From Achromobacter spanius (lineage in GTDB: Bacteria; Pseudomonadota; Gammaproteobacteria; Burkholderiales; Burkholderiaceae_B), in NCBI RefSeq assembly GCF_029637605.1, contig NZ_CP121261.1, forward strand, positions 682,001-746,000: 64,000 nucleotides of DNA. The letters are read 5' to 3'. Shown here in pieces: positions 1 through 64,000 of the stretch. The notes beneath the pieces were generated by a model. The model had not been told where the DNA came from and searched no databases. It saw nothing but the letters and a program-made list of their open reading frames with translations. Each line of letters starts with the position of its first letter. Within the stretch, counting starts at the first letter, position 1. The translations under genes and the position numbers were made by a program.

Positions 1-58
1 GGGGATCGCCTGGCCGAAAAACGGGATTGTATGCGGATCCGGCAGGGGTTGGCGATCT

Positions 59-151
59 GATCGGACGGCCCGATCAGGGACCCCTTGATCAAGCGACCCG
101 ATCAAGCGACCCGATCAAGCGACCCGATCAGGCCGCCCGATCAGGCTACCC
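59..151. repeat. 13-bp tandem array over the glnD stop codon
   Basis: About seven copies of a 13-bp unit lie head to tail (starts near 59, 72, 87, 100, 113, 126 and 139; the copy at 72 is 15 bp). On the glnD strand the unit reads TGATCGGGTCGCT and its first TGA is the real glnD stop (143-141). Six copies keep the TGA. Since 13 is not a multiple of 3, the stops fall in all three frames. The copies at 87, 100 and 113 are identical, which suggests recent expansion. Confidence 0.9.
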
Positions 152-2747
152 GCTGTTGCGCCTCGTCGCCTGCCAGCGCGTCGAGGATGTCGCGTTCGAA
201 CTGCATCTGGATGCGGGGTCGCGCCAGCGCCGAGCCATCCACGATGAACACGTCTTCCACGCGGTCGCCCAGCGTCATGATCTTGGCCATCAGCAGGTTT
301 ATCTCGTGCTGGGCGAATACGCGCGCCAGGGCGTGCAGCAGGCCGGGGCGGTCGGTGGCGGTAACGGACAACCGCCACGACGTGCTGCGCTCGTCCGGCT
401 GCAGCTCGGCTTGCGGCATGACCGGGAACACGCGCGACACACGCGATTGCCGGTTACGGCCGTAGTAGCCGCCACGGCTGGGCTGCGCCTGGGCGGCGGC
501 GTGCGGATCTTTCAGGCGTTCCGCCAGTTCGTGTTCCACCAGCGTCGCCTGGGCGCGCAGGTCGCTGGCGCCCTCGGGCAGCAGCACGATAAAGCTGTCC
601 AGCGCCCAACCATGCCGCGTGGTGTGGATGCGCGCGTCTTGAATCGACAGGTTCTTGGCGTCGAAGTAGCCACAGATGGCCACGAACAGGTCCGGCGCAT
701 CGCGCGTGTAGACCATGATCTGCAGGCCTTCGCCTTGCTCGGTGGGACGCGCCTTGACCACCGCCTGGGCCGGCGCCACCTGGTGGTACAGGTGGCGCGT
801 GTGCCAGGCGATGTCCGAGGCGTCGTGGCGCAGGAAGTAGGCCACGTCCAACTGGTTCCAGAAGGCTTCGCGCGCGTCGTCGCGCAGGCCGGCCCGGCGC
901 GTCAGTCGGGCCGCTTCTTCCTTGCGCTCGGTCAGTACCGTGTGGGCGTCCGCATGGGCGCCGCCCAGCGCGGCCAGGGTCAGTTTGTACAGGTCTTCCA
1001 GCAGCTTGCCCTTCCAGGCGTTCCAGACCTTGGGGCTGGTCCCTCGGATGTCGGCCACCGTCAGCAGGTAGAGCGCCGTCAGATGGCGTTCGTCCTTCAC
1101 CGTGGCGGCGAAATCCTGCACGACGGCCGGGTCGGACAGGTCGCGCTTTTGCGCCACCGCCGACATCAGCAAGTGCTGGCGCACCAGGAATTCCACCAGC
1201 TTGGCGTCTTCGGGATCCATGCCGTGGTCTTGCGCGAACTTGCGCACTTCGCGGGCGCCGAGTTCGGAGTGGTCGCCGCCGCGGCCCTTGGCAATGTCGT
1301 GAAACAGCGCCGCCACGTACAGCAACCAGTGCCGGTCCAGGCCCGCAATCAATTGGCTGGCCAGCGGGTATTCCTGGGCGTGCTCGGGCATGGTGAAGCG
1401 GCGCAGGTTGCGCACCACCGCCAGCGTGTGCTGGTCCACCGTGTACGCGTGAAACAGGTCGTGCTGCATCTGGCCCACGATGCGGCGGAACACCGGCAGG
1501 TAGCGGGGCAGGATGTTCAGCATGGTCATGCGTCGCAGTTCGTGCACGATGCCGCGCGGCTGCTGCAGGATCTGCAAGAACAGCTTGCGGTTGACCGGGT
1601 TGCGGCGGAACTGCGCGTCGATACGATGGCGCGAATGCCAGATGGCGCGCAGCGTGCGCGCCGACATGCCGGTGAGTTCGGGGTGTTGCTGCATCACCAG
1701 GAAGGCGCGCAGCAGCAGGGTGGGGTTGCGTTCGAAACCGTCGTCGCGAATGATGTCCAGGCGGTCGCGCAGGTTGCGAAAATCGTCGTCGATGTCGCGC
1801 GCGTCGCTATCGGGGCGCGGGAACAGCCGCTCTTCGATGTTCTGCACCAGGATGCCGTTCAACTGCGTCACCAGGCGCGCGGCCCAGTAATAGCGCTGCA
1901 TCAGCAGTTCGCTGCCCCTCCGCGTGGCGGTGGCGTGGATGCCATAGACTTCGGCCAGCGCCGGCTGCAAATCGAACAGCACGCGGTCTTCGCGGCGGTT
2001 CGACAGCAGATGCAGTTCAATGCGCAGCCGCTTGAAGGCCTGTTCGGCCTTGCGCAGGTCGCGCGCTTCGGAAGAGGTCAGCAGGCCCGCTTGGGCGACC
2101 GACCGCCAACTATTGCCGAAACCGGCGGCGCGCGCCATCCACAAGATGACTTGCAGATCGCGCAAGCCCCCGGGCGATTCCTTGCAATTCGGTTCCAGCG
2201 CGTAAGGCGTGTCCTGGTAGCGCGCATGACGCTGCTGCATCTCGACCCGCTTGGCCAGGAAAAAGGCGCGCGGATCCAGCCGCGACTTGGTGGCGGCGTC
2301 GAACTTGCGCATCAGGATGCGGCTGCCCGCCAGCCATCGCGATTCCAGCAGCGCCGTTTCCACGGTGATGTCGGCATCGGCCTCGCGTTCGCAATCTTCA
2401 ATGGTGCGCACGCTGTGGCCGGGTTCCAGGCCCAGGTCCCACAGCGACGCCACCAGCCGTTCAATGGCCGATTCCTCTTCGGGCGTGGGGGCGTGCGGCA
2501 GCAGGATCAGCAGGTCGACGTCAGAGTGCGGATAAAGCTCGCCCCGGCCATAACCGCCCACCGCCGCCAGCGTGGCGCCCAAGGGTAGCGGGCAATGCTT
2601 GACCAGGTCGCGCAGCGCGGCGTCCACGATGCGCCGCAATTCGGACAACAGCGTGTCCGGGCGCTCGTGCTCGCGGAACTGGGTTACCGCGGCGCGTCGG
2701 GCTTGCTGAATGCGTTCACGCAGGGAGCTGAGGAATTCGGCGGTCAT
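141..2747 (-). CDS. glnD: Bifunctional uridylyltransferase/uridylyl-removing enzyme GlnD
   Basis: This 868-residue protein is the sensor of the nitrogen cascade. It uridylylates the PII proteins GlnB/GlnK when glutamine is low and removes UMP when glutamine is high. Visible parts in order are a nucleotidyltransferase core with GGYGRGEL and HSDVD around residues 64-78 (metal-binding aspartates D76 and D78), a GlnD linker domain, an HD hydrolase domain with LFHDIAKGRGGDH near residue 470, and two C-terminal ACT domains for glutamine sensing. The length is normal for the family. It lies 18 bp downstream of map on the same strand and is probably cotranscribed with it. Its stop codon is the first unit of the 13-bp repeat array. 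Confidence 0.97.
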   Translation of the reverse strand: MTAEFLSSLRERIQQARRAAVTQFREHERPDTLLSELRRIVDAALRDLVKHCPLPLGATLAAVGGYGRGELYPHSDVDLLILLPHAPTPEEESAIERLVASLWDLGLEPGHSVRTIEDCEREADADITVETALLESRWLAGSRILMRKFDAATKSRLDPRAFFLAKRVEMQQRHARYQDTPYALEPNCKESPGGLRDLQVILWMARAAGFGNSWRSVAQAGLLTSSEARDLRKAEQAFKRLRIELHLLSNRREDRVLFDLQPALAEVYGIHATATRRGSELLMQRYYWAARLVTQLNGILVQNIEERLFPRPDSDARDIDDDFRNLRDRLDIIRDDGFERNPTLLLRAFLVMQQHPELTGMSARTLRAIWHSRHRIDAQFRRNPVNRKLFLQILQQPRGIVHELRRMTMLNILPRYLPVFRRIVGQMQHDLFHAYTVDQHTLAVVRNLRRFTMPEHAQEYPLASQLIAGLDRHWLLYVAALFHDIAKGRGGDHSELGAREVRKFAQDHGMDPEDAKLVEFLVRQHLLMSAVAQKRDLSDPAVVQDFAATVKDERHLTALYLLTVADIRGTSPKVWNAWKGKLLEDLYKLTLAALGGAHADAHTVLTERKEEAARLTRRAGLRDDAREAFWNQLDVAYFLRHDASDIAWHTRHLYHQVAPAQAVVKARPTEQGEGLQIMVYTRDAPDLFVAICGYFDAKNLSIQDARIHTTRHGWALDSFIVLLPEGASDLRAQATLVEHELAERLKDPHAAAQAQPSRGGYYGRNRQSRVSRVFPVMPQAELQPDERSTSWRLSVTATDRPGLLHALARVFAQHEINLLMAKIMTLGDRVEDVFIVDGSALARPRIQMQFERDILDALAGDEAQQRVA

Positions 2748-2765
2748 GGGGCGGGCGGCGGTGCC

Positions 2766-3587
2766 TTACACGGCGGGAATGACGAGGGGCTCGGTGATGA
2801 AGGCGGGCGGCGGCGGCATGCCGGGCGACAGCGTCAGCACCTCGTAGCCGGTATCGGTGACGCAGACGGCATGTTCCCACTGCGCCGACAGGCTGTGGTC
2901 GCGGGTCACGACCGTCCAGCCATCGGCAAGCTGGCGGATTTCGCGGCGGCCGGCGTTGATCATGGGTTCAATGGTGAACAACATACCCGTCACCAATTTC
3001 ACGCCCGTGCCGGGCTTGCCATAATGCAGTACCTGCGGATCTTCATGGAAACGCTGGCCGATACCGTGGCCGCAGAATTCGCGCACGACCGAAAAGCCGT
3101 TGGATTCCGCGTGCTTCTGGATGGCATTGCCCACGTCGCCCAGGAAGGCGCCGTTCTTGACCTGCTGGATGCCTTTCCACATGCACTCGAAGGTGATCTC
3201 GGTCAGGCGGCGCGACAAGATGGACTGTTCGCCCACCGCGTACATGCGGCTGGTGTCGCCGAACCAGCCGTCTTTAATGATGGTGACGTCGATATTGAGC
3301 GAGTCCCCGTTTTTCAGCACCTTGTCGCCCGGAATGCCGTGGCAGACCTGGTGGTTCACGGACGTACAGATGGCGCCAGTGAAGGGCGGGTAGCCGGGCG
3401 GGGCGTAGCCCACAGTGGCGGACTTGACCTTCAATTCGTCAGTCAGGTATTCCAGGCACAGGCGGTCCAGGTCGCCGGTGGTGACCCCCGGCTTGACGTG
3501 GGGAGTGATGAAATCGAGAACTTTGGCGGCGTCCTGGCAGGCGGCGCGCATCTTGGCCAGGTCGGCCGGATTGGTAATTGTGCCCAT
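2766..3587 (-). CDS. map: Type I methionine aminopeptidase
   Basis: This cytoplasmic metalloenzyme removes the N-terminal methionine from nascent proteins. The chosen start (MGTITNPADLAKM) gives 273 residues, normal for type I. An in-frame extension to 3743 is open but has no family similarity and would run through the promoter. The metal-ligand regions are visible: the NIDVTIIKDGWFGDTSRM segment with its two aspartates, the HGIGQRFHEDP histidine region, and the glutamates in FTIEPM and near WEHAVCVTDTG. It faces away from rpsB, a common arrangement in proteobacteria, and glnD follows. Confidence 0.96.
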   Translation of the reverse strand: MGTITNPADLAKMRAACQDAAKVLDFITPHVKPGVTTGDLDRLCLEYLTDELKVKSATVGYAPPGYPPFTGAICTSVNHQVCHGIPGDKVLKNGDSLNIDVTIIKDGWFGDTSRMYAVGEQSILSRRLTEITFECMWKGIQQVKNGAFLGDVGNAIQKHAESNGFSVVREFCGHGIGQRFHEDPQVLHYGKPGTGVKLVTGMLFTIEPMINAGRREIRQLADGWTVVTRDHSLSAQWEHAVCVTDTGYEVLTLSPGMPPPPAFITEPLVIPAV

Positions 3588-3638
3588 GGAGTAACTTGAC
3601 GATCTCTCGCTTGAATGTCTGCTTGAAAGAATAGTAGA

Positions 3639-3670
3639 ATTATAGGCTTCCCTAAAATTTTGGGGAGCAA
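3639..3670 (-). promoter_or_regulatory. Probable map promoter with a 16-bp palindrome
   Basis: On the minus strand a perfect -10 hexamer TATAAT occupies 3644-3639, about 50 bp before the map start. The only -35-like hexamer I see (TTGCTC, 3670-3665) has a long 20-bp spacer. Between them is an almost perfect palindrome (3650-3665, CCCTAAAATTTTGGGG) that could hold a regulator. The -10 is seen directly; the operator role is inference. Confidence 0.55.
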
Positions 3671-4240
3671 TCGGGTTACGGCAAGAGCCGATCCCGACGA
3701 AGGTGGGACGAAAACCGAAGTCCACTTTCTCAAGGCCATTCATTGGCCCAAACGATCTGTTTCATGAGATCGGCGGCAAGCCCTGAAGTTTCACCGCAAG
3801 CGAAGGTTGTGGAGCGAAATCGGGCAGGCTGTCAGGTTCTGAGGCGGGGCGGGCGGGGCGATGGGGGTCGGGAGCCGCAAGTGGAATTGGCTGGAAATCT
3901 TACTCAAGTTGGGGCACGGCGTGCTTGTAAGCCCGGTCATGTTTTTGAGCGGCGATGCAGGTTCGGTATGGGCGCCAGATTAAGTTCTTGAAAACCTTCG
4001 GGTTTTTTGAAGAAATGCCCTGGTGGTCTGATGCGCAAGATGGCGTCAAGCCTGAATGCGAAGAGCTGGATTTCGCTGCCAACAAAACAAGTCCGGGTGC
4101 GCTGAACCCCGGAAACTTCCAGGAATCTCCTGGAGTGTCTGGCTCAGCGCCTGCTTGTGTAGAACAAGCATGAGCAAGTGTGCGGTGCAGGGTTTCTGTC
4201 GTGTCGGTCGTCTGGGTTTATCGCGGAAGCAGTAGTTTTA
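3668..4240. other. Long non-coding gap between map and rpsB
   Basis: I see no supportable gene here. Short open frames exist on both strands but none has a convincing ribosome binding site or a family I recognise. The stretch holds a small UUCG hairpin with a T run (3991-4008). Its base composition is more mixed than that of the flanking genes. A small RNA cannot be excluded. Confidence 0.5.
3991..4008 (+). terminator. Small UUCG hairpin with a T run
   Basis: AAAACC, loop TTCG, then GGTTTTTT. The stem is only six pairs and mostly A-T, so it is weak as an intrinsic terminator. It could end a short transcript or act on either strand. Confidence 0.35.
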
Positions 4241-4377
4241 TTGCGGCAGTGATCGGTCGGCCCGGTTAAAATTTTGTCCATCCCGCGTGTTGCGGGAAAT
4301 CGCGCGTCTCACCACCCAGGGTGTCAGCCAGAGGCTGATGCAGGTGCGGCGCAAGAAATCAACCCTTGGAGAATTAC
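4241..4377 (+). promoter_or_regulatory. rpsB leader region
   Basis: The 137 bp before rpsB hold a promoter-like pair (TTGCGG at 4241, TTAAAA at 4266; spacing 19, not ideal), a compact hairpin TCCCGC/GCGGGA (4281-4297), and a ribosome binding site GGAGA (4368-4372) six bases before the ATG. In other proteobacteria S2 represses its own operon through the rpsB leader. The hairpin is seen; autoregulation here is inference. Confidence 0.4.
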
Positions 4378-5127
4378 ATGTCTTTGATGCGCGAAATGCT
4401 GGAAGCGGGTGTCCACTTCGGTCACCAAACCCGTTACTGGAACCCCAAGATGGCTCCGTACATCTTCGGTCACCGCAACAAGATTCACATCATCAACCTG
4501 GAAAAGACGGTTGATAAGTACCAGGAAGCCACCAAGTTCGTGAAGCAGCTGGCTGCTCGCGGCGGCAACATCCTGTTTGTCGGCACCAAGCGCGCTGCTC
4601 GCGAGCTGGTCGCCTCCGAAGCCGCCCGTTGCGGCATGCCCTTCGTCGACGCCCGCTGGCTCGGCGGCATGCTGACCAACTTCAAGACGGTCAAGACCTC
4701 GGTCAAGCGCCTGAAGGACATGGAAGTCGTCGTTGCCGAAGGCGGCGCCGAGCGCATGATCAAGAAGGAAGGCCTGCTGTTCCAACGCGAACTGGACAAG
4801 CTGAACAAGTCGATCGGCGGCATCAAGGACATGAACGGTCTGCCTGACGCCATGTTCGTCATCGACGTCGGCTACCACAAGATTGCCATCGCCGAAGCCA
4901 AGACGCTGGGTATCCCCGTGGTCGCCGTGGTTGACACCAACCACTCGCCCGACGGCATCGACTACGTCATCCCGGGTAACGATGACTCGGCCAAGGCCAT
5001 CGCGCTGTACGCCAAGGGCATCGCCGACGCCGTGCTGGAAGGCCGCGAACAGAACATGAACGGTCTGGTCGAAGAGCTGGGTGAAGGTCAGGAAGAGTTC
5101 GTCGAAGTGCAGGACAACCAGGCCTAA
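4378..5127 (+). CDS. rpsB: 30S ribosomal protein S2
   Basis: S2 is a 30S subunit protein that sits on the solvent side near S1. The start [20 protein letters not shown] is typical of the family and is preceded by GGAGA; an in-frame ATG four codons earlier lies on top of that site and is rejected. At 249 residues it has normal length, with the conserved N-terminal [14 protein letters not shown] block and the WLGGMLTN and [10 protein letters not shown] motifs. It is followed after 181 bp by tsf, the standard rpsB-tsf pair, and begins the long essential gene block. Confidence 0.98.
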
Positions 5128-5157
5128 GCCTGCTGTCATGTCCGGCGGTTAGTGTCC

Positions 5158-5243
5158 GGGAGCGGCTTTTGAAACAGAACCGCTCCCGCCTCGCCGGCAC
5201 TGCGAAGGTGGGCTCCCATCTTCCTGGCCCGCCACTGGCGGGC
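5158..5243 (+). other. Two hairpins between rpsB and tsf
   Basis: Two perfect 8-bp stems lie in the gap: GGGAGCGG (5158) with CCGCTCCC (5180-5187, 14-base loop), and GCCCGCCA (5227) with TGGCGGGC (5236-5243). Neither is followed by a T run, so they look like mRNA-stabilising or attenuating structures, not full terminators. An attenuator between rpsB and tsf is known in other proteobacteria; the role here is inferred. Confidence 0.45.
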
Positions 5244-5308
5244 GTCCCATCGAATCAAATCACTGCCCCGGCGAGCCGGGGCGTGTCTTAGCAAAATTTG
5301 GAGCAAAC

Positions 5309-6187
5309 ATGGCTGAAATTACCGCTGCCCTGGTCAAGGAACTGCGCGAGAAGACCGACGCGCCCATGATGGAGTGCAAGAAGGCCTTGACGGAAGCCGA
5401 AGGCGACCTGGTTCGCGCCGAGGAAATCCTGCGCGTCAAGCTGGGCAACAAGGCCAGCAAGGCCGCTGCCCGCGTCACCGCCGAAGGCCTGATCGGTCTG
5501 TTCATCTCCGCCGATGCCAAGCAAGGCGCCGTCGTCGAAATCAACTGCGAAACCGACTTCGTCGCCAAGAACGACGACTTCGTCGGCTTCGTGAACAAGC
5601 TGGCTGAACTGGTCGCCACGCAGAACCCGGCCGACGTCGCCGCTCTGTCGGCCCTGCCGTTCGGTGAAGGCACCGTTGAAACGACCCGTACCGCCCTGAT
5701 CGGCAAGATCGGCGAAAACATCTCGATCCGCCGCTTCGAGCGCATCGAGACGCCGAACGCGCTGGCCAGCTACGTGCACGGCGGCAAGATCGGCGTGCTG
5801 GTGGAATACTCCGGCGCCGAAGAAGTGGGCAAGGACCTGGCGATGCACATCGCCGCCACCAAGCCCAAGGCCCTGAACGCCGACGGCGTGAACCCGGCCG
5901 ACATCGCCGCCGAGCGTTCGGTTGCCGAGCAGAAGGCCGCCGAATCCGGCAAGCCGGCTGACATCGTCGCCAAGATGGTTGAAGGTTCGGTCGCCAAGTT
6001 CCTGAAGGAAGTGACCCTGCTGTCGCAACCTTTCGTCAAGAACGACAAGCACACGGTCGAACAGCATCTGAAGGCCAATGGCGCTTCGATCAGCAAGTTC
6101 GTGCTGTTTGTTGTCGGCGAAGGTATCGAGAAGAAGACCAGCGACTTTGCCGCTGAGGTTGCAGCTGCCGCCGCCGGCGCAGCCTAA
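5309..6187 (+). CDS. tsf: Elongation factor Ts
   Basis: EF-Ts is the guanine nucleotide exchange factor that recycles EF-Tu. At 292 residues it matches the proteobacterial form. The N-terminal UBA-like module ([20 protein letters not shown]) and the signature [11 protein letters not shown] are clear, as is the core [10 protein letters not shown] block that contacts EF-Tu. A clean Rho-independent terminator follows, so rpsB-tsf forms one unit ahead of pyrH. Confidence 0.98.
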
Positions 6188-6206
6188 CCGTCAGGGGTAG
6201 TGCTTA

Positions 6207-7081
<875 letters not shown>

Positions 7082-7096
7082 AGAAAAGGAAATTTC

Positions 7097-7657
7097 ATGA
7101 GCGCAGCAGAAATCCGCAAATCCGCCGAAGCCAGGATGGCCAAGTCGCTTGATACGCTCAAGATCAACCTGGGCAAGATCCGGACGGGCCGCGCCCACAC
7201 CGGCATCCTGGACCACGTGCAGGTCGACTACTACGGTTCGCCCGTGCCGGTCGGCCAGGTCGCCAACGTCAACCTCGTGGACGCCCGCACCATCAGCGTG
7301 CAGCCCTACGAAAAGCAAATGGCCGGCCCGATCGAAAAGGCAATCCGTGAATCGGATCTGGGCCTGAACCCGATCTCGATGGGCGACACCATTCGCGTGC
7401 CGATGCCCGCCCTGACCGAAGAGCGCCGCCGTGACCTGACCAAGGTCGTGCGCAGCGAAGGCGAAGACGCCAAGATCGCCGTGCGCAACCTGCGCCGCGA
7501 AGCGAACGAAGCGTTGAAGAAGCTGGTCAAGGACAAGGAAATCTCCGAGGACGACGAGCGTCGCGCCCAGGACGATGTCCAGAAGCTGACCGATCGTGCC
7601 GTGACGGACATCGACAAGATGGTCGTCCAGAAAGAAGCGGAAATCATGACCGTATAA
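7097..7657 (+). CDS. frr: Ribosome recycling factor
   Basis: RRF splits the post-termination ribosome together with EF-G. The 186-residue length is standard. The family blocks [20 protein letters not shown] and the C-terminal helical bundle with KTD-type repeats ([12 protein letters not shown]) are visible. The ribosome binding site AAGGAAA is about seven bases before the ATG. It lies 15 bp after pyrH and 177 bp before uppS. Confidence 0.98.
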
Positions 7658-7834
7658 TCCGTGATTGTTTCGGGGTAGACGGATAGCCCGTTTTCCCCGG
7701 CGTCAGGATTTTCTTGCCTATGCGCCGTCCTTACCATTGCTTCGCAGCACCGCTATGCAGCAATGGAACGACGGCGCAGGTTTTTCTCCCGTATTTCTGA
7801 TTTTCGCCGGCCTTCCGCGCGCAGTCCCACACCC

Positions 7835-8599
7835 ATGGCAACCAGTTCGACCCAGGCGGTTCCCGATACTCGCGACATACCCGAACACGTCGCCATCATC
7901 ATGGATGGCAACGGGCGATGGGCTACGCGGCGGCTGCTGCCTCGCACTGCCGGCCATGCCAAGGGTGTGCAGGCCGTGCGCCGCGTGGTCGAGGCCTGCG
8001 GGCGTGCCGGGGTGCGTTACCTGACGTTGTTCGCGTTTAGTTCCGAGAACTGGCGCCGGCCCGCCGAAGAGGTCTCGCTGTTGATGCGCCTGTTCGTGCA
8101 GGCGCTGGAGCGCGAAATCGGCAAGCTGGACGAGCAGGGCGTGCGCTTGCATGTCATCGGCGACCTGAGCGCCTTCGAACCCCGCTTGCAAGAGCTGATC
8201 GTGGCCGCGCAGGCACGCACCGCGCACAACGACCGCCTGCATCTGACAGTTGCCGCCAACTATGGCGGACGCTGGGACATCCTTCAGGCCACCCGCGCGA
8301 TGCTGGCCGCCGAACCCGAGCTTGCGTCCCACCCCGAGCAAGTCAATGAAGAGCGCCTGGCCCGGCATCTGTCGATGTCCTGGGCGCCCGAACCCGATCT
8401 GTTCATCCGTACCGGCGGTGAGCAGCGCATTTCCAATTTCCTGATCTGGCAGATGGCCTACGCGGAGTTCTACTTCACGGACCGCTATTGGCCGGATTTT
8501 GGCGCCGCCGAGCTACAAGCGGCTTTTGACTGGTATCGCACCCGCGAACGCCGCTTCGGCCGCACCAGCGCGCAAGTCAGCGAAAGCGGCGCGCAGTAA
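7835..8599 (+). CDS. uppS: Undecaprenyl diphosphate synthase
   Basis: This cis-prenyltransferase condenses isopentenyl diphosphate units onto farnesyl diphosphate to make the C55 lipid carrier for peptidoglycan and O-antigen. Starting at [10 protein letters not shown] gives 254 residues. The catalytic IMDGNGRWA block is at residues 22-30 (Asp24) and the [10 protein letters not shown] and [14 protein letters not shown] motifs follow. An upstream ATG at 7763 would add 24 arginine-rich residues with no family support. It heads an envelope lipid run with cdsA and dxr. Confidence 0.96.
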
Positions 8600-8651
8600 G
8601 CAGACGGCGACAAGCGCGTCTTTCCAGAGCAGCACACGAGGAGACCGTCAT

Positions 8652-9509
8652 ATGTTGGGCCAGCGTATCGTTACCGCCGTCATTCTGTTGGCCATTCTGG
8701 CCGCCGCGATGATCAGCGCCAACCCCTGGTGGTTCGTCGCCTTGCTGGCCTTGGCCGCCGCCTGCGCCAACTGGGAATGGCTGCGCCTGACGCTGCCCCA
8801 GCCTCCGTCCCCCCTGATTTCCATCGGCGTCGCCGTGCTGCTGTTCGGCGGCATGCTGGCGCTGGCCTCGGCCTGGCTTGCCGGTGGCGGCGTGGGTTGG
8901 CGCGATCCGGCCTGGGTGATGCGCTATGTGGTGCCCGCTGTCGCCGCCGTCTGGCTGTTCGGCGGTGTTACCGCCGTGGTTCGCGGCCGTTCCGATGCGC
9001 CACCGGCCAGCCTGGGCTGGTCTGTCTTTTCCGTACCCGCCGCCTTGGCCGCCTGGGCCGTACTGGCGCAGATGTTCGTCGCGCGCGGCGCGGGCTTTGT
9101 GGTGTCGCTGCTGGCACTGGTCTGGGTGGCTGATATTGCCGCATATTTCGCTGGCCGCGCCTTCGGCAAGCGTAAGCTTGCCCCTAGGGTCAGCCCGGGC
9201 AAGACCATCGAAGGGGCCATTGCCGGGGTGCTTGGCGCGGTGGTCTGGATCGGGCTGTCCAGCCTGTGGGCCGGCTCGTTCGGCCACGCGCTGGTGGAAC
9301 GCTGGAGCTTCTGGCTGGCCCTGCCGATTGCCGCGCTGCTGGGCGTGGTGTCCATCGTGGGCGACCTTTTTGAATCGCTGCTCAAGCGCCGCGCGGGCCG
9401 CAAGGATTCCAGCACGCTGTTGCCTGGCCATGGCGGGGTGTATGACCGAATCGACGCGATTCTTCCGGTCGCGCCGTTTGCGTTAATTTTGTCTGGAGTG
9501 CTGTTTTGA
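8652..9509 (+). CDS. cdsA: Phosphatidate cytidylyltransferase
   Basis: CdsA makes CDP-diacylglycerol from phosphatidate and CTP at the inner membrane, the entry point for phospholipids. The start [13 protein letters not shown] is preceded by GAGGAGA. The 285-residue protein has about seven or eight hydrophobic segments and the C-terminal family signature with [19 protein letters not shown] followed by LLPGHGG. The stop overlaps the TTG start of dxr, so the two genes are translationally coupled. Confidence 0.95.
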
Positions 9510-10705
9510 CGGTTTTTCAACGCGTCGTCGTGCTCGGGTCGACCGGATCGATCGGTGAAAGCACGCTGGATGTGATTGCCCGCCACCCTGAGCGCCTGGG
9601 GGTTTATGCGCTGTCCGCCCACAGCCGGATGGAGCGTCTGGCCGAGCAGGCCCTGGCCAGCCGCGCGGCCGTCGTGGTGGTGCCTGATACGGCTGCCCGC
9701 AAGCGATTCATTGCCGCCTGGACGGGCGCGCAGCCCATGCCCGACATCCGGGTGGGCGCGCAGGCGCTGGCCGACACGGCGGCGGACCCGCAGTGCGATT
9801 CGGTCATGGCGGCCATCGTGGGGGCGGCCGGTTTGCCCGCCGCGCTTGCTGCCGCCCGTAGTGGCAAGCGGGTGTTGCTGGCCAACAAGGAAGCGCTGGT
9901 CGCCGCGGGCTCGCTTTTCATGCGGGCCGTGCGCGACAACGGCGCGGAACTGCTGCCGATCGATAGCGAACACAATGCCATTTTCCAGTGTCTGCCCCAC
10001 GGCGGGCGAGCCCAGGCGCCCGATGCGCCCGCGCCCGGCGTACGCCGCCTGTTGCTGACGGCCTCCGGCGGCCCGTTCCGGGGTCGCGATCTTGAAGACC
10101 TGCACGATGTGACGCCCGCCCAAGCCTGCGCCCATCCGAACTGGAGCATGGGGCGCAAGATCTCGGTGGACTCGGCGACCATGCTCAACAAGGGGCTGGA
10201 AGTCATCGAAGCGCATTGGCTGTTCGCCATGCCCGCTGACCGGATCGAAGTAGTGGTGCACCCGCAAAGCGTCGTGCATTCCATGGTCGAGTACGACGAT
10301 GGCTCCGTGCTGGCGCAGTTGGGTCAGCCCGACATGCGGACCCCCATTGCCTACGGGCTAGGCTTTCCTGAACGTCTGGAAAGCGGCGTCGGGCCGCTGG
10401 ACCTGACCCGCCTGGGTCGCCTGGATTTCGAAAAGCCTGATCTGGCCCGTTTTCCTTGCCTGGCCCTGTCCTTTGACGCCTTGCGGGCCGGGCAGGGCGC
10501 CTGCGTGGCGCTCAACGCCGCCAACGAAGTCGCCGTTGCCGCATTCTTGGACGGCCGCCTTCCCTACACCTGGATCGCGCGCGTGATCGAAGCCACCCTG
10601 GAGTGGCAGGCAGGGCAAGCATCTGTTACGCTCAACAGTCTTGACGAAGTGCTGGCGCTGGACGCCGATGCGCGCACCTTCGCAGGTAACCTTGGGCTGG
10701 CCTGA
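9506..10705 (+). CDS. dxr: 1-deoxy-D-xylulose 5-phosphate reductoisomerase
   Basis: Dxr catalyses the committed step of the MEP isoprenoid pathway, converting DXP to MEP with NADPH. It supplies the precursors used by UppS two genes upstream. The 399 residues include the NADPH loop [27 protein letters not shown], the DSEHNAIFQ metal and substrate block, and TASGGPFRG. Translation appears to start at TTG (9506), overlapping the cdsA stop by 4 bp with a GGAG-type site at about 9493. Confidence 0.96.
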
Positions 10706-10748
10706 CGGCTGGCCCCGCTTGCTTCTGATTCCCTAGATCCCGATCCCC

Positions 10749-12080
10749 ATGCTTTTCACCCTGCTGGCCTTTGCGGTAGCGCTTGGCTCACTGATCACCT
10801 TCCATGAGCTGGGACACTATTGGGTGGCCCGTCTGTGCGGCGTGAAAGTGCTGCGCTTCTCGTTGGGGTTCGGCAAGGTCATCCTGCGCCGCACGGACAA
10901 GCACGGCACCGAATGGGCCGTGTCCGCCTTGCCACTGGGCGGCTACGTCAAGATGCAGGACGACGCGCCCGCCGGCGCCACGCCGGCCGAAGCCGCCAGC
11001 GCGTTCAACAACAAGCCGGTCGGCCAGCGCATCGCCATCGTCGCGGCCGGCCCGCTATTCAATCTGATCCTTGCGGTAGTCCTGTATGCCGGGCTGAATC
11101 TGGCCGGCACGGACGAACCGCAGGCCATCATCGCCCAACCCACGGCGGAATCGCCCGCCGCGCAGGCCGGCCTGCTGGCCGGCGACCGCATTCTTGCCAT
11201 TGATGGGCAAGAGGTGGCGTCGTGGTCGGATGCGCGTTGGCGCCTGATGGACGTCCTGTCCACCGGCGGCCGCGCGCTGGTCGAAGTCAGCACGCCGTCG
11301 GGCTCGGTCCAGCAACGTGAACTGAACTTGCAGCCCAACGCCATGGATCCTTCCGCTGGCGATCCGCTTGCCGCCGCCGGTATCCGCCTGGCTCAGCCCA
11401 AGCCGGGCGTGCGCGCCGTCAACGACGGTGGCGAAGGCCAGGCCGCTGGCCTGCGCACGGGCGACACCATCGTCGCCATCAACGGCCAAGCCACGCCGGA
11501 AACGGGCTCGGTCATCAAGCAGATCCAGCAAAGCGCCGGCCAGACGCTGACGCTGACGCTGCTGCGCGATGGCGCCAATATTTCGCTGAATGTCACGCCG
11601 CGTCCCGAAATGGTGAACGGCCAGGAAATCGGCCGGCTTGGCGTCCAGCTGGGTGGTGACGTGCCGATGGTGACGGTGCGCTATGGCCTGTTCGAAAGTG
11701 TATGGCTGGGTGCGGTCCGCACGTGGGATACGGCCTGGTTTTCGCTGCGCATGATGGGTCGCATGGTCACGGGTGATGTCTCGTGGCGCAACATCAGCGG
11801 CCCGGTCACCATTGCGGACTATGCCGGGCAGACCGCCAGAATCGGCATTGTTGCGTATATCGCCTATATTGCGTTGATCAGTATCAGCCTGGGCGTATTA
11901 AATTTGCTTCCCATTCCTATGCTGGATGGTGGCCATCTGCTGTACTATCTCGTCGAAATTGTGCGGGGTAGCCCGCCGCCTGCGAGGTGGATCGATATTG
12001 GACAGCGCGCCGGCATAGGTTTATTGGCAGGCCTTATGGGGCTTGCGCTGTTTAACGATTTCACGCGGTTATTTACCTAA
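10749..12080 (+). CDS. rseP: Site-2 zinc metalloprotease RseP
   Basis: RseP cuts the anti-sigma factor RseA inside the inner membrane during the sigma-E envelope stress response. The zinc motif HELGH is at residues 19-23 in the first membrane segment, and the second catalytic motif LLPIPMLDGGH is near the C-terminus. Two PDZ domains lie between them (about residues 125-190 and 205-285). The length, 443 residues, is typical. Its place just before bamA and skp is conserved and links stress sensing to outer-membrane assembly. Confidence 0.97.
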   Translation: MLFTLLAFAVALGSLITFHELGHYWVARLCGVKVLRFSLGFGKVILRRTDKHGTEWAVSALPLGGYVKMQDDAPAGATPAEAASAFNNKPVGQRIAIVAAGPLFNLILAVVLYAGLNLAGTDEPQAIIAQPTAESPAAQAGLLAGDRILAIDGQEVASWSDARWRLMDVLSTGGRALVEVSTPSGSVQQRELNLQPNAMDPSAGDPLAAAGIRLAQPKPGVRAVNDGGEGQAAGLRTGDTIVAINGQATPETGSVIKQIQQSAGQTLTLTLLRDGANISLNVTPRPEMVNGQEIGRLGVQLGGDVPMVTVRYGLFESVWLGAVRTWDTAWFSLRMMGRMVTGDVSWRNISGPVTIADYAGQTARIGIVAYIAYIALISISLGVLNLLPIPMLDGGHLLYYLVEIVRGSPPPARWIDIGQRAGIGLLAGLMGLALFNDFTRLFT

Positions 12081-12133
12081 TCGCGATTTAGCATAAAATC
12101 CCCCGCCATTTGCACGACCGAGGATAGTCAAGG

Positions 12134-14467
12134 ATGTCTTTTCGCCGGATGTTTCATCACAAAAAGGGTGTACTGCCGGGTCTGATCGCCGCATTAATGC
12201 TGCCGGCCATGGCCCAAGCCTTCGACCCTTTTGTCGTGCGGGATATCCGCGTAGAAGGAATTCAACGGACTGACGCCGGCACCGTCTTCGGTTATCTCCC
12301 TGTGAAAGTGGGCGAGAAATTCACCGAAGAAGAAGCCACCGAGGCCATCCGCCGCCTGTACGGCACGGGCTTTTTCACCGACGTGCAGATCCAGACGGAC
12401 AACAACGTTGTTGTGGTCGTGGTGCAGGAACGGCCGACCATCGCCTCCGTCAATTTCAACGGCATGCGCGAATTCGACTCCAAGGCGATCACCACGTCGC
12501 TGGGGCAGGTCGGCTTCGCCGAAGGCCGCATCTTCGACCGCTCCATGCTCGAGCGCGCGGAATACGAACTGAAGCAGCAATACCTGTCCAAGGGCAAGTA
12601 CGGCGTTGAAGTCACGTCCACCGTGACGCCGCTGCCGCGCAACCGCGTTGGCGTGAGCTTCGACGTGTTCGAAGGCGATGTCGCCCGCATCCAGGAAATC
12701 CGTTTCGTGGGCAACAAGGCTTTCTCGGAAAGCGATCTGCTTGACGAATTCAAGCTGACCACGCCGGGCTGGCTGACCTGGTACACCGATACCGACAAGT
12801 ATTCCCGCGAAAAGCTCGAAGGCGATCTTGAACGCCTGCGTTCGTTCTACCTGGATCAGGGTTATCTTGAGTTCTCGGTTGAGCCTCCCCAGGTCACTAT
12901 TTCGCCCGACCGCAAAGACATCCGCATCACCATCACCGTCCACGAAGGCGAACCCTACAAGGTGCGCAGCGTGAAGCTGGCGGGCAACCTGCTGGGCCTG
13001 GACAAGGAAATCAACGCGCTGTTGCAGGTCAAGCCTGACGAGACCTTCTCGGCGGCCAAGGCCAACGATTCCGCCAAGGCCATTACCGATTACCTGGGCG
13101 AACTGGGCTACGCGTTTGCCAACGTCAACCCCAACCCGCAACTGGACCGCGCCAAGCACGAAGCCGACCTGACGTTCTACGTCGATCCAAGCCGCCGTGT
13201 TTACGTGCGCCGCATCCAGATCGGCGGCAACACCCGCACGCGCGATGAAGTCGTGCGCCGCGAAATGCGCCAGCAGGAAGCCGCCTGGTACGACGCCAAA
13301 GACATCAAGACCTCGCGCGACCGTGTCGACCGCCTGGGCTATTTCAGCGACGTCAACGTCAAGACCGATCCGGTTCCGGGCTCGCCCGACCAGGTCGACG
13401 TGAACGTCGACGTGAAAGAAAAGCCCACCGGCATGATCAACCTGGGCGTGGGCTATGGCTCGTCTGAAAAGGCGATTCTGTCGGCTGGTATCAGCGAAGA
13501 CAACGTATTCGGCAGCGGCACCAACCTGACGCTGCAGTTGAACACCAGCAAGACCAACCGCGCGATCGTGCTGTCGCACACCGATCCGTACTGGACCAAG
13601 GACGGCATCAGCCGCACCACGTCCGCGTACTACCGCGTGACCGAGCCCTGGAACAACAACGACGGTGACTACCGCGTCAAGGCCATCGGCCTGGGCATGA
13701 ACTTCGGTATTCCGATTTCCGAATACGACCGGATCTTCCTGGGCGCGAACTTCGAGCACAACCAGATCGACCTGTTCACGAATTCGCCGCAGGCCTACAA
13801 GGACTTCGTGGGGCAGTACGGCGATTCGACCAACTCGGTCATCTTCAGCACCGGCTGGTCCAAGGACACGCGAGACAGCGCCCTGGCACCCACCAGCGGT
13901 TCGTACACGCGCCTGAAGGCCGACGTGTCCACGGTGGACCTGCAATACACCATGCTGACGGGTCAGCAGCAGTACTTCCTGCCGCTGGGCGGCTCCTATA
14001 CGCTGGCCTTGAACGGCATGGTGGATTGGGGCCGCAGCTACGGCAGCAAGGATTACCCGGTTATCAAGAACGTCTATGCCGGCGGTATCGGCACCGTTCG
14101 CGGCTACGAAGGCTCGTCGCTGGGTCCGCGCGATACGCTCACGGGCGATTACCTGGGTGGCACGCGCCGTATCGTCGCCAATGCCCAGCTGTATCTGCCG
14201 TTCCCGGGCGCCACCAAGGACCGCACGCTGCGTTGGTTCATCTTCAGCGACGCGGGCCAGGTTGCTGCCGGCAGTGGTCTGAGCTGCACGCGCGGCCGCG
14301 ACAACACCGAGGTCGAAGATCCTTGCGGCTGGCGTTTCTCGGCCGGTATCGGCCTGTCGTGGCAGTCGCCGATGGGGCCGTTGCAGTTGTCTTACGCCCG
14401 TCCGCTCAACTCCAAGCAGGGCGACGACAAGCAAAGCTTCCAGTTCCAGATCGGAACCGGATTCTAA
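12134..14467 (+). CDS. bamA: Outer membrane protein assembly factor BamA
   Basis: BamA folds and inserts beta-barrel proteins in the outer membrane. The 777-residue precursor has a signal peptide ending near AMAQA (residue 29), five POTRA domains (about 30-430) starting FVVRDIRVEGIQRTDAGTVF, and a C-terminal 16-strand barrel with the L6 motif VRGYEG and a terminal phenylalanine (QIGTGF). It lies 53 bp after rseP and is followed by the periplasmic chaperone gene skp. Confidence 0.98.
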   Translation: MSFRRMFHHKKGVLPGLIAALMLPAMAQAFDPFVVRDIRVEGIQRTDAGTVFGYLPVKVGEKFTEEEATEAIRRLYGTGFFTDVQIQTDNNVVVVVVQERPTIASVNFNGMREFDSKAITTSLGQVGFAEGRIFDRSMLERAEYELKQQYLSKGKYGVEVTSTVTPLPRNRVGVSFDVFEGDVARIQEIRFVGNKAFSESDLLDEFKLTTPGWLTWYTDTDKYSREKLEGDLERLRSFYLDQGYLEFSVEPPQVTISPDRKDIRITITVHEGEPYKVRSVKLAGNLLGLDKEINALLQVKPDETFSAAKANDSAKAITDYLGELGYAFANVNPNPQLDRAKHEADLTFYVDPSRRVYVRRIQIGGNTRTRDEVVRREMRQQEAAWYDAKDIKTSRDRVDRLGYFSDVNVKTDPVPGSPDQVDVNVDVKEKPTGMINLGVGYGSSEKAILSAGISEDNVFGSGTNLTLQLNTSKTNRAIVLSHTDPYWTKDGISRTTSAYYRVTEPWNNNDGDYRVKAIGLGMNFGIPISEYDRIFLGANFEHNQIDLFTNSPQAYKDFVGQYGDSTNSVIFSTGWSKDTRDSALAPTSGSYTRLKADVSTVDLQYTMLTGQQQYFLPLGGSYTLALNGMVDWGRSYGSKDYPVIKNVYAGGIGTVRGYEGSSLGPRDTLTGDYLGGTRRIVANAQLYLPFPGATKDRTLRWFIFSDAGQVAAGSGLSCTRGRDNTEVEDPCGWRFSAGIGLSWQSPMGPLQLSYARPLNSKQGDDKQSFQFQIGTGF

Positions 14468-14488
14468 GCGCGCCGTTACGCTTGAAAA

Positions 14489-14526
14489 CAAGGGAGGGGC
14501 CCCGTGGGCCGGCTCCCTTGCTGTTT
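14489..14526 (+). terminator. Strong hairpin between bamA and skp
   Basis: CAAGGGAG (14489-14496) pairs with CTCCCTTG (14513-14520) around a GC-rich inner stem, then CTGTTT. The T run is poor. It may be a partial terminator that lowers skp expression relative to bamA or protects the bamA mRNA end. Confidence 0.55.
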
Positions 14527-14575
14527 AGTGGCACAATACACACTTTGGCTTTGCCTTACGGAAGGTGAGATTTTC

Positions 14576-15136
14576 ATGATGTCTGATTTCGCACTTAAAT
14601 CATCGAATACGCCGCGCGCCAAGCGCCGTGGCAAGCTGGGCGGCTCCATTGCCCTGGTGGGTGCGCTCATTCTCGGTTCGGCTGCTGCGATTCCCGCGCA
14701 GGCTCAAAACACCAAGATCGGCTTCGTCAACACTGAACGGATTCTGCGTGAATCGGGTCCGGCCAAGACGGCGCAAAGCAAGATCGAAGCCGAATTCAAG
14801 AAGCGCGACGACGAACTCCAGCGCCTGAACAACAGCCTGCGTTCGCAAGCCGAGAAGTTCGACAAGGACGCGCCGGTTCTGTCGGAGTCGGATCGTGTGA
14901 AGCGCCAGCGCGAGTTGTCCAATCTGGATACCGACCTGCAACGCAAGCGTCGTGAATTCCAGGAAGACTTCAACCGCCGCCGCAATGAAGAATTCTCGGG
15001 CATCGTGACGAAGGCCAACGAGGCCATCAAGCGCATCGCCGAGCAAGAAAACTACGACCTGATCATTCAGGACGCCGTGACGGTCAACCCGCGCATCGAC
15101 ATCACCGACAAGGTGATTCAGAGCCTGGGCAAGTAA
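14576..15136 (+). CDS. skp: Periplasmic chaperone Skp (OmpH)
   Basis: Skp holds unfolded outer-membrane proteins in the periplasm before delivery to BamA. The 187-residue precursor has a long basic N-region and a signal peptide ending at IPAQAQ. The mature part starts with a short beta segment ([12 protein letters not shown]) and continues as a charged coiled coil of about 90 residues, the expected jellyfish tentacle. The ATG at 14576 follows GAAGGTGAG; a second ATG is one codon later. Confidence 0.94.
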
Positions 15137-15153
15137 GCAGTACCCGTCGCACC

Positions 15154-16251
15154 ATGCCGGTTTTACTGGATCTTGCTCGCGCGCCGACCCTTGAAGCACT
15201 GTTGAGCGCCGCCAATACCCAGGGTATGGACTGGCGCGTCAGCGCGCCTCCCGGCGTAGAACCCTTCAAGGTCCGCGGTATCGGGACCTTGTCTTCCGCA
15301 GGTAGCCAGGAAATCACCTTCCTGGCCAACCCGCGCTACCAGAGCCTGCTTGGGTCCACCCAGGCGGGGGCGGTCATCGTCTCGGCTGACGTGGCCGAAG
15401 CGCTGGAAGCCGACGGCGCCAATCGGCCGCCCTTTGCGCTGGTGGTCTGCAAGCACCCCTATCTGCTTTACGCCCGCGTGGCGCAATGGTTCGACGCCGC
15501 GCGTCGGCCGGCGCTGCCGGGGTCCACGCATCCTTCCGCCGTCGTTGCGCCTGATGCCGTCCTCGAAGAGGGCGTGCGTATTGGCCCTAATTGCGTGGTG
15601 GAAGCGGGTGCGCGCATCGGTCGAGACACCATACTTGGGCCAGGCTGCGTCGTGGGGGTGGGTTCATCCATCGGCGCGGGCAGCCGCCTGCACGCACACG
15701 TCACCCTTTACGAAGGGGTGAAAGTGGGCGAACGGGCCATCATCCACAGTGGCGCCGTGTTGGGCGCGGACGGTTTCGGCTTTGCGCCGGACCCGACGCT
15801 GGGGCAGGGCGCCTGGGGCAAGATCCCTCAATTGGGCGGCGTGTCCATAGGCAACGATGTCGAAATCGGGGCCAATACCACCATCGACCGGGGGGCCCTG
15901 GACGACACCGTGGTGTCGGACGGCGTCAAGCTGGACAATCAGATCATGGTGGCGCACAACGTGCGCATCGGTGCCCACACCGCGGTGGCGGCATGTGTTG
16001 GCATTGCTGGGTCCACGACCATCGGCGAACGTTGCACCATCGGCGGCGCCGCGATGCTGTCCGGCCATTTGACCTTGGGCGACGACGTGCACATTTCAGG
16101 TGGCACGGCGGTTACCTCCAGTATTAACAAGCCTGGCCGCTATACGGGCGTGTTCCCGTATGCCGAGCATGGCGACTGGCAGCGCAACGCCGCCGTGATA
16201 CAACAGTTGGCGCAACTGCGCCGCCGCGTGCGCACGCTGGAAAAAGATTAA
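15154..16251 (+). CDS. lpxD: UDP-3-O-acylglucosamine N-acyltransferase
   Basis: LpxD adds the N-linked hydroxyacyl chain in lipid A synthesis. The 365-residue protein has the N-terminal uridine-binding domain followed by a left-handed beta helix of hexapeptide repeats (about residues 125-320) and a C-terminal helix ([12 protein letters not shown]). The catalytic histidine region [12 protein letters not shown] is visible. It starts 17 bp after skp, the conserved skp-lpxD-fabZ-lpxA-lpxB order. Confidence 0.97.
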
Positions 16252-16318
16252 GAGGCGCGATTGCCGCCTTGGCGTGCACGCGCCAAAATAATTTCATCTC
16301 GCAGGAAAGCATAGAAAA

Positions 16319-16774
16319 ATGGAACTCGACATCAAGGGGATCATGGAGAGGTTGCCGCATCGTTATCCGATGCTGCTGATTGATCGCGTCGTTGAAATGG
16401 TGCCCGGCAAATCTATCGTGGCCATCAAGAATGTCTCGATCAATGAACCGTTTTTCAACGGCCACTTTCCCCACCATCCGGTGATGCCGGGCGTGCTCAT
16501 CGTGGAAGCCATGGCCCAGGCCTCGGCGCTGTTCTCGTTTACCGACGAAAACGGCGGGCTGAAGTGCGATAGCTCCAAGACCGCCTACTACCTCGTCGGT
16601 GTCGATGGCGCGCGCTTCCGCCGCCCCGTGGTGCCCGGCGATCAACTGCGCATTGAAGTCGAAGCCGAACGCCTGAGCCGCAGCATCTGTAAGTACGCTG
16701 CGCGCGCGACGGTTGACGGACAAGAAGTGGCGTCCGCCAAGCTGATGTGCGCGATTCGTAGCCTGGAAGAGTAA
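16319..16774 (+). CDS. fabZ: 3-hydroxyacyl-ACP dehydratase FabZ
   Basis: FabZ dehydrates 3-hydroxyacyl-ACP in fatty acid elongation and competes with LpxA for the hydroxyacyl-ACP pool. The 151-residue hot-dog-fold enzyme carries the catalytic block [20 protein letters not shown], with the active-site histidine in it and the glutamate following. lpxA begins at the next base after the stop, so the two are translationally linked. Confidence 0.98.
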
Positions 16775-17569
16775 ATGGCAGGAAACATCCACCCTACCGC
16801 GGTCGTTGACCCGGCCGCGAAAATCGACCCGAGCGCCGTGATCGGCCCGTTCGCCGTGGTGGGGCCAGACGTCACCATCGGCGCGGGGACCGAAATTGGT
16901 CCGTACTGCATGGTTGATGGCGTGACCACCATCGGGCGCGACAATCGCTTCTATCGCTACTGCTCTATCGGCGGCATGCCGCAAGACAAGAAGTACGCGG
17001 GCGAAAAAACGCGCTTGACGATCGGCGACCGCAACACCGTGCGCGAATTTGTCACGCTGAACACTGGCACCGTCCAGGATGGCGGCGAAACCACGCTGGG
17101 CAGCGACAACTGGATCATGGCGTATGTGCACGTTGCACATGACTGCCACGTGGGCAGCCACACGATCTTGGCCAACTCGGTGCAGTTGGGCGGACACGTG
17201 CATGTGGGCGATTGGGCCATCATCGGCGGACTGACCGGCGTGCATCAGTTCGCCCGGGTGGGTGCGCACACGATGACGGGCGGCAACAGCTCGCTCATGC
17301 AGGATTCGCCGCCTTTCGTGCTGGCAGCCGGCAACCCGTGCCGCCCCGTCGGCATCAACGTCGAAGGCCTGAAGCGCCGCGGCTTTACGCCCGTGATGGT
17401 GTCGGCGCTGCGCGAAGCCTACAAAATCATCTACCGCCGTGGCTTGCCCTTGGACGCCGCGCGCGCCGAGATCCTTAAGCGCCAGCAGGAAACTCCGGAA
17501 GCCGCCGAGCATCTGCAAACGATGCTTGATTTTCTGGACGTCGCATCGCGCGGCATCATTCGTCCATGA
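16775..17569 (+). CDS. lpxA: UDP-N-acetylglucosamine acyltransferase
   Basis: LpxA catalyses the first lipid A step, transfer of a 3-hydroxyacyl chain from ACP to UDP-GlcNAc. The 264 residues are a hexapeptide-repeat beta helix (IHPTAVVDPAAKIDPSAVIG onward) and a C-terminal helical domain. The catalytic histidine lies in the MAYVHVAHDCHVG segment. The stop overlaps the lpxB start in ATGA. Confidence 0.98.
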   Translation: MAGNIHPTAVVDPAAKIDPSAVIGPFAVVGPDVTIGAGTEIGPYCMVDGVTTIGRDNRFYRYCSIGGMPQDKKYAGEKTRLTIGDRNTVREFVTLNTGTVQDGGETTLGSDNWIMAYVHVAHDCHVGSHTILANSVQLGGHVHVGDWAIIGGLTGVHQFARVGAHTMTGGNSSLMQDSPPFVLAAGNPCRPVGINVEGLKRRGFTPVMVSALREAYKIIYRRGLPLDAARAEILKRQQETPEAAEHLQTMLDFLDVASRGIIRP

Positions 17570-18762
17570 ACACGCGGATCGGCATGGTGGCCGGCGAGCC
17601 TTCGGGCGACTTGCTGGCCGGTCGTATCATTGCCGGTCTGCAAGCGCGCGACGCTGGCGTGCGCTGCGAAGGCATAGGCGGGCCGCAAATGCAGGCGCGC
17701 GAATTCGATACCTGGCATCCCATGCATGCGCTGACCGTGTTCGGCTACGTCGATGCACTCAAGCGCCTGCCCAGCTTGCTTTCCACCTATCGCGACGTCA
17801 AACGCCGCTGGCTGGCCGAGCCGCCCAAGGTGTTCGTGGGCATCGACGCGCCTGATTTCAATTTGCGGCTGGAACATCAACTGCGCCTGGCAGGTACGCC
17901 CACGGTGCATTTCGTGGGGCCGTCCATCTGGGCGTGGCGCTATGAACGCATTCATAAGATCCGCGAATCGGTGTCGCACATGCTGGTGCTGTTCCCGTTC
18001 GAGGAAGAGATCTACCGGAAAGAAAACATTCCGGTGACGTATGTGGGCCATCCGCTGGCCGGCGCCATTCCCATGCAGCCGGACCGCGCCGCCGCGCGCG
18101 CAAGCCTCGGCATCGATCCGAACGCGCGCGTGCTGGCCATCTTGCCGGGTAGCCGTTCGTCCGAGATCCGCCTGCTGGCGCCGCGCTTTCTGCAAGCGGC
18201 GCAATTGCTGCTGAAAAAAGATCCCGCTTTGCAGTGCGTCGTGCCCATGGTCAACGACCAGCGGCGCGCCGAATTCCAGGCGATTCTGGCCGAGCACCCG
18301 GTGCCCGGCCTGCGCTGCATCACCGCTGACGATCTGCATGGTGCCGGTGGCGACCGCAAGGCCCCGGTGGCCTGGTCGGTCATGGAAGCCGCCAACGCGG
18401 TGCTGGTGGCCAGCGGTACCGCCACGCTGGAAACGGCGCTGTACAAGCGCCCCATGGTGATTTCCTACGTCTTGTCGCCGTGGATGCGCCGCATCATGAC
18501 CTGGAAGTCGGGGCAGCAACGGCCGTATCTGCCGTGGGTGGGCCTGCCCAACGTGCTGTTGCGCGACTTCGCCGTGCCCGAATTGCTGCAAGACGACGCC
18601 ACGCCCGAAAAGCTGGCCGAGGCGACATGGGCGTCCTTGACCGATGATGCGCTGATTGCCCGCGTTGAGGCCCGCTTTACCGCCATGCACCAGGAATTGC
18701 TGCGCGACACGCCAGCCCTGGCTGCCCAGGCGATCCTGGAGGTGGCGGGTGGAGCAGCCTGA
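17566..18762 (+). CDS. lpxB: Lipid A disaccharide synthase
   Basis: LpxB joins lipid X and UDP-diacylglucosamine at the inner face of the inner membrane. The 398-residue glycosyltransferase (GT19) shows the N-terminal [17 protein letters not shown] block, the membrane-associated motif [20 protein letters not shown], and the donor-site segment [13 protein letters not shown]. It overlaps lpxA by 4 bp and rnhB by 14 bp. Confidence 0.97.
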
Positions 18763-19357
18763 CCTGTTCGCGGCCCCGGTGCAGCCCGCCATGGTCACGG
18801 CCGGCGTCGACGAGGCGGGCCGCGGCCCGTTGGCGGGCGCCGTCTACGCGGCGGCGGTAATCTTGAACCCCGCGCGGCCCATTGACGGGCTGGCGGACTC
18901 CAAGGTGCTGAAGGCCGCCACCCGAGAAGCCCTGGCGCTTGAAATCCAGGAATACGCCTTGGCCTGGTGCGTCGCCAGCGCCAGCGTAGAAGAGATCGAC
19001 ACCCTGAATATTCTGCGCGCCACCATGCTGGCGATGCAGCGGGCAGTGCAGGGGCTGTCCATCCCGGCGCAGCTTGCACTGGTGGACGGCAACCAGGCGC
19101 CCAAGCTGGGTTGCACGGTGCAGACCGTCATCAAGGGCGATGCGCTGGTGCCCGCCATTTCCGCGGCGTCGATCCTGGCGAAGACGGCGCGCGATGCCGA
19201 TCTGCTGCGCCTACATAGTCTGTATCCCCAATATGCGTTCGACCAGCACAAGGGCTACGGCACGGCGCTGCACCTGCAGATGCTGCGCGAACATGGTCCC
19301 TGCGCCGAACATCGGCGCAGTTTCGCGCCCATCAAGGCATTCAGCCTGGCGTCATGA
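18749..19357 (+). CDS. rnhB: Ribonuclease HII
   Basis: RNase HII cuts RNA in RNA:DNA hybrids and starts removal of single ribonucleotides from DNA. The 203-residue product begins at GTG ([10 protein letters not shown]), inside the end of lpxB, with GGAGG at 18738-18742. The catalytic motif [12 protein letters not shown] lies at about residues 18-29 and the conserved [13 protein letters not shown] follows. Coupling to lpxB is common in proteobacteria. Confidence 0.96.
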
Positions 19358-20142
19358 AGCACATCAGTTCCCGTGAGAACCCCGCGGTCAAGGCTCTGGC
19401 CAAGCTGGCTGGCACGGCTGGCAAGCGCGGCGCGCCCGTCCTGCTTGATGGCGTGCACCTGTGCCAAGCCTGGTTGCAGCACCATGGCGCGCCCTATCAG
19501 GCCGTCTTTGACGTTGATCGCCTGTCGCAACCCGACATTGCCGCGCTTGCGGCCGCCGTGCCTGATGAACGATGCCTGGCCCTGGACGCCCGGCTGATGC
19601 AGTCCTTGGCCAGCGTGGAAAGCGGGCAGGGGGTGGCGTTCCTGGTCACGCCGCCCGTCCTGGACATGCCGGCCACCGTGGAAGAAAACTGCGTGCTGTT
19701 CGATCGTATCCAGGACCCCGGCAACGTCGGCACCTTGTTGCGCACTTGTGCCGCCGCCGGTGTGAAGCGCGTGTTCCTGGCAACCGGCACGGCCGCCGCC
19801 TGGTCACCGAAAGTCTTGCGCAGCGGGCAGGGCGCCCATTTTTCGCTGGCGATCCACGAGCACGTTGATCTGACGGATCTGCTGGCGCGGTTGCGGCTGC
19901 CCTTGGTGGCCACAGCCCTGGACGGCGCGCAAAACCTGTATTCAGGAAGCCTGCCGCAACGGTGTGCATGGGTCTTCGGGCATGAAGGCCAAGGCGTGGC
20001 GCCGGCATTGCTGGCCGCGGCCAGCCTCAAGGTCTGCATCCCGCATGACATGGACGCGGTCGAGTCGCTGAATGTCGGCGCGGCCGCGGCGATTTGCCTG
20101 TTCGAGCAGCGCCGTCAGGCGTTGGCCGCGCCAGCCCGCTGA
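19354..20142 (+). CDS. SpoU/TrmH-family RNA 2'-O-methyltransferase
   Basis: This protein is a knotted-fold (SPOUT) methyltransferase that probably methylates a 2'-OH in rRNA or tRNA with SAM. The 262 residues have an N-terminal substrate-binding domain and the three SpoU motifs: [18 protein letters not shown], the HEGQGV segment, and [19 protein letters not shown] near the C-terminus. It overlaps rnhB by 4 bp. The exact target nucleotide cannot be told from sequence alone; RlmB/TsnR-like enzymes are the closest recognisable relatives. Confidence 0.88.
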
Positions 20143-20247
20143 CAAGGCGCAAACCGCACCGCCGTAGCGGAAGCTGTCGCGATGCGGCACGTTTTGTAAA
20201 AGTCTGTCGTACTCATATACTTCACGCTTTGCAAATCCGAGGTGGCT

Positions 20248-20676
20248 ATGGCGTCATCGCAGTTTCATAGATTTCATGCGCGTTTTGCACGCGGGGCGCA
20301 GGGCTTGCTGCTGGCGTCTTGCGTGGTCGCGCTGGTGGGATGCATGTCGGTCAGCACGCAGAAGATCGGCATGGTCCCGGTGGCGGCGGCAGACCCCGTC
20401 TACACCATTCAACTGTCCAGGCTGGTCATCGCGTCGTTGCCGAACGAAAGCAGCGTAACGCTGCGGGCAGGCTCGCAATGGCGTCGCGTGGGCGCCTTGC
20501 CGCAGGGCGACGTCTACCGCGCCCAGGACGGCCTGTTCACGATTCAAACCCGGCGTCAGGGTGAGGCCTATCTGGTTGCCTCGTCGGGTCGGCTGCTCGG
20601 TTTTTACTTGCCGGGCGAAAGCGCGTATATGCCGCTTACCCGTCCTGTCACATTGCCCGTGGAGATGCGTCAATGA
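20248..20676 (+). CDS. Small putative lipoprotein
   Basis: I do not recognise a family. The product (142 residues from ATG 20248, with GAGGTGG just upstream) has a basic N-region, a hydrophobic stretch and a lipobox-like LVGC at about residues 29-32, so it is probably an envelope lipoprotein. The rest is soluble and beta-rich with no membrane segment. Its stop overlaps the start of the next lipoprotein gene in ATGA, so the two are coexpressed and may act together. A GTG two codons earlier is an alternative start. Confidence 0.65.
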   Translation: MASSQFHRFHARFARGAQGLLLASCVVALVGCMSVSTQKIGMVPVAAADPVYTIQLSRLVIASLPNESSVTLRAGSQWRRVGALPQGDVYRAQDGLFTIQTRRQGEAYLVASSGRLLGFYLPGESAYMPLTRPVTLPVEMRQ

Positions 20677-21143
20677 AATCGTGGTTCAAAGGCTTGGCGG
20701 CAGCCGCCATCGTGACCGTGCTGGCGGGTTGCGCCGGGGGCAAGTATGAAGCGCTGCAAGGCAGCATTCCGCCCATTGCCCAGGGTAATGGCCGCATCTA
20801 TTTCTATCAGCCGCAGCCGACCAATCTGGCAGCCGCGCAGCAGAAGATGCGCGTCAATGGCGAAGTGGTCGGACGCAATAAGCCCGGCGCCTTCTTCTTT
20901 GTTGACCGGCCTGCCGGCAGCTATGTCGTCACCAACCTGTACTGGACCGGCGACGGCGTGAGCTTCATGCTGGATCCCGGCCAGACGCGCTATATCCGCG
21001 TCATGGCCGAGGTGTATGGCGCCACGGGGGCCGTGGGCAATTTGTCGATGCATCTGGTTGATCCGCCGGAATTGGCAGAAAACGAAATGCGCGGCTTGCG
21101 CTATTGGGGGGCCGCGAGCCCCGAGCGGGTGCCAGGCCTGTAA
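20673..21143 (+). CDS. DUF2846-type lipoprotein
   Basis: A 156-residue protein with a clear lipoprotein signal (MKSWFKGLAAAAIVTVLAGC). The mature part (GRIYFYQPQ, VVGRNKPGAFFFVDRPAGSY, LDPGQTRYIRV) resembles DUF2846 envelope proteins, which have no settled function. The aspartate-free +2 region (C-A-G-G) suggests sorting to the outer membrane. It is translationally coupled to the preceding lipoprotein and ends against the convergent ppsR gene. Confidence 0.75.
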   Translation: MKSWFKGLAAAAIVTVLAGCAGGKYEALQGSIPPIAQGNGRIYFYQPQPTNLAAAQQKMRVNGEVVGRNKPGAFFFVDRPAGSYVVTNLYWTGDGVSFMLDPGQTRYIRVMAEVYGATGAVGNLSMHLVDPPELAENEMRGLRYWGAASPERVPGL

Positions 21144-21149
21144 GGCTAC

Positions 21150-21180
21150 GAGCGGGCAACCCGCTCAACCCGCTCAACCC
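21150..21180. repeat. 9-bp repeat and hairpin over the ppsR stop
   Basis: On the ppsR strand the stop lies in TTGAGCGGG, repeated twice exactly and followed by a decayed third copy, giving two in-frame TGA codons (21176-21174 and 21167-21165). GAGCGGG (21150-21156) also pairs perfectly with CCCGCTC (21160-21166) around CAA, a hairpin between two convergent genes. There is no T run. Confidence 0.75.
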
Positions 21181-22001
21181 CGATCCAGCCCCACTTCCTG
21201 CAGCACCGTCGTGGCGATCTCTTCGATCGACTTGGTGGTGCTGGACAGCCACGAAATGCCCTCGCGGCGCATCATGCGTTCGGCTTCGGCCACTTCGTAG
21301 CGGCACTGCTCTAGCTGCGCATAGCGGCTGTTGGGACGGCGTTCGTTACGCACTTCCGCCAGGCGTTCGGGCTGGATGGACAGCCCGAACAGCTTGCCGC
21401 GGTGCGGGGCGATGGTCGAGGGCAGGGTGCCGCGCTCGAAGTCATCGGGCGTCAGCGGGAAATTGGCCGCCTTGATGGCGTACTGCATGGCCAGGTACAG
21501 GCTGGTGGGCGTCTTGCCGCAGCGGGACACACCCACCAGAATGACGTCGGCCTGGTCCAGTTGATTGACGAACTGGCCGTCGTCATGCGCCAGGCTGAAG
21601 TTGATGGCGTCGATCCGGTTGCGGTATTTTTCCGAGTTGGCCTGCATGTGCGAGCGGCCGATGGAATGGCTGGACTTCAAGCCCAGCGCCTGTTCGATGT
21701 GGCTGACAAAGGTACCAAACAGGTCCATGAAGATGCCGTTCGCCTGGCGAACGCGCGCCAGGATCTCGGGGTTGACCAAGGTGCTGAACACAATGGGCGG
21801 CACGCCAGCTTCAAGCGCGCTGCGGTCGATGCGCATGGCGACCTCGGCCGCCTTCTCCAGCGTGTCGACAAAAGGCAGCCGGATGGGCTTGAATTCCACC
21901 TCTTCGAACTGGGACAGCACCGACTGGCTGAAGGTCTCGGCGGTGATGCCCGTGCTGTCGGAAACGATGTATACCGTGCGTGCGATCGGGGTAGATGTCA
22001 T
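21174..22001 (-). CDS. ppsR: PEP synthase regulatory protein (kinase/pyrophosphorylase)
   Basis: PpsR is a bifunctional ADP-dependent kinase and phosphate-dependent pyrophosphorylase that turns PEP synthase off and on by modifying a threonine next to its catalytic histidine. The 275 residues (DUF299) start RTVYIVSDSTGITAETFSQS, as expected, and have the P-loop VGVSRCGKTPTS at about residue 154. It is divergent from its target ppsA across 180 bp. The stop lies in a 9-bp repeat. Confidence 0.95.
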   Translation of the reverse strand: MTSTPIARTVYIVSDSTGITAETFSQSVLSQFEEVEFKPIRLPFVDTLEKAAEVAMRIDRSALEAGVPPIVFSTLVNPEILARVRQANGIFMDLFGTFVSHIEQALGLKSSHSIGRSHMQANSEKYRNRIDAINFSLAHDDGQFVNQLDQADVILVGVSRCGKTPTSLYLAMQYAIKAANFPLTPDDFERGTLPSTIAPHRGKLFGLSIQPERLAEVRNERRPNSRYAQLEQCRYEVAEAERMMRREGISWLSSTTKSIEEIATTVLQEVGLDRG

Positions 22002-22181
22002 GTGTAAAAAATTCCAACCAGTCAGATAGCCGAGGGTACTCCACCGAGTACAATCAGGCCCCTATAAGTCACCCCAAGGGCGGTCCAAGGCCAGTTTGGT
22101 CAGCGTCTGAAAAAGCGGGATTTTCCGCCGATTCGTGCTTTGACCTAACTCGCTTTCATTCCATTGTAAAAGGTGACTTCA

Positions 22182-24548
22182 ATGTCGTATGTTGTTTTGT
22201 TCGAGCAGCTCCGCATGACGGACGTGGACTCGGTAGGAGGCAAGAACGCATCACTAGGCGAAATGATCAGCCAGCTGTCTGGCGCGGGCGTCCGCGTGCC
22301 GGGCGGCTTTGCCACGACCGCCGACGCTTTCCGCGATTTCCTGAAGGCTTCGGGCTTGGATCAGCGCATTGCTGAACGCCTGACCACGCTGAACCCCGAA
22401 GACGTGCGCGAACTGGCCAACGCCGGTGCGCAGATTCGCCAATGGATCGTCGAAGCGCCGTTCTCGGCTGAATTCGAAGCACAAATCCGTGCAGCCTTTG
22501 CCAAGCTCGACGCTGACGGCAAGGGCTCGTTTGCGGTGCGCTCATCCGCCACGGCGGAAGACCTGCCCGATGCGTCCTTTGCCGGCCAGCAGGAAACCTT
22601 CCTGAACGTCGTGGGCATCGATGACGTGCTGGACAAGATCCGCCACGTGTTCGCCTCGCTGTACAACGACCGCGCCATTTCCTATCGCGTGCACAAGGGC
22701 TACGCCCACGCCGATGTGGCCCTGTCGGCCGGCATCCAGCGCATGGTGCGTTCCGACAAGGGCAGCGCCGGCGTCATGTTCACCATCGACACCGAATCCG
22801 GCTTTGAAGACGTCGTGTTCATCACGTCGTCGTACGGCCTGGGCGAAACCGTGGTGCAAGGCGCGGTCAACCCCGACGAGTTCTACGTCTTCAAGCCCAC
22901 GCTGGCCCAAGGCAAGTTCCCCATCGTTGGCCGTCGCATCGGCTCCAAGCTGATCAAGATGGAATTCGACCCCGAGCGTCCGGAAGGCCGCGCCGTGCGT
23001 ACCGTGGACGTGCCCGTGTCCGAGCGCAACCGCTACTCGCTGACCGACGACGAGGTCAATGAACTGGCCCGCTATGCCGTCATCATCGAACAGCACTACA
23101 AGCGCCCGATGGACATCGAATGGGGCCGTGACGGTGTCGACGGCAAGATCTACATCCTGCAAGCGCGCCCGGAAACGGTGAAGTCGCAGCAGGGCGTGAA
23201 CGATGTGCAGCAACGCTACCGCCTGAAGGCCACCGGCCAGGTCCTGATCACCGGCCGCGCAATCGGTCAGAAGATCGGCGCAGGCCCCGTGCGCGTGGTG
23301 GGCGACATCTCCGACATGGACAAGGTCCAGCCGGGCGACGTGCTGGTCACCGACATGACGGACCCCAACTGGGAACCCGTGATGAAGCGTGCCGCGGCCA
23401 TCGTGACGAACCGTGGCGGCCGTACCTGCCACGCCGCGATCATTGCGCGCGAACTGGGCATTCCGGCTGTGGTGGGTTGCGGTAACGCCACCGACCTGCT
23501 GAAGGAAGGCCAGGCCGTGACCGTGTCTTGCGCGGAAGGCGACGAAGGCCGCATCTATGACGGCCTGATCGAAACCGAAGTGGAAGAAGTGCGCCGCGGC
23601 GAAATGCCCGCCATCGATCTGAAGATCATGATGAACGTGGGCAACCCGCAACTGGCCTTCGACTTCGCGCAGATTCCGAACGGCGGCGTGGGCCTGGCGC
23701 GTCTGGAATTCATCATCAACAACAACATCGGCATCCACCCGAAGGCAGTCCTGGACTACCCGAACGTGGACGGCGAACTGAAGAAGGCCGTGGAATCGGC
23801 CGCCCGTGGGCATGCCAGCCCGCGCGCGTTCTTCGTTGAAAAGATGGCCGAAGGCGTGGCGACGATTGCCGCTGCGTTCTACCCGAAGCCAGTCATCGTG
23901 CGCATGTCGGACTTCAAGTCCAACGAATACCGCAAGCTGGTGGGCGGTTCGCGCTACGAGCCCGAGGAAGAGAACCCCATGCTGGGCTTCCGTGGCGCAT
24001 CGCGCTACATCGCCGAGGACTTCGCCGAGTGCTTCCGCATGGAATGCGAAGCGCTGAAGAAGGTTCGCGACGACATGGGCCTGACCAACGTTGAAATCAT
24101 GGTGCCGTTCGTGCGCACGCTGGGTCAGGCCGAGAAGGTTGTGAACCTGCTGGCCAAGCACGGCCTGGCGCGCGGTGAAAACGGCCTGAAGCTGATCATG
24201 ATGTGCGAAGTGCCGTCCAACGCCATCCTGGCCGACGAATTCCTGCAATTCTTCGACGGCTTCTCGATCGGTTCCAACGACATGACCCAGCTCACCCTGG
24301 GCCTGGACCGCGATTCCGGCATGGAGCTCCTGGCCGCCGACTTCGACGAACGCGACGAAGCCGTGAAGTTCATGCTGCGCCGCGCGATCAAGGCTTGCCT
24401 GGCCGCCAACAAGTACGTGGGTATCTGCGGCCAAGGCCCCAGCGACCACCCGGACTTCGCGCAGTGGTTGAAGGACGAGGGCATTCTGTCGATGTCGCTC
24501 AACCCGGATACCGTGGTCGACACCTGGCAGCGCCTGGCCAAGCAATAA
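22182..24548 (+). CDS. ppsA: Phosphoenolpyruvate synthase
   Basis: PpsA converts pyruvate, ATP and water to PEP, AMP and phosphate for gluconeogenesis. From ATG 22182 ([20 protein letters not shown]) the protein has 788 residues: an N-terminal ATP-grasp domain ([20 protein letters not shown]), the swivelling domain with the phosphohistidine motif [11 protein letters not shown], whose TCH is the PpsR target pattern, and the C-terminal PEP/pyruvate barrel ending with [17 protein letters not shown] and the CGQGPSDHP cysteine. A strong terminator follows. Confidence 0.97.
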
Positions 24549-24565
24549 GCGGCTAAGCCCCCAAC

Positions 24566-24604
24566 AAAAAGCCCTGCATCGTTATTGGTGCAGGGCTTTT
24601 TTTC
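24566..24604. terminator. Bidirectional terminator between ppsA and the ada-like gene
   Basis: AAAAAGCCCTGCA (from 24566) pairs with TGCAGGGCTTTTTTT (24589-24603). It has an A run on one side and a T run on the other, so it can serve both convergent genes. Confidence 0.92.
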
Positions 24605-24632
24605 GTCAGGAGTCGGGGTAGGGGAAGGCGAG

Positions 24633-25478
24633 CTAGGCCGCCTTCAATTCGCGCGCGATCAACTCGCGCTTGCGGTCCACGCCCCAGCGATAGCCCGCCA
24701 TCGACCCGTCGGTGCGGACGACGCGATGGCAAGGGATGGCCAGCGCGATGCTGTTGGTGGCGCAGGCGCGTGCCACCGCCCGCACGGCGCGCGGCGAGCC
24801 GATGCGTTCGGCCACTTGCGAGTAGGTGGCGGTGGTGCCCACGGGAATGTCGCGCAGCGCTTCCCACACCCGGCGCTGGAAGGCGGTGCCGCGCACGTCC
24901 AGGGGCAGGTCCAGCCCGCGCGACGGGTCTTCAACAAAGCCCACCACGGCCGCCACCCAGGTTTCGAATTCGTCGTCGGCCCCGATCAGCCGGGCGGCCT
25001 TGAAGCGGTCTTGCAAGTTACGCACCAGTTGTTCGGGGTCGGCGTCCAGGGCGATCTCGCAGATGCCGGTACCGGTGGCCGCCACCAGCAGCGCGCCCAG
25101 CGAGCACTGCGCCACCGCGAAGCGGATGTCGATGCCCGCGCCGTTTTTGCGGAAGGCAGTGGGCGTCATGCCCAGGATGGCGGGGGCGGCCTCGTAGAAG
25201 CGGCCGCTGGAATTGAAGCCCGCGTCATACATCGCGTCGGTGACGCTGGCGCTGCGTTCCAATTGCAGGCGCGCGCGGCTGGCGCGCAGCGCGTTGGCGT
25301 AGGCCTTGGGGGTGATGCCCGTAGCTGCCTTGAAGACGCGGTGAAAGTGAAAGCGGCTCATGCCGGCCTGTTCGGCCAGCGTGTTCAGGTCGGGCGGCTG
25401 CTCGGCCTCCAGGGCGCGGCAGGCGCGCTCGACGGCGGCAGCGTGCTGTTTGCTCAAGGGGGCGGCGGCGTGGCTCAT
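24633..25478 (-). CDS. Ada-like AraC regulator/O6-methylguanine-DNA methyltransferase, N-domain absent
   Basis: The 281-residue protein joins an AraC-type helix-turn-helix (about residues 10-105, MSRFHFHRVFKAATGITP) to an O6-methylguanine-DNA methyltransferase domain with acceptor motif PCHRV (Cys250). It lacks the roughly 80-residue zinc-binding N-domain of E. coli Ada, whose Cys38 takes methyl from phosphotriesters and switches the protein to an activator. Direct repair should be intact, but methyl-triggered activation through Cys38 is not possible. GATase follows in the same orientation upstream. Confidence 0.88.
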   Translation of the reverse strand: MSHAAAPLSKQHAAAVERACRALEAEQPPDLNTLAEQAGMSRFHFHRVFKAATGITPKAYANALRASRARLQLERSASVTDAMYDAGFNSSGRFYEAAPAILGMTPTAFRKNGAGIDIRFAVAQCSLGALLVAATGTGICEIALDADPEQLVRNLQDRFKAARLIGADDEFETWVAAVVGFVEDPSRGLDLPLDVRGTAFQRRVWEALRDIPVGTTATYSQVAERIGSPRAVRAVARACATNSIALAIPCHRVVRTDGSMAGYRWGVDRKRELIARELKAA

Positions 25479-25571
25479 ACGTGACTCCTGACATGCGCGG
25501 GGTGGATTGCGCTTGGGTCCATCGTCTCAGTCCCCGCCGGGCGCCGCACTCCGGATGTTGCGCGCGGCCGT

Positions 25572-26309
25572 TCAGGCGGGCGCGTAGGCGTCCAGGAAAC
25601 GGCGCAGCAGCCCGCCCGCCACCGGAGTGGCGCGCACGTTCGCCGTCAGGTCGGGAATATCCAGGTTTTCGGCCGCGTACCGGCGGCTGTAGCGGTCCAG
25701 GTGGGCGCGCACGAAATCAGGGCCGAATTCGGGATGGAACTGGGTGGAAAAGACGTTACGGCCGATGCGGATCATTTGGTGCTCGTCCAGGTCCGAGCGC
25801 GCCAGCACGGCCGAGCCGGGCGGTGGTTGCAACACGGTCTGGGCATGCAGCATCTGCGCGGGGAAGGTGCGAGGCAGGCTGGCCAGCAGCTTGTCGCCAG
25901 AGGCTGGCGGCAGCAATTCGACGGTTTGGGTGCCGACTTCGCGGCCCGCCGGGTTGTAGCCCACCTTGCCGCCCAGCGCATACGCCAGCAACTGGTGGCC
26001 ATAGCAAACGCCGAACATGGGCAGTTCAGCGGCGGCGGCTTCGCGCAGCCACGCGGCGGTGTCTTCGCTCCAGGGTTCCTTGTCCGTGACCATGGCGGGC
26101 GAACCCGTGATCAGCGCGGCGCGGTAGTGGGCGGGGGGCTGGGGGCGTTGGCCCTCGTGGACGGAGACGATTTCGACGGCGTCGGCGGCCAGTCCGGCCG
26201 CTTCTTTCAATTGTTCGGCATAGCCGCCGAACTGGCTTTTAAGTGTGTCTTCCGGATCGCCGGTGTGCAGGATCAAGACGGGCAGGGCAGGGGATATTGC
26301 AGCGGTCAT
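25572..26309 (-). CDS. Class I glutamine amidotransferase-like protein
   Basis: This 245-residue stand-alone GATase resembles the glutaminase domain of GMP synthase. The nucleophile elbow GVCYGHQ has Cys102 and the partner triad residues are in FSTQFHPEF near residue 192. No synthetase domain is attached and no obvious acceptor enzyme is adjacent, so the ammonia-accepting or gamma-glutamyl substrate is unknown. Some relatives hydrolyse gamma-glutamyl compounds; that is only a possibility here. Confidence 0.85.
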   Translation of the reverse strand: MTAAISPALPVLILHTGDPEDTLKSQFGGYAEQLKEAAGLAADAVEIVSVHEGQRPQPPAHYRAALITGSPAMVTDKEPWSEDTAAWLREAAAAELPMFGVCYGHQLLAYALGGKVGYNPAGREVGTQTVELLPPASGDKLLASLPRTFPAQMLHAQTVLQPPPGSAVLARSDLDEHQMIRIGRNVFSTQFHPEFGPDFVRAHLDRYSRRYAAENLDIPDLTANVRATPVAGGLLRRFLDAYAPA

Positions 26310-26477
26310 GGGTAGGTGTGCTTGGAATAGGCCGACACGGGCAATCCGGGTGGGATCGGCGCGTCAGGGCACATCATAATCCAGCGCAAACATTCCTGAT
26401 GGCGGCTGCCTTACCGTTGCGTCCCGGAAATACGTACAATCCGCACACGACTCATCCTTTCGGGCGGCATTACGACT

Positions 26478-26915
26478 ATGTGGATCTGGCTGGGATTGGC
26501 CGCGCTGGCCCTTATCGGGGAATTGGCGACGGGTACTTTCTATCTGCTGCTGGTGGCCCTGGGGCTGGCGGCAGCCGGGGCCGCCGCCTGGTTCGGCAGT
26601 GGCCTGGAATGGCAATTGGTGGCGTGTGGCGTGGTGTTGCTGCTGGGCTTGCTGGTGTTGCGCAAGACGCGCGTGCTGAAAAAGCGCGAGGTCAATTCCG
26701 CGCGTAACGCCGATGTGAATCTGGACATCGGCCAGACGGTTTCCGTGGATTCGTGGTCCGAACACGGCACCACCCGCGTCTGGTATCGCGGCGCCCATTG
26801 GCAGGCAGAACTGGCGCCGGGGCAAACGCCCGCCGCCGGCGAATACATCATTACCGAACTGCGCGGCTCGACCCTGGTGCTGACGCCCATGGCCGCGCCG
26901 GGTACGGCAAGGTAG
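26478..26915 (+). CDS. NfeD-family membrane protein
   Basis: A 145-residue protein with an N-terminal membrane region of two or three helices (residues 1-62, starting MWIWLGLAALALIGEL) and a C-terminal OB-fold domain (GQTVSVDSWSEHGTTRVWYR) typical of short NfeD proteins. NfeD proteins pair with SPFH proteins, and one follows 88 bp downstream. The pair is thought to organise membrane microdomains or membrane protein quality control. Confidence 0.9.
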   Translation: MWIWLGLAALALIGELATGTFYLLLVALGLAAAGAAAWFGSGLEWQLVACGVVLLLGLLVLRKTRVLKKREVNSARNADVNLDIGQTVSVDSWSEHGTTRVWYRGAHWQAELAPGQTPAAGEYIITELRGSTLVLTPMAAPGTAR

Positions 26916-27003
26916 AACCGGCTCGCGCCACGCGCGGCCCGCAAGGCGCTCTTGGCTTCAGGCCGGAGCGCCATCGCATTTACTCCAGGAGAGGTTCCAA
27001 ATC

Positions 27004-27930
27004 ATGATCGATACATCCACTATCGTCCTGCTCGTTGTTGTCGCGCTGGCGGTCCTGATCGTCATCAAGTCGATTGCCATCGTGCCCCAACAGCATGCCT
27101 GGGTGGTCGAGCGCCTGGGTAAGTTCGACCGCGTGCTGTCGCCCGGCGCGGGCTTTGTCATTCCCTTCATCGAGCGCGTGGCCTACAAGCATTCGTTGAA
27201 GGAAATTCCGCTGGACGTGCCCAGCCAGGTCTGCATCACGCGTGACAACACGCAGTTGCAGGTTGATGGCGTGCTGTACTTCCAGGTGACTGATCCGATG
27301 CGCGCGTCGTACGGCTCGTCGAACTACATCTCGGCCATTACGCAGTTGTCGCAAACCACCCTGCGTTCGGTCATCGGCAAGATGGAACTGGACCGCACCT
27401 TTGAAGAGCGCGATTCCATCAACAGCAACATCGTGTCGTCGCTGGATGAGGCCGCGCTGAACTGGGGCGTGAAGGTGCTGCGCTACGAGATCAAGGACTT
27501 GACGCCGCCCAACGAGATCCTGCGTTCGATGCAGGCGCAAATTACCGCCGAACGTGAAAAGCGTGCGCTGATCGCGGCCTCGGAAGGCCGCCGCCAGGAA
27601 CAGATCAACATCGCCACCGGCGAACGCGAAGCCGCCATTGCCCGTTCGGAAGGCGAGAAGCAGGCGCAGATCAACCAGGCGCAAGGTGAAGCCGCCGCGG
27701 TGCTGGCCATTGCCGAAGCCACCGCCAAGGCCATTACGCAGGTGGCCGACGCCGTGCGCCAGCCGGGCGGCATGGAAGCCGTCAACCTTAAGGTGGCCGA
27801 ACGCTACGTCGAGGCATTCGCCAATGTGGCCAAGGAAGGCAACACGCTGATCCTGCCGGCCAATATGTCGGACGTGGGCGGCATGATTGCCTCGGCCATG
27901 ACCATCGTGAAAGCCACGCGCAACACCTGA
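27004..27930 (+). CDS. SPFH-domain paraslipin (QmcA-like)
   Basis: A 308-residue inner-membrane protein of the stomatin/paraslipin group. It has one N-terminal membrane segment (about residues 5-25), the SPFH domain starting VPQQHAWVVERLGKFDRVLS, and a coiled coil rich in ERE/KQAQ repeats near residues 175-245. Such proteins form large rings at the membrane and bind NfeD partners or FtsH. AGGAGAGG lies before the ATG. It is the expected partner of the upstream nfeD gene. Confidence 0.92.
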   Translation: MIDTSTIVLLVVVALAVLIVIKSIAIVPQQHAWVVERLGKFDRVLSPGAGFVIPFIERVAYKHSLKEIPLDVPSQVCITRDNTQLQVDGVLYFQVTDPMRASYGSSNYISAITQLSQTTLRSVIGKMELDRTFEERDSINSNIVSSLDEAALNWGVKVLRYEIKDLTPPNEILRSMQAQITAEREKRALIAASEGRRQEQINIATGEREAAIARSEGEKQAQINQAQGEAAAVLAIAEATAKAITQVADAVRQPGGMEAVNLKVAERYVEAFANVAKEGNTLILPANMSDVGGMIASAMTIVKATRNT

Positions 27931-27955
27931 CCCCGCGCTTCGCGGCGCGCCGCCC

Positions 27956-29137
27956 ATGATCGCTCCCGTTAATTTGCTTTTGATAGCAGCACTGGCGGGG
28001 GTGCTATCGCTCTGCGTGCTGGGGTCGCTGGCTCGCAGCGGCATGGCCGGCATCCGCGAAACCATACGCGCCAACTTGCTAACGCTGTTGGCGTTTTTTA
28101 CGTTTGCGCTCCAGAACACGTCGGCGCCCTGGTGGTTGTCGGTGGTGGTGCCGAACGCGGCGATCGGGCTTGCGCTGTTCTCGTATTACTCGGGCGTGCG
28201 GCGGCTGTTGGGTTTAAGCGTGCCCAAGCACCTGATGACGCTGGCTTGCCTGCTGGCGCTGGTGGTGCTGCTGGCCTACACCTATGTGGATTGGCGGGTC
28301 GGGCCGCGCATCGTGGTGATGTCGCTGCTGCAAATGGGCTTTCTGCTGGCGGTGGCAGTCACGGTTCAGCGCAACATGCCTACGCACCGTTCCCGCTACA
28401 GCTACCGTTTCGTGTGGGCGGTGTCTGTCATTTCCGCGGCGCTCTGCGCGTTGCGGGCCGCCGTCTATCTGCTGGAATGGGCGCTGCCGTTGCCGTTGCT
28501 GGAGCCCAGCGCCTGGAACATCGCCTTCCTGACCCTGGGCGTGCTGATCATGCCGTGTCTGACGCTAGGCACCATCATGATCATCCACGACCGCATGCTG
28601 GCAGACCGCGAGCAGGAAGCGAATACGGATTTCCTGACGGGGTTGATGTCGCGCAAGGCGTGGTGGCTGCAGGCCGAGCGCTATTGCGCGCAGGCGCTGC
28701 GCACGCGGCGGCCCTTGACCTTGCTGCTGCTGGATGTCGATTACTTCAAGCGCATCAACGATACGCATGGCCATGTGGCGGGTGATGCCGTGCTGCGCCA
28801 TTTTGGCTTGCTGGCTACCGCCACATTACGTACGGGTGACCATGTCGGCCGCGTGGGTGGCGAGGAGTTCGGCGTGTTGTTTCCGGACATGCGGGCCGAC
28901 GCCGTCATGGACGTGGCGGCCCGGTTGCTGGACTCCGTGCGGCGCACCCCTTGCTCGCATGGTGGCAGCACCATTTCCTATACGTTCAGCGCGGGCGTGG
29001 CCGAATGGGTGCCCGGCGAAAACCTGCAGGTGTTCTTCGAGCGCGCCGACCGCAAGCTTTACAGAGCCAAGGAGGCGGGGCGCAACCGCATCGTCGGGCC
29101 GGGCGAGCCGGCCAACCGCTTGCCGGCGGCGGCCTGA
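27956..29137 (+). CDS. Membrane-bound diguanylate cyclase
   Basis: The protein makes c-di-GMP from two GTP. Residues 1-215 hold about six hydrophobic membrane helices without a known sensor name, and residues 225-385 form a GGDEF domain. The active site is GGEEF (301-305). The inhibitory site RTGD sits five residues before it (292-295), so product feedback inhibition is likely. Length is 393 residues. It starts 25 bp after the paraslipin gene but may have its own control. It is convergent with smpB. Confidence 0.93.
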   Translation: MIAPVNLLLIAALAGVLSLCVLGSLARSGMAGIRETIRANLLTLLAFFTFALQNTSAPWWLSVVVPNAAIGLALFSYYSGVRRLLGLSVPKHLMTLACLLALVVLLAYTYVDWRVGPRIVVMSLLQMGFLLAVAVTVQRNMPTHRSRYSYRFVWAVSVISAALCALRAAVYLLEWALPLPLLEPSAWNIAFLTLGVLIMPCLTLGTIMIIHDRMLADREQEANTDFLTGLMSRKAWWLQAERYCAQALRTRRPLTLLLLDVDYFKRINDTHGHVAGDAVLRHFGLLATATLRTGDHVGRVGGEEFGVLFPDMRADAVMDVAARLLDSVRRTPCSHGGSTISYTFSAGVAEWVPGENLQVFFERADRKLYRAKEAGRNRIVGPGEPANRLPAAA

Positions 29138-29156
29138 ATCAAACGGTGTGGATGAG

Positions 29157-29226
29157 TCGGTCTGGTTCAGTCGGCCTGGTTCAGTCGGCCTGGTTCAATC
29201 GGCTTGGTTCAAGCGGGCTGGTTCAA
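29157..29226. repeat. 14-bp tandem array over the smpB stop
   Basis: Five 14-bp units are in tandem (starts 29157, 29171, 29185, 29199, 29213). On the smpB strand each reads like TGAACCAGGCCGAC, and the first TGA is the real stop (29225-29223). The five TGA codons are spaced by exactly 14 bp and so cover all three frames. Differences between copies are one to three bases. The array fills most of the gap to the convergent diguanylate cyclase gene. Confidence 0.93.
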
Positions 29227-29696
29227 TCGTCCTTGTCTTTGCGCGGCGCGCGCGTGTCGTGCTTCATGATGCGTTCTTTCTCACGCTGCCAGTCTTTTTC
29301 GCGCGCGGTGTCGCGCTTGTCGAACAGCTTCTTGCCACGGCCCAGCGCGAAGTCCAGCTTGATGCGCCCATTTTTGTAGTGCAGGTTCAGCGGCACCAGC
29401 GTGTAGCCGCGCTGCTCGACCTTGCCGATGAGCTTGCTGATTTCCTCGGCCTTGAGCAACAGCTTGCGCGTGCGCATGGCATCGGGGTGAATGTGGGTGG
29501 ACGCCGTGGGCAGCGGGCTGACGTGCATGCCCAGCAGGTACAGTTCGCCGTCGCGTACGATGACGTAGCTTTCCTTTAGCTGCACGCGGCCGTCACGGAT
29601 CGCTTTGACTTCCCAGCCTTGCAGGACAAGGCCGGCTTCGTAGCGGTCTTCAATGAAATAGTCGTGCGAGGCCTTGCGGTTGTCGATAATGCTCAT
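29223..29696 (-). CDS. smpB: SsrA-binding protein SmpB
   Basis: SmpB brings tmRNA to stalled ribosomes in trans-translation. The 157-residue protein has the OB-fold core ([20 protein letters not shown], then [16 protein letters not shown]) and the basic C-terminal tail (about residues 130-157) that enters the mRNA channel. It lies opposite ratA-rnfH, a neighbourhood conserved in proteobacteria. Both ends are unusual: the stop is in a 14-bp array and the start is in an 18-bp array with a 12-codon ORF overlapping it. Confidence 0.97.
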
Positions 29697-29760
29697 AACG
29701 CCTTTTTGCGCTTAGCGCCTTTTTTGCTCATAACGCCTTTTTTCTGGATAACGCCAATTT
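29685..29760. repeat. 18-bp imperfect direct repeats over the smpB start
   Basis: On the smpB strand the units are GGCGTTATCCAGAAAAAA, GGCGTTATGAGCAAAAAA, GGCGCTAAGCGCAAAAA and then GGCGTTATGAGC, which is the real start. GGCGTTATGAGC is thus present twice, 35 bp apart. The A-rich part of each unit leads into GGCG, which may serve as a weak ribosome binding context. Confidence 0.8.
29693..29731 (-). CDS. Possible 12-residue leader peptide upstream of smpB
   Basis: The repeated start region opens a short [15 protein letters not shown], whose TGA overlaps the smpB ATG as ATGA. It is strongly basic (six Lys/Arg). It may be an accidental product of the repeat or a translated uORF that couples initiation to smpB. 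There is no direct evidence of translation. Confidence 0.3.
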
Positions 29761-29842
29761 GCTCGCTGCAAAAAGCGCCTCATTAGGCTCATGGTGCGCG
29801 GTGCCGGTAAAATCTTGCCATTCTAGCCATTTGCGATAGTCG

Positions 29843-30277
29843 ATGCACAAAGTACAACGATCCGTCCTGGTGCCTTACAGCGCCGCCCAGATGTTCGACC
29901 TGGTTGCCGACGTGGAGAAGTACCCCGAGTTCATGCCGTGGTGCGGCGGGGCCGAGGTGCAAAGCCGCGATGAGCACGGCATGCAGGCCTCCATCCTGAT
30001 CAGTTTTGCGGGCATGAAGCAGCGCTTCACCACGCGCAACACCCACGTCTATCCCGACCGGATCGACCTGGAACTGGTGGATGGCCCGTTTTCCAGCCTG
30101 GTCGGGCATTGGGAATTCCAACCCTTGGCGGAAGACGCCTGCAAGGTCCTGTTCACCATGGAGTACGCGTTTTCGAACCGCGCGCTTGAAATGGTGGTGG
30201 GGCCCGTCTTCAACCGTATCGCCACCAGCTTCATTGATTCCTTCACCAAGCGGGCGCAGGCCAAGTATGGCGAATGA
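29843..30277 (+). CDS. ratA: RatA/COQ10-like START-domain protein
   Basis: The 144-residue protein has one START/polyketide-cyclase-like lipid-binding domain (KVQRSVLVPYSAAQMFDLVA, then EKYPEFMPWC). E. coli RatA was reported to block 70S ribosome assembly, while eukaryotic COQ10 relatives bind ubiquinone; which role applies here is open. It overlaps rnfH (ratB) by 11 bp, the usual ratAB pair, and lies divergent from smpB across 146 bp. The symbol follows this context. Confidence 0.9.
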   Translation: MHKVQRSVLVPYSAAQMFDLVADVEKYPEFMPWCGGAEVQSRDEHGMQASILISFAGMKQRFTTRNTHVYPDRIDLELVDGPFSSLVGHWEFQPLAEDACKVLFTMEYAFSNRALEMVVGPVFNRIATSFIDSFTKRAQAKYGE

Positions 30278-30614
30278 GCCCTCCGTGGCCGCGCTGATCA
30301 ACGTCAGCGTCTGCTATGCCTTGCCGGGCCATGTGTGGTTGCGCGAACTGCGCCTGCCCGAGGGCGCCACCGTGTCCGACGCGTTGGCGGCCAGCGGGTT
30401 CGCGCAAGCGTTTCCCGTGGTGCAAGCTTGGGAGCGGGGCGTGGGTATTTTCGGCAAGGCGGCCGAGCCGCAGTCCAGACTGGCGGAAGGTGACCGCGTT
30501 GAAATCTATCGTGGCCTGAGCTTCGACCCGAAGGAATCACGCCGCCGTCGCGCCGAACACCGGCGCGCCAAGACGGCCAGGAACGGCCGGGTGCGGCCAG
30601 CCGGGCTGCTGTGA
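30267..30614 (+). CDS. rnfH: RnfH/RatB-family ubiquitin-like protein
   Basis: A 115-residue member of the RnfH family, a beta-grasp fold of unknown molecular role. The core (SVCYALPGHVWLRELRLPEG, then GDRVEIYRGLSFDPKESRRR) is typical, and the C-terminal tail is highly basic (RRRRAEHRRAKTARNGRVR), longer than in many relatives. It starts inside ratA and is translationally coupled. Its TGA opens the 14-bp array that follows. Confidence 0.9.
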   Translation: MANEPSVAALINVSVCYALPGHVWLRELRLPEGATVSDALAASGFAQAFPVVQAWERGVGIFGKAAEPQSRLAEGDRVEIYRGLSFDPKESRRRRAEHRRAKTARNGRVRPAGLL

Positions 30615-30675
30615 TCGGGCAGCTGTAACCGAGCTGCTGAAATCTGGCTGCTGTAATCGAGCCGCTGTAACACGC
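30606..30675. repeat. 14-bp tandem array over the rnfH stop
   Basis: Five 14-bp units: CTGCTGTGATCGGG, CAGCTGTAACCGAG, CTGCTGAAATCTGG, CTGCTGTAATCGAG and CCGCTGTAACACGC. Every unit has a stop triplet at or next to the same place; the first TGA (30612-30614) is the rnfH stop and others are TAA. The first stop-containing piece TGATCGGGCAGC differs by one base from the glnD unit TGATCGGGCGGC 30 kb away. Confidence 0.88.
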
Positions 30676-30775
30676 CGGCGCGCCTCACGCGCGCTGGGCG
30701 CTCGCCCGGGCCGACATTGTCACTATTAAGACAAATCCCGTCCGGGCATCCGGCGTAACATAAACGCGGTTTCAT

Positions 30776-30799
30776 ATTTACGTTTACGTTAACGTCATG
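30776..30799. promoter_or_regulatory. LiuR-like operator before the valine operon
   Basis: The perfect palindrome ACGTTAACGT (30786-30795) lies in TTTACGTTAACGTCAT, about 80 bp before the acyl-CoA dehydrogenase start, with a partly overlapping second half-site (TTTACG at 30778). LiuR, a MerR-type regulator of branched-chain amino acid catabolism in proteobacteria, binds sites of this kind as I recall. No liuR gene is in the window, so the regulator is inferred. Confidence 0.6.
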
Positions 30800-30876
30800 C
30801 CAAAATCGACCGGCGGACGTTCACGAGACAACCCGCTACGCCAACAGACAACACCGACACCATCAGGAGACAGGCT

Positions 30877-32031
30877 GTGGACTTGGAACTGACCGACGAG
30901 CAGCGCGCGTTTGCGCAGGCCGCCCGCGACTATGCCGAGGGTGAACTGGCCCCCCATGCCGCGCGCTGGGACGCCGAGGGCATCTTTCCCCGCGAGGCCT
31001 TTGCCCGGGCCGGCGAAATGGGCTTCTGCGCCATCTATGCCAGCGAAGACATCGGCGGCCTGGGCCTGCCGCGCCTGGACGCCACCCTGGTGTTCGAGGA
31101 AATGGCCGCGGTGGACCCGTCGACCACGGCCTTCCTGACCATCCACAACATGGCGACGTGGATGGTCGGCAAATGGGGGCAGCCTGCCTTGCGCGAGGCC
31201 TGGGGCCCGCAACTCGCCAGCGGCCAGAAGCTGGCGTCGTACTGCCTGACCGAGCCCGGCGCGGGTTCCGACGCCGCGTCCCTGTCCACGCGCGCGCAGC
31301 GCGATGGTGACGATTACGTGCTGAACGGCGCCAAGGCCTTTATTTCGGGCGGGGGCGACACCGACCTGCTGGTGGTCATGGCGCGCACCGGAGGCGAGGG
31401 CGCAAGCGGCATCAGCGCATTCGCGGTGCCCGCCGACACCCCGGGCATCAGCTACGGCCGCAAAGAAGAAAAAATGGGCTGGAACAGCCAGTCCACGCGG
31501 CCCATCACTTTCGAGAACGTGCGCGTGCCGGCCGGCAACCTGCTGGGCCAGGAGGGCGAAGGCTTCAAGATCGCCATGAAAGGGCTGGACGGCGGCCGCA
31601 TCAATATCGGCACCTGCTCGGTGGGCGCGGCCCAGGGCGCGCTGGACGCCGCGCGCCGCTACATGGACGAGCGCCACCAGTTCAACCGCCGCCTGGCGGA
31701 ATTCCAGGCGCTGCAATTCAAGCTGGCGGACATGGCCACCCACCTGGTCGCGGCGCGCCAGATGGTGCGCCTGGCCGCCTGCAAGCTGGATGCCGGCGCG
31801 CCGGATGCTGCCACCTATTGCGCCATGGCCAAGCGCTTCGCCACCGACATGGGATTTCAGATCTGCCTGGACGCGCAACAGATACACGGCGGTTATGGCT
31901 ACCTGAAGGACTATCCCTTGGAGCGCTTGGTGCGCGATACTCGCGTTCATCAGATTCTGGAGGGCACCAACGAGATCATGCGCGTGATCATTGCCCGCCA
32001 ATTGTTGGAAAAAGGAGCCGACATAAGATGA
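30877..32031 (+). CDS. Acyl-CoA dehydrogenase, probably isobutyryl-CoA dehydrogenase
   Basis: A 384-residue FAD enzyme that should oxidise isobutyryl-CoA to methacrylyl-CoA in valine breakdown. It starts at GTG (30877) after AGGAGACA. The FAD-binding block (YCLTEPGAGSDAASLSTRA), QFNRRLAEFQALQFKLADMA and the C-terminal catalytic glutamate in QILEGTNEIMRVIIARQLL are present. Two valine-pathway genes follow, which supports the substrate. The stop overlaps the next start by 3 bp. Confidence 0.88.
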   Translation: MDLELTDEQRAFAQAARDYAEGELAPHAARWDAEGIFPREAFARAGEMGFCAIYASEDIGGLGLPRLDATLVFEEMAAVDPSTTAFLTIHNMATWMVGKWGQPALREAWGPQLASGQKLASYCLTEPGAGSDAASLSTRAQRDGDDYVLNGAKAFISGGGDTDLLVVMARTGGEGASGISAFAVPADTPGISYGRKEEKMGWNSQSTRPITFENVRVPAGNLLGQEGEGFKIAMKGLDGGRINIGTCSVGAAQGALDAARRYMDERHQFNRRLAEFQALQFKLADMATHLVAARQMVRLAACKLDAGAPDAATYCAMAKRFATDMGFQICLDAQQIHGGYGYLKDYPLERLVRDTRVHQILEGTNEIMRVIIARQLLEKGADIR

Positions 32032-33203
32032 ATGCACCGGTGTTGTTCGAAGAAAGAAGCGCGGCGAACGGCGTGCGCTTCGGCATTGCGACGCTGAACG
32101 CGCCGCAGACGCTGAATGGCCTGTCGCTGGAAATGGTGGACTTGCTGGCGGAGCGCCTGGACGAATGGGCGCGCGATCCCGGCGTGGCGCTGGTAGTGCT
32201 GCAAGGCGCGGGCGAAAAGGCGTTTTGCGCAGGGGGCGACCTGCACGGCCTGTATCGCAGCATGACCGAAAACCAGGGCAAGAGCGGCTGGAGCAACGCC
32301 TACGCGCGCCGCTTCTTCGAGCACGAGTACCGCCTGGACTACCGCATCCATACCTATCCGAAGCCCGTGCTGTGCTGGGGCCATGGCATTGTCATGGGCG
32401 GCGGCATCGGCCTGATGATGGGCGCCAGCCACCGCGTGGTCAGCGAAAGTTCACGGCTGGCGATGCCGGAAGTGTCAATCGGCCTGTTCCCGGACGTGGG
32501 CGGCAGTTGGCTGCTGAACCGCATGCCGGGCCGCATTGGCCTGTTCCTGGCGCTGACCGGCGCCCAGATGAATACGGCGGACGCCTTCTTCGCGGGCCTG
32601 GCGGACTTCCGCCTGAACCACGCGGACTGGCCCAAGTTGCTGGCGTCGCTGGAAGAACAGCCCTGGGCGGGGCTGACGGCGGGCGCATCGGAAGAGGCCA
32701 TGGCACCGCGTTCCATCAATGACGGCCTGCTGCGCCGCGCGCTGACCGCGCTGGAGCCGCAGACGCCGTTGGACCCCGGCCACCTGCGCCAGCATTCCTT
32801 CCTGATCAACAACCTGTGCAACGGCAACCGCCTGGACGAGATCTACGAAGAACTGGCGCTGCTGAAAGACCACGCCGACCCCTGGCTGGCGCGCGCGGCA
32901 TCCACCATGCTGGCGGGTTCGCCGGGCTCGGTGCGCCTGGCTTTCGCCTTGCAGCAACGTACGCGTCTGCGCTCGCTTGACGACGTATTCCGTGCCGAAT
33001 ACATCGCGGCGCTGGCATGTACCGCCCATGGCGATTTCGCCGAAGGCATCCGCGCCTTGCTGATCGACAAGGACAAGAATCCACGCTGGAATCCCGCCGT
33101 CATGGACATGGCCACCGACGCCTGGGTGCAGAAGTTTTTCGAAGAACCCTGGCCCGAGGGCGAGGCGCATCCGCTGGCCGATCTGGGCCAGGAAGGGCGC
33201 TGA
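32028..33203 (+). CDS. 3-hydroxyisobutyryl-CoA hydrolase
   Basis: A crotonase-fold enzyme that hydrolyses 3-hydroxyisobutyryl-CoA to free 3-hydroxyisobutyrate. At 391 residues it is longer than enoyl-CoA hydratases (about 260) and matches the hydrolase group. The oxyanion blocks AFCAGGDLHGLYRSM and GHGIVMGGGIGLMMGASHRV and the catalytic region MPEVSIGLFPDVGGSWLL are clear. It lies between the dehydrogenases for the steps before and after it. Confidence 0.88.
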   Translation: MNAPVLFEERSAANGVRFGIATLNAPQTLNGLSLEMVDLLAERLDEWARDPGVALVVLQGAGEKAFCAGGDLHGLYRSMTENQGKSGWSNAYARRFFEHEYRLDYRIHTYPKPVLCWGHGIVMGGGIGLMMGASHRVVSESSRLAMPEVSIGLFPDVGGSWLLNRMPGRIGLFLALTGAQMNTADAFFAGLADFRLNHADWPKLLASLEEQPWAGLTAGASEEAMAPRSINDGLLRRALTALEPQTPLDPGHLRQHSFLINNLCNGNRLDEIYEELALLKDHADPWLARAASTMLAGSPGSVRLAFALQQRTRLRSLDDVFRAEYIAALACTAHGDFAEGIRALLIDKDKNPRWNPAVMDMATDAWVQKFFEEPWPEGEAHPLADLGQEGR

Positions 33204-33280
33204 CGCAACAGCCCGGGCACCCGTCATGCAGGTCACGATGAATCCATACCTATAGCAATAGCAACAGGAGACAAAACATC

Positions 33281-34171
33281 ATGAGCAGTATCGCGTTTAT
33301 CGGTTTGGGCAACATGGGCGCGCCCATGGCATTGAATCTGGTCAAGGCTGGCCACAGCCTCACGGTCTTCGACCTGGTCCCGGCGGCGGTCAAGCTGCTG
33401 ACCGATGCCGGCGCGCAAGCCGCGGCATCGGCGTCGGAAGCCGTCAAGGGCGCCGACGTTGTCGTGTCCATGCTGCCGGCCAGCAAGCACGTGGAAGGGC
33501 TGTACCTGGGCGAAGACCTGCTGGGCAAGATCTCGTCCAGCGCGCTGGTCATCGAATGCAGCACCATCGCACCGGATTCGGCGCGCAAGGTGGCGCAGGC
33601 GGCCGAGGCGCGCGGCATCACCATGATCGACGCGCCCGTCTCGGGCGGCACCGGCGGCGCGGCTGCAGGTACGTTGACCTTCATCGTTGGAGGGCAGGCG
33701 GAAGCGCTGGAGCGCGCGCGCCCCGTGCTTGAGAAAATGGGCAAGAACATCTTCCACGCCGGCCCCGCGGGCGCGGGCCAGGTAGCGAAGATCTGCAACA
33801 ACATGCTGCTGGGCATCCTGATGGCCGGCACCTCGGAAGCGCTGGCGCTGGGCGTGGCCAACGGGCTGGATCCGAAGGTGCTGTCCGACATCATCGCCAA
33901 GAGCTCGGGCCGCAACTGGGCCACCGAACTCTACAACCCGTGGCCGGGCGTGATGGACCACGCACCCGCATCCAAGGGCTATGCCGGCGGCTTCGGCGTG
34001 GACCTGATGCTGAAGGACCTGGGCCTGGCCGCCGAAGCGGCGCTATCGGCGCGCGCCTCGATTCCGCTGGGCGAACTGGCGCGCAACCTGTATTCGCTGC
34101 ACAGCTCGGGCGGCTCGGGCAAGCTGGACTTCTCCAGCATCGTCAACTTGGTCAAGCGCGAGCAAGACTGA
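33281..34171 (+). CDS. mmsB: 3-hydroxyisobutyrate dehydrogenase
   Basis: This NAD-dependent enzyme oxidises 3-hydroxyisobutyrate to methylmalonate semialdehyde. The 296 residues show the N-terminal Rossmann motif FIGLGNMGAPMA, the substrate loop DAPVSGGTGGAAAGTLTFIV and the catalytic lysine in GQVAKICNNMLLG. AGGAGA lies before the ATG. No mmsA (methylmalonate semialdehyde dehydrogenase) is in the operon. Confidence 0.92.
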   Translation: MSSIAFIGLGNMGAPMALNLVKAGHSLTVFDLVPAAVKLLTDAGAQAAASASEAVKGADVVVSMLPASKHVEGLYLGEDLLGKISSSALVIECSTIAPDSARKVAQAAEARGITMIDAPVSGGTGGAAAGTLTFIVGGQAEALERARPVLEKMGKNIFHAGPAGAGQVAKICNNMLLGILMAGTSEALALGVANGLDPKVLSDIIAKSSGRNWATELYNPWPGVMDHAPASKGYAGGFGVDLMLKDLGLAAEAALSARASIPLGELARNLYSLHSSGGSGKLDFSSIVNLVKREQD

Positions 34172-34172
34172 C

Positions 34173-34200
34173 ATGAGCGCACAACGATGAGCGCACCACA
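34173..34200 (+). repeat. 14-bp duplication of the thioesterase start with a 5-codon uORF
   Basis: ATGAGCGCACAACG (34173) is followed directly by ATGAGCGCACCACA (34187), the true start. The first copy encodes MSAQR and its TGA overlaps the true ATG as ATGA. This is the same arrangement as at the smpB start. Confidence 0.8.
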
Positions 34201-34624
34201 GGCGCCGACCGACCCCGCCGCGCGGGTCAAGGAAAGCTTCGACCGGCAAAGCATCATGCGGCTGCTGGGCGCCGGGCTGGACGTGGTGGAGCCGGGCAGG
34301 GTGGACATCGTGCTGCCTTACCGGGCCGATCTCTGCCAGCAGAACGGCTTTCTGCACGCGGGCATTTCCACCACGATCGCCGACAGCGCGGGCGGCTACG
34401 CCGCCTACACACTGTTTGGCCCGGGCGAAGACGTGCTGACCTCGGAGTTCAAGATGAACTTCCTGGCGCCCGCCAAGGGCGATCGCTACGTGGCCAGCGG
34501 CCGCGTGGTCAAGCCGGGCAAGCGTTTGTCCATCTGCCAGGTTGAAGTGCATGCCTACGAAGGCGAGCAGGCCACGCTATGCGTGATAGGCTTGCTCACC
34601 GCGGTGCGCGTGACGCCGCGATGA
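34187..34624 (+). CDS. PaaI-type hot-dog thioesterase
   Basis: A 145-residue hot-dog-fold protein with the PaaI-like catalytic region QQNGFLHAGISTTIADSAGG and the central strand EFKMNFLAPAKGDRYVASGR. It probably hydrolyses a short acyl-CoA. Its position 15 bp after mmsB suggests a safety role in the valine pathway, such as releasing CoA from reactive intermediates, but no substrate can be read from sequence. The upstream ATG at 34173 is a repeated copy in another frame. Confidence 0.85.
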   Translation: MSAPQAPTDPAARVKESFDRQSIMRLLGAGLDVVEPGRVDIVLPYRADLCQQNGFLHAGISTTIADSAGGYAAYTLFGPGEDVLTSEFKMNFLAPAKGDRYVASGRVVKPGKRLSICQVEVHAYEGEQATLCVIGLLTAVRVTPR

Positions 34625-34702
34625 ATCCGGCGCGCCGCGCGTGTCGCCCTTGACGGGGCGCAGGCGCGGCGCGCTTGTCACGCGTCGCATGAGTACGAGG
34701 CC

Positions 34703-35392
34703 ATGCCTGCAAAAGAACACCACCGTATTTTCCGCAGCAACTGGCTGCGCGCCGCCGTGCTTGGCGCCAACGACGGCATCGTTTCCACGGCCAGCCTGAT
34801 TACCGGCGTGGCCGCCGCGCAGGCCTCGCATGGCGCCATCCTGACGTCGGGCCTGGCCGGGCTGGTGGCGGGGGCCTTGTCGATGGCTGCCGGCGAATAT
34901 GTGTCCGTGCGCTCCCAGGCCGATACCGAGGCGGCCGATCTTCGGCTTGAGCAGCGGTCGCTGAAAGGCAATTCAGAAGAAGAGCTGGCCGAGCTGGTCG
35001 ATATCTATGTGGGCCGCGGCCTGACGCGCAATCTGGCGACGCAGGTGGCGCGCCAACTGACGCGCCACGACGCGCTGGATGCGCACGCGCGCGACGAACT
35101 TGGCATTTCGGTGCATAACCGCGCGCAACCTGTGCAAGCGGCGGTGGCGTCCGCCGCCTCGTTCGCGGCTGGCGCGGCATTGCCGCTGGTCGTTGCCGTG
35201 ACGGCGCCCCTGCCGCAATTGATCGCCTGGGTGACCGGTGCGTCGGTGGTGTGCCTGGCGGCGTTGGGCGCCCTGGCCGCGGGGGCGGGCGGTGCACCCA
35301 AGGGGCCGGCCGCCTTGCGCGTGACGATTCTGGGTGCGTTGGCCATGGCGGCGACGGCGGCGGTAGGTGCACTGTTCGGCGTGGCCGTCTAG
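34703..35392 (+). CDS. VIT-family iron/manganese transporter
   Basis: A 229-residue membrane protein related to plant VIT1 and yeast Ccc1. It starts with HHRIFRSNWLRAAVLGANDG, the diagnostic segment of the family, and has about five hydrophobic helices in two groups (residues 13-70 and 150-229) separated by a charged cytoplasmic loop. Relatives carry Fe2+ or Mn2+ out of the cytoplasm in exchange for protons. No metal-responsive regulator is visible nearby. Confidence 0.9.
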   Translation: MPAKEHHRIFRSNWLRAAVLGANDGIVSTASLITGVAAAQASHGAILTSGLAGLVAGALSMAAGEYVSVRSQADTEAADLRLEQRSLKGNSEEELAELVDIYVGRGLTRNLATQVARQLTRHDALDAHARDELGISVHNRAQPVQAAVASAASFAAGAALPLVVAVTAPLPQLIAWVTGASVVCLAALGALAAGAGGAPKGPAALRVTILGALAMAATAAVGALFGVAV

Positions 35393-35475
35393 CGCTGCCG
35401 GATGCTGGGTGAGCAGGCTGCCGGTGCCGGGTTGGCAGGCTGCCAGCGGGATGCCGGATTGGCAGGTTGCCCGCT
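35393..35475. repeat. Imperfect 22-27 bp repeats between two convergent genes
   Basis: Three related units (35393, 35416, 35438) share GGCTGCC...GCCGGGTTGGCA, and a fourth begins at 35465. They start directly after the TAG of the VIT gene and end near the ygfZ stop. Unlike the other arrays, the units do not each contain a stop codon. Confidence 0.65.
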
Positions 35476-35486
35476 GGAGCGCTGGT

Positions 35487-36485
35487 TCAGGGCGTAATAG
35501 AGTAGGGCAGCGGCGTGGTGCTGATGCGCGGGCCGTCTTCCGCGCCCAGCCGCAGATCGCCCTGGGGCAGCGCGGCAAGCGTGGTTTCGAACAGCACAGC
35601 GGCCACGCCCGCGTCACTGGCGCCGTCCACGATGCGGCCAATCGGCTCACCCGGCTGGGTGGCGTCGAAGACGTCCACACCGGCCAGCGCCGCGCCTTGC
35701 ACGCTGGCGTCGTCAATGGTGCCGTAAGCCATGCGCCGCTTCACGGTGCCCCGGTAGTGGCTGCGCGCCACCACTTCCTGGCCCGGATAACAGCCCTTGG
35801 TGAAGCTCACGCCCTGCACCAGTTCCAGGTTGACGGTTTGTGGGATGAATACATCCTGCGTGGCCGTGGCAATCCAGGGGATGCCGGCGGCCAGATCCGC
35901 CATGTGCCATTGCGAGGCGGGTGCCAGACCAAGCACGCCGGCCAAGGTTTGGGATTGTTCCAACTGCTCGTCGGACGCGATCCACCACCAGCGCAACTGG
36001 GCATCCGCCGACGGCGCCGCGATCCAGGTGCCGGACGGCAGGTCCACCCGTTGCCAGTCCGCGCGCGGCAAGGCGCCGGTCACGGCTTCCAGCGCGGCGG
36101 CCTGTTCGTTTGTTGCCTGCACGCCGGCCACGTTCAGCGCGGTGGCGGCAAGCTTGACCTTGGCGCGCAGCACGAACATGGACAGGCGCTTGAGCAGGGC
36201 TTGGGACAGGTCCTGGCGCACCAGGCCGTAGAGCTGAGGGCCATCTTCCGCGCCGGGGGCGGCGCGCCACATGACCAGGGTGGCCAGCAGCCGGCCCTTG
36301 GCCGTGCAATAGCCCGCCAGGCGGGCGGCATCAGCGGGCAGGCCGGTGACGTCTTGCGTCAGTTGGCCGTGCAGGAAAGTCAGCGCGTCGGCGCCGGACG
36401 CGCTGAAAACCAGGAAGTCATCCAGCGGCGCGCATGGCGCGCAACCTTCGGCGCGGACGGGAATCGAAGAATAGAAAGCGTGCAT
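35487..36485 (-). CDS. ygfZ: Folate-binding protein YgfZ
   Basis: YgfZ supports synthesis or repair of certain iron-sulfur proteins and binds tetrahydrofolate, as shown in E. coli. The 332-residue protein shows the glycine-cleavage T-protein-like core and the diagnostic KGCYPGQEVVARSHYRG motif with the conserved cysteine. The start MHAFYSSIPVRAEGC is divergent from mltG. Confidence 0.92.
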   Translation of the reverse strand: MHAFYSSIPVRAEGCAPCAPLDDFLVFSASGADALTFLHGQLTQDVTGLPADAARLAGYCTAKGRLLATLVMWRAAPGAEDGPQLYGLVRQDLSQALLKRLSMFVLRAKVKLAATALNVAGVQATNEQAAALEAVTGALPRADWQRVDLPSGTWIAAPSADAQLRWWWIASDEQLEQSQTLAGVLGLAPASQWHMADLAAGIPWIATATQDVFIPQTVNLELVQGVSFTKGCYPGQEVVARSHYRGTVKRRMAYGTIDDASVQGAALAGVDVFDATQPGEPIGRIVDGASDAGVAAVLFETTLAALPQGDLRLGAEDGPRISTTPLPYSITP

Positions 36486-36638
36486 GGCGGCGGTGTGATC
36501 ACGTCATCAAAGTGCAGATGATAGCCGCCTTCCCGCAGGCCATGGCCCATGCCCCCGATGGGCAAAGGGCCGCGCGATGGGCGCTGGCCCCGTTTTTGCC
36601 ACGCCAGATTCTCGCGATCCATTAAACTTCCGGGACTT

Positions 36639-37706
36639 ATGAAAAAGCGACTCAGTTTCTACGTCTTGTGCTTGTTCTTGCTTATCGTGATCGCCGCCGC
36701 GGCAGCGGTGGGCGCCGCCTGGAGCTGGATGCATCGGCCTATACATCTGTCGACTGACAGGATCGATTTCGTGGTGGACCCGGGCAGCAGCCCGCGCACC
36801 GTCGCGCGCGCGCTGAACGCCGTGGGCGTGCCGATCTGGGAACCCGGATTCGTCTGGATGGCTCGCCTGTCCGAGCAGGACAAGCTGTTGAAGGCGGGCG
36901 GCTATCAGGCCATCGATGGTGACACGCCCTGGCTGTTGCTGGAACGCATGGCGCGCGGCGACATGACCCAGCGCCAGATCACGTTCCTGGAAGGCTGGAC
37001 GTTCCGCCAGATTCGCCAGGCGCTGCGCGATAACCCCGACGTCAAACAGACCCTGAACGACGTCAGCGATGAAGAATTGATGACGCGCCTGGGGTCGGAC
37101 ATCAAGCATCCGGAAGGCATGTTCTTTCCGGACACCTATATCTTCACCCCCGGCAGCACTGACTACGACCTGTTGCGCCGCGCCTATCAGGAAGGCCAGC
37201 GCATCCTTCAAGACACCTGGGCCAAGCGCCAGCCGAACCTGCCGGTGGCCACGCCTTACGAAGCGCTGGTGCTGGCGTCCATTATCGAAAAGGAAACGGG
37301 CCACGGTCCCGACCGCCGCCGCGTGGCCGGCGTGTTCACCAACCGCTTGAAAATCGGCATGCTGCTGCAGACGGATCCCACCGTGATCTATGGCATGGGC
37401 GAGGCCTATCAAGGCCGCATCCGCAAGCGCGACCTGCAAACCGACACGCCCTGGAATACGTACACGCGACCGGGCCTGCCGCCCACGCCGATTGCGGCGG
37501 CGGGCAGGGCAGCGCTGCTGGCTGCGGTGCAGCCCGAGCAGCACAAGTACCTGTTCTTTGTGTCGCGCGGCAACGGCACCAGCGAATTCTCGGAAAATTT
37601 GTCGGGGCACAATCGCAACGTGGCGCGCTACATCCTGGGGCAGAACACCCGCCCGGATTCCGCTTCCGGGTCCAAACCCGAACCAGCACAAGGACAAGAT
37701 CAATGA
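36639..37706 (+). CDS. mltG: Endolytic transglycosylase MltG
   Basis: MltG cleaves nascent peptidoglycan strands at the inner membrane and sets chain length. The 355-residue protein begins [20 protein letters not shown], a single membrane anchor, then a LysM-like region and the YceG catalytic domain with the active-site glutamate in [11 protein letters not shown] and the ending block [13 protein letters not shown]. It overlaps tmk by 4 bp; the mltG-tmk-holB-tatD order is conserved. Confidence 0.95.
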
Positions 37707-38326
37707 CCCCTCGCGGACGCTTCATTACGCTTGAGGGCGTTGACGGCGCGGGCAAGAGCACGCACACCGACTGGATTGCGGATTTCCTGCGCGGCCAAGG
37801 GCGGGAAGTCATCTCCACGCGCGAGCCGGGCGGTACGCCCTTGGGCGAAAAACTGCGCGCCCTGGTGCTGACGGACCCGATGGGCCTGGATACCGAAACG
37901 CTGCTGATGTTCGCGGCCCGCTGCGAACACGTGCGGCAGGTGATCGAGCCGGCGCTGGCCCGCGGCGCGTGGGTGGTATGCGACCGTTTTACCGATGCCA
38001 CCTACGCCTATCAAGGTGGGGGCCGCGAACTGGGCGCCGAGCGCGTGGCGGTGCTGGAGCAATGGATGGGGGCGGGGCAGCCCGACCGCACCTGGCTTTT
38101 CGACGTGCCGCTGGAGGTAGCGCGTGCGCGCCTGGCGGATGCGCGCGAGCCCGACCGTTTCGAGCGCGAAGGCGCGGCGTTCTTTGAACGCACTCGTCAG
38201 GCCTATCACGCGCGCGCCAAGGCGGACCCCGGCCGCATCCATATCGTTGATTCCACCCAGTCCATCGCCCAGGTACGCGCGGCGCTCGAAGCCGGGCTGC
38301 GTGCGCTGCTGGCGGTTCCGGCATGA
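37703..38326 (+). CDS. tmk: Thymidylate kinase
   Basis: Tmk phosphorylates dTMP to dTDP. The 207 residues have the P-loop GVDGAGKST (12-20), the DR motif in [17 protein letters not shown] and the LID region with [15 protein letters not shown]. It overlaps both mltG and holB by 4 bp. Confidence 0.97.
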
Positions 38327-39372
38327 GCGCACCCCAGTTTCTGCCCTGGCAGATGGAGACGGCACGTGCCTGGCTAGGCAATCGCGACCGTTTCGCGCAT
38401 GCATGGCTGGTGCATGGGCTGGCTGGCATCGGCAAGCTGGACTTTGCCGTGGCCGCCGCCGCCAGCCTGCTTTGCGAGACGCCAGACAACGGCCTGGCCT
38501 GCGGCCATTGCGCCGCCTGTGCCTGGTTCGCCAGCGGCAACCACCCCGATCTGCGCCGCATCCGGCCCGAGGCCGTGGCCGTGGAAGAGGGGGCGGATGC
38601 CGCCGAACCGACTGAGGACGCCGAGCCCGCCTCGGGCACGGCCAAGCGCGCGCCATCCAAGGAAATCCGCATCGACCAGATCCGTTCGCTGGAATCCTGG
38701 TTCAACACCGCGACCCACCGGGGCGGTTGGCGGGTTGCCTTGCTGTATCCGGCGCACGCGCTGAATGTGGTGTCGTCCAATGCCTTGCTCAAGGTGCTGG
38801 AAGAGCCGCCGCCACATACCATTTTCCTGCTGGTTGCCGATGCGCCCGACCGCCTGCTGCCGACCCTGGTGTCGCGCTGCCGTCGTTTGCCCCTGCCGGC
38901 GCCGGACCCCGATACCGCGCTGCAATGGCTGCGTGCCCAGAACGTGGAGCCGGCGCGCGAATGGTTGGCGGCGGCTGGCGGCGCACCCCTGGCCGCCTTG
39001 CGGCTGGCGCAGGCCAGCGACACGCCTTGCCCGCCCTGGCTGTCGCAATTGATCAACCCCTTGGCGCAAGGCCAGGCACCTGACGTCGGCACCTTGGCGG
39101 AAAGCCTGGAAAAGGTGCCTGCCAGCGAGTGGATCGACGCCTTGCAGCGGCTATATACAGACCTGATGCTGGCCAGCGCCGGCGCGCCCGTGCGCTACTT
39201 TCCCACCCTGGCCACGGGCGTGGCCCAGGTGGCCGCGCGCATGAACACGGCCCGCGTGGCCGAGGCGGCGCGCTGGCTGACGCGACAGCGCGCGCTGGCC
39301 ACGCACCCCCTGAACGCCAAGCTTTTCGCGCACGCCACCCTGCAACGCGTGGTGCTATCCTGCCAGGCGTAA
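38323..39372 (+). CDS. holB: DNA polymerase III subunit delta'
   Basis: The delta' subunit is a part of the clamp loader that places the beta clamp on DNA. The 349-residue protein has the AAA+ start [14 protein letters not shown] (a modified, non-ATPase P-loop), the zinc module with [16 protein letters not shown], and [20 protein letters not shown]. An acidic, low-complexity insert (about residues 84-107) sits after the zinc module and may be lineage-specific. It starts in the tmk stop. Confidence 0.94.
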
Positions 39373-39440
39373 GTCTCTGATCCAGCGGCGTTTTGCCTGC
39401 CCGCAGGCCAGGCGCCGCGGTCCCTTTATGTAGTCACATC

Positions 39441-40211
39441 ATGTACGTTGATTCGCACTGTCATTTGAATTTTCCCGAGCTGGCGGCCGATCTTCCCGGC
39501 ATTCTTGACCGAATGGCGGTCAACCAGGTCACCCACGCGCTGGTGGTCAGCGTCAACATGCCCGATTGGCCCGGCTTGATGTCGCTGGTTGAGCCGCATG
39601 CCAACTTGTGGGCCTCGGTGGGCGTCCACCCCGATTACGAAGACACGCCGGACCCGTCGCCGGAAGAACTGGTACGTCTGTCGGAAAACCCCAAGGTGGT
39701 GGCCATAGGCGAAACCGGGCTGGACTACTACCGCCTGTCGGAACCGCTGGACTGGCAGCGTGAACGCTTTCGCCGGCACATCCGCGCCGCGCGCGACACA
39801 GGGCTGCCCCTGATCGTGCATACGCGCGCGTCCGCCGAAGACACGGTGCGCATGCTGAAGGAAGAAAAGGCGGCGGAAGTGGGCGGGGTCATGCACTGTT
39901 TCACCGAAAACTGGGAAGTGGCCCAGGCCGCGCTGGACCAGAATTTTTATATCTCGCTGTCGGGCATCGTGACATTCAAGAATGCCCAGGTGGTGCACGA
40001 AGTGGCCACCAAGGTGCCGCTGGACCGCCTGTTGATCGAGACGGACTCGCCGTACCTGGCGCCCGTGCCGTATCGTGGCAAGCTCAATGACCCCTCCAAG
40101 GTCATCCACGTAGCCGAGAAGATTGCCGACCTGAAGGGCATTTCAGTGGCGGACGTGGCGCGCGCGTCGACGGAAAATTTCTTTAATCTTTTCAATAAGA
40201 TAAAGAAGTAA
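39441..40211 (+). CDS. TatD-family metal-dependent hydrolase
   Basis: A 256-residue TIM-barrel deoxyribonuclease of the TatD/YcfH family. It starts YVDSHCHLNFPEL with the metal-binding HxH and shows GETGLDYYR, IVHTRASAEDT, and LIETDSPYLAP. Its place after holB is typical for YcfH. The start at 39441 fits the family; an ORF extension to 39393 is rejected because it lacks similarity. Confidence 0.93.
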   Translation: MYVDSHCHLNFPELAADLPGILDRMAVNQVTHALVVSVNMPDWPGLMSLVEPHANLWASVGVHPDYEDTPDPSPEELVRLSENPKVVAIGETGLDYYRLSEPLDWQRERFRRHIRAARDTGLPLIVHTRASAEDTVRMLKEEKAAEVGGVMHCFTENWEVAQAALDQNFYISLSGIVTFKNAQVVHEVATKVPLDRLLIETDSPYLAPVPYRGKLNDPSKVIHVAEKIADLKGISVADVARASTENFFNLFNKIKK

Positions 40212-40249
40212 GTTCACTTTAAATCTTTAATGTTGATTCTAGGATAGCC

Positions 40250-41122
40250 ATGGCCACCCGCACGCTGAACTCCCGTTTTGTCCTGTCGCGGTGCCGAGGC
40301 GCGCTGTTGGCGCTGGCCATCGGGCTAGCCGCGCCGACCGCTCACGCCGCCAAACCGGGCGACTGGTGGGTGTATGTGGCCAACGACTATCCCGACGACG
40401 TCAAAAGTCTGCTGGCGCAAGGCGCCGACCCCAACGTCCGCTACCAGAACGGCCAACCCGCCCTGATGCGCGCGGTGGTGGACGGCGCCTGGAAGGTGTT
40501 TGACGTGATCGCCGCCGACAAGCGCACCGACGTCAACGCCGAGAACCCGGCCGGCGAGACGCCCCTGATGTACCTGGCGATTGCCGGCCAGACCGAACGC
40601 GCGAAAAAGCTGATTGCCCGGGGGGCGCAGGTCAACCGCCTGGGCTGGACGCCGCTGCACTATGCCGCGTCCAAGGGGCAGATGGAGATGGCGCGCATGC
40701 TGCTGGGCAAGAAAGCCATGGTCAACGCGCCGGCGCCGGGTGGCGAGACGCCGTTGATGATGGCCGCCCTGGGCGGCAACCGCGACATGGTGGACCTGCT
40801 GGTGAAAGCGGGGGCGGACGTCACCACGCGGGATCTGAAAAACCAAAGCGCGGCTGACTGGGCCCGCAACGGCAAGTCGGCGTCGTTGGCTACCTATTTG
40901 ACCTCTTTGGTGGCGCAGGCGGACGACGCCAAGCGGGCCCGCCGCGCGGCAGGCGCCGCGCCGGTCGAGGCCGAAGGCGTCGCGGCACCGGCCGCCTTGC
41001 AGCCCGCCACGCCGGCTACCGCGCAGCCGGCGCCGTCCGCGGCGCCCGCCCCGGCGACGCCCAGCGTGGGCGGCGTGTCCGGCGTGCGTTTGAACGACTA
41101 CGACACGCCCGCCGCGCCCTGA
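40250..41122 (+). CDS. Exported ankyrin-repeat protein
   Basis: A 290-residue protein with a signal peptide (ending near TAHAAK, about residue 36), then about five ankyrin repeats (residues 45-205, for example GGETPLMMAALGGNRDMVDL), and an Ala/Pro-rich tail (residues 225-285) that is likely disordered. Periplasmic ankyrin proteins often protect enzymes such as catalase or bind envelope partners; the partner here is unknown. A clear terminator follows. Confidence 0.88.
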   Translation: MATRTLNSRFVLSRCRGALLALAIGLAAPTAHAAKPGDWWVYVANDYPDDVKSLLAQGADPNVRYQNGQPALMRAVVDGAWKVFDVIAADKRTDVNAENPAGETPLMYLAIAGQTERAKKLIARGAQVNRLGWTPLHYAASKGQMEMARMLLGKKAMVNAPAPGGETPLMMAALGGNRDMVDLLVKAGADVTTRDLKNQSAADWARNGKSASLATYLTSLVAQADDAKRARRAAGAAPVEAEGVAAPAALQPATPATAQPAPSAAPAPATPSVGGVSGVRLNDYDTPAAP

Positions 41123-41151
41123 TTATGCGACCACAAAGCTAAACCCCCACC

Positions 41152-41175
41152 AGACCGCCTAGCGGTCTTTTTTTG
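41152..41175 (+). terminator. Rho-independent terminator after the ankyrin gene
   Basis: GACCGC, loop CTA, GCGGTC, then seven T residues (41168-41174). Confidence 0.9.
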
Positions 41176-41295
41176 TACCAATTTTTCGTACTTATCTGGG
41201 GTTTTCCCTGCTTATTCTCAGTATTCGGGAATAAATCCAAGGCTGACCACCACAAATTGATAATCTCGGCCCTTGATTGCTTGGAGCTGAGTTTG

Positions 41296-42036
41296 ATGTC
41301 GGAACCCTCGGTCGGGGCGGGCGCGGATCGTGTCCTGTACGTGTTGGCCACCTTGGCCCGGCACGATGGCCCCCTTACGATTGCCGCGCTGGCCGAAAAA
41401 ACCGGTCTGGCGCAAAGCACCCTGTACCGTCAGGTGGCCTTGCTCAAGCGCTGGGGTTTCGTGGCCGAACATGAAGGCGAATACGGGCCGGGTCCGCTGT
41501 GCGTGCAACTGGCCTGGGGCTTTGATCAGTCTTCGTTCCTGATCCACGAAGCGCAGCCCGACATGGCGGCGCTGGCCGCCGCTTCCGGCGAAACCATCGG
41601 CCTGCTGGTCGCCGTGAAGGACCAGGCCGTTTGCCTGGACATGGTCGAAAGCCAGCATCCGCTGCGGTGTTCCTTCACAAAAGGCCGTGGCCTGCCGCTG
41701 GCCCGGGGCGCGTCCGCCAAGTCGCTGCTGGCCTTCATGCCGCTGGCCCGCTTGCAGACCGCGCTGGACTATCTGGCCGCCGAGGCCGGCGTGGACGCCG
41801 CCCGCCTGAGCGACGAGCTGGAACTGATACGCGGGCAGGGCTATGCCGTCACCGACAGCGAAGTGGACGCCGGCGTCTGGGGCGTCAGCGTCCCGATTTT
41901 CCAGCGCCCCAACCAGGCGGTCGCCTCGATCACGCTGATGGCGCCGTCCACGCGCGCGGCGCAACGCCCGGACGCCCTGATCGCCATGACCGTTGCCGCC
42001 GCCCGCCGCATCTCCGAACGGCTGAAGGTGCACTGA
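41296..42036 (+). CDS. IclR-family transcriptional regulator
   Basis: A 246-residue regulator with an N-terminal winged helix-turn-helix (ADRVLYVLATLARHDGPLTI, then KTGLAQSTLYRQVALLKRWG) and a C-terminal GAF-like effector domain (residues 75-245). The chosen ATG gives normal family length; the 41 upstream codons are open but hydrophobic and overlap the terminator region. It precedes an amino acid transporter and hutG-like gene in the same direction and probably controls them. Confidence 0.88.
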   Translation: MSEPSVGAGADRVLYVLATLARHDGPLTIAALAEKTGLAQSTLYRQVALLKRWGFVAEHEGEYGPGPLCVQLAWGFDQSSFLIHEAQPDMAALAAASGETIGLLVAVKDQAVCLDMVESQHPLRCSFTKGRGLPLARGASAKSLLAFMPLARLQTALDYLAAEAGVDAARLSDELELIRGQGYAVTDSEVDAGVWGVSVPIFQRPNQAVASITLMAPSTRAAQRPDALIAMTVAAARRISERLKVH

Positions 42037-42173
42037 CGGCCTTTTTGCCCAGACCCCTGACTGTTCTTGACTCACTCTTGATCCGATCTTCCCCCGAATT
42101 CCACGCTGTACCGCATCCCGGCTTCAACCTTCCGACGTACCCATCGCCGTATCCCTACGCATAGGACTTGACC

Positions 42174-42917
42174 ATGACCACTCGCCGCACACTGCTGACC
42201 GCCGCCCTGACGCTGGGCCTCGCCTGGAGCGCGGGCGCCGCCCACGCCCAGGACACCATCCGCGCCGTCACCGACGCCACCTTTCCGCCGATGGAGTTTG
42301 TCAAAGACGGCAAGCGCACCGGCTTCGACATTGAATTGGTCGAGGCGCTGGCCGGCGCAATGGGCAAGAAGGTCGAATGGATCGACATCGACTTCAAGGG
42401 CCTGATTCCCGCCTTGCAAGCCGGCCGCGCCGACATCGCCGTGTCCGCCATCTACATCACCCCCGAGCGCGCCAAGGTGGTGGATTTCACCGACCCGTAC
42501 TACGCCGGCGGTCTGGTCGTGCTGACCAAGACCGATGGCCCCATCAAGACGCTCAAGGACCTGGACGGCCGCAAGGTGTCGGTGCAGGTGGGCACGAAGT
42601 CGGTCAACTATCTGAAGGACAACTTCCCGGCCGTGCAGCGCGTGGAAGTCGAGAAGAACCAGGAAATGTTCAACCTGGTGCAGATCGGCCGCGCTGATGC
42701 CGCCGTGACCGGCAAGCCCGCCGCTAAGCTGTTCGCGCAAAGCACCAAGGACCTGACGGTGCTGGACCACCAGATCACGACCGAGGACTACGGCATCGCC
42801 GTGCCCAAGAACAAGCCCGAGCTGACTCGCGAGCTGAACGCCGCGCTGCAAAAGCTCAAGAGTGACGGCAGCTACCAGGCCATCGTGAACAAGTGGTTCG
42901 AGGCCCCCAAGAAATGA
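42174..42917 (+). CDS. Polar amino acid ABC transporter, substrate-binding protein
   Basis: A 247-residue periplasmic protein of the SBP_bac_3 family. It has a twin-arginine-like start (MTTRRTLLTAALTLG) and a cleavage site at AHAQD. The ligand-binding landmarks ATFPPMEFVKDGKRTGFDIE, DIAVSAIYITPERAKVVDFT and VQVGTKSVNYLKD are clear. It overlaps the permease gene by 4 bp. The neighbouring formimidoylglutamase suggests histidine or formiminoglutamate as ligand. Confidence 0.9.
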   Translation: MTTRRTLLTAALTLGLAWSAGAAHAQDTIRAVTDATFPPMEFVKDGKRTGFDIELVEALAGAMGKKVEWIDIDFKGLIPALQAGRADIAVSAIYITPERAKVVDFTDPYYAGGLVVLTKTDGPIKTLKDLDGRKVSVQVGTKSVNYLKDNFPAVQRVEVEKNQEMFNLVQIGRADAAVTGKPAAKLFAQSTKDLTVLDHQITTEDYGIAVPKNKPELTRELNAALQKLKSDGSYQAIVNKWFEAPKK

Positions 42918-43582
42918 ACCTGGAATTCGCCCCCGTCTTCGCCGACTTCGACGCGCTGCTGCGGGGCGCGGTGGTCACCGTCGAGGTGACTGCCGGCGCC
43001 TTGCTGCTGGGCTGCGTCATCGGCCTGCTGGTCGGCGTCGGCCGGCTCAACCCGCAGCGCTGGATTGTCTACAACCTGTGCAGCGTCTACCTGCTGTTCT
43101 TTCGCGGCACGCCCTTGCTGGTGCAGTTGTTCATCTGGTTCTTCGGCCTGCCGCAGTTCGGCCTGACCTTGCCGGCATTCGCCTGCGGGGTGCTGGGCCT
43201 GGGCATGTATTCGGGCGCCTATGTGTCGGAAATCGTGCGCGGCGCCATCCAGTCGGTGGACCGTGGCCAGACCGAAGCAGCCCGATCCTTGGGCATGTCG
43301 TCCGGCCAGGCCATGCGCATCATCATCCTGCCGCAGGCTGTGGTGCGCATGATTCCGCCGCTGGGCAACGAGTTCATCGCGCTGATCAAGAACTCGGCGC
43401 TGGTCTCGCTGTTGACCATTCACGATCTGATGCATGAAGGGCAGAAGATCATCAGCGTGTCGTACCGCTCGCTGGAAACCTATCTGGTGGTGGCCTTGAT
43501 TTATCTGGTGCTGACGACGACCGCCATGCTGATTTTGCGCAGGGTTGAACATCGCTTGCGCGCCGGGGGGATGGTGCAATGA
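42914..43582 (+). CDS. Polar amino acid ABC transporter, permease
   Basis: A 222-residue inner-membrane permease with about five helices. The ATPase-contact EAA motif [20 protein letters not shown] is at about residues 120-140. Only one permease gene is present, so it likely works as a homodimer. It overlaps both neighbours in ATGA. Confidence 0.93.
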
Positions 43583-44361
43583 ACCAGTTTGGCAAACCGC
43601 GGGAAATGATCCGCATCCGTGGCCTTGAAAAGTCTTTCGGCGACCATGCCGTGCTGAAGGGCATCGATTTCGACGTGCTGCCGTCGCAGGTGGTCGTGGT
43701 GATCGGGCCCAGCGGGTCGGGCAAAAGCACCTTGCTGCGCTGTTGCAATGGTCTGGAAGTGGCCCAGGCGGGCACCGTGGACATCTGCGGCCAGACCCTG
43801 CTGGACGAAGGCACGCTATTGCCCGAAGCGGCGCTCAATCAACTGCGCATGCAGGTGGGCATGGTGTTCCAGGGCTTCAACCTGTTCCCGCATTTGTCCG
43901 TGCTGGAGAACGTGACCGTGGGTCCGCGCAAGCTGCTTGGCCTGGGCAGAGACGACGCCAATGCGCTGGCCGAAGACCTGCTGAAAAAGGTGGGCTTGTC
44001 GCAGAAGGCGGCGGCCATGCCGGCCAGCCTGTCGGGCGGGCAGAAGCAGCGCGTGGCCATCGCCCGCGCGCTGGCCATGCAACCCAAGGTCATGTTGTTC
44101 GACGAGCCGACCTCGGCGCTGGACCCCGAGTTGGTGGGCGAGGTACTGCAAGTGATGAAGCTCTTGGCCCGCGAAGGCATGACGATGATGGTCGTGACGC
44201 ACGAGATGGGCTTCGCGCGCGACGTGGCCGACGTGGTGGCGGTGATGGATGGCGGGGTCATCCTGGAATCCGGCCCGCCTGACGTGATCTTCACCGAACC
44301 GCGCGAACCCCGCACGCGGGAATTCCTGCAAGCGGTGCTGAGCAAGGGAGCGACGACGTGA
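43579..44361 (+). CDS. Polar amino acid ABC transporter, ATP-binding protein
   Basis: A 260-residue ATPase of the GlnQ/HisP group. Walker [10 protein letters not shown] lies near residues 41-49, the Q-loop at [10 protein letters not shown], the signature LSGGQKQR and Walker [13 protein letters not shown] follow. It energises the permease encoded upstream and overlaps hutG by 4 bp. Confidence 0.95.
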
Positions 44362-45305
44362 GCGTGCCGCAACTGGATAAAAGCCTGTGGAAGGCGCGCG
44401 ACGATAGCGCCGAGCAGGGCGACACGCGCCGGCTGGCGCATATCGTCGAACCCGCATCGGGCCAGGTGGAAGCGGGCGAAGCGGTGCTGTTGGGCTTTGC
44501 CTGCGACGCCGGCGTGGCGCGCAACCAGGGGCGTGTGGGCGCAGCCGAAGGCCCGGCCGGCATCCGCAAATTCATGGCGGGGCTACCCGCGCATGGTCTG
44601 ACCCGCCTGCTGGATGCTGGCGACGTCGTCTGCCAGGGCGATCTGCTGGAAGCCGCGCAAGAGCAGCTTGGGCTGCGCGTGGCCGAACTGCTGGAGCAGG
44701 GCGCCCGGCCCTTGGTGCTGGGCGGCGGCCACGAAATTGCATGGGGCAGTTTCCAGGGACTGGCCCGCTGGCTGGAAGCCCATGGCGACACCGACCCGGT
44801 GCTGGTGCTGAACCTGGATGCGCACTTCGATCTGCGCACCGGCCGGCCTGGCAGTTCCGGTACGCCCTTTGACCAGATCGCGCGCGACTGCGAAGCGCGC
44901 GGACGGGCGTTGCAGTACGCGTGCCTGGGTGTGTCGCGGCTGGCGAATACGCCGGCGCTGTACGCGCGGGCCGCCGAGGTCGGCGCCGTGTGGGTGGAAG
45001 ACCGCGACATGCAGGAACGCCATCTGGACGCGCGCCTGGCCAATGTGGACGCCTTGCTTGCGCGCGTGCGCCACGTCTACCTGACGATCGACCTGGATGT
45101 GCTGCCGGCGGCGGTCATGCCGGGCGTGTCGGCGCCGGCGCCCTACGGCGTGCCGATGGCCGTCATTGAAGAGATCGTGTTGCGCGTCAAGGCCAGCGGC
45201 AAGCTGCGCCTGGCCGACATGGCGGAATACAGTCCGCGCTTTGACCTGGATGGCCATGGTGCGCGCGCCGCGGCCAGGTTGGCCTGGCATCTGATGACGC
45301 CTTGA
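44358..45305 (+). CDS. hutG: Formimidoylglutamase
   Basis: An arginase-fold manganese enzyme of 315 residues that releases formamide from N-formimino-L-glutamate in histidine breakdown. Metal-ligand blocks [19 protein letters not shown] and LTIDLDVLP are in order, and the RPGSSGTPF segment is typical of formimidoylglutamases. It starts at GTG in the ATPase stop. The rest of the hut pathway is absent here, so it serves the adjacent transporter. Another ureohydrolase substrate cannot be excluded. Confidence 0.85.
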
Positions 45306-45361
45306 AGCGGTAGCGCCTGCAGGTCAACGACCGCTACGCAGGGGCAGGCAGGGCAAAGGCA

Positions 45362-45396
45362 AAGGGGCAGTTCTCGATCGAGGCTGCCCCTTTTTT
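45362..45396 (+). terminator. Rho-independent terminator after hutG
   Basis: AAGGGGCAG (45362-45370) pairs with CTGCCCCTT (45384-45392), then a T run to 45396. The 13-base loop holds TCGATCGA. Confidence 0.9.
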
Positions 45397-45532
45397 CATT
45401 GCTTGGCGACAAGCGCCGTACCGATGCGGCTTGCGGTGGCCCGAGGCTGGACGCTTCCGGTTTGGCGGCATAGGATAGGGCAGTTTTCGAGCCGGGCCTG
45501 TGACCCGCACGGTATCCACTACTTATATGTCA

Positions 45533-45572
45533 CCATTTAAAATATTTAGCATTTAAATGGGGACGCTATAGT
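45533..45572. promoter_or_regulatory. AT-rich inverted repeat and -10-like element before gdhA
   Basis: CCATTTAAA (45533-45541) and TTTAAATGG (45552-45560) form a perfect 9-bp inverted repeat with a 10-bp spacer, strongly AT-rich against the GC-rich background. A -10-like TATAGT follows at 45567-45572. The centres of the half-sites are about 19 bp apart, which fits a dimeric regulator. The regulator is unknown. Confidence 0.5.
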
Positions 45573-45615
45573 TTTAGTGGATAAAATGGCGCAACTTTGT
45601 CAGGAGATCATGCTC

Positions 45616-46905
45616 ATGTCTCACACTCCCACCCATGTCTTGCCGTCTTATCTGAATGCCGATGACCTCGGTCCTTGGGGTAATTACCTGCAACAAGTCG
45701 ACCGGGTGACGCCGTATCTCGGCACCTTGGGTCGGTGGGTCGAGACGCTGAAGCGTCCGAAGCGCGCCTTGATCGTCGATGTGCCGATCGAACTGGACAA
45801 CGGCACCATCGCCCACTACGAAGGCTATCGCGTGCAACACAACGTGTCGCGCGGCCCGGGCAAGGGCGGTGTGCGCTTCCACCAGGACGTGACCCTGTCC
45901 GAAGTCATGGCGCTGGCCGCCTGGATGTCGGTCAAGAACGCCGCGGTCAACCTGCCTTATGGTGGTGCCAAGGGTGGCATCCGCGTCGACCCGCGCATGC
46001 TGTCGCAATCCGAACTGGAACGCATGACCCGTCGCTACACCAGCGAAATCGGCGTCATCATCGGACCGGCCAAGGACATTCCCGCCCCCGACGTCGGCAC
46101 CAACGCCCAGGCCATGGCCTGGATGATGGACACGTATTCCATGAACGAAGGCGCCACCGCCACCGGCGTGGTGACGGGCAAGCCGATCGCCCTGGGCGGC
46201 AGCCTGGGCCGTGTGGAAGCCACCGGCCGCGGCGTGTTCGTCGTGGCGTGCGAAGCCGCCCGCGACCTGAACATCGACGTCTCCAAGGCGCGCGTGGTGG
46301 TGCAGGGCTTTGGCAACGTGGGCGGCACCGCCGCCCGTCTGTTCCATGAAGCCGGCGCCAAGGTCATTGCCGCGCAGGACCATACCGGCACGGTGCACAA
46401 CGCCGCGGGCCTGGATGTTCACAAGCTCTTGTCGCACGTGTCGCAACACGGCGGCGTGGGTGGTTTTTCGGGCGGCGAAGCGTTCGACAAGGACGAGTTC
46501 TGGACGCTGGAAACCGAATTCCTGATTCCCGCCGCACTGGAAAGCCAGATCACCGCTGAAAATGCCACCAAGGTGCGCGCGAAGGTCGTGGTGGAAGGCG
46601 CCAACGGTCCCACCACCCCGGAAGCGGACGACATCCTGTTTGAGCATGGCGTGTATGTGGTGCCGGACGTGCTGGCCAACGCGGGTGGCGTGACGGTGTC
46701 CTACTTTGAATGGGTGCAGGACTTCTCCAGCTTCTTCTGGAGCGAAGAAGAAATCAACCAGCGCCTGGAACGCATCATGCGCGAAGCCTACAGCGCCGTG
46801 TCGCAAGTAGCCAAGGAACACAAGGTGACGCTGCGCACGGCGGCGTTCATCGTGGCTTGCACGCGCATTCTGCAAGCACGCCAGGTGCGCGGCCTGTATC
46901 CGTGA
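45616..46905 (+). CDS. gdhA: Glutamate dehydrogenase
   Basis: The enzyme interconverts glutamate with 2-oxoglutarate and ammonium. From ATG 45616, nine bases after AGGAG, it has 429 residues. The substrate block [20 protein letters not shown], the catalytic-lysine region [13 protein letters not shown] and the coenzyme motif [20 protein letters not shown] are clear. The size fits the NAD-linked class, though coenzyme preference is not certain. Glutamate is also the product of the adjacent HutG reaction. Confidence 0.93.
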
Positions 46906-46965
46906 TGCAGACTCAGCGATGCGTCGTTGACGTATCGCCGAGGAGGCAGAGGTAGACAAACCCGG

Positions 46966-46990
46966 AAATCGCCCCGCAAGGGGCGATTTT
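46966..46990 (+). terminator. Rho-independent terminator after gdhA
   Basis: AAATCGCCCC, loop GCAA, GGGGCGATTT: ten perfect pairs followed by T-rich sequence. Confidence 0.9.
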
Positions 46991-47103
46991 CTTTGCGCGC
47001 TCGGCGGCGTGTTCGGTCGAGCTGTTCATTGGCTGCTCACATAGAATGTGCCCAACCGGCGGATACCAACCCACGCCGGATCCAAAGCCATCTGGAGGAA
47101 TTC

Positions 47104-47583
47104 ATGACCCAAGCCCTGCCATCCACCACGCTTGCGGTGGACCCCGCCTGGATTGACGCCTACGGCCATTTGAATGCCGCGCATTACGTCGGCATCTTCG
47201 ACCGGGTGGGATTCGAATTGTTGAGCCAGGTGGGCGTGGGGCTGGACTACACCGAAGCCACGCGCTGCGGTATCTACACCATGAACGTGCACGTGGCCTA
47301 TCTGCGCGAGGTCTTTGCCGACGACCCGCTGATGCTGCGCGTGCGCTTGCTTGAAGCCGACAACAAGCGGCTGCTTTGCCTGATGGAATTGACGCAGACG
47401 CGCGACGGCTATCTGGCCGCCACGATGGAGCAACTGTCCTTGCACGTGGATCTGAACACGCGCCGGTCCACGCCATTTCCCGCCGAACTGGCGCAGCGGC
47501 TCGCCCGCACGGTGACGGAACATGCCGCACATCCGCTGCCACAGGGGTATCGCCGACTGCTGCCCTTGACAGGAACGCGCTGA
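47104..47583 (+). CDS. Hot-dog thioesterase (4HBT-type)
   Basis: A 159-residue protein of the 4-hydroxybenzoyl-CoA thioesterase-like group. The catalytic region DPAWIDAYGHLNAAHYVGIF and the middle strand MNVHVAYLREVFADDPLMLR are typical. Its ATG follows GGAGGAA. Acyl-CoA substrate unknown. An in-frame extension to 46927 crosses the gdhA terminator and is rejected. Confidence 0.85.
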   Translation: MTQALPSTTLAVDPAWIDAYGHLNAAHYVGIFDRVGFELLSQVGVGLDYTEATRCGIYTMNVHVAYLREVFADDPLMLRVRLLEADNKRLLCLMELTQTRDGYLAATMEQLSLHVDLNTRRSTPFPAELAQRLARTVTEHAAHPLPQGYRRLLPLTGTR

Positions 47584-47840
47584 AACGCATGCCGTGATTG
47601 CGTTGTGCGTCGCGCCTTCTTAACATGCGGACGTGACGTGCTTGCTGCCGTGCAGACTTTCAAGCCCGACTGTAGAGCGCAAACCACGAATGGGGTTTTT
47701 TCTGCGAATCGGGGCCGTTAGTCCTTGCGTACCAGTTTCTGACACATTGCGTCCCTAGAATTCGTTTCTGCCATGCGCCACGCGCCGCTTGCGATGCAGG
47801 CAACCCGCTGCGCATGCATGTTCAATCTAAGGAATAGGTA

Positions 47841-48950
47841 ATGAAAAAGACTCTGCTCGCAACCGCGCTGTTGGCCGCCGTATCCAGCGTGGCCCACGCC
47901 GAAACCTCGGTGACCTTGTATGGCTTGATCGATACCGGTATCGGCTACCAGCGCATCAAGGGCGACGGCTATCACGAATCGAAGGTCGGCATGGCCAACG
48001 GCGTGTCGAGCGGCTCGCGTTGGGGCTTGCGCGGCGCCGAAGATCTGGGCGACGGCCTGAGCGCCGTGTTCACGCTGGAAAGCGGCTTCAATTCGGGTAA
48101 CGGCCAATCGGGCCAAAGCAGCCGCCTGTTCGGCCGCCAAGCCACCGTCGGCCTGAAGTCGGCGTCGTGGGGCCTGCTGGAATTGGGCCGCCAGACCAAC
48201 ATCGCGTCGAAGTACCTGGCAGCCATCGATCCGTTCGGCGGCAGCTACGGCCAAGCCAACGTGGGCGTGGCCTTCAGCGCCGCCAACACCGTCCGCTACG
48301 ACAACATGGTGCAGTACTCGACCCCGTCGTTCAGCGGCTTCCAGTTTGGCGTTGGCTACTCGTTCAACGCGGCTGACACGACCGCCGCGCAAACCGGCTT
48401 CCGGACCGCCGACAACACGCGCGCCATCACCACCGGCCTGCGCTACGTCAATGGCCCGCTGAACGTGGCCGCCACGTACGACCAACTGAACCCCGCCAAC
48501 CAACTGAACAACGACGCCACGCCCAAGTCCTGGTCGGTTGCCGCCGCCTATGACTTCGAAGTGGTCAAGCTGGCATTGGGCTTTGGTCAGACGCGCGACG
48601 GCTGGTTCGCCGGCCAGGGCGTCAACGCGCTCGGCAGCGGCAGCCCCACGGCCAGCGGCTTCGGCACGAACGTTGCCGTGTCGGGCTTCAAGGCCAATTC
48701 GTATCTGGTGGGTTTAAGCGTGCCGCTGGGCGCCAGCAACATCATGGCGTCGTGGCAGCGCGCCGACCCCAACGGCAACCCGCTGACCGCCGGCAACGAG
48801 TCGACGATGAACGTCTACAGCATCGGCTACACGTACAACCTGTCCAAGCGCACCAACCTGTACGCGCTGGGTTCGTACGCCACCGACTACGCGTTTGTTG
48901 ACGGCGTCAAGAGCACCGTCGGCATCGTGGGTGTGCGCCACCGCTTCTAA
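47841..48950 (+). CDS. Gram-negative porin
   Basis: A 369-residue outer-membrane trimeric porin of the betaproteobacterial type. It has a signal peptide (MKKTLLATALLAAVSSVAHA), a mature start ETSVTLYGLIDTGIGY and the porin motif SRWGLRGAEDLGDGLSAVFT, and ends in phenylalanine (VGVRHRF), the BamA recognition residue. AAGGAATAG precedes the ATG. Pore selectivity is not predictable by eye. Confidence 0.95.
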   Translation: MKKTLLATALLAAVSSVAHAETSVTLYGLIDTGIGYQRIKGDGYHESKVGMANGVSSGSRWGLRGAEDLGDGLSAVFTLESGFNSGNGQSGQSSRLFGRQATVGLKSASWGLLELGRQTNIASKYLAAIDPFGGSYGQANVGVAFSAANTVRYDNMVQYSTPSFSGFQFGVGYSFNAADTTAAQTGFRTADNTRAITTGLRYVNGPLNVAATYDQLNPANQLNNDATPKSWSVAAAYDFEVVKLALGFGQTRDGWFAGQGVNALGSGSPTASGFGTNVAVSGFKANSYLVGLSVPLGASNIMASWQRADPNGNPLTAGNESTMNVYSIGYTYNLSKRTNLYALGSYATDYAFVDGVKSTVGIVGVRHRF

Positions 48951-48963
48951 GCGTGCCAGGCAG

Positions 48964-49000
48964 GCCGGCGGCAAGCAGAATGCGCGCCGCCGGCGCTTTC
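48964..49000 (+). terminator. Hairpin after the porin gene
   Basis: GCCGGCGGC (48964-48972) pairs with GCCGCCGGC (48986-48994), then GCTTTC. The short T run makes it a moderate terminator. Confidence 0.6.
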
Positions 49001-49200
49001 ATGCCGCGGTTGTACTGAGCGGACTGGGCGTCTTACCCGGCCACAGACGCGAAAAAAGCGGCCACCTCCCTAGCTCCATCCTCAGTCCGCTCACCTGAAC
49101 CCCGGCCTTCAGCAGGCCCTGCGCCGCTCGGCGCAAGCAATGACCGGCAGTGGGCTGCCGCCCATCGCCGGTCACTCCGCGTCAACAGGGGCGGCGGCGC

Positions 49201-50010
49201 CTACGAGGGCAACAACAGCTCCGGCTTCAACACGCCGCGCAAGTCGGCGTAGGGAATGCTCAGTTCCGGTTCGCCATGCGAGTAGGGCGCGATGGAATAG
49301 GCGTCGTACTTCACCACCATGCCGTCGCGGGTCAGCGCGAAGTTATCGCTTTCCTGGAACGGCCACATCTTGTTGTAGGCAGCGGGATCACGCTTGGCGT
49401 CGGGGTTTTCCGCCAGCCATTTCGCGTGGGCGGCTTTAAGTGCCGCGACATATTCCGCGCGGCGGCCCGGTATCAACGCTTCGTCCAGACTCATCACGCG
49501 GCCGCGTGAACGCTCCCAGTTCAGGTATTGCGTGGCCGGAATGCCGTGCGCGGCGCCGGTCAGGAACTGTTCGGTGTGCAGTTCGATCGACACGATGTCG
49601 CCCACCGTATCCTTGACCGAGGCCTTGAAATACGTGGCGTCGCGTGGGCGCGCCGTGGACCAGAAATACTGCGTGTATTCCGACAGCGTGTTGTAGGGGC
49701 CACGGCGGTTGGCGTCGGTGCCGGTCATGTAGGCCAGCACGTGGTCCACCAGCGCGGTCAGCTTGGGGATGCCGGGAAACGCCACGCTGTCGATTTCAAT
49801 GCGTGGGCAGTCGCCTTCGCAGCCCGGCTTGCTTGATGCCCACTTGATGCGCTCGGTGGACAGGTCCCCCACCTTTTCGGACGTGGTCGAGGCGGATTCG
49901 GCCAAAGTGATGTTGGCCGGCGGCGTACTGCCGCAGCCGGCCAGGGCCAGCAGGGCGGCGCCCAGGATCAAACCGCTTATCGCGCCTTGCGGCGTGAACG
50001 TGCGACGCAT
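49201..50010 (-). CDS. DUF3298-type lipoprotein
   Basis: A 269-residue envelope protein with a lipoprotein signal (lipobox LAGC near residue 28). The C-terminal half (TEQFLTGAAHGIPATQYLNW, MWPFQESDNFALTRDGMVVK, SHGEPELSIPYADL) matches DUF3298, also seen at the end of the anti-sigma factor RsiV. No kinase or sigma gene is adjacent, so its role is unknown. It lies 32 bp after the lipoate ligase gene on the same strand. Confidence 0.82.
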   Translation of the reverse strand: MRRTFTPQGAISGLILGAALLALAGCGSTPPANITLAESASTTSEKVGDLSTERIKWASSKPGCEGDCPRIEIDSVAFPGIPKLTALVDHVLAYMTGTDANRRGPYNTLSEYTQYFWSTARPRDATYFKASVKDTVGDIVSIELHTEQFLTGAAHGIPATQYLNWERSRGRVMSLDEALIPGRRAEYVAALKAAHAKWLAENPDAKRDPAAYNKMWPFQESDNFALTRDGMVVKYDAYSIAPYSHGEPELSIPYADLRGVLKPELLLPS

Positions 50011-50042
50011 TGAACTACCTCCACAAAATCTGACGCTTGCCG

Positions 50043-50819
50043 TCAAGGCACCACACCCGTCCATTCCGGCGTGGAGAACTTCTCGTCGGCCTGTTGCTGG
50101 GCGCGCGCCAGCGTGTCGCTGCCGATTTGCCCCGGAGTCAGACGATGCATGCCGGCAAAAGTTTCCAGCATGCGCTCGATTATGACTTCGCGCGCCAGGC
50201 CGGTTTGCGTGCGCAGCGGGTCGACGCGCTTCTTGGCGCTGGTGGTGCCCTTGTCGGAAAGCTTCTCGCGGCCGATGCGCAAGACCTCGACCATTTTATC
50301 GGCGTCGATGTCGTAGGACATGGTCACGTGGTGCAATACCGCGCCCGCGCGGCGGGCTTGCGCGGCGCCGCCGATCTTGCCGATGTCGGAGGCGATGTCG
50401 TTCAGGGGCTGATACCACGCCTTGATGCCCAGGCCTTGCAGCGCCGTCAGCACCCAGGCATCCAGGAACGCATACGATTCCTGGAAGCTCATGCCATGGA
50501 CCAGGGCTTGCGGCGCGCTGAGCGAGTAGGTGATGGAGTTGCCCGGTTCAATGAACATGGCGCCGCCGCCACTGACGCGGCGCACGACTTCAATGCCGTG
50601 GCGCTGCGCGCCGTCGGGGTCCACTTCGTTTTTCAGGGATTGGAAACGGCCGATGACGACGGCGGGGGCGGCCCATTCCCAGATGCGCAAAGTGGGCGGG
50701 CGCTGGCCCGCGCCCACTTCGTCGGTAATGACGGCGTCCAGCGCCATGTGCAGCGACGGGGCCTGCGGGCCTTCGTGGATCAGTTGCCAGTCGTAGTCGT
50801 TCCAGTCAGTGCGCGTCAT
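50043..50819 (-). CDS. lplA: Lipoate-protein ligase A, catalytic subunit
   Basis: A 258-residue BPL/LplA-fold enzyme that activates lipoate with ATP and attaches it to E2 or H proteins. The substrate loop RRVSGGGAMFIEPGNSITYS is diagnostic. It lacks the C-terminal accessory domain of E. coli LplA (about 337 residues); that domain is encoded separately by the overlapping gene upstream. The stop/start overlap of 4 bp gives coupled translation. Confidence 0.87.
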   Translation of the reverse strand: MTRTDWNDYDWQLIHEGPQAPSLHMALDAVITDEVGAGQRPPTLRIWEWAAPAVVIGRFQSLKNEVDPDGAQRHGIEVVRRVSGGGAMFIEPGNSITYSLSAPQALVHGMSFQESYAFLDAWVLTALQGLGIKAWYQPLNDIASDIGKIGGAAQARRAGAVLHHVTMSYDIDADKMVEVLRIGREKLSDKGTTSAKKRVDPLRTQTGLAREVIIERMLETFAGMHRLTPGQIGSDTLARAQQQADEKFSTPEWTGVVP

Positions 50820-51091
50820 GCAAGCGCCCTCCGCAGCACCACGGCCACGGCCTCGGCCGAAAAGCCGAACAATTCGGCGTCAGCGGGCAGGGCGGATTGC
50901 ACCGCCACCGCCAATTCCAGCTCGCCGGCGTCGGCGGGCATGCCGTTCAAGCCTTCGTTGATGGCCTCCAACGCTTCGGGCGGCTCAAGAAAGAAGTCGC
51001 CGCTGATGCGCACGTTGGCCAGGCGGCCGTCCTGCACATCAAGATCCGCGACGACCAGCTTGCCGCCGGGGACTTTGTATTCACCATGCAT
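50816..51091 (-). CDS. Lipoate ligase accessory subunit (LplB-like)
   Basis: A 91-residue protein matching the C-terminal domain of lipoate-protein ligase (Lip_prot_ligC). It begins MHGEYKVPGGKLVVADLDV and keeps SGDFFLEPPEALEAINEGL. In the archaeon Thermoplasma acidophilum the ligase is likewise made from separate LplA and LplB proteins and both are needed for lipoate activation. It is first in the pair and overlaps lplA by 4 bp. Confidence 0.83.
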   Translation of the reverse strand: MHGEYKVPGGKLVVADLDVQDGRLANVRISGDFFLEPPEALEAINEGLNGMPADAGELELAVAVQSALPADAELFGFSAEAVAVVLRRALA

Positions 51092-51121
51092 GGGGGCTCC
51101 TTGCGAAATCAATATCAAAAA

Positions 51122-51586
51122 CTAAAGGTTGAGCTTCATGCCGTCATGGCTGGCCTTGAAACCCAGGCTTTCATAGAACCGGCGCGCATCGGGGCGCGCG
51201 CGGTCGGTGGTCAGTTGGACCAGGCCACAGCCCTGGGCGCGGCATTGTTCAATGGCCCACTTGAACATGGCGTGCCCCAGGCCCTGGCCGCGCGCCGACG
51301 ACGCGATGCGCACGCTTTCGATCTGCCCGCGCCACAGGCCCAGCCGCGACAGGCCGGGTATGAACGATAACTGCAAACAGCCGACCAGGTCTTGGCCTTG
51401 CTCGACAACGGCCAGGAATTGGTTGGAGTCCTGGGTGATGGCGGCGAAGGCGGCCGTGTAGCCAGGGTTGAGCGGCACCGAGGTGTCTTCGCGCGTGGCG
51501 CCCAGCTCGTCGTCGGCCAACATGGCGACGATGTGCGGCAAATCTTCTTGCCGCGCGCGGCGAAAGACCAATTGGGGGGCGGACAT
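51122..51586 (-). CDS. GNAT-family N-acetyltransferase
   Basis: A 154-residue acetyltransferase. The acetyl-CoA loop lies in ESVRIASSARGQGLGHAMFK and the final motif in LVQLTTDRARPDARRFYESL. The acyl acceptor is unknown. It lies 31 bp before the lplB start on the same strand. Confidence 0.88.
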   Translation of the reverse strand: MSAPQLVFRRARQEDLPHIVAMLADDELGATREDTSVPLNPGYTAAFAAITQDSNQFLAVVEQGQDLVGCLQLSFIPGLSRLGLWRGQIESVRIASSARGQGLGHAMFKWAIEQCRAQGCGLVQLTTDRARPDARRFYESLGFKASHDGMKLNL

Positions 51587-51612
51587 GGTCGGGCTCCTGC
51601 GGCGGTGACGTT

Positions 51613-52314
51613 TTAGCGGGCGATGTTCTGCGCGGTCTGGCCGAACAGGATGCGGCGCGACTCATCGTCGCTGATCGAGGGCGTGGTGTTGACGCTATCG
51701 GCCAGTGCATAGGCGCGCTGCGTGGCGGGGCGCGCGGCAATGGCGTTGAACCAGCGTTGCAGGTGCGGGAAGTCGTTCAGGTCTTGGCCCTGCTTGGCAT
51801 GCGGCACGATCCAGGGGTAGGCGGCCATGTCCGCGATGGAGTAGTCGCCCGCGACGAATTCGCGGTCGGCCAGGCGCTTGTTCAGCACGCCGTACAGGCG
51901 GTTGGTTTCCTTCACGTAACGGTCGACGGCGTAAGGGATGCGTTCCGGCGCGTAGCCGGAAAAATGGTGGTTCTGGCCGGCCATGGGGCCCAGGCCGCCC
52001 ATCTGCCAGAAGAGCCATTGCGAGACCTCGGCGCGGCCGCGCACGTCGGCGGGCAGGAATTGGCCGGTCTTCTCGGCCAGGTACAAGAGGATGGCGCCGG
52101 ACTCGAACAGAGGGATGGGCGCGCCGCCGTCGGCGGGTTGCGTGTCGACGATGGCGGGGATGCGGTTGTTGGGCGCGATGGCCAGGAATTCGGGTTTGAA
52201 TTGATCGCCGCGGCTGATGTTCACCGGGTGCATCTGGTAGGGCAGGCCGGCTTCTTCAAGGAACAGCGTGATCTTGTGGCCGTTGGGGGTGGTCCAGTAG
52301 TAGAGATCGATCAT
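51613..52314 (-). CDS. Glutathione S-transferase (Nu/YghU-like)
   Basis: A 233-residue cytosolic GST. The N-terminal thioredoxin-like domain starts MIDLYYWTTPNGHKITLFLE, the glutathione site NNRIPAIVDTQP and LFESGAILLYLAEKTGQFLP follow, and the C-terminal helical domain has GLGPMAGQNHHF. The TTPNGHK pattern is shared with YfcG/YghU enzymes that reduce disulfides and peroxides. The upstream in-frame extension to 52392 lacks similarity. Confidence 0.9.
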   Translation of the reverse strand: MIDLYYWTTPNGHKITLFLEEAGLPYQMHPVNISRGDQFKPEFLAIAPNNRIPAIVDTQPADGGAPIPLFESGAILLYLAEKTGQFLPADVRGRAEVSQWLFWQMGGLGPMAGQNHHFSGYAPERIPYAVDRYVKETNRLYGVLNKRLADREFVAGDYSIADMAAYPWIVPHAKQGQDLNDFPHLQRWFNAIAARPATQRAYALADSVNTTPSISDDESRRILFGQTAQNIAR

Positions 52315-52467
52315 GAGGGGCGTCCAGGGAATCAAGGCGCCGCCGAACGTGTCGGCGGGTGGAAAGCCATGATAGCGGCAGGCATCGGGCACGCCCCCGA
52401 ATAACCGGGGCCGGAATCGGGTTTCTACCTGCCCGGCGGGTGCGGAGCCGGGCCGTGCGTCGATTCA

Positions 52468-53375
52468 CTACGCCGCCCCGGCACCGGGGCGGGGCCGCCC
52501 GGGCAGACGCCACGTCCAGTTCAGGCTGACGCCCGCGGCGGCCAGGAAGATCATCGCCACGCCCACCACTTGCAGCGGTTCCATGCGCTGGCCGTAGACG
52601 ACCAGGTCCAGCATGATGGCCACGGCCGGGTAGATGAAACTGAGTGCCGCGGTGGATGTGGTCGGCAGTTTCTGAATGGCCGAGTACATCAGGATGTACA
52701 TCAGGCAGGTGTGGATCAGGCCCAGCGCAACCAGATAGCCCCATTGCAAGGGGCGGCCGGCAGTGCGTTGAAGTCCGCCATGGGCAACAGCATGAAGGCG
52801 CCCAGCGTCACCTGTACCAGGGCCAGCACTTGCGGCGGTATGCCCTTCAAGCGCTTGACGATGACCGCGGTAACGCCGTACAGCGCTGCCGCGCCCAGGC
52901 CCAGCAGCAGCCCCGACAGATACGCGCCGCCAGGGGCCTGTGCGTCCGTCAGGCGCAGCACCAGCAGCAGGCCGGCGAACGCCACCACCGACCAGGCCAG
53001 CTTGCCGCGCGACGGACGTTCCCCCAGGAACAGCACGCCCAGCCCGATCAGGAAAAAGGGCTGTACGTTGTAGACGGCCGTGGCCAGCGAGATCGACGCC
53101 AGCCGGTACGCCGAAAACAGCAGGACCCAGTTCATGACCAGCGCGGCGCCGGCCAACAGCGCCAAGGCCAAGGTCTTCCCGGTGAACAGGCCCGGCTTGA
53201 GCAGGCCGCGCGCCCAGCAATACAAAAACAAGGAAAGCGCACCGAAGACGCAGCGGAAAAAGACGACGTTCCAGGCGCTTTGGCCGGATTCCAGAACAAA
53301 CACGCCTAGCGTGCCGGACAAGGTCATGGCGGCTGCCATTTGCGCCAGGCCAAGGCGTTCGGATGCGGGGGACAT
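52468..53375 (-). pseudogene. EamA-family (DMT) exporter, frameshifted
   Basis: The reading frame of a ten-helix drug/metabolite exporter is split. Residues 1-208 or so (MSPASERLGLAQMAAAMTL through ADFNALPAA) read in one frame to a stop at 52716; the last part (LQWGYLVALGLIHTCLMYI to the end near 52468) is in another frame. The break is at a run of four G (52750-52753). One extra G would restore ALPAAPLQWGYLV exactly, so this is a single-base deletion or a sequencing error. It is divergent from an Lrp-type regulator, the usual exporter-regulator pair. Confidence 0.85.
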
Positions 53376-53463
53376 AAGGATTCTCCGAGTGGGCCACGTG
53401 TTGATCACGACGCTGGCCACGATTTCGATGGAGAAATTATCCCAGGCAGATCAAGCCAGCTAT

Positions 53464-53471
53464 ATGATCAT
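53464..53471. promoter_or_regulatory. ATGATCAT palindrome between exporter and Lrp genes
   Basis: A perfect 8-bp palindrome in an AT-rich part of the 139-bp divergent gap, 44 bp before the lrp start. It is a candidate autoregulatory site for the Lrp-type protein. Confidence 0.35.
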
Positions 53472-53514
53472 CGTGTGGTACTTTGAATCCCGTGCCTTCA
53501 TTTTGGTGAAAGTT

Positions 53515-53982
53515 ATGCAAAATGACCTAAAAAACGAAAGCCCTGTCCTGGACGGCATTGACCGCCGCCTGGTGCAGACCCTGGCGGCCAATGCGCGTAC
53601 CACCACGGCAGACCTGGCGCGGCAGGTGGGCATGTCAGCCCCTAGCGTGGCGGATCGGCTGCGGCGGCTGGAGGAATCCGGCGTGATCCGGGCCTACACG
53701 CTGGATGTGGATCCGGTGGCGCTGGGCTATACCTTGCAGGCTATCGTGCGCATCCGCCCCTTGCCGGGGCAATTGCGCCACGTGGAAGGGCTGATCAATG
53801 AGATTCCGGAATTTGTCGAATGCGACAAGGTGACGGGCGATGACTGCTTCATCGCCCGGGTGGTGCTGCGGTCGATCTCGCACCTGGATGGCATCCTGGA
53901 ACGGGTAACGGAATTTGCCGAAACCAATACCGCCATCGTCAAGGCACATACGGTGCGCCGCCGCCTGCCGCCGTTGCGCTAG
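53515..53982 (+). CDS. Lrp/AsnC-family transcriptional regulator
   Basis: A 155-residue regulator with an N-terminal helix-turn-helix (DGIDRRLVQTLAANARTTTA, then QVGMSAPSVADRLRRLEESG) and a C-terminal RAM/ACT-like ligand domain (CDKVTGDDCFIARVVLRSIS). It starts at ATG 53515; a longer open frame to 53080 is antisense to the exporter and rejected. Being divergent from the EamA exporter, it probably senses an amino acid and controls its export. Confidence 0.9.
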   Translation: MQNDLKNESPVLDGIDRRLVQTLAANARTTTADLARQVGMSAPSVADRLRRLEESGVIRAYTLDVDPVALGYTLQAIVRIRPLPGQLRHVEGLINEIPEFVECDKVTGDDCFIARVVLRSISHLDGILERVTEFAETNTAIVKAHTVRRRLPPLR

Positions 53983-54036
53983 CGCTTGCGCGGCCTGGCA
54001 GCAGCGCAGCGGCAGCGCTGTCGCGGCGGGATGGCT

Positions 54037-54528
54037 TCAGACCGGCGCGGACAGCGCCTGCACCACGTCGTCTTTCAGGCCCGCCGGCGTGTCGGTGGGC
54101 CCGTAGCGCTTGATGACCTGGCCGTCGCGACCAACCAGGAACTTGGTGAAATTCCATTTGATGCCTTCGGTGCCGAAGACGCCAGGTTTTTCGCCCTTGA
54201 GCCAGCGGTACAGCGGATGCGCGTTGGCGCCGTTGACGTCGATCTTGGCGAAAAGCGGGAAGGTGATGTCGTATTGCGTGGCGCAGAAACTGCGGATCTC
54301 GGCTTCGTCGCCCGGCTCTTGATGGCCGAACTGGTCGCACGGAAAACCCAGCACCGTGAAGCCGTCGTCGCGCAGCGAGCGGTAGAGTTCTTCCAGGCCC
54401 GTGTATTGGGGCGTAAAGCCGCACTTGGACGCCACGTTGACCACCAGCAGCACGCGGCCGCGATAGGTGTCCAGGGATAGCTCCGTGCCCTGGATGTCGC
54501 GGGCGGAAAAATCGAAAAGGGTGCTCAT
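54037..54528 (-). CDS. Glutathione peroxidase
   Basis: A 163-residue Cys-type glutathione peroxidase (BtuE-like). The catalytic set is visible: peroxidatic cysteine in NVASKCGFTPQY, glutamine in GFPCDQFGHQEPG, and tryptophan/asparagine in KWNFTKFLV. Such bacterial enzymes usually use thioredoxin. No signal peptide, so cytoplasmic. Confidence 0.95.
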   Translation of the reverse strand: MSTLFDFSARDIQGTELSLDTYRGRVLLVVNVASKCGFTPQYTGLEELYRSLRDDGFTVLGFPCDQFGHQEPGDEAEIRSFCATQYDITFPLFAKIDVNGANAHPLYRWLKGEKPGVFGTEGIKWNFTKFLVGRDGQVIKRYGPTDTPAGLKDDVVQALSAPV

Positions 54529-54654
54529 GCGGGCTCCTGTATCGGTCGGCTTTACGCGGGCGCGTCAGCGCGCCAATCAACCGTCGAGTGTAGCGCTACG
54601 AGTACCGACCGGCACCGTGCCATGCACGGGTGGCAAGTGGATTCGGGATAAATA

Positions 54655-55860
54655 TCAGACTAGTCCTAGGTCTATCGGCGCCACACCCGGAAACACCCGT
54701 GCCAGGCGCGCTGGGTCCAGGCCGTACAGGCGCGAAAACAGCCCGGCGAAGACGGCGCGGTATTCGTTCAGCACCGGGTAGTCGCGATCCTGGAACAGGG
54801 TGTCGTGCCTGACCGGCACCTGCCGCCCCGCAATGCGTCCGCCTTGCACATTTCCACCCATCACCCAATACACCGTGCCGTGGCCGTGGTCGGTTCCCTT
54901 GTTGCCGTTTTCGCGGAACGTACGGCCGAATTCGCTGATGACGACCACGGTGGTCTGCGCCCAGGCCGACCCCATGGCATCGGCATAAGCGGCCAGCGCG
55001 CGGCCAAGCTGCCCGAAGCGGCCAGCCAATGCGCCGGTGGCGGCCCCCTGGCCGACGTGGGTATCCCACCCGCCCACGTCGACAAAGCCCAGGTTGTAGC
55101 GGTTGGTCATGAAGCGGGCGATGCGGCGGATTTCCTTTTCCAGCTTGTCAGTGGATACCGCGTTGCCATTGGCGGCCTGCATCTCGGCTTCCAGCTCCTG
55201 GCGCGTGGCGCCCATGATGCGCTGGCCTTCGTCCACGGAAGCATGCAGGTCCGTGTTGCGGTACATGGCGGCGATGGCGCGGTTGTCGGCCGCGCTCAGA
55301 CGCGATTTCCGATTTGCCCCGCCCAGATCAACATTGGGCACGCGCGTCTCGCCCCTGAAAATCTGCGGCACTTCCGACGTGAATGCCGCCGGCAGGGCGC
55401 GCGCCGTGCTCGCCGCGTCCAAGGTGGTGGCCAGGCGATTCAGGAACCCCGACCGGTAATTGCCGTCTTGCTTTGCGCCGCGACCCAGCTCAATACCATT
55501 CTGGGTTTCAAAATGGCTGCGGCTCAGGTCGTCGGTGCCCGCGAAGGGCACGAAGGCCAGTTGCTTGTTGCGATAGAAGGGCAGCAGGCTGTCTGCCAAC
55601 GCGGGGTGCAGGCCCCAGCCGTCGGCCAGGGGCAGCGCGGCGCCATCGCCCGAGCCTGGCCGGCCGATGGCGATGCTGGGGCGCGCTTCGTAATAGAAGT
55701 CGCTGGACGTGGGCACCAGCAGGCTGGCAGCGTCGTAAGCCCCGCGCATGAACACAATCAGCAAGCGGTTGCCCGAGGCGGCGGGCGCCGCGTACAGTCG
55801 GCTGCCCCCCAGCGCCAAGGGCGCGGCGGCCATCATTTGAAGCAAGCGGCGGCGGTCCAT
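54655..55860 (-). CDS. DUF1501 exported protein
   Basis: A 401-residue protein with an N-terminal MDRRRLLQMMAAAPLALGG, a twin-arginine-like signal. The mature region (NRLLIVFMRGAYDAASLLVP, GGWDTHVGQGAATG, VVISEFGRTFRENGNKGTDH, GHGTVYWVMGG) is the DUF1501 family, related to the alkaline phosphatase/sulfatase superfamily, with conserved Asp/His residues that could bind metal. Its activity is unknown. It lies 10 bp after a DUF1800 gene, its usual partner. Confidence 0.88.
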   Translation of the reverse strand: MDRRRLLQMMAAAPLALGGSRLYAAPAASGNRLLIVFMRGAYDAASLLVPTSSDFYYEARPSIAIGRPGSGDGAALPLADGWGLHPALADSLLPFYRNKQLAFVPFAGTDDLSRSHFETQNGIELGRGAKQDGNYRSGFLNRLATTLDAASTARALPAAFTSEVPQIFRGETRVPNVDLGGANRKSRLSAADNRAIAAMYRNTDLHASVDEGQRIMGATRQELEAEMQAANGNAVSTDKLEKEIRRIARFMTNRYNLGFVDVGGWDTHVGQGAATGALAGRFGQLGRALAAYADAMGSAWAQTTVVVISEFGRTFRENGNKGTDHGHGTVYWVMGGNVQGGRIAGRQVPVRHDTLFQDRDYPVLNEYRAVFAGLFSRLYGLDPARLARVFPGVAPIDLGLV

Positions 55861-55870
55861 GGGTATTCTC

Positions 55871-57409
55871 CTAGCGGCGCATGAACTCTGGCGAGGCCAG
55901 CAGGTAGGTGTTGGCATCCACGGGCTTGCCGGCCTGGCCGATCGCATCGCGCGTGGCCGTCGACAAGTGCGGGAACAGCTCTTGGGCGGCGTCGAGCAGC
56001 CTGGGAATCTTGGGTAGTTCAACCGGCCTGGGCGGATCAGCCGGCGCGTCGGCGTCGATGGTCCGATAGAAAACCTGGGGAGCGCCGGCAATGCCGCGGG
56101 CAATTTCAAAACGCTGCGTCATCTGCCCGGAACCTGACCAGTCCGACTGCGACATCGGGTAGCCGTCGGGTGTCTGGCGTTGATACAAGCCTTGCCCCAT
56201 CTGGCGCAGCATCGACAGCGCGGCCTTGGGGTTGCGGATGGGGGGCAGGTTGGCGTAGGTCAGCCGCAACGACGAATACACATAATGAACCGGGTCCTTG
56301 AACACGCCCGTCTTCAGGGACCGCTTGAACTCCGGCGACGCAAACAAGGTTTGCAGTGTGGCCGCGATGTCGCCGTCTTGCGCCAGAAACGTCTTGGCCA
56401 TGCGATCGACCAGCGCGGCCGGCGGCGATTCGCCCACAAAGTAGGCCGCCAATTTGGCGCTGACGTGACGCGCCGTGGCAGGGTGGCGCGCCAGCAGGTC
56501 GATGGCCTGATCCACTTCCGCCAGCCCGCCACCGCGAATCTTGTGTCCCAGGAATACCTTGTCGCCATGGTCATGGCGCGCCGGGTTGAAGAGGAACAAG
56601 CCGTCTTGCACCAGATCGCCGCGCAGCGCGGGCTTGGTCTTGGGTGCCTTGTTGCTGTTGTGTACACCCAGGCCCGTCAGAATGCGCGCCAGTTCCTGGA
56701 CGTCGCCCTGCGTATAGCCGCCGTTGACGCCCAGGGTGTGCAGTTCCATGAGTTCGCGCGCGTAGTTCTCGTTGATATGCCCTGCGATATTGCGGGTGTT
56801 GTCCAGGTACACCAGCATGGCCGGAGAGCGGACGGTGGCCCGCAGCATGTCGCGAAAATTACCCAGCGCGTGCGGGCGGATGGCGCGGTCTTCGTACTGC
56901 GCCAGATAGGTGCCGACGTCACCCTTGCCCGCGAACACGTTGAAGTGGTTCATCCAGAACCAGGTCATTTGTTCCTGCAATTGGTTGGGCGAATACAGCG
57001 CGCGCCAGACCGCGCGCTGGGCGGTGTCGTCGGCGCGTTGCCGCGAAATGGCGCGCGCCGCGCGTTGCGCCTTCAGCTTGGCTTCGGGGTCGAGCTTGCG
57101 GGCCTCTTGGCGCATGTTGCGCTGCAGGGCCTGCGCCTCTTGTTCAGACTGGCGGTTGATGGACAAGGCGTCGATCCCTTGCTGCACCGGGGCAGGCAGT
57201 TGCGCCTTGGCGTCAGGGTGCAGTTGGGCTTGCAGATAGCGCTGGGCTCCCATCTCGTGGAAGCGGGCAAGTTCCGCCGGCGTTGCGCCCCAGGTCACGC
57301 GGTTGAGCAAGGCAACGTCGTGCTCGGCGGGCTGAGCATGGGCAGCGGCTCCCAGCGCCAGGCACAGCATGGGCAGGGCTTTCAACAGCGCTGTTCGCAA
57401 TCGCGTCAT
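55871..57409 (-). CDS. DUF1800 exported protein
   Basis: A 512-residue secreted protein with a signal peptide (about residues 1-25, ending AAAHAQ). The family features LLNRVTWGATPAELARFHEM, MTWFWMNHFNVFAGKG, and NYARELMELHTLGVNGGYTQ are clear. DUF1800 and DUF1501 proteins are encoded together in many bacteria and are thought to act jointly at the cell surface, but no reaction is established. The upstream gene on this strand gives no further clue. Confidence 0.9.
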   Translation of the reverse strand: MTRLRTALLKALPMLCLALGAAAHAQPAEHDVALLNRVTWGATPAELARFHEMGAQRYLQAQLHPDAKAQLPAPVQQGIDALSINRQSEQEAQALQRNMRQEARKLDPEAKLKAQRAARAISRQRADDTAQRAVWRALYSPNQLQEQMTWFWMNHFNVFAGKGDVGTYLAQYEDRAIRPHALGNFRDMLRATVRSPAMLVYLDNTRNIAGHINENYARELMELHTLGVNGGYTQGDVQELARILTGLGVHNSNKAPKTKPALRGDLVQDGLFLFNPARHDHGDKVFLGHKIRGGGLAEVDQAIDLLARHPATARHVSAKLAAYFVGESPPAALVDRMAKTFLAQDGDIAATLQTLFASPEFKRSLKTGVFKDPVHYVYSSLRLTYANLPPIRNPKAALSMLRQMGQGLYQRQTPDGYPMSQSDWSGSGQMTQRFEIARGIAGAPQVFYRTIDADAPADPPRPVELPKIPRLLDAAQELFPHLSTATRDAIGQAGKPVDANTYLLASPEFMRR

Positions 57410-57610
57410 GAAGCAAACCTCTTTAGGGCGACAAAACGTCTGACACGATAATCCCCCCGAACATTCCCGGACGGGGCGCGTTGAAACGCAAGGAAACCGC
57501 TTGTTGTCGCGTCGGTGCTTATCCGGGCGGGCGATGGGGCCATTACCCCGGCCGGCCGGCGTGCCGTCCTATCATTGCCGCTGTGCAAGTCTGCAAGCGG
57601 TGGGTGCCAG

Positions 57611-57636
57611 CCAAGGCGGCAAGCCGGGGCGGCAAG
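57611..57636. repeat. 13-bp tandem duplication before a TPR gene
   Basis: CCAAGGCGGCAAG and CCGGGGCGGCAAG are directly adjacent (two differences), ending five bases before AGGAG of the next gene. Confidence 0.6.
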
Positions 57637-57652
57637 CAATAGGAGCGTAGTG

Positions 57653-57985
57653 ATGGAAGGAATGATCGAACGCCTGGAGGCAATGCTGGCCAAGGGCACC
57701 GACAACATGTTGTTGCGGTTCTCGCTGGGCAAGGCCTATGCCGAACAGGACTGCTTCCGCGAGGCAGAAACCCACCTTCGCGCGGCGCTGGCTTTTGATC
57801 CCGCCTATTCGGTGGCGTGGAAATGGCTGGGCAAGGCCTGCCTGGGGCTGGGCGACCAGGACGGCGCGCGCGCCGCCTGGAACAGCGGCCTGGCGGCGGC
57901 GCAGGCGCGTGGCGACAAGCAGGTGGAAAAGGAAATACAGGTGTTCGTCCGGCGCCTGGACAAGCAGGCGGCGGCGCAATCCTGA
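57653..57985 (+). CDS. Small tetratricopeptide-repeat protein
   Basis: A 110-residue cytoplasmic protein containing about two and a half TPR units (LLRFSLGKAYAEQDCFREAE, then AWKWLGKACLGLGDQDGARA) followed by a charged helix. AGGAG precedes the ATG by about seven bases. It is likely a protein-binding adaptor; no partner can be named. It stands alone between the DUF1800 gene and photolyase. Confidence 0.82.
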   Translation: MEGMIERLEAMLAKGTDNMLLRFSLGKAYAEQDCFREAETHLRAALAFDPAYSVAWKWLGKACLGLGDQDGARAAWNSGLAAAQARGDKQVEKEIQVFVRRLDKQAAAQS

Positions 57986-58064
57986 TGGGGGCCGTGAGGC
58001 CCGACGATAAGCGAACCACCTGAGCGAACCCTTGGAGCCATGGGGCCGCCCCGGGCCCCCGCGA

Positions 58065-59483
58065 TCACGCAGCCGGCAAATTGCCGAAGGCTTCCAGTGC
58101 CCGCAACCTGCTTTGCGCCAGGTCCACGATGGGCGAGGGGTACCCAGCCGCCGCGCGCTCCATGGGGCTGGGGTCGTGGATGGCCTTGTCGTCCAGGTGC
58201 GCCAGTTCAGGCAGCCATTCACGCAGGAACACGCCGCGCGCATCAAAGCGCTTGGATTGCGACAAGGGGTTGAACACGCGGAAGTACGGCACCGCGTCGG
58301 CGCCCGTGGATGCACTCCATTGCCAGCCGCCGTTGTTGGCCGCCAGGTCGCCGTCAACCAGATGCGCCATGAACCAGGCTTCGCCCAGCCGCCAATCAAT
58401 CAGCAGATTCTTCGACAGGAACATGGCCGTCACCATGCGCAGCCGGTTGTGCATCCAGCCCAGCGTCAGCAACTGGCGCATGGCCGCGTCAACGATGGGA
58501 ATGCCGGTCTGGCCTTGCTGCCAGGCGCGCAGGTCGTCGGGTGCGTCGCGCCACGGCACGGCGGCGGTTTCGGGCTTCATGGGCTGGTGCATGGACAGCG
58601 ACGGATAAGCGGCCAGCAGATGCTGGTAGAACTCGCGCCACAGCAGTTCGTTGATCCACGTCGCCGCGCCCGCCTTGCCGCTGTCCAGCTCGCCATGATT
58701 GGCGGCCAGCGCCGCGCGTAGCGCCTGGCCGGGGGACAGCACGCCCGCCGCCAGATAGGGCGACAGGCAACTGGTGGCGGGTAGCGACGGAAAATCGCGT
58801 TCATCCTTGTAGGCATCGATGACGCCGTCGGTAAAGGCGTCCAGCCTGTCGCCGGCCGCCGTTTCGCCCGCGGGCCACAGCGCCCGCACCGCGTCGCTGG
58901 GCAGAGCAAAGCCCTCGAAGGCGTCGGGCAAGGGGTCCGCCCGCCAGTCGGGCGGGGTCTGCGCGCGGGGAGCGGGCAGGGCGGCGATGGGCGCCGTGCG
59001 CAGGCGCTCACGGCAGGTGCGCGCATACGGCGTGTAGACGCGATAGCACTCACCTTTGCCGGTTTGCACGGTGCCGGGCCGCAGCAGTGTGGCTCCGTGA
59101 TGCAGCGTCCAGTCCACCCCGATCGCCTCCAGTGCGCCCGCCACCGCTGCATCGCGGCGGCGTTCGTTGATGGCCCATTCGGTATTGGCGTGCACTTGAG
59201 AGATGTCGTGCGCCTGGCAGAAGGCGGCGATGGCGGCGGGCGCCTGGCTCCAGTCGGCCACGGTCAGCAGCTTCAGGGGAATGCCACGCTCGCCCAGGCT
59301 GCGCGACAGTTCGTGCAGGTTGCGCAGCCAGAAGTCCACCTTGGCCGGCGCGTCGCCATGCTGGCGCCATTGCTCGGGCGCGGCCAGGAACAGGGCGGTC
59401 ACCGTGCCGTTTTCGGCGGCGGCGGCCAACGCGGGGTTGTCGTGCATGCGCAGGTCGGTGCGCAGCCAGAGCAGGGTATTCAT
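58065..59483 (-). CDS. phrB: Deoxyribodipyrimidine photolyase
   Basis: This light-driven enzyme repairs cyclobutane pyrimidine dimers. The 472-residue product has the N-terminal antenna domain (MNTLLWLRTDLRMHDNPALA) and the C-terminal FAD domain with WINELLWREFYQHLL, DAAMRQLLTLGWMHNRLRMV and NNGGWQWSASTGADAVPYFR. These match class I CPD photolyase, and the dimer-binding tryptophan is in WQWSAS. The ATG at 59483 begins the family pattern; longer starts are rejected. Confidence 0.95.
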   Translation of the reverse strand: MNTLLWLRTDLRMHDNPALAAAAENGTVTALFLAAPEQWRQHGDAPAKVDFWLRNLHELSRSLGERGIPLKLLTVADWSQAPAAIAAFCQAHDISQVHANTEWAINERRRDAAVAGALEAIGVDWTLHHGATLLRPGTVQTGKGECYRVYTPYARTCRERLRTAPIAALPAPRAQTPPDWRADPLPDAFEGFALPSDAVRALWPAGETAAGDRLDAFTDGVIDAYKDERDFPSLPATSCLSPYLAAGVLSPGQALRAALAANHGELDSGKAGAATWINELLWREFYQHLLAAYPSLSMHQPMKPETAAVPWRDAPDDLRAWQQGQTGIPIVDAAMRQLLTLGWMHNRLRMVTAMFLSKNLLIDWRLGEAWFMAHLVDGDLAANNGGWQWSASTGADAVPYFRVFNPLSQSKRFDARGVFLREWLPELAHLDDKAIHDPSPMERAAAGYPSPIVDLAQSRLRALEAFGNLPAA

Positions 59484-59744
59484 GGATGGCGGGTCCAGGG
59501 CAAAAAAAGGGCGGACAGCACGGCTGACCGTCGAGGCTGGCATTCTATATTGGCCTGTGGTCTGGAAGACGATGTAAAAACTACGAGTAGATGTGACGGA
59601 GCCGTATGGGTGGCGCACCCGGTGCCGCACCCGCTAGGGCCCCAATAGCCGTCAAACCGTGAAACACGCTGCCCCAAGGTTTGTATTGACGCGCTGGGGC
59701 CGTCGCCATGTAATCGGTTCAACGACCAAAAAAAATTGAACGCT

Positions 59745-61193
59745 ATGGGAAATCTGATGGACCTTCGCCCGTCCTTTCTACGAGGACGCACATCCGCCGG
59801 CACGACCCCTCGCGACGCCCTGCAGGACTTGTGGCGTTCACTTGATTTGCCGGGCGAGTCACTGGATCACGTGTCGCTGACGGGCTCCGATCCCGTGTTT
59901 CCGTCTTCGTTCGCGGTGGGCACCGCCGCCCAAACCAGCATGGCGGCAGCGGCGCTGGCCGCGGCCGAGCTCTGGCATCTACGCGGCGGACCGCGCCAGC
60001 AGGTCAGCGTCGACATGTTGCACGCCGCACAGGAATGCCGCGGCCACTTCACGATCAACGGCGTCACGCCCAACATCTGGGACCCCATCAGCGGCCTGTA
60101 CCGCTGTGGCGACGGAGGCTGGGTGCGCATCCATGCCAACTTTGCGCATCACCGCGACGGCGCGCTGGCGCTCTTGGGTTGCCCCACGGGCGAAGGCACC
60201 ACGCGCGAAACGGTGGAAGCGGCATTGAGCCGCTGGAAAGCGCTGGACTTTGAACAGGTGGCCGCCGATGCAGGCATGGTGGTGTCCGCCATGCGCACCT
60301 TTGACGAATGGGACCGGCACCCGCAGGGCCAGGCCGTTGCCGCCCAGCCCTTGCTGACGGTCGAACGCATCGGCGAGGCCGACCCCCGGCCCTTGCCCAA
60401 GTACGGCAATGACGCGCGGCCGCTGAAAGACATCCGGGTGCTGGACCTGACACGCATCATCGCCGGCCCCGTCTGTGGCCGCACGCTGGCTGCCTATGGC
60501 GCCGACGTGATGTTGGTGAATTCACCCCAATTGCCCAATATCGACAACATCATCGAAACCAGCCGGGGCAAGCTGTCGGTGACGGCGGACCTGGATACGG
60601 CCGACGGACGTATCGCGCTGGGTAATCTGCTGCGCAGCGCGCACGTGTTCGTGCAGGGTTACCGGCCGGGCGGCCTGAATGCGCTGGGCTTTGGGCCGCA
60701 GGACGCCGCGCGTATCCGCCCGGGTATTGTGTATGTGTCGCTATCCGCGTACGGAAACGAGGGGCCTTGGGCCAACCGCCGCGGCTTTGATTCGCTGGTG
60801 CAAACCGCCACGGGCTTCAACCACGCCGAAGCGCAGGCGGCGGGCCAGCAGGCGCCCAAGCCTTTGCCCATGCAGGTTCTGGACTATGCGTCGGGATACC
60901 TGATGGCGTTTGGCGCGCAGGTGGCCTTGGCCCGCCAGGCGACTGAAGGCGGCAGTTGGCACGTTCGCGTATCGCTTGCGCAAACCGCGCATTGGCTGCG
61001 TGGCTTGGGCAGGGTGGACGGCGGACTGGACTGCCGCATGCCCGGTTTCGACGGCCTGTTGGATACCGAAGCGTCGGGCTTTGGCGAACTGGTGGCCGTG
61101 CGCCACGCGGCTCGTTTTTCCGACACGCCGGCCCGCTGGACGCGCCCGTCGAGCCCGCCGGGATCGCATCCCACGGTATGGCCGTTCAATTAG
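59745..61193 (+). CDS. CaiB/BaiF-type CoA-transferase with duplicated/permuted domains
   Basis: A 482-residue class III CoA-transferase-like protein. The usual N-terminal Rossmann block (IRVLDLTRIIAGPVCGRTLA) appears only near residue 232. It is preceded by a segment (residues 60-220) that looks like the second half of a CaiB protein, with SVDMLHAAQECRGHF and GGWVRIHANFAHHRDG. Thus one partial and one nearly complete unit are joined. I cannot tell whether it transfers CoA, or to which acid. Start at 59745 or 59757 is uncertain. A terminator follows. Confidence 0.8.
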   Translation: MGNLMDLRPSFLRGRTSAGTTPRDALQDLWRSLDLPGESLDHVSLTGSDPVFPSSFAVGTAAQTSMAAAALAAAELWHLRGGPRQQVSVDMLHAAQECRGHFTINGVTPNIWDPISGLYRCGDGGWVRIHANFAHHRDGALALLGCPTGEGTTRETVEAALSRWKALDFEQVAADAGMVVSAMRTFDEWDRHPQGQAVAAQPLLTVERIGEADPRPLPKYGNDARPLKDIRVLDLTRIIAGPVCGRTLAAYGADVMLVNSPQLPNIDNIIETSRGKLSVTADLDTADGRIALGNLLRSAHVFVQGYRPGGLNALGFGPQDAARIRPGIVYVSLSAYGNEGPWANRRGFDSLVQTATGFNHAEAQAAGQQAPKPLPMQVLDYASGYLMAFGAQVALARQATEGGSWHVRVSLAQTAHWLRGLGRVDGGLDCRMPGFDGLLDTEASGFGELVAVRHAARFSDTPARWTRPSSPPGSHPTVWPFN

Positions 61194-61214
61194 GCCGGCC
61201 ACTCCGTTCAATGC

Positions 61215-61245
61215 CAAGGCGCCTTCGGGCGCCTTGTTTTTTTTT
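61215..61245 (+). terminator. Rho-independent terminator after the CoA-transferase gene
   Basis: CAAGGCGCC, loop TTCG, GGCGCCTTG, then nine T residues (61237-61245). Confidence 0.95.
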
Positions 61246-61278
61246 GCTGCCTGTTTTTGACCGCCGGTATGTGGAAGC

Positions 61279-61815
61279 CTATTGCTTGGCCTTCCAGTCG
61301 CGCAGCGCGCGCATGGTGTTGGCCACGTGGGATTCGGGGCTCATGTCGGTGAATTCATACAGGATCTTGCCTTCTGGCGAGATCACATACGACACGCGTT
61401 GTGCGTATTCCGGGCGCTTGTCGTGCACCGCGTCATAGGCCTTCATGATCTTGCCGTCGCCGTCTGCCGCCACGGCGAATTTGCCACGGCATTCGCTGAC
61501 CGAGAATTTGTTCAGCGTGTCGATGTCATCGGTGGATACGCCGATGACGGTGGCGCCCAGCGACTTGTATTCGTCGGTGGCTTCGGCGAAGTTGTGCGCT
61601 TCGATGGTGCAGCCTTGCGTGAACGCGGCGGGAAAGAAATACAGCACGACGGGGCCTTGCTTGAGCGCGTCGTTGAGCTTGAACGTGAAGACTTTGCCGC
61701 CCAGCGAGGCCTGTGTGCTGAAGTTTGGAGCGGGTGCGCCGACATCCAAGGCGGCCTGGGCGGACGTGGCCGCGAGCAGGCCGCAGAACATCAGGCAAGG
61801 TACAAGGCGCTTCAT
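61279..61815 (-). CDS. Exported peroxiredoxin (Bcp/AhpC type)
   Basis: A 178-residue thiol peroxidase with a signal peptide (MKRLVPCLMFCGLLAATSAQ), so probably periplasmic. The peroxidatic cysteine is in FFPAAFTQGCTIEAHNFAE and a further cysteine lies in SVSECRGKFAVAADG, a possible resolving residue. Most Bcp proteins are cytoplasmic, so export is notable; the periplasmic electron donor is unknown. Confidence 0.9.
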   Translation of the reverse strand: MKRLVPCLMFCGLLAATSAQAALDVGAPAPNFSTQASLGGKVFTFKLNDALKQGPVVLYFFPAAFTQGCTIEAHNFAEATDEYKSLGATVIGVSTDDIDTLNKFSVSECRGKFAVAADGDGKIMKAYDAVHDKRPEYAQRVSYVISPEGKILYEFTDMSPESHVANTMRALRDWKAKQ

Positions 61816-61897
61816 GGGGGTCTCCAATAATTAACGTGGCGCGCGGTGGTCGGCGGCAAGTGGACTACTGTAGTCCGCGCGCGCCCGGGGGTCCAGT

Positions 61898-63223
61898 TCA
61901 GTCGCGGTTCGGGCCGCCGCCTCGGCCATCGCCCCTGCCTTCGCCCCTGCCTTCGCCGCCGCCTTGCTGGCGCTGCTGAGGATGTTCGCGTGCCTGCTGC
62001 GGGCGAGCTTGTTGCTGCGGACGGTCTTGCTGCGGGCGCGCTTGCGCCTGTTGTCGGGGCTGTTCGCGCGCTTGTTGCTGTCGCGCTTGCTGCTGACGCG
62101 CCTGCTGCTCCCGGGCTTGGTGTTCCCGTGCCTGTTGCTGGCGTGCCTGCTGCTGTTGCTGTTCGCGGCCTTGCTGCTGGCGTTGCTCGCGCTCCTGCTG
62201 CTGGCGTACTTGTTGCTGTCGATCTTGTTGCTGCTGCTGACGAGCCTGCTGATCACGCGCCTGCTGTTGGCGCGATTGCTGCAAGGCGGCTTGTTGATCT
62301 CGCTGTTGATCGCGTTGCTGTTGATCCCGCTGCGATACATCGCGTCCCGGCGACGGCCCCGGGCCTCGGGCCTGTTCTCCACGACCTGGGTTGTTGCCGC
62401 GATCGACGTCGGGGCGCTTGTTGTCGCCACCGGGGCGTGGCCCTTGCGAGGGTCGCCCGTTGTCGCGATGGTCCACGAAGGCTTGCGGCGGGCGGCCCTT
62501 GTTGTGGTCGTAGAACTGCGCGCGGTTGCTGCCGGCATCGCGGACGTAGCGGCGTTGGATGTCGGTGGGCGGCGCGTGGCGGTCTTTGCGGGCAGCCAGT
62601 TCGCGCGGGTCTGCCGCGCGTCGGATGCCGTTGGGGCCGCCGTGATAGCTGACACGTCGGTTATCGATGTTGTTGACGACCACGGTGTGGTTGTACACGT
62701 TGGTGACGCGCGTGACGTTCACGTTGGTCACCGAGCGGTTGTAGTAGAAGCGGTCGCGCTTCCAGTAGCCGCCTACATACCCCAGGCCCACATAGCCAAA
62801 GCCGTAGTTGATGCCGCCATAAAAGCCGACGTGGGGGCCCCAATAGCCGGCGTTCCACACGTACAGGCCATTGGTGAAGCCCCAGTAACCAGGCGTCCAG
62901 AGCGCGCCGGCGTAGGGGGCGAGCACCCAGGCGCCCGGCACCCAGAAAAAGCCGTACTGATTGCGGCTCCAGTAGCCGGGCACCCACATATAACCATCGG
63001 CCGGCGCGGGTGGCTGCACGTAGACGGGCAGGGGTGGAGGCGGCTCGGGGCTGCGGTCCACCAAGGCAAGATTGGCGCTGGCGGGGTCGCCGCCGTCATA
63101 GGCGGGCGCCACGGGTGCGGGAGGCGGCGCGTACGTTTGCGCCATCGCGCCCGCGCATAGCGTCAGCAGCGTGACGGCCGCCACGGCGGGGCGAAGCAGG
63201 GAGATCCGGATAGAGGGCGTCAT
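61898..63223 (-). CDS. YXWGXW-repeat exported protein with a long Gln/Arg tail
   Basis: A 441-residue protein. A signal peptide (MTPSIRISLLRPAVAAVTLL, cut near AMAQT) is followed by a Pro-rich stretch and YXWGXW-type repeats with many Trp/Tyr (GYMWVPGYWSRNQYG, WVPGAWVLAPYAGALWTPGY, WNAGYWGPHVGF) at about residues 75-160. Residues 285-425 are almost entirely Gln, Arg, Ala and Glu, encoded by repetitive CTG/TTG-rich DNA. The tail should be disordered and basic. Function unknown. The reading frame is open further upstream through the repeat array, but the signal peptide fixes the start. Confidence 0.85.
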   Translation of the reverse strand: MTPSIRISLLRPAVAAVTLLTLCAGAMAQTYAPPPAPVAPAYDGGDPASANLALVDRSPEPPPPLPVYVQPPAPADGYMWVPGYWSRNQYGFFWVPGAWVLAPYAGALWTPGYWGFTNGLYVWNAGYWGPHVGFYGGINYGFGYVGLGYVGGYWKRDRFYYNRSVTNVNVTRVTNVYNHTVVVNNIDNRRVSYHGGPNGIRRAADPRELAARKDRHAPPTDIQRRYVRDAGSNRAQFYDHNKGRPPQAFVDHRDNGRPSQGPRPGGDNKRPDVDRGNNPGRGEQARGPGPSPGRDVSQRDQQQRDQQRDQQAALQQSRQQQARDQQARQQQQQDRQQQVRQQQEREQRQQQGREQQQQQARQQQAREHQAREQQARQQQARQQQAREQPRQQAQARPQQDRPQQQARPQQAREHPQQRQQGGGEGRGEGRGDGRGGGPNRD

Positions 63224-63235
63224 GGCAGCTCCTGG

Positions 63236-63323
63236 AACACGTCGCAACGGACGGTCAATAACGCGACGGTCAATAACGCAAGGGTCAATAACGACGCAAG
63301 GGTCAACAACGCGACGGTCAATA
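63236..63323. repeat. 15/18-bp tandem array over the stop of a tiny lipoprotein gene
   Basis: On the minus strand the units begin TGACCGTCGCGTTGT, TGACCCTTGCGTCGTTAT, TGACCCTTGCGTTAT and TGACCGTCGCGTTAT. TGA codons lie at 63320, 63305, 63287, 63272 and 63257; spacings are 15, 18, 15 and 15 bp, all in frame with the lipoprotein stop. The array fills nearly the whole gap to the next gene. Confidence 0.9.
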
Positions 63324-63488
63324 TCCACGGTGGTAATAATGCGGCGTGGGATACACGGGGTAGTAGTAATGCGGCGTGTAATAGACCGGCGCGGGGCGAT
63401 AGTAGGCCGGGCGGGCGGGCACCACGACGCAACCGGTCAGCGAACTGGCCATCACCATCATCAACAGAAGGCTCTTTTTCATTTTCAT
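63318..63488 (-). CDS. Very small Tyr/Pro-rich lipoprotein
   Basis: A 56-residue product read directly from the sequence. It starts MKMKKSLLLMMVMASSLTGC, a classic lipoprotein signal with lipobox LTGC. The mature 37 residues are Tyr/Pro/His-rich (VVVPARPAYYRPAP, then VYYTPHYYYPVYPTPHYYHR). It resembles small envelope lipoproteins that accompany YXWGXW genes, one of which follows. GGGAGC lies before the ATG. Its stop begins the 15-bp array. Confidence 0.8.
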   Translation of the reverse strand: MKMKKSLLLMMVMASSLTGCVVVPARPAYYRPAPVYYTPHYYYPVYPTPHYYHRGY

Positions 63489-63661
63489 GCTCCCAACCCG
63501 CGCCAGGCGTGGCTTACGCCCTTGATGCGCTGGTAGGGATTAGGCCATACCGGATGACCGCGGTTCGCCTTTGTAATCGATCCGAAACAGCTTTCGCGTG
63601 ACCGATGTTTGCGCCTGCGTGACGGCGCATGTCGTTGGTATCAATCTTTGCCGCAAAAGCA

Positions 63662-63715
63662 ACGGGGCCGCATAAGCGGCCCCGTGTTGCGTAACGCCGC
63701 GTCATGCGGCGTTAC
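63662..63715. terminator. Two perfect hairpins after doxX
   Basis: CGGGGCCGC, ATAA, GCGGCCCCG (63663-63684) and GTAACGCCGC, GTCAT, GCGGCGTTAC (63691-63715) follow each other. On the minus strand the distal one runs into TTGCTTTT. They probably end the doxX transcript. Confidence 0.75.
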
Positions 63716-63736
63716 GGCGATGGCGCATGGCTGGCG

Positions 63737-64000
63737 TCAGTTCCAGCGACCGCCGTTGCCGGCCAGGCTGAAACGGCCGGCACCCATGAAGGCCAGCGCC
63801 AGCGCGGTGAACAGGAACATGCCTTGCAGTTCCAGCGCCCAGCCGCCGTTGTTGGTCAGGCTGCCCAGTTGGCCGGTATGCGCCAGCAAAATGGCAACCA
63901 CCATGTTGATGGCGATGATCAAAGCGCCCAGGCGCGTGTACACGCCAATGATGAGCAGCACGGGCGCGATGATTTCGCCCACATACACGCCATAGGCCAG
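63737..64000 (-). CDS. DoxX-family membrane protein, truncated by the window edge
   Basis: The C-terminal part (about 87 residues) of a DoxX/YphA-like inner-membrane protein: GVYVGEIIAPVLLIIGVYTR, then GALIIAINMVVAILLAHTGQ and a last helix. The start lies beyond the window; the frame is open to the edge, so the ATG at 63988 is internal. Relatives form part of redox membrane complexes, but the role of this group is unsettled. Confidence 0.85.
   Translation of the reverse strand: MAYGVYVGEIIAPVLLIIGVYTRLGALIIAINMVVAILLAHTGQLGSLTNNGGWALELQGMFLFTALALAFMGAGRFSLAGNGGRWN

Follow-up and report, generated by a model that had tools for sequence, protein, structure and literature searches.

Tandem repeat arrays over stop codons in Achromobacter spanius are very probably ordinary short minisatellites

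Minisatellite or VNTR loci occur in bacterial genomes as head-to-tail copies that vary in number, with in-frame periods inside genes and any period outside them. As far as the excerpts of two reports go, slippage has been proposed for the long simple sequence repeats of prokaryotes studied by Mrazek and colleagues, units that are multiples of three are favoured in coding regions, and in most genomes heptanucleotides outnumber every other class (PMC4679880, PMC12699852). The excerpted report on marine Beggiatoaceae describes intergenic TAACTGA direct repeats, whose unit contains stops and which lie mostly just before start codons (PMC4679880). Thirteen of these cases overlap the stop of the upstream gene, which its authors regard as necessary, since forward repeats stop all three frames (PMC4679880).

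The DNA analysed here, a window of 64,000 nucleotides, comprises positions 682,001 to 746,000 of the Achromobacter spanius genome (GCF_029637605.1, NZ_CP121261.1), a single contig of 6,474,880 bp. A preliminary description had reported that five genes in this window end inside tandem repeats, and Tandem Repeats Finder (TRF) and direct reading of the sequence agree on all five, with units of 9 to 15 bp. The gene names glnD, ppsR, smpB and rnfH were confirmed with NCBIfam, and the fifth gene encodes a putative lipoprotein. A comparison of SmpB places named Achromobacter genomes closest. The 3′ array of smpB is placed between this gene and a convergent GGDEF gene (GGDEF stop 29135-29137). A specific link of such arrays to stops was not confirmed, however: the same window holds one array over the start of smpB, which falls below our 2.4-copy filter, and a repeat lying wholly between two genes. 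In addition, the Gln/Arg-rich C-terminal part of a predicted protein (61898-63223) is made of in-frame 12-24-bp repeats.

Table 1. Tandem repeats in the 64,000-nucleotide window (window coordinates)
Feature	Position	Strand	Unit, copies and context	Source
glnD 3′ end array	87-152	-	13 bp, 5.1 copies; stop 141-143	TRF + sequence
ppsR 3′ end repeat	21157-21180	-	9 bp, only 2.7 copies; stop 21174-21176	TRF + sequence
smpB 3′ end array	29157-29233	-	14 bp, 5.5 copies; stop 29223-29225	TRF + sequence
smpB start array	29690-29764	-	17-18 bp; covers start codon and ribosome-binding region; unit with ATGAGC	TRF
rnfH 3′ end array	30602-30670	+	14 bp, 4.9 copies; stop 30612-30614	TRF + sequence
27-bp two-copy repeat	35425-35478	.	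wholly between two convergent genes; without the stop of either	TRF
In-frame coding repeats	61925-62274	-	periods 12, 15 and 24; inside Gln/Arg-rich protein gene	
Putative lipoprotein (56 aa) 3′ end array	63246-63323	-	15 bp, 5.1 copies, one 18-bp spacing inside; stop 63318-63320	TRF + sequence

The placement of arrays was examined in samples of three genomes of the genus, totalling 2.0 Mb. For the source genome (G000) we combined sixty 20-kb stretches with the window (1.264 Mb, 1128 genes called; about 18.5% of the genome was sampled besides the window), and 400 kb each was taken from G036, G037 and a further genome used for comparison, G007. Arrays were detected with TRF, and genes were called with a home-made codon-score caller rather than a standard annotation. 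Arrays that were less than 50% noncoding, had periods outside 6-40 or had no flanking gene in the stretch were dropped ahead of counting. Multi-copy arrays were required to reach a score of 50 and 2.4 copies, while the loosest set admitted two-copy repeats and any score of at least 40. Exact noncoding duplications of at least 11 bp exceed chance, none appearing when the noncoding sample was simulated five times with a Markov-2 model.

When arrays are placed uniformly over noncoding DNA, window included, those containing a stop are in excess (12 of 43 against 5.4 expected, p=0.005) and those containing a start are few (1 against 6.0). We read this excess as a reflection of depletion near starts. 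The uniform control includes promoter and start regions that are poor in arrays, and therefore each array was instead slid within its own spacer, leaving out arrays in divergent spacers, where no stop is possible. With the window excluded, multi-copy arrays of the three genomes contain a stop in 19 of 70 cases against 14.8 expected (p=0.11), those of the source genome alone in 8 of 32 against 7.0 (p=0.39), and arrays with a score of at least 70 in 11 of 41 against 10.7 (p=0.53). Exact duplications of at least 11 bp, window included, yield 7 of 37 against 6.5 (p=0.48). Including the window brings the three-genome set with scores of at least 50 to a borderline result (22 of 73 against 16.3, p=0.043). 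For the loosest set the result is 36 of 143 against 25.4 (p=0.008) without the window and 40 of 148 against 28.0 (p=0.004) with it. Recurrence at stops had been thought hard to assign to chance; in these samples neither multi-copy nor exact arrays are significantly anchored at stops, and a weak excess remains in short, low-score repeats. The window is an unusually stop-rich draw: all four of its noncoding arrays that reach the score and copy thresholds (50 and 2.4) contain a stop, compared with 8 of 39 outside it.

The history of the arrays was followed in relatives, using 30 loci for each of smpB, rnfH, glnD and ppsR, out of 42 genomes with a match, and 7 of the 41 genomes with a match to the lipoprotein. 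Ancestral units, copy numbers and ppsR hairpins in these relatives are all by-eye readings, and draft assemblies may collapse array copies. The glnD array is present in G000, G035 and G037 and missing from 27 of 30 same-genus loci, own genome counted. Relatives carry a single-copy form, ...GTCGCC-TGA-TCCGG, corresponding to the 13-bp unit TGATCGGGTCGCC/T; copies have been homogenised differently in G000 and G035, and the first stop in G037 is TAA. The smpB 3′ array occurs in G000 and G035 only among 30 loci and is missing from G037 despite an identical SmpB. In many relatives the end of smpB reads TGATTCA, with the stops of the two convergent genes almost coinciding, and the array unit TGAACCAGGCCGAC resembles their TGATTCAGGCCGCC, which carries both stops. 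The rnfH array, missing from 27 of 30 loci, has the same unit in G000 and G035, while G036 has a different, TAG-containing 14-mer; the single-copy form in relatives is ...GGGCTGCTG-TAG/TAA. For the lipoprotein, whose single-copy form is TATTGACCGTCGCC, one copy is seen in G036, G018, G013 and G016, two to three in G037 and about five in G000 and G035. The array units of glnD, smpB, rnfH and the lipoprotein gene, although not that of ppsR, thus match the gene's own stop-spanning sequence in relatives (by eye).

At orthologous places found by BLAST of the sampled stretches, array length differs by more than 3 bp in 19 of the 21 noncoding rows and in 15 of the 18 coding ones. In these counts places found from both sides count twice, gaps above 1 kb or negative, which are implausible, were scored as different, and a few stop-touching arrays fall in the coding class. 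Lineage specificity and length differences between close species support the minisatellite reading.

Two further loci were read by eye in the same comparison. At the start of smpB, related repeats are found in G000 and G036, with fewer copies in G035, G037, G013 and G018; G030 has an unrelated array there with ATG in its unit, which seems to have arisen separately. Apart from G000, G035 and G037, about 21 of 27 genomes have a GC hairpin near the stop of ppsR (window 21131-21180). These three lack the hairpin, and the RNA of the G000 repeat can form a GC stem of its own, GAGCGGG/CCCGCTC.

We consider it very probable that the arrays are ordinary short minisatellite (VNTR-type) repeats produced by local tandem duplication rather than a stop-codon device. 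A local sequence, mostly of 11-16 bp, would be duplicated in tandem in place, probably by replication slippage, and copies would afterwards be gained, lost and partly homogenised, presumably as neutral changes. Tandem duplications would be tolerated at any length outside genes and in frame inside them. Whatever its length, a duplication across a stop does not alter the protein and therefore survives as it would elsewhere in the 3′ spacer. After a stop-bearing segment has been duplicated, translation terminates in its first copy, so the first unit necessarily holds the true stop. Periods divisible by three make up 143 of 164 coding, 52 of 121 noncoding and 10 of 27 stop-containing cases (three genomes, window included), and noncoding periods gather at 12-16 bp (59 of 117). 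At scores of at least 40, 52 of 170 arrays lie in convergent spacers, which make up 30.3 of 223.4 kb of spacer, and 27 of 170 in divergent spacers, which make up 57.9 kb; the array counts exclude the window and the spacer lengths include it. Arrays seldom cover starts or occupy divergent spacers, their periods in coding sequence are mostly multiples of three, and convergent spacers are enriched in them; for these reasons they look stop-anchored in a compact genome. Of the preliminary proposal that slippage is tolerated only beyond stops, the tolerance is supported and the restriction to stops is not; slippage itself we infer.

The density of such duplications varies across the genus. Exact duplications of at least 11 bp number 43 in the 1.264 Mb of G000 (window included), 22 in G036 and 16 in G037 (400 kb each), or 34, 55 and 40 per Mb. 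None was found in 400 kb of G007, a contrast with a conditional p of about 7e-6 that is one of several looked at; the three short gene loci of G007, 12.9 kb in all, contain one. The loci of 31 other genus members contain 8 in 335 kb, that of G007 included, and 60 kb each of G035 and G005 contain 2 and 0. Array counts in the 400-kb samples are 31 for G036 (L164-L183; 60.4 per 100 kb noncoding) and 4 for G007 (L144-L163; 9.2). At the named loci, the counts are 8 in 214 kb of Achromobacter, 9 in 184 kb of Bordetella and near kin, 9 in 553 kb of other Alcaligenaceae and unassigned and 6 in 536 kb of Burkholderiaceae. This grouping covers 78 of 80 loci, all but L235 and L252, and a single array can give several rows (L184: periods 13, 24 and 48). 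These densities indicate that density is not special to the closest kin of this genome, and that G007 is the low one. It is conceivable, although we incline somewhat against it, that Achromobacter lineages differ sharply in the mutational process that makes 11-16 bp tandem duplications. If so, a difference in polymerase, nuclease or repair would set unit size and rate, remodelling intergenic sequence including gene ends.

Several other explanations were weighed against the minisatellite reading. Repeated stops in successive frames might have been selected as a fail-safe to catch readthrough or slipping ribosomes, and indeed the 13- and 14-bp units place later stops in other frames and all four scored later positions of glnD are TGA. 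The preliminary description held that almost every later unit repeats a stop, which is true of glnD, most of smpB and the lipoprotein gene; overall, however, later copies keep the stop triplet at only 40 of 70 positions, where the remaining triplets of those units predict 35.1 (no formal p), and 44 of 70 have any stop triplet (33 array-stop pairs, window included). Retention of later stops does not clearly exceed that of their neighbours, multi-copy arrays show no significant stop excess, the 10 of 27 periods divisible by three repeat the stop in one frame only, and 28 of 30 loci lack the smpB array and 27 of 30 the glnD array. Triplet retention and period classes fit duplication filtered by protein integrity; selection for extra stops was not detected, and we give next to no credence to the fail-safe proposal, which these two measures do not support. 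A gene-end site for an RNA-binding protein, small RNA or transcription terminator is very unlikely as well. The RNA of the glnD array (window 81-155) is predicted to form a very stable hairpin (-46.2 kcal/mol, z -5.7 against shuffles) and the ppsR GC stem has a z of -1.5, but smpB (-1.2), rnfH (+0.75) and the lipoprotein array (0.01) fold much like shuffled sequences. No intrinsic terminator (GC stem then T run) lies inside the ppsR, smpB or rnfH arrays, the three within the scan of 20500-32000, with the glnD and lipoprotein arrays outside it. The units, described at first as similar on the gene strand, share a weak and post hoc likeness (mean pairwise matches of post-stop hexamers 2.80 vs 1.67 for random TGA genes, p=0.009), and no dispersed common unit was seen among the three words counted, TGATCGGG occurring 6 times in 147,855 noncoding sample positions on both strands. 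The lack of a shared unit and the shuffle-like folding of three arrays count against a common protein or RNA site, as does the absence of the glnD, smpB and rnfH arrays from 27, 28 and 27 of 30 loci. Single arrays may nevertheless have effects, given the folding of glnD and the position of the ppsR array at the place of the relatives' hairpin.

Duplications could also be made more often at gene ends by a mutational hot spot there, through termination-linked breaks for instance, beyond what tolerance would explain. The density of array edges, whose positions are approximate, is highest between about -15 and +60 relative to the stop, with a peak at -3 to +10 (19.0 per 1000 ends per 10 bp, with 11-15 in neighbouring bins), and declines with distance; the loosest set retains its excess of 36 of 143 against 25.4. 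However, no such excess is seen among exact duplications, which are presumably young (7 of 37 against 6.5), and the promoter of the next gene confounds any trend with distance from the stop; we regard a hot spot as rather unlikely. It is improbable, too, that the first duplication was made by Ku-dependent end joining with fill-in of staggered breaks. The Ku family is found in 40 of 43 same-genus genomes, but these include the array-poor G007 and G005, and the presence of Ku alone therefore fails to explain the strong density contrast. Y-family polymerases (PF00817) were likewise rejected as the cause of the species differences: they are present in 42 of the 43 genomes, with two copies in 36 of 42, and G007, G005, G000, G036 and G037 have two alike. 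Neither family separates G007 from the other genomes.

A stop-codon device would have been new; the pattern, once tested, mostly follows from where duplications are tolerated. The case also carries a caution, as compact genomes crowd repeats at gene ends and stop-spanning duplicates always look anchored on the stop. If the difference in duplication density between species holds, it could open the origin of minisatellites in bacteria to testing, and the arrays themselves might be of use for strain typing. A search by title and abstract start in the open-access literature found no treatment of stop-overlapping arrays in Achromobacter or Bordetella. In the excerpts at hand, the repeats of Mrazek and colleagues resemble these arrays in their multiple-of-three coding units and in the slippage proposed for them, whereas the units here are mostly 12-16 bp and often degenerate. 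The TAACTGA repeats, again as excerpted, are likewise intergenic direct repeats with stops in the unit, some overlapping the stop of the upstream gene, but they are one dispersed heptamer, while each Achromobacter array has its own local unit. A stop-codon device is not supported, and what remains is a known kind of repeat at new loci. With minisatellite or VNTR loci there is no categorical difference, variation here being seen between species, not strains, in collections of one genome per species; both have head-to-tail copies beyond chance, copy numbers that differ between relatives, in-frame periods in coding sequence and any period outside it.
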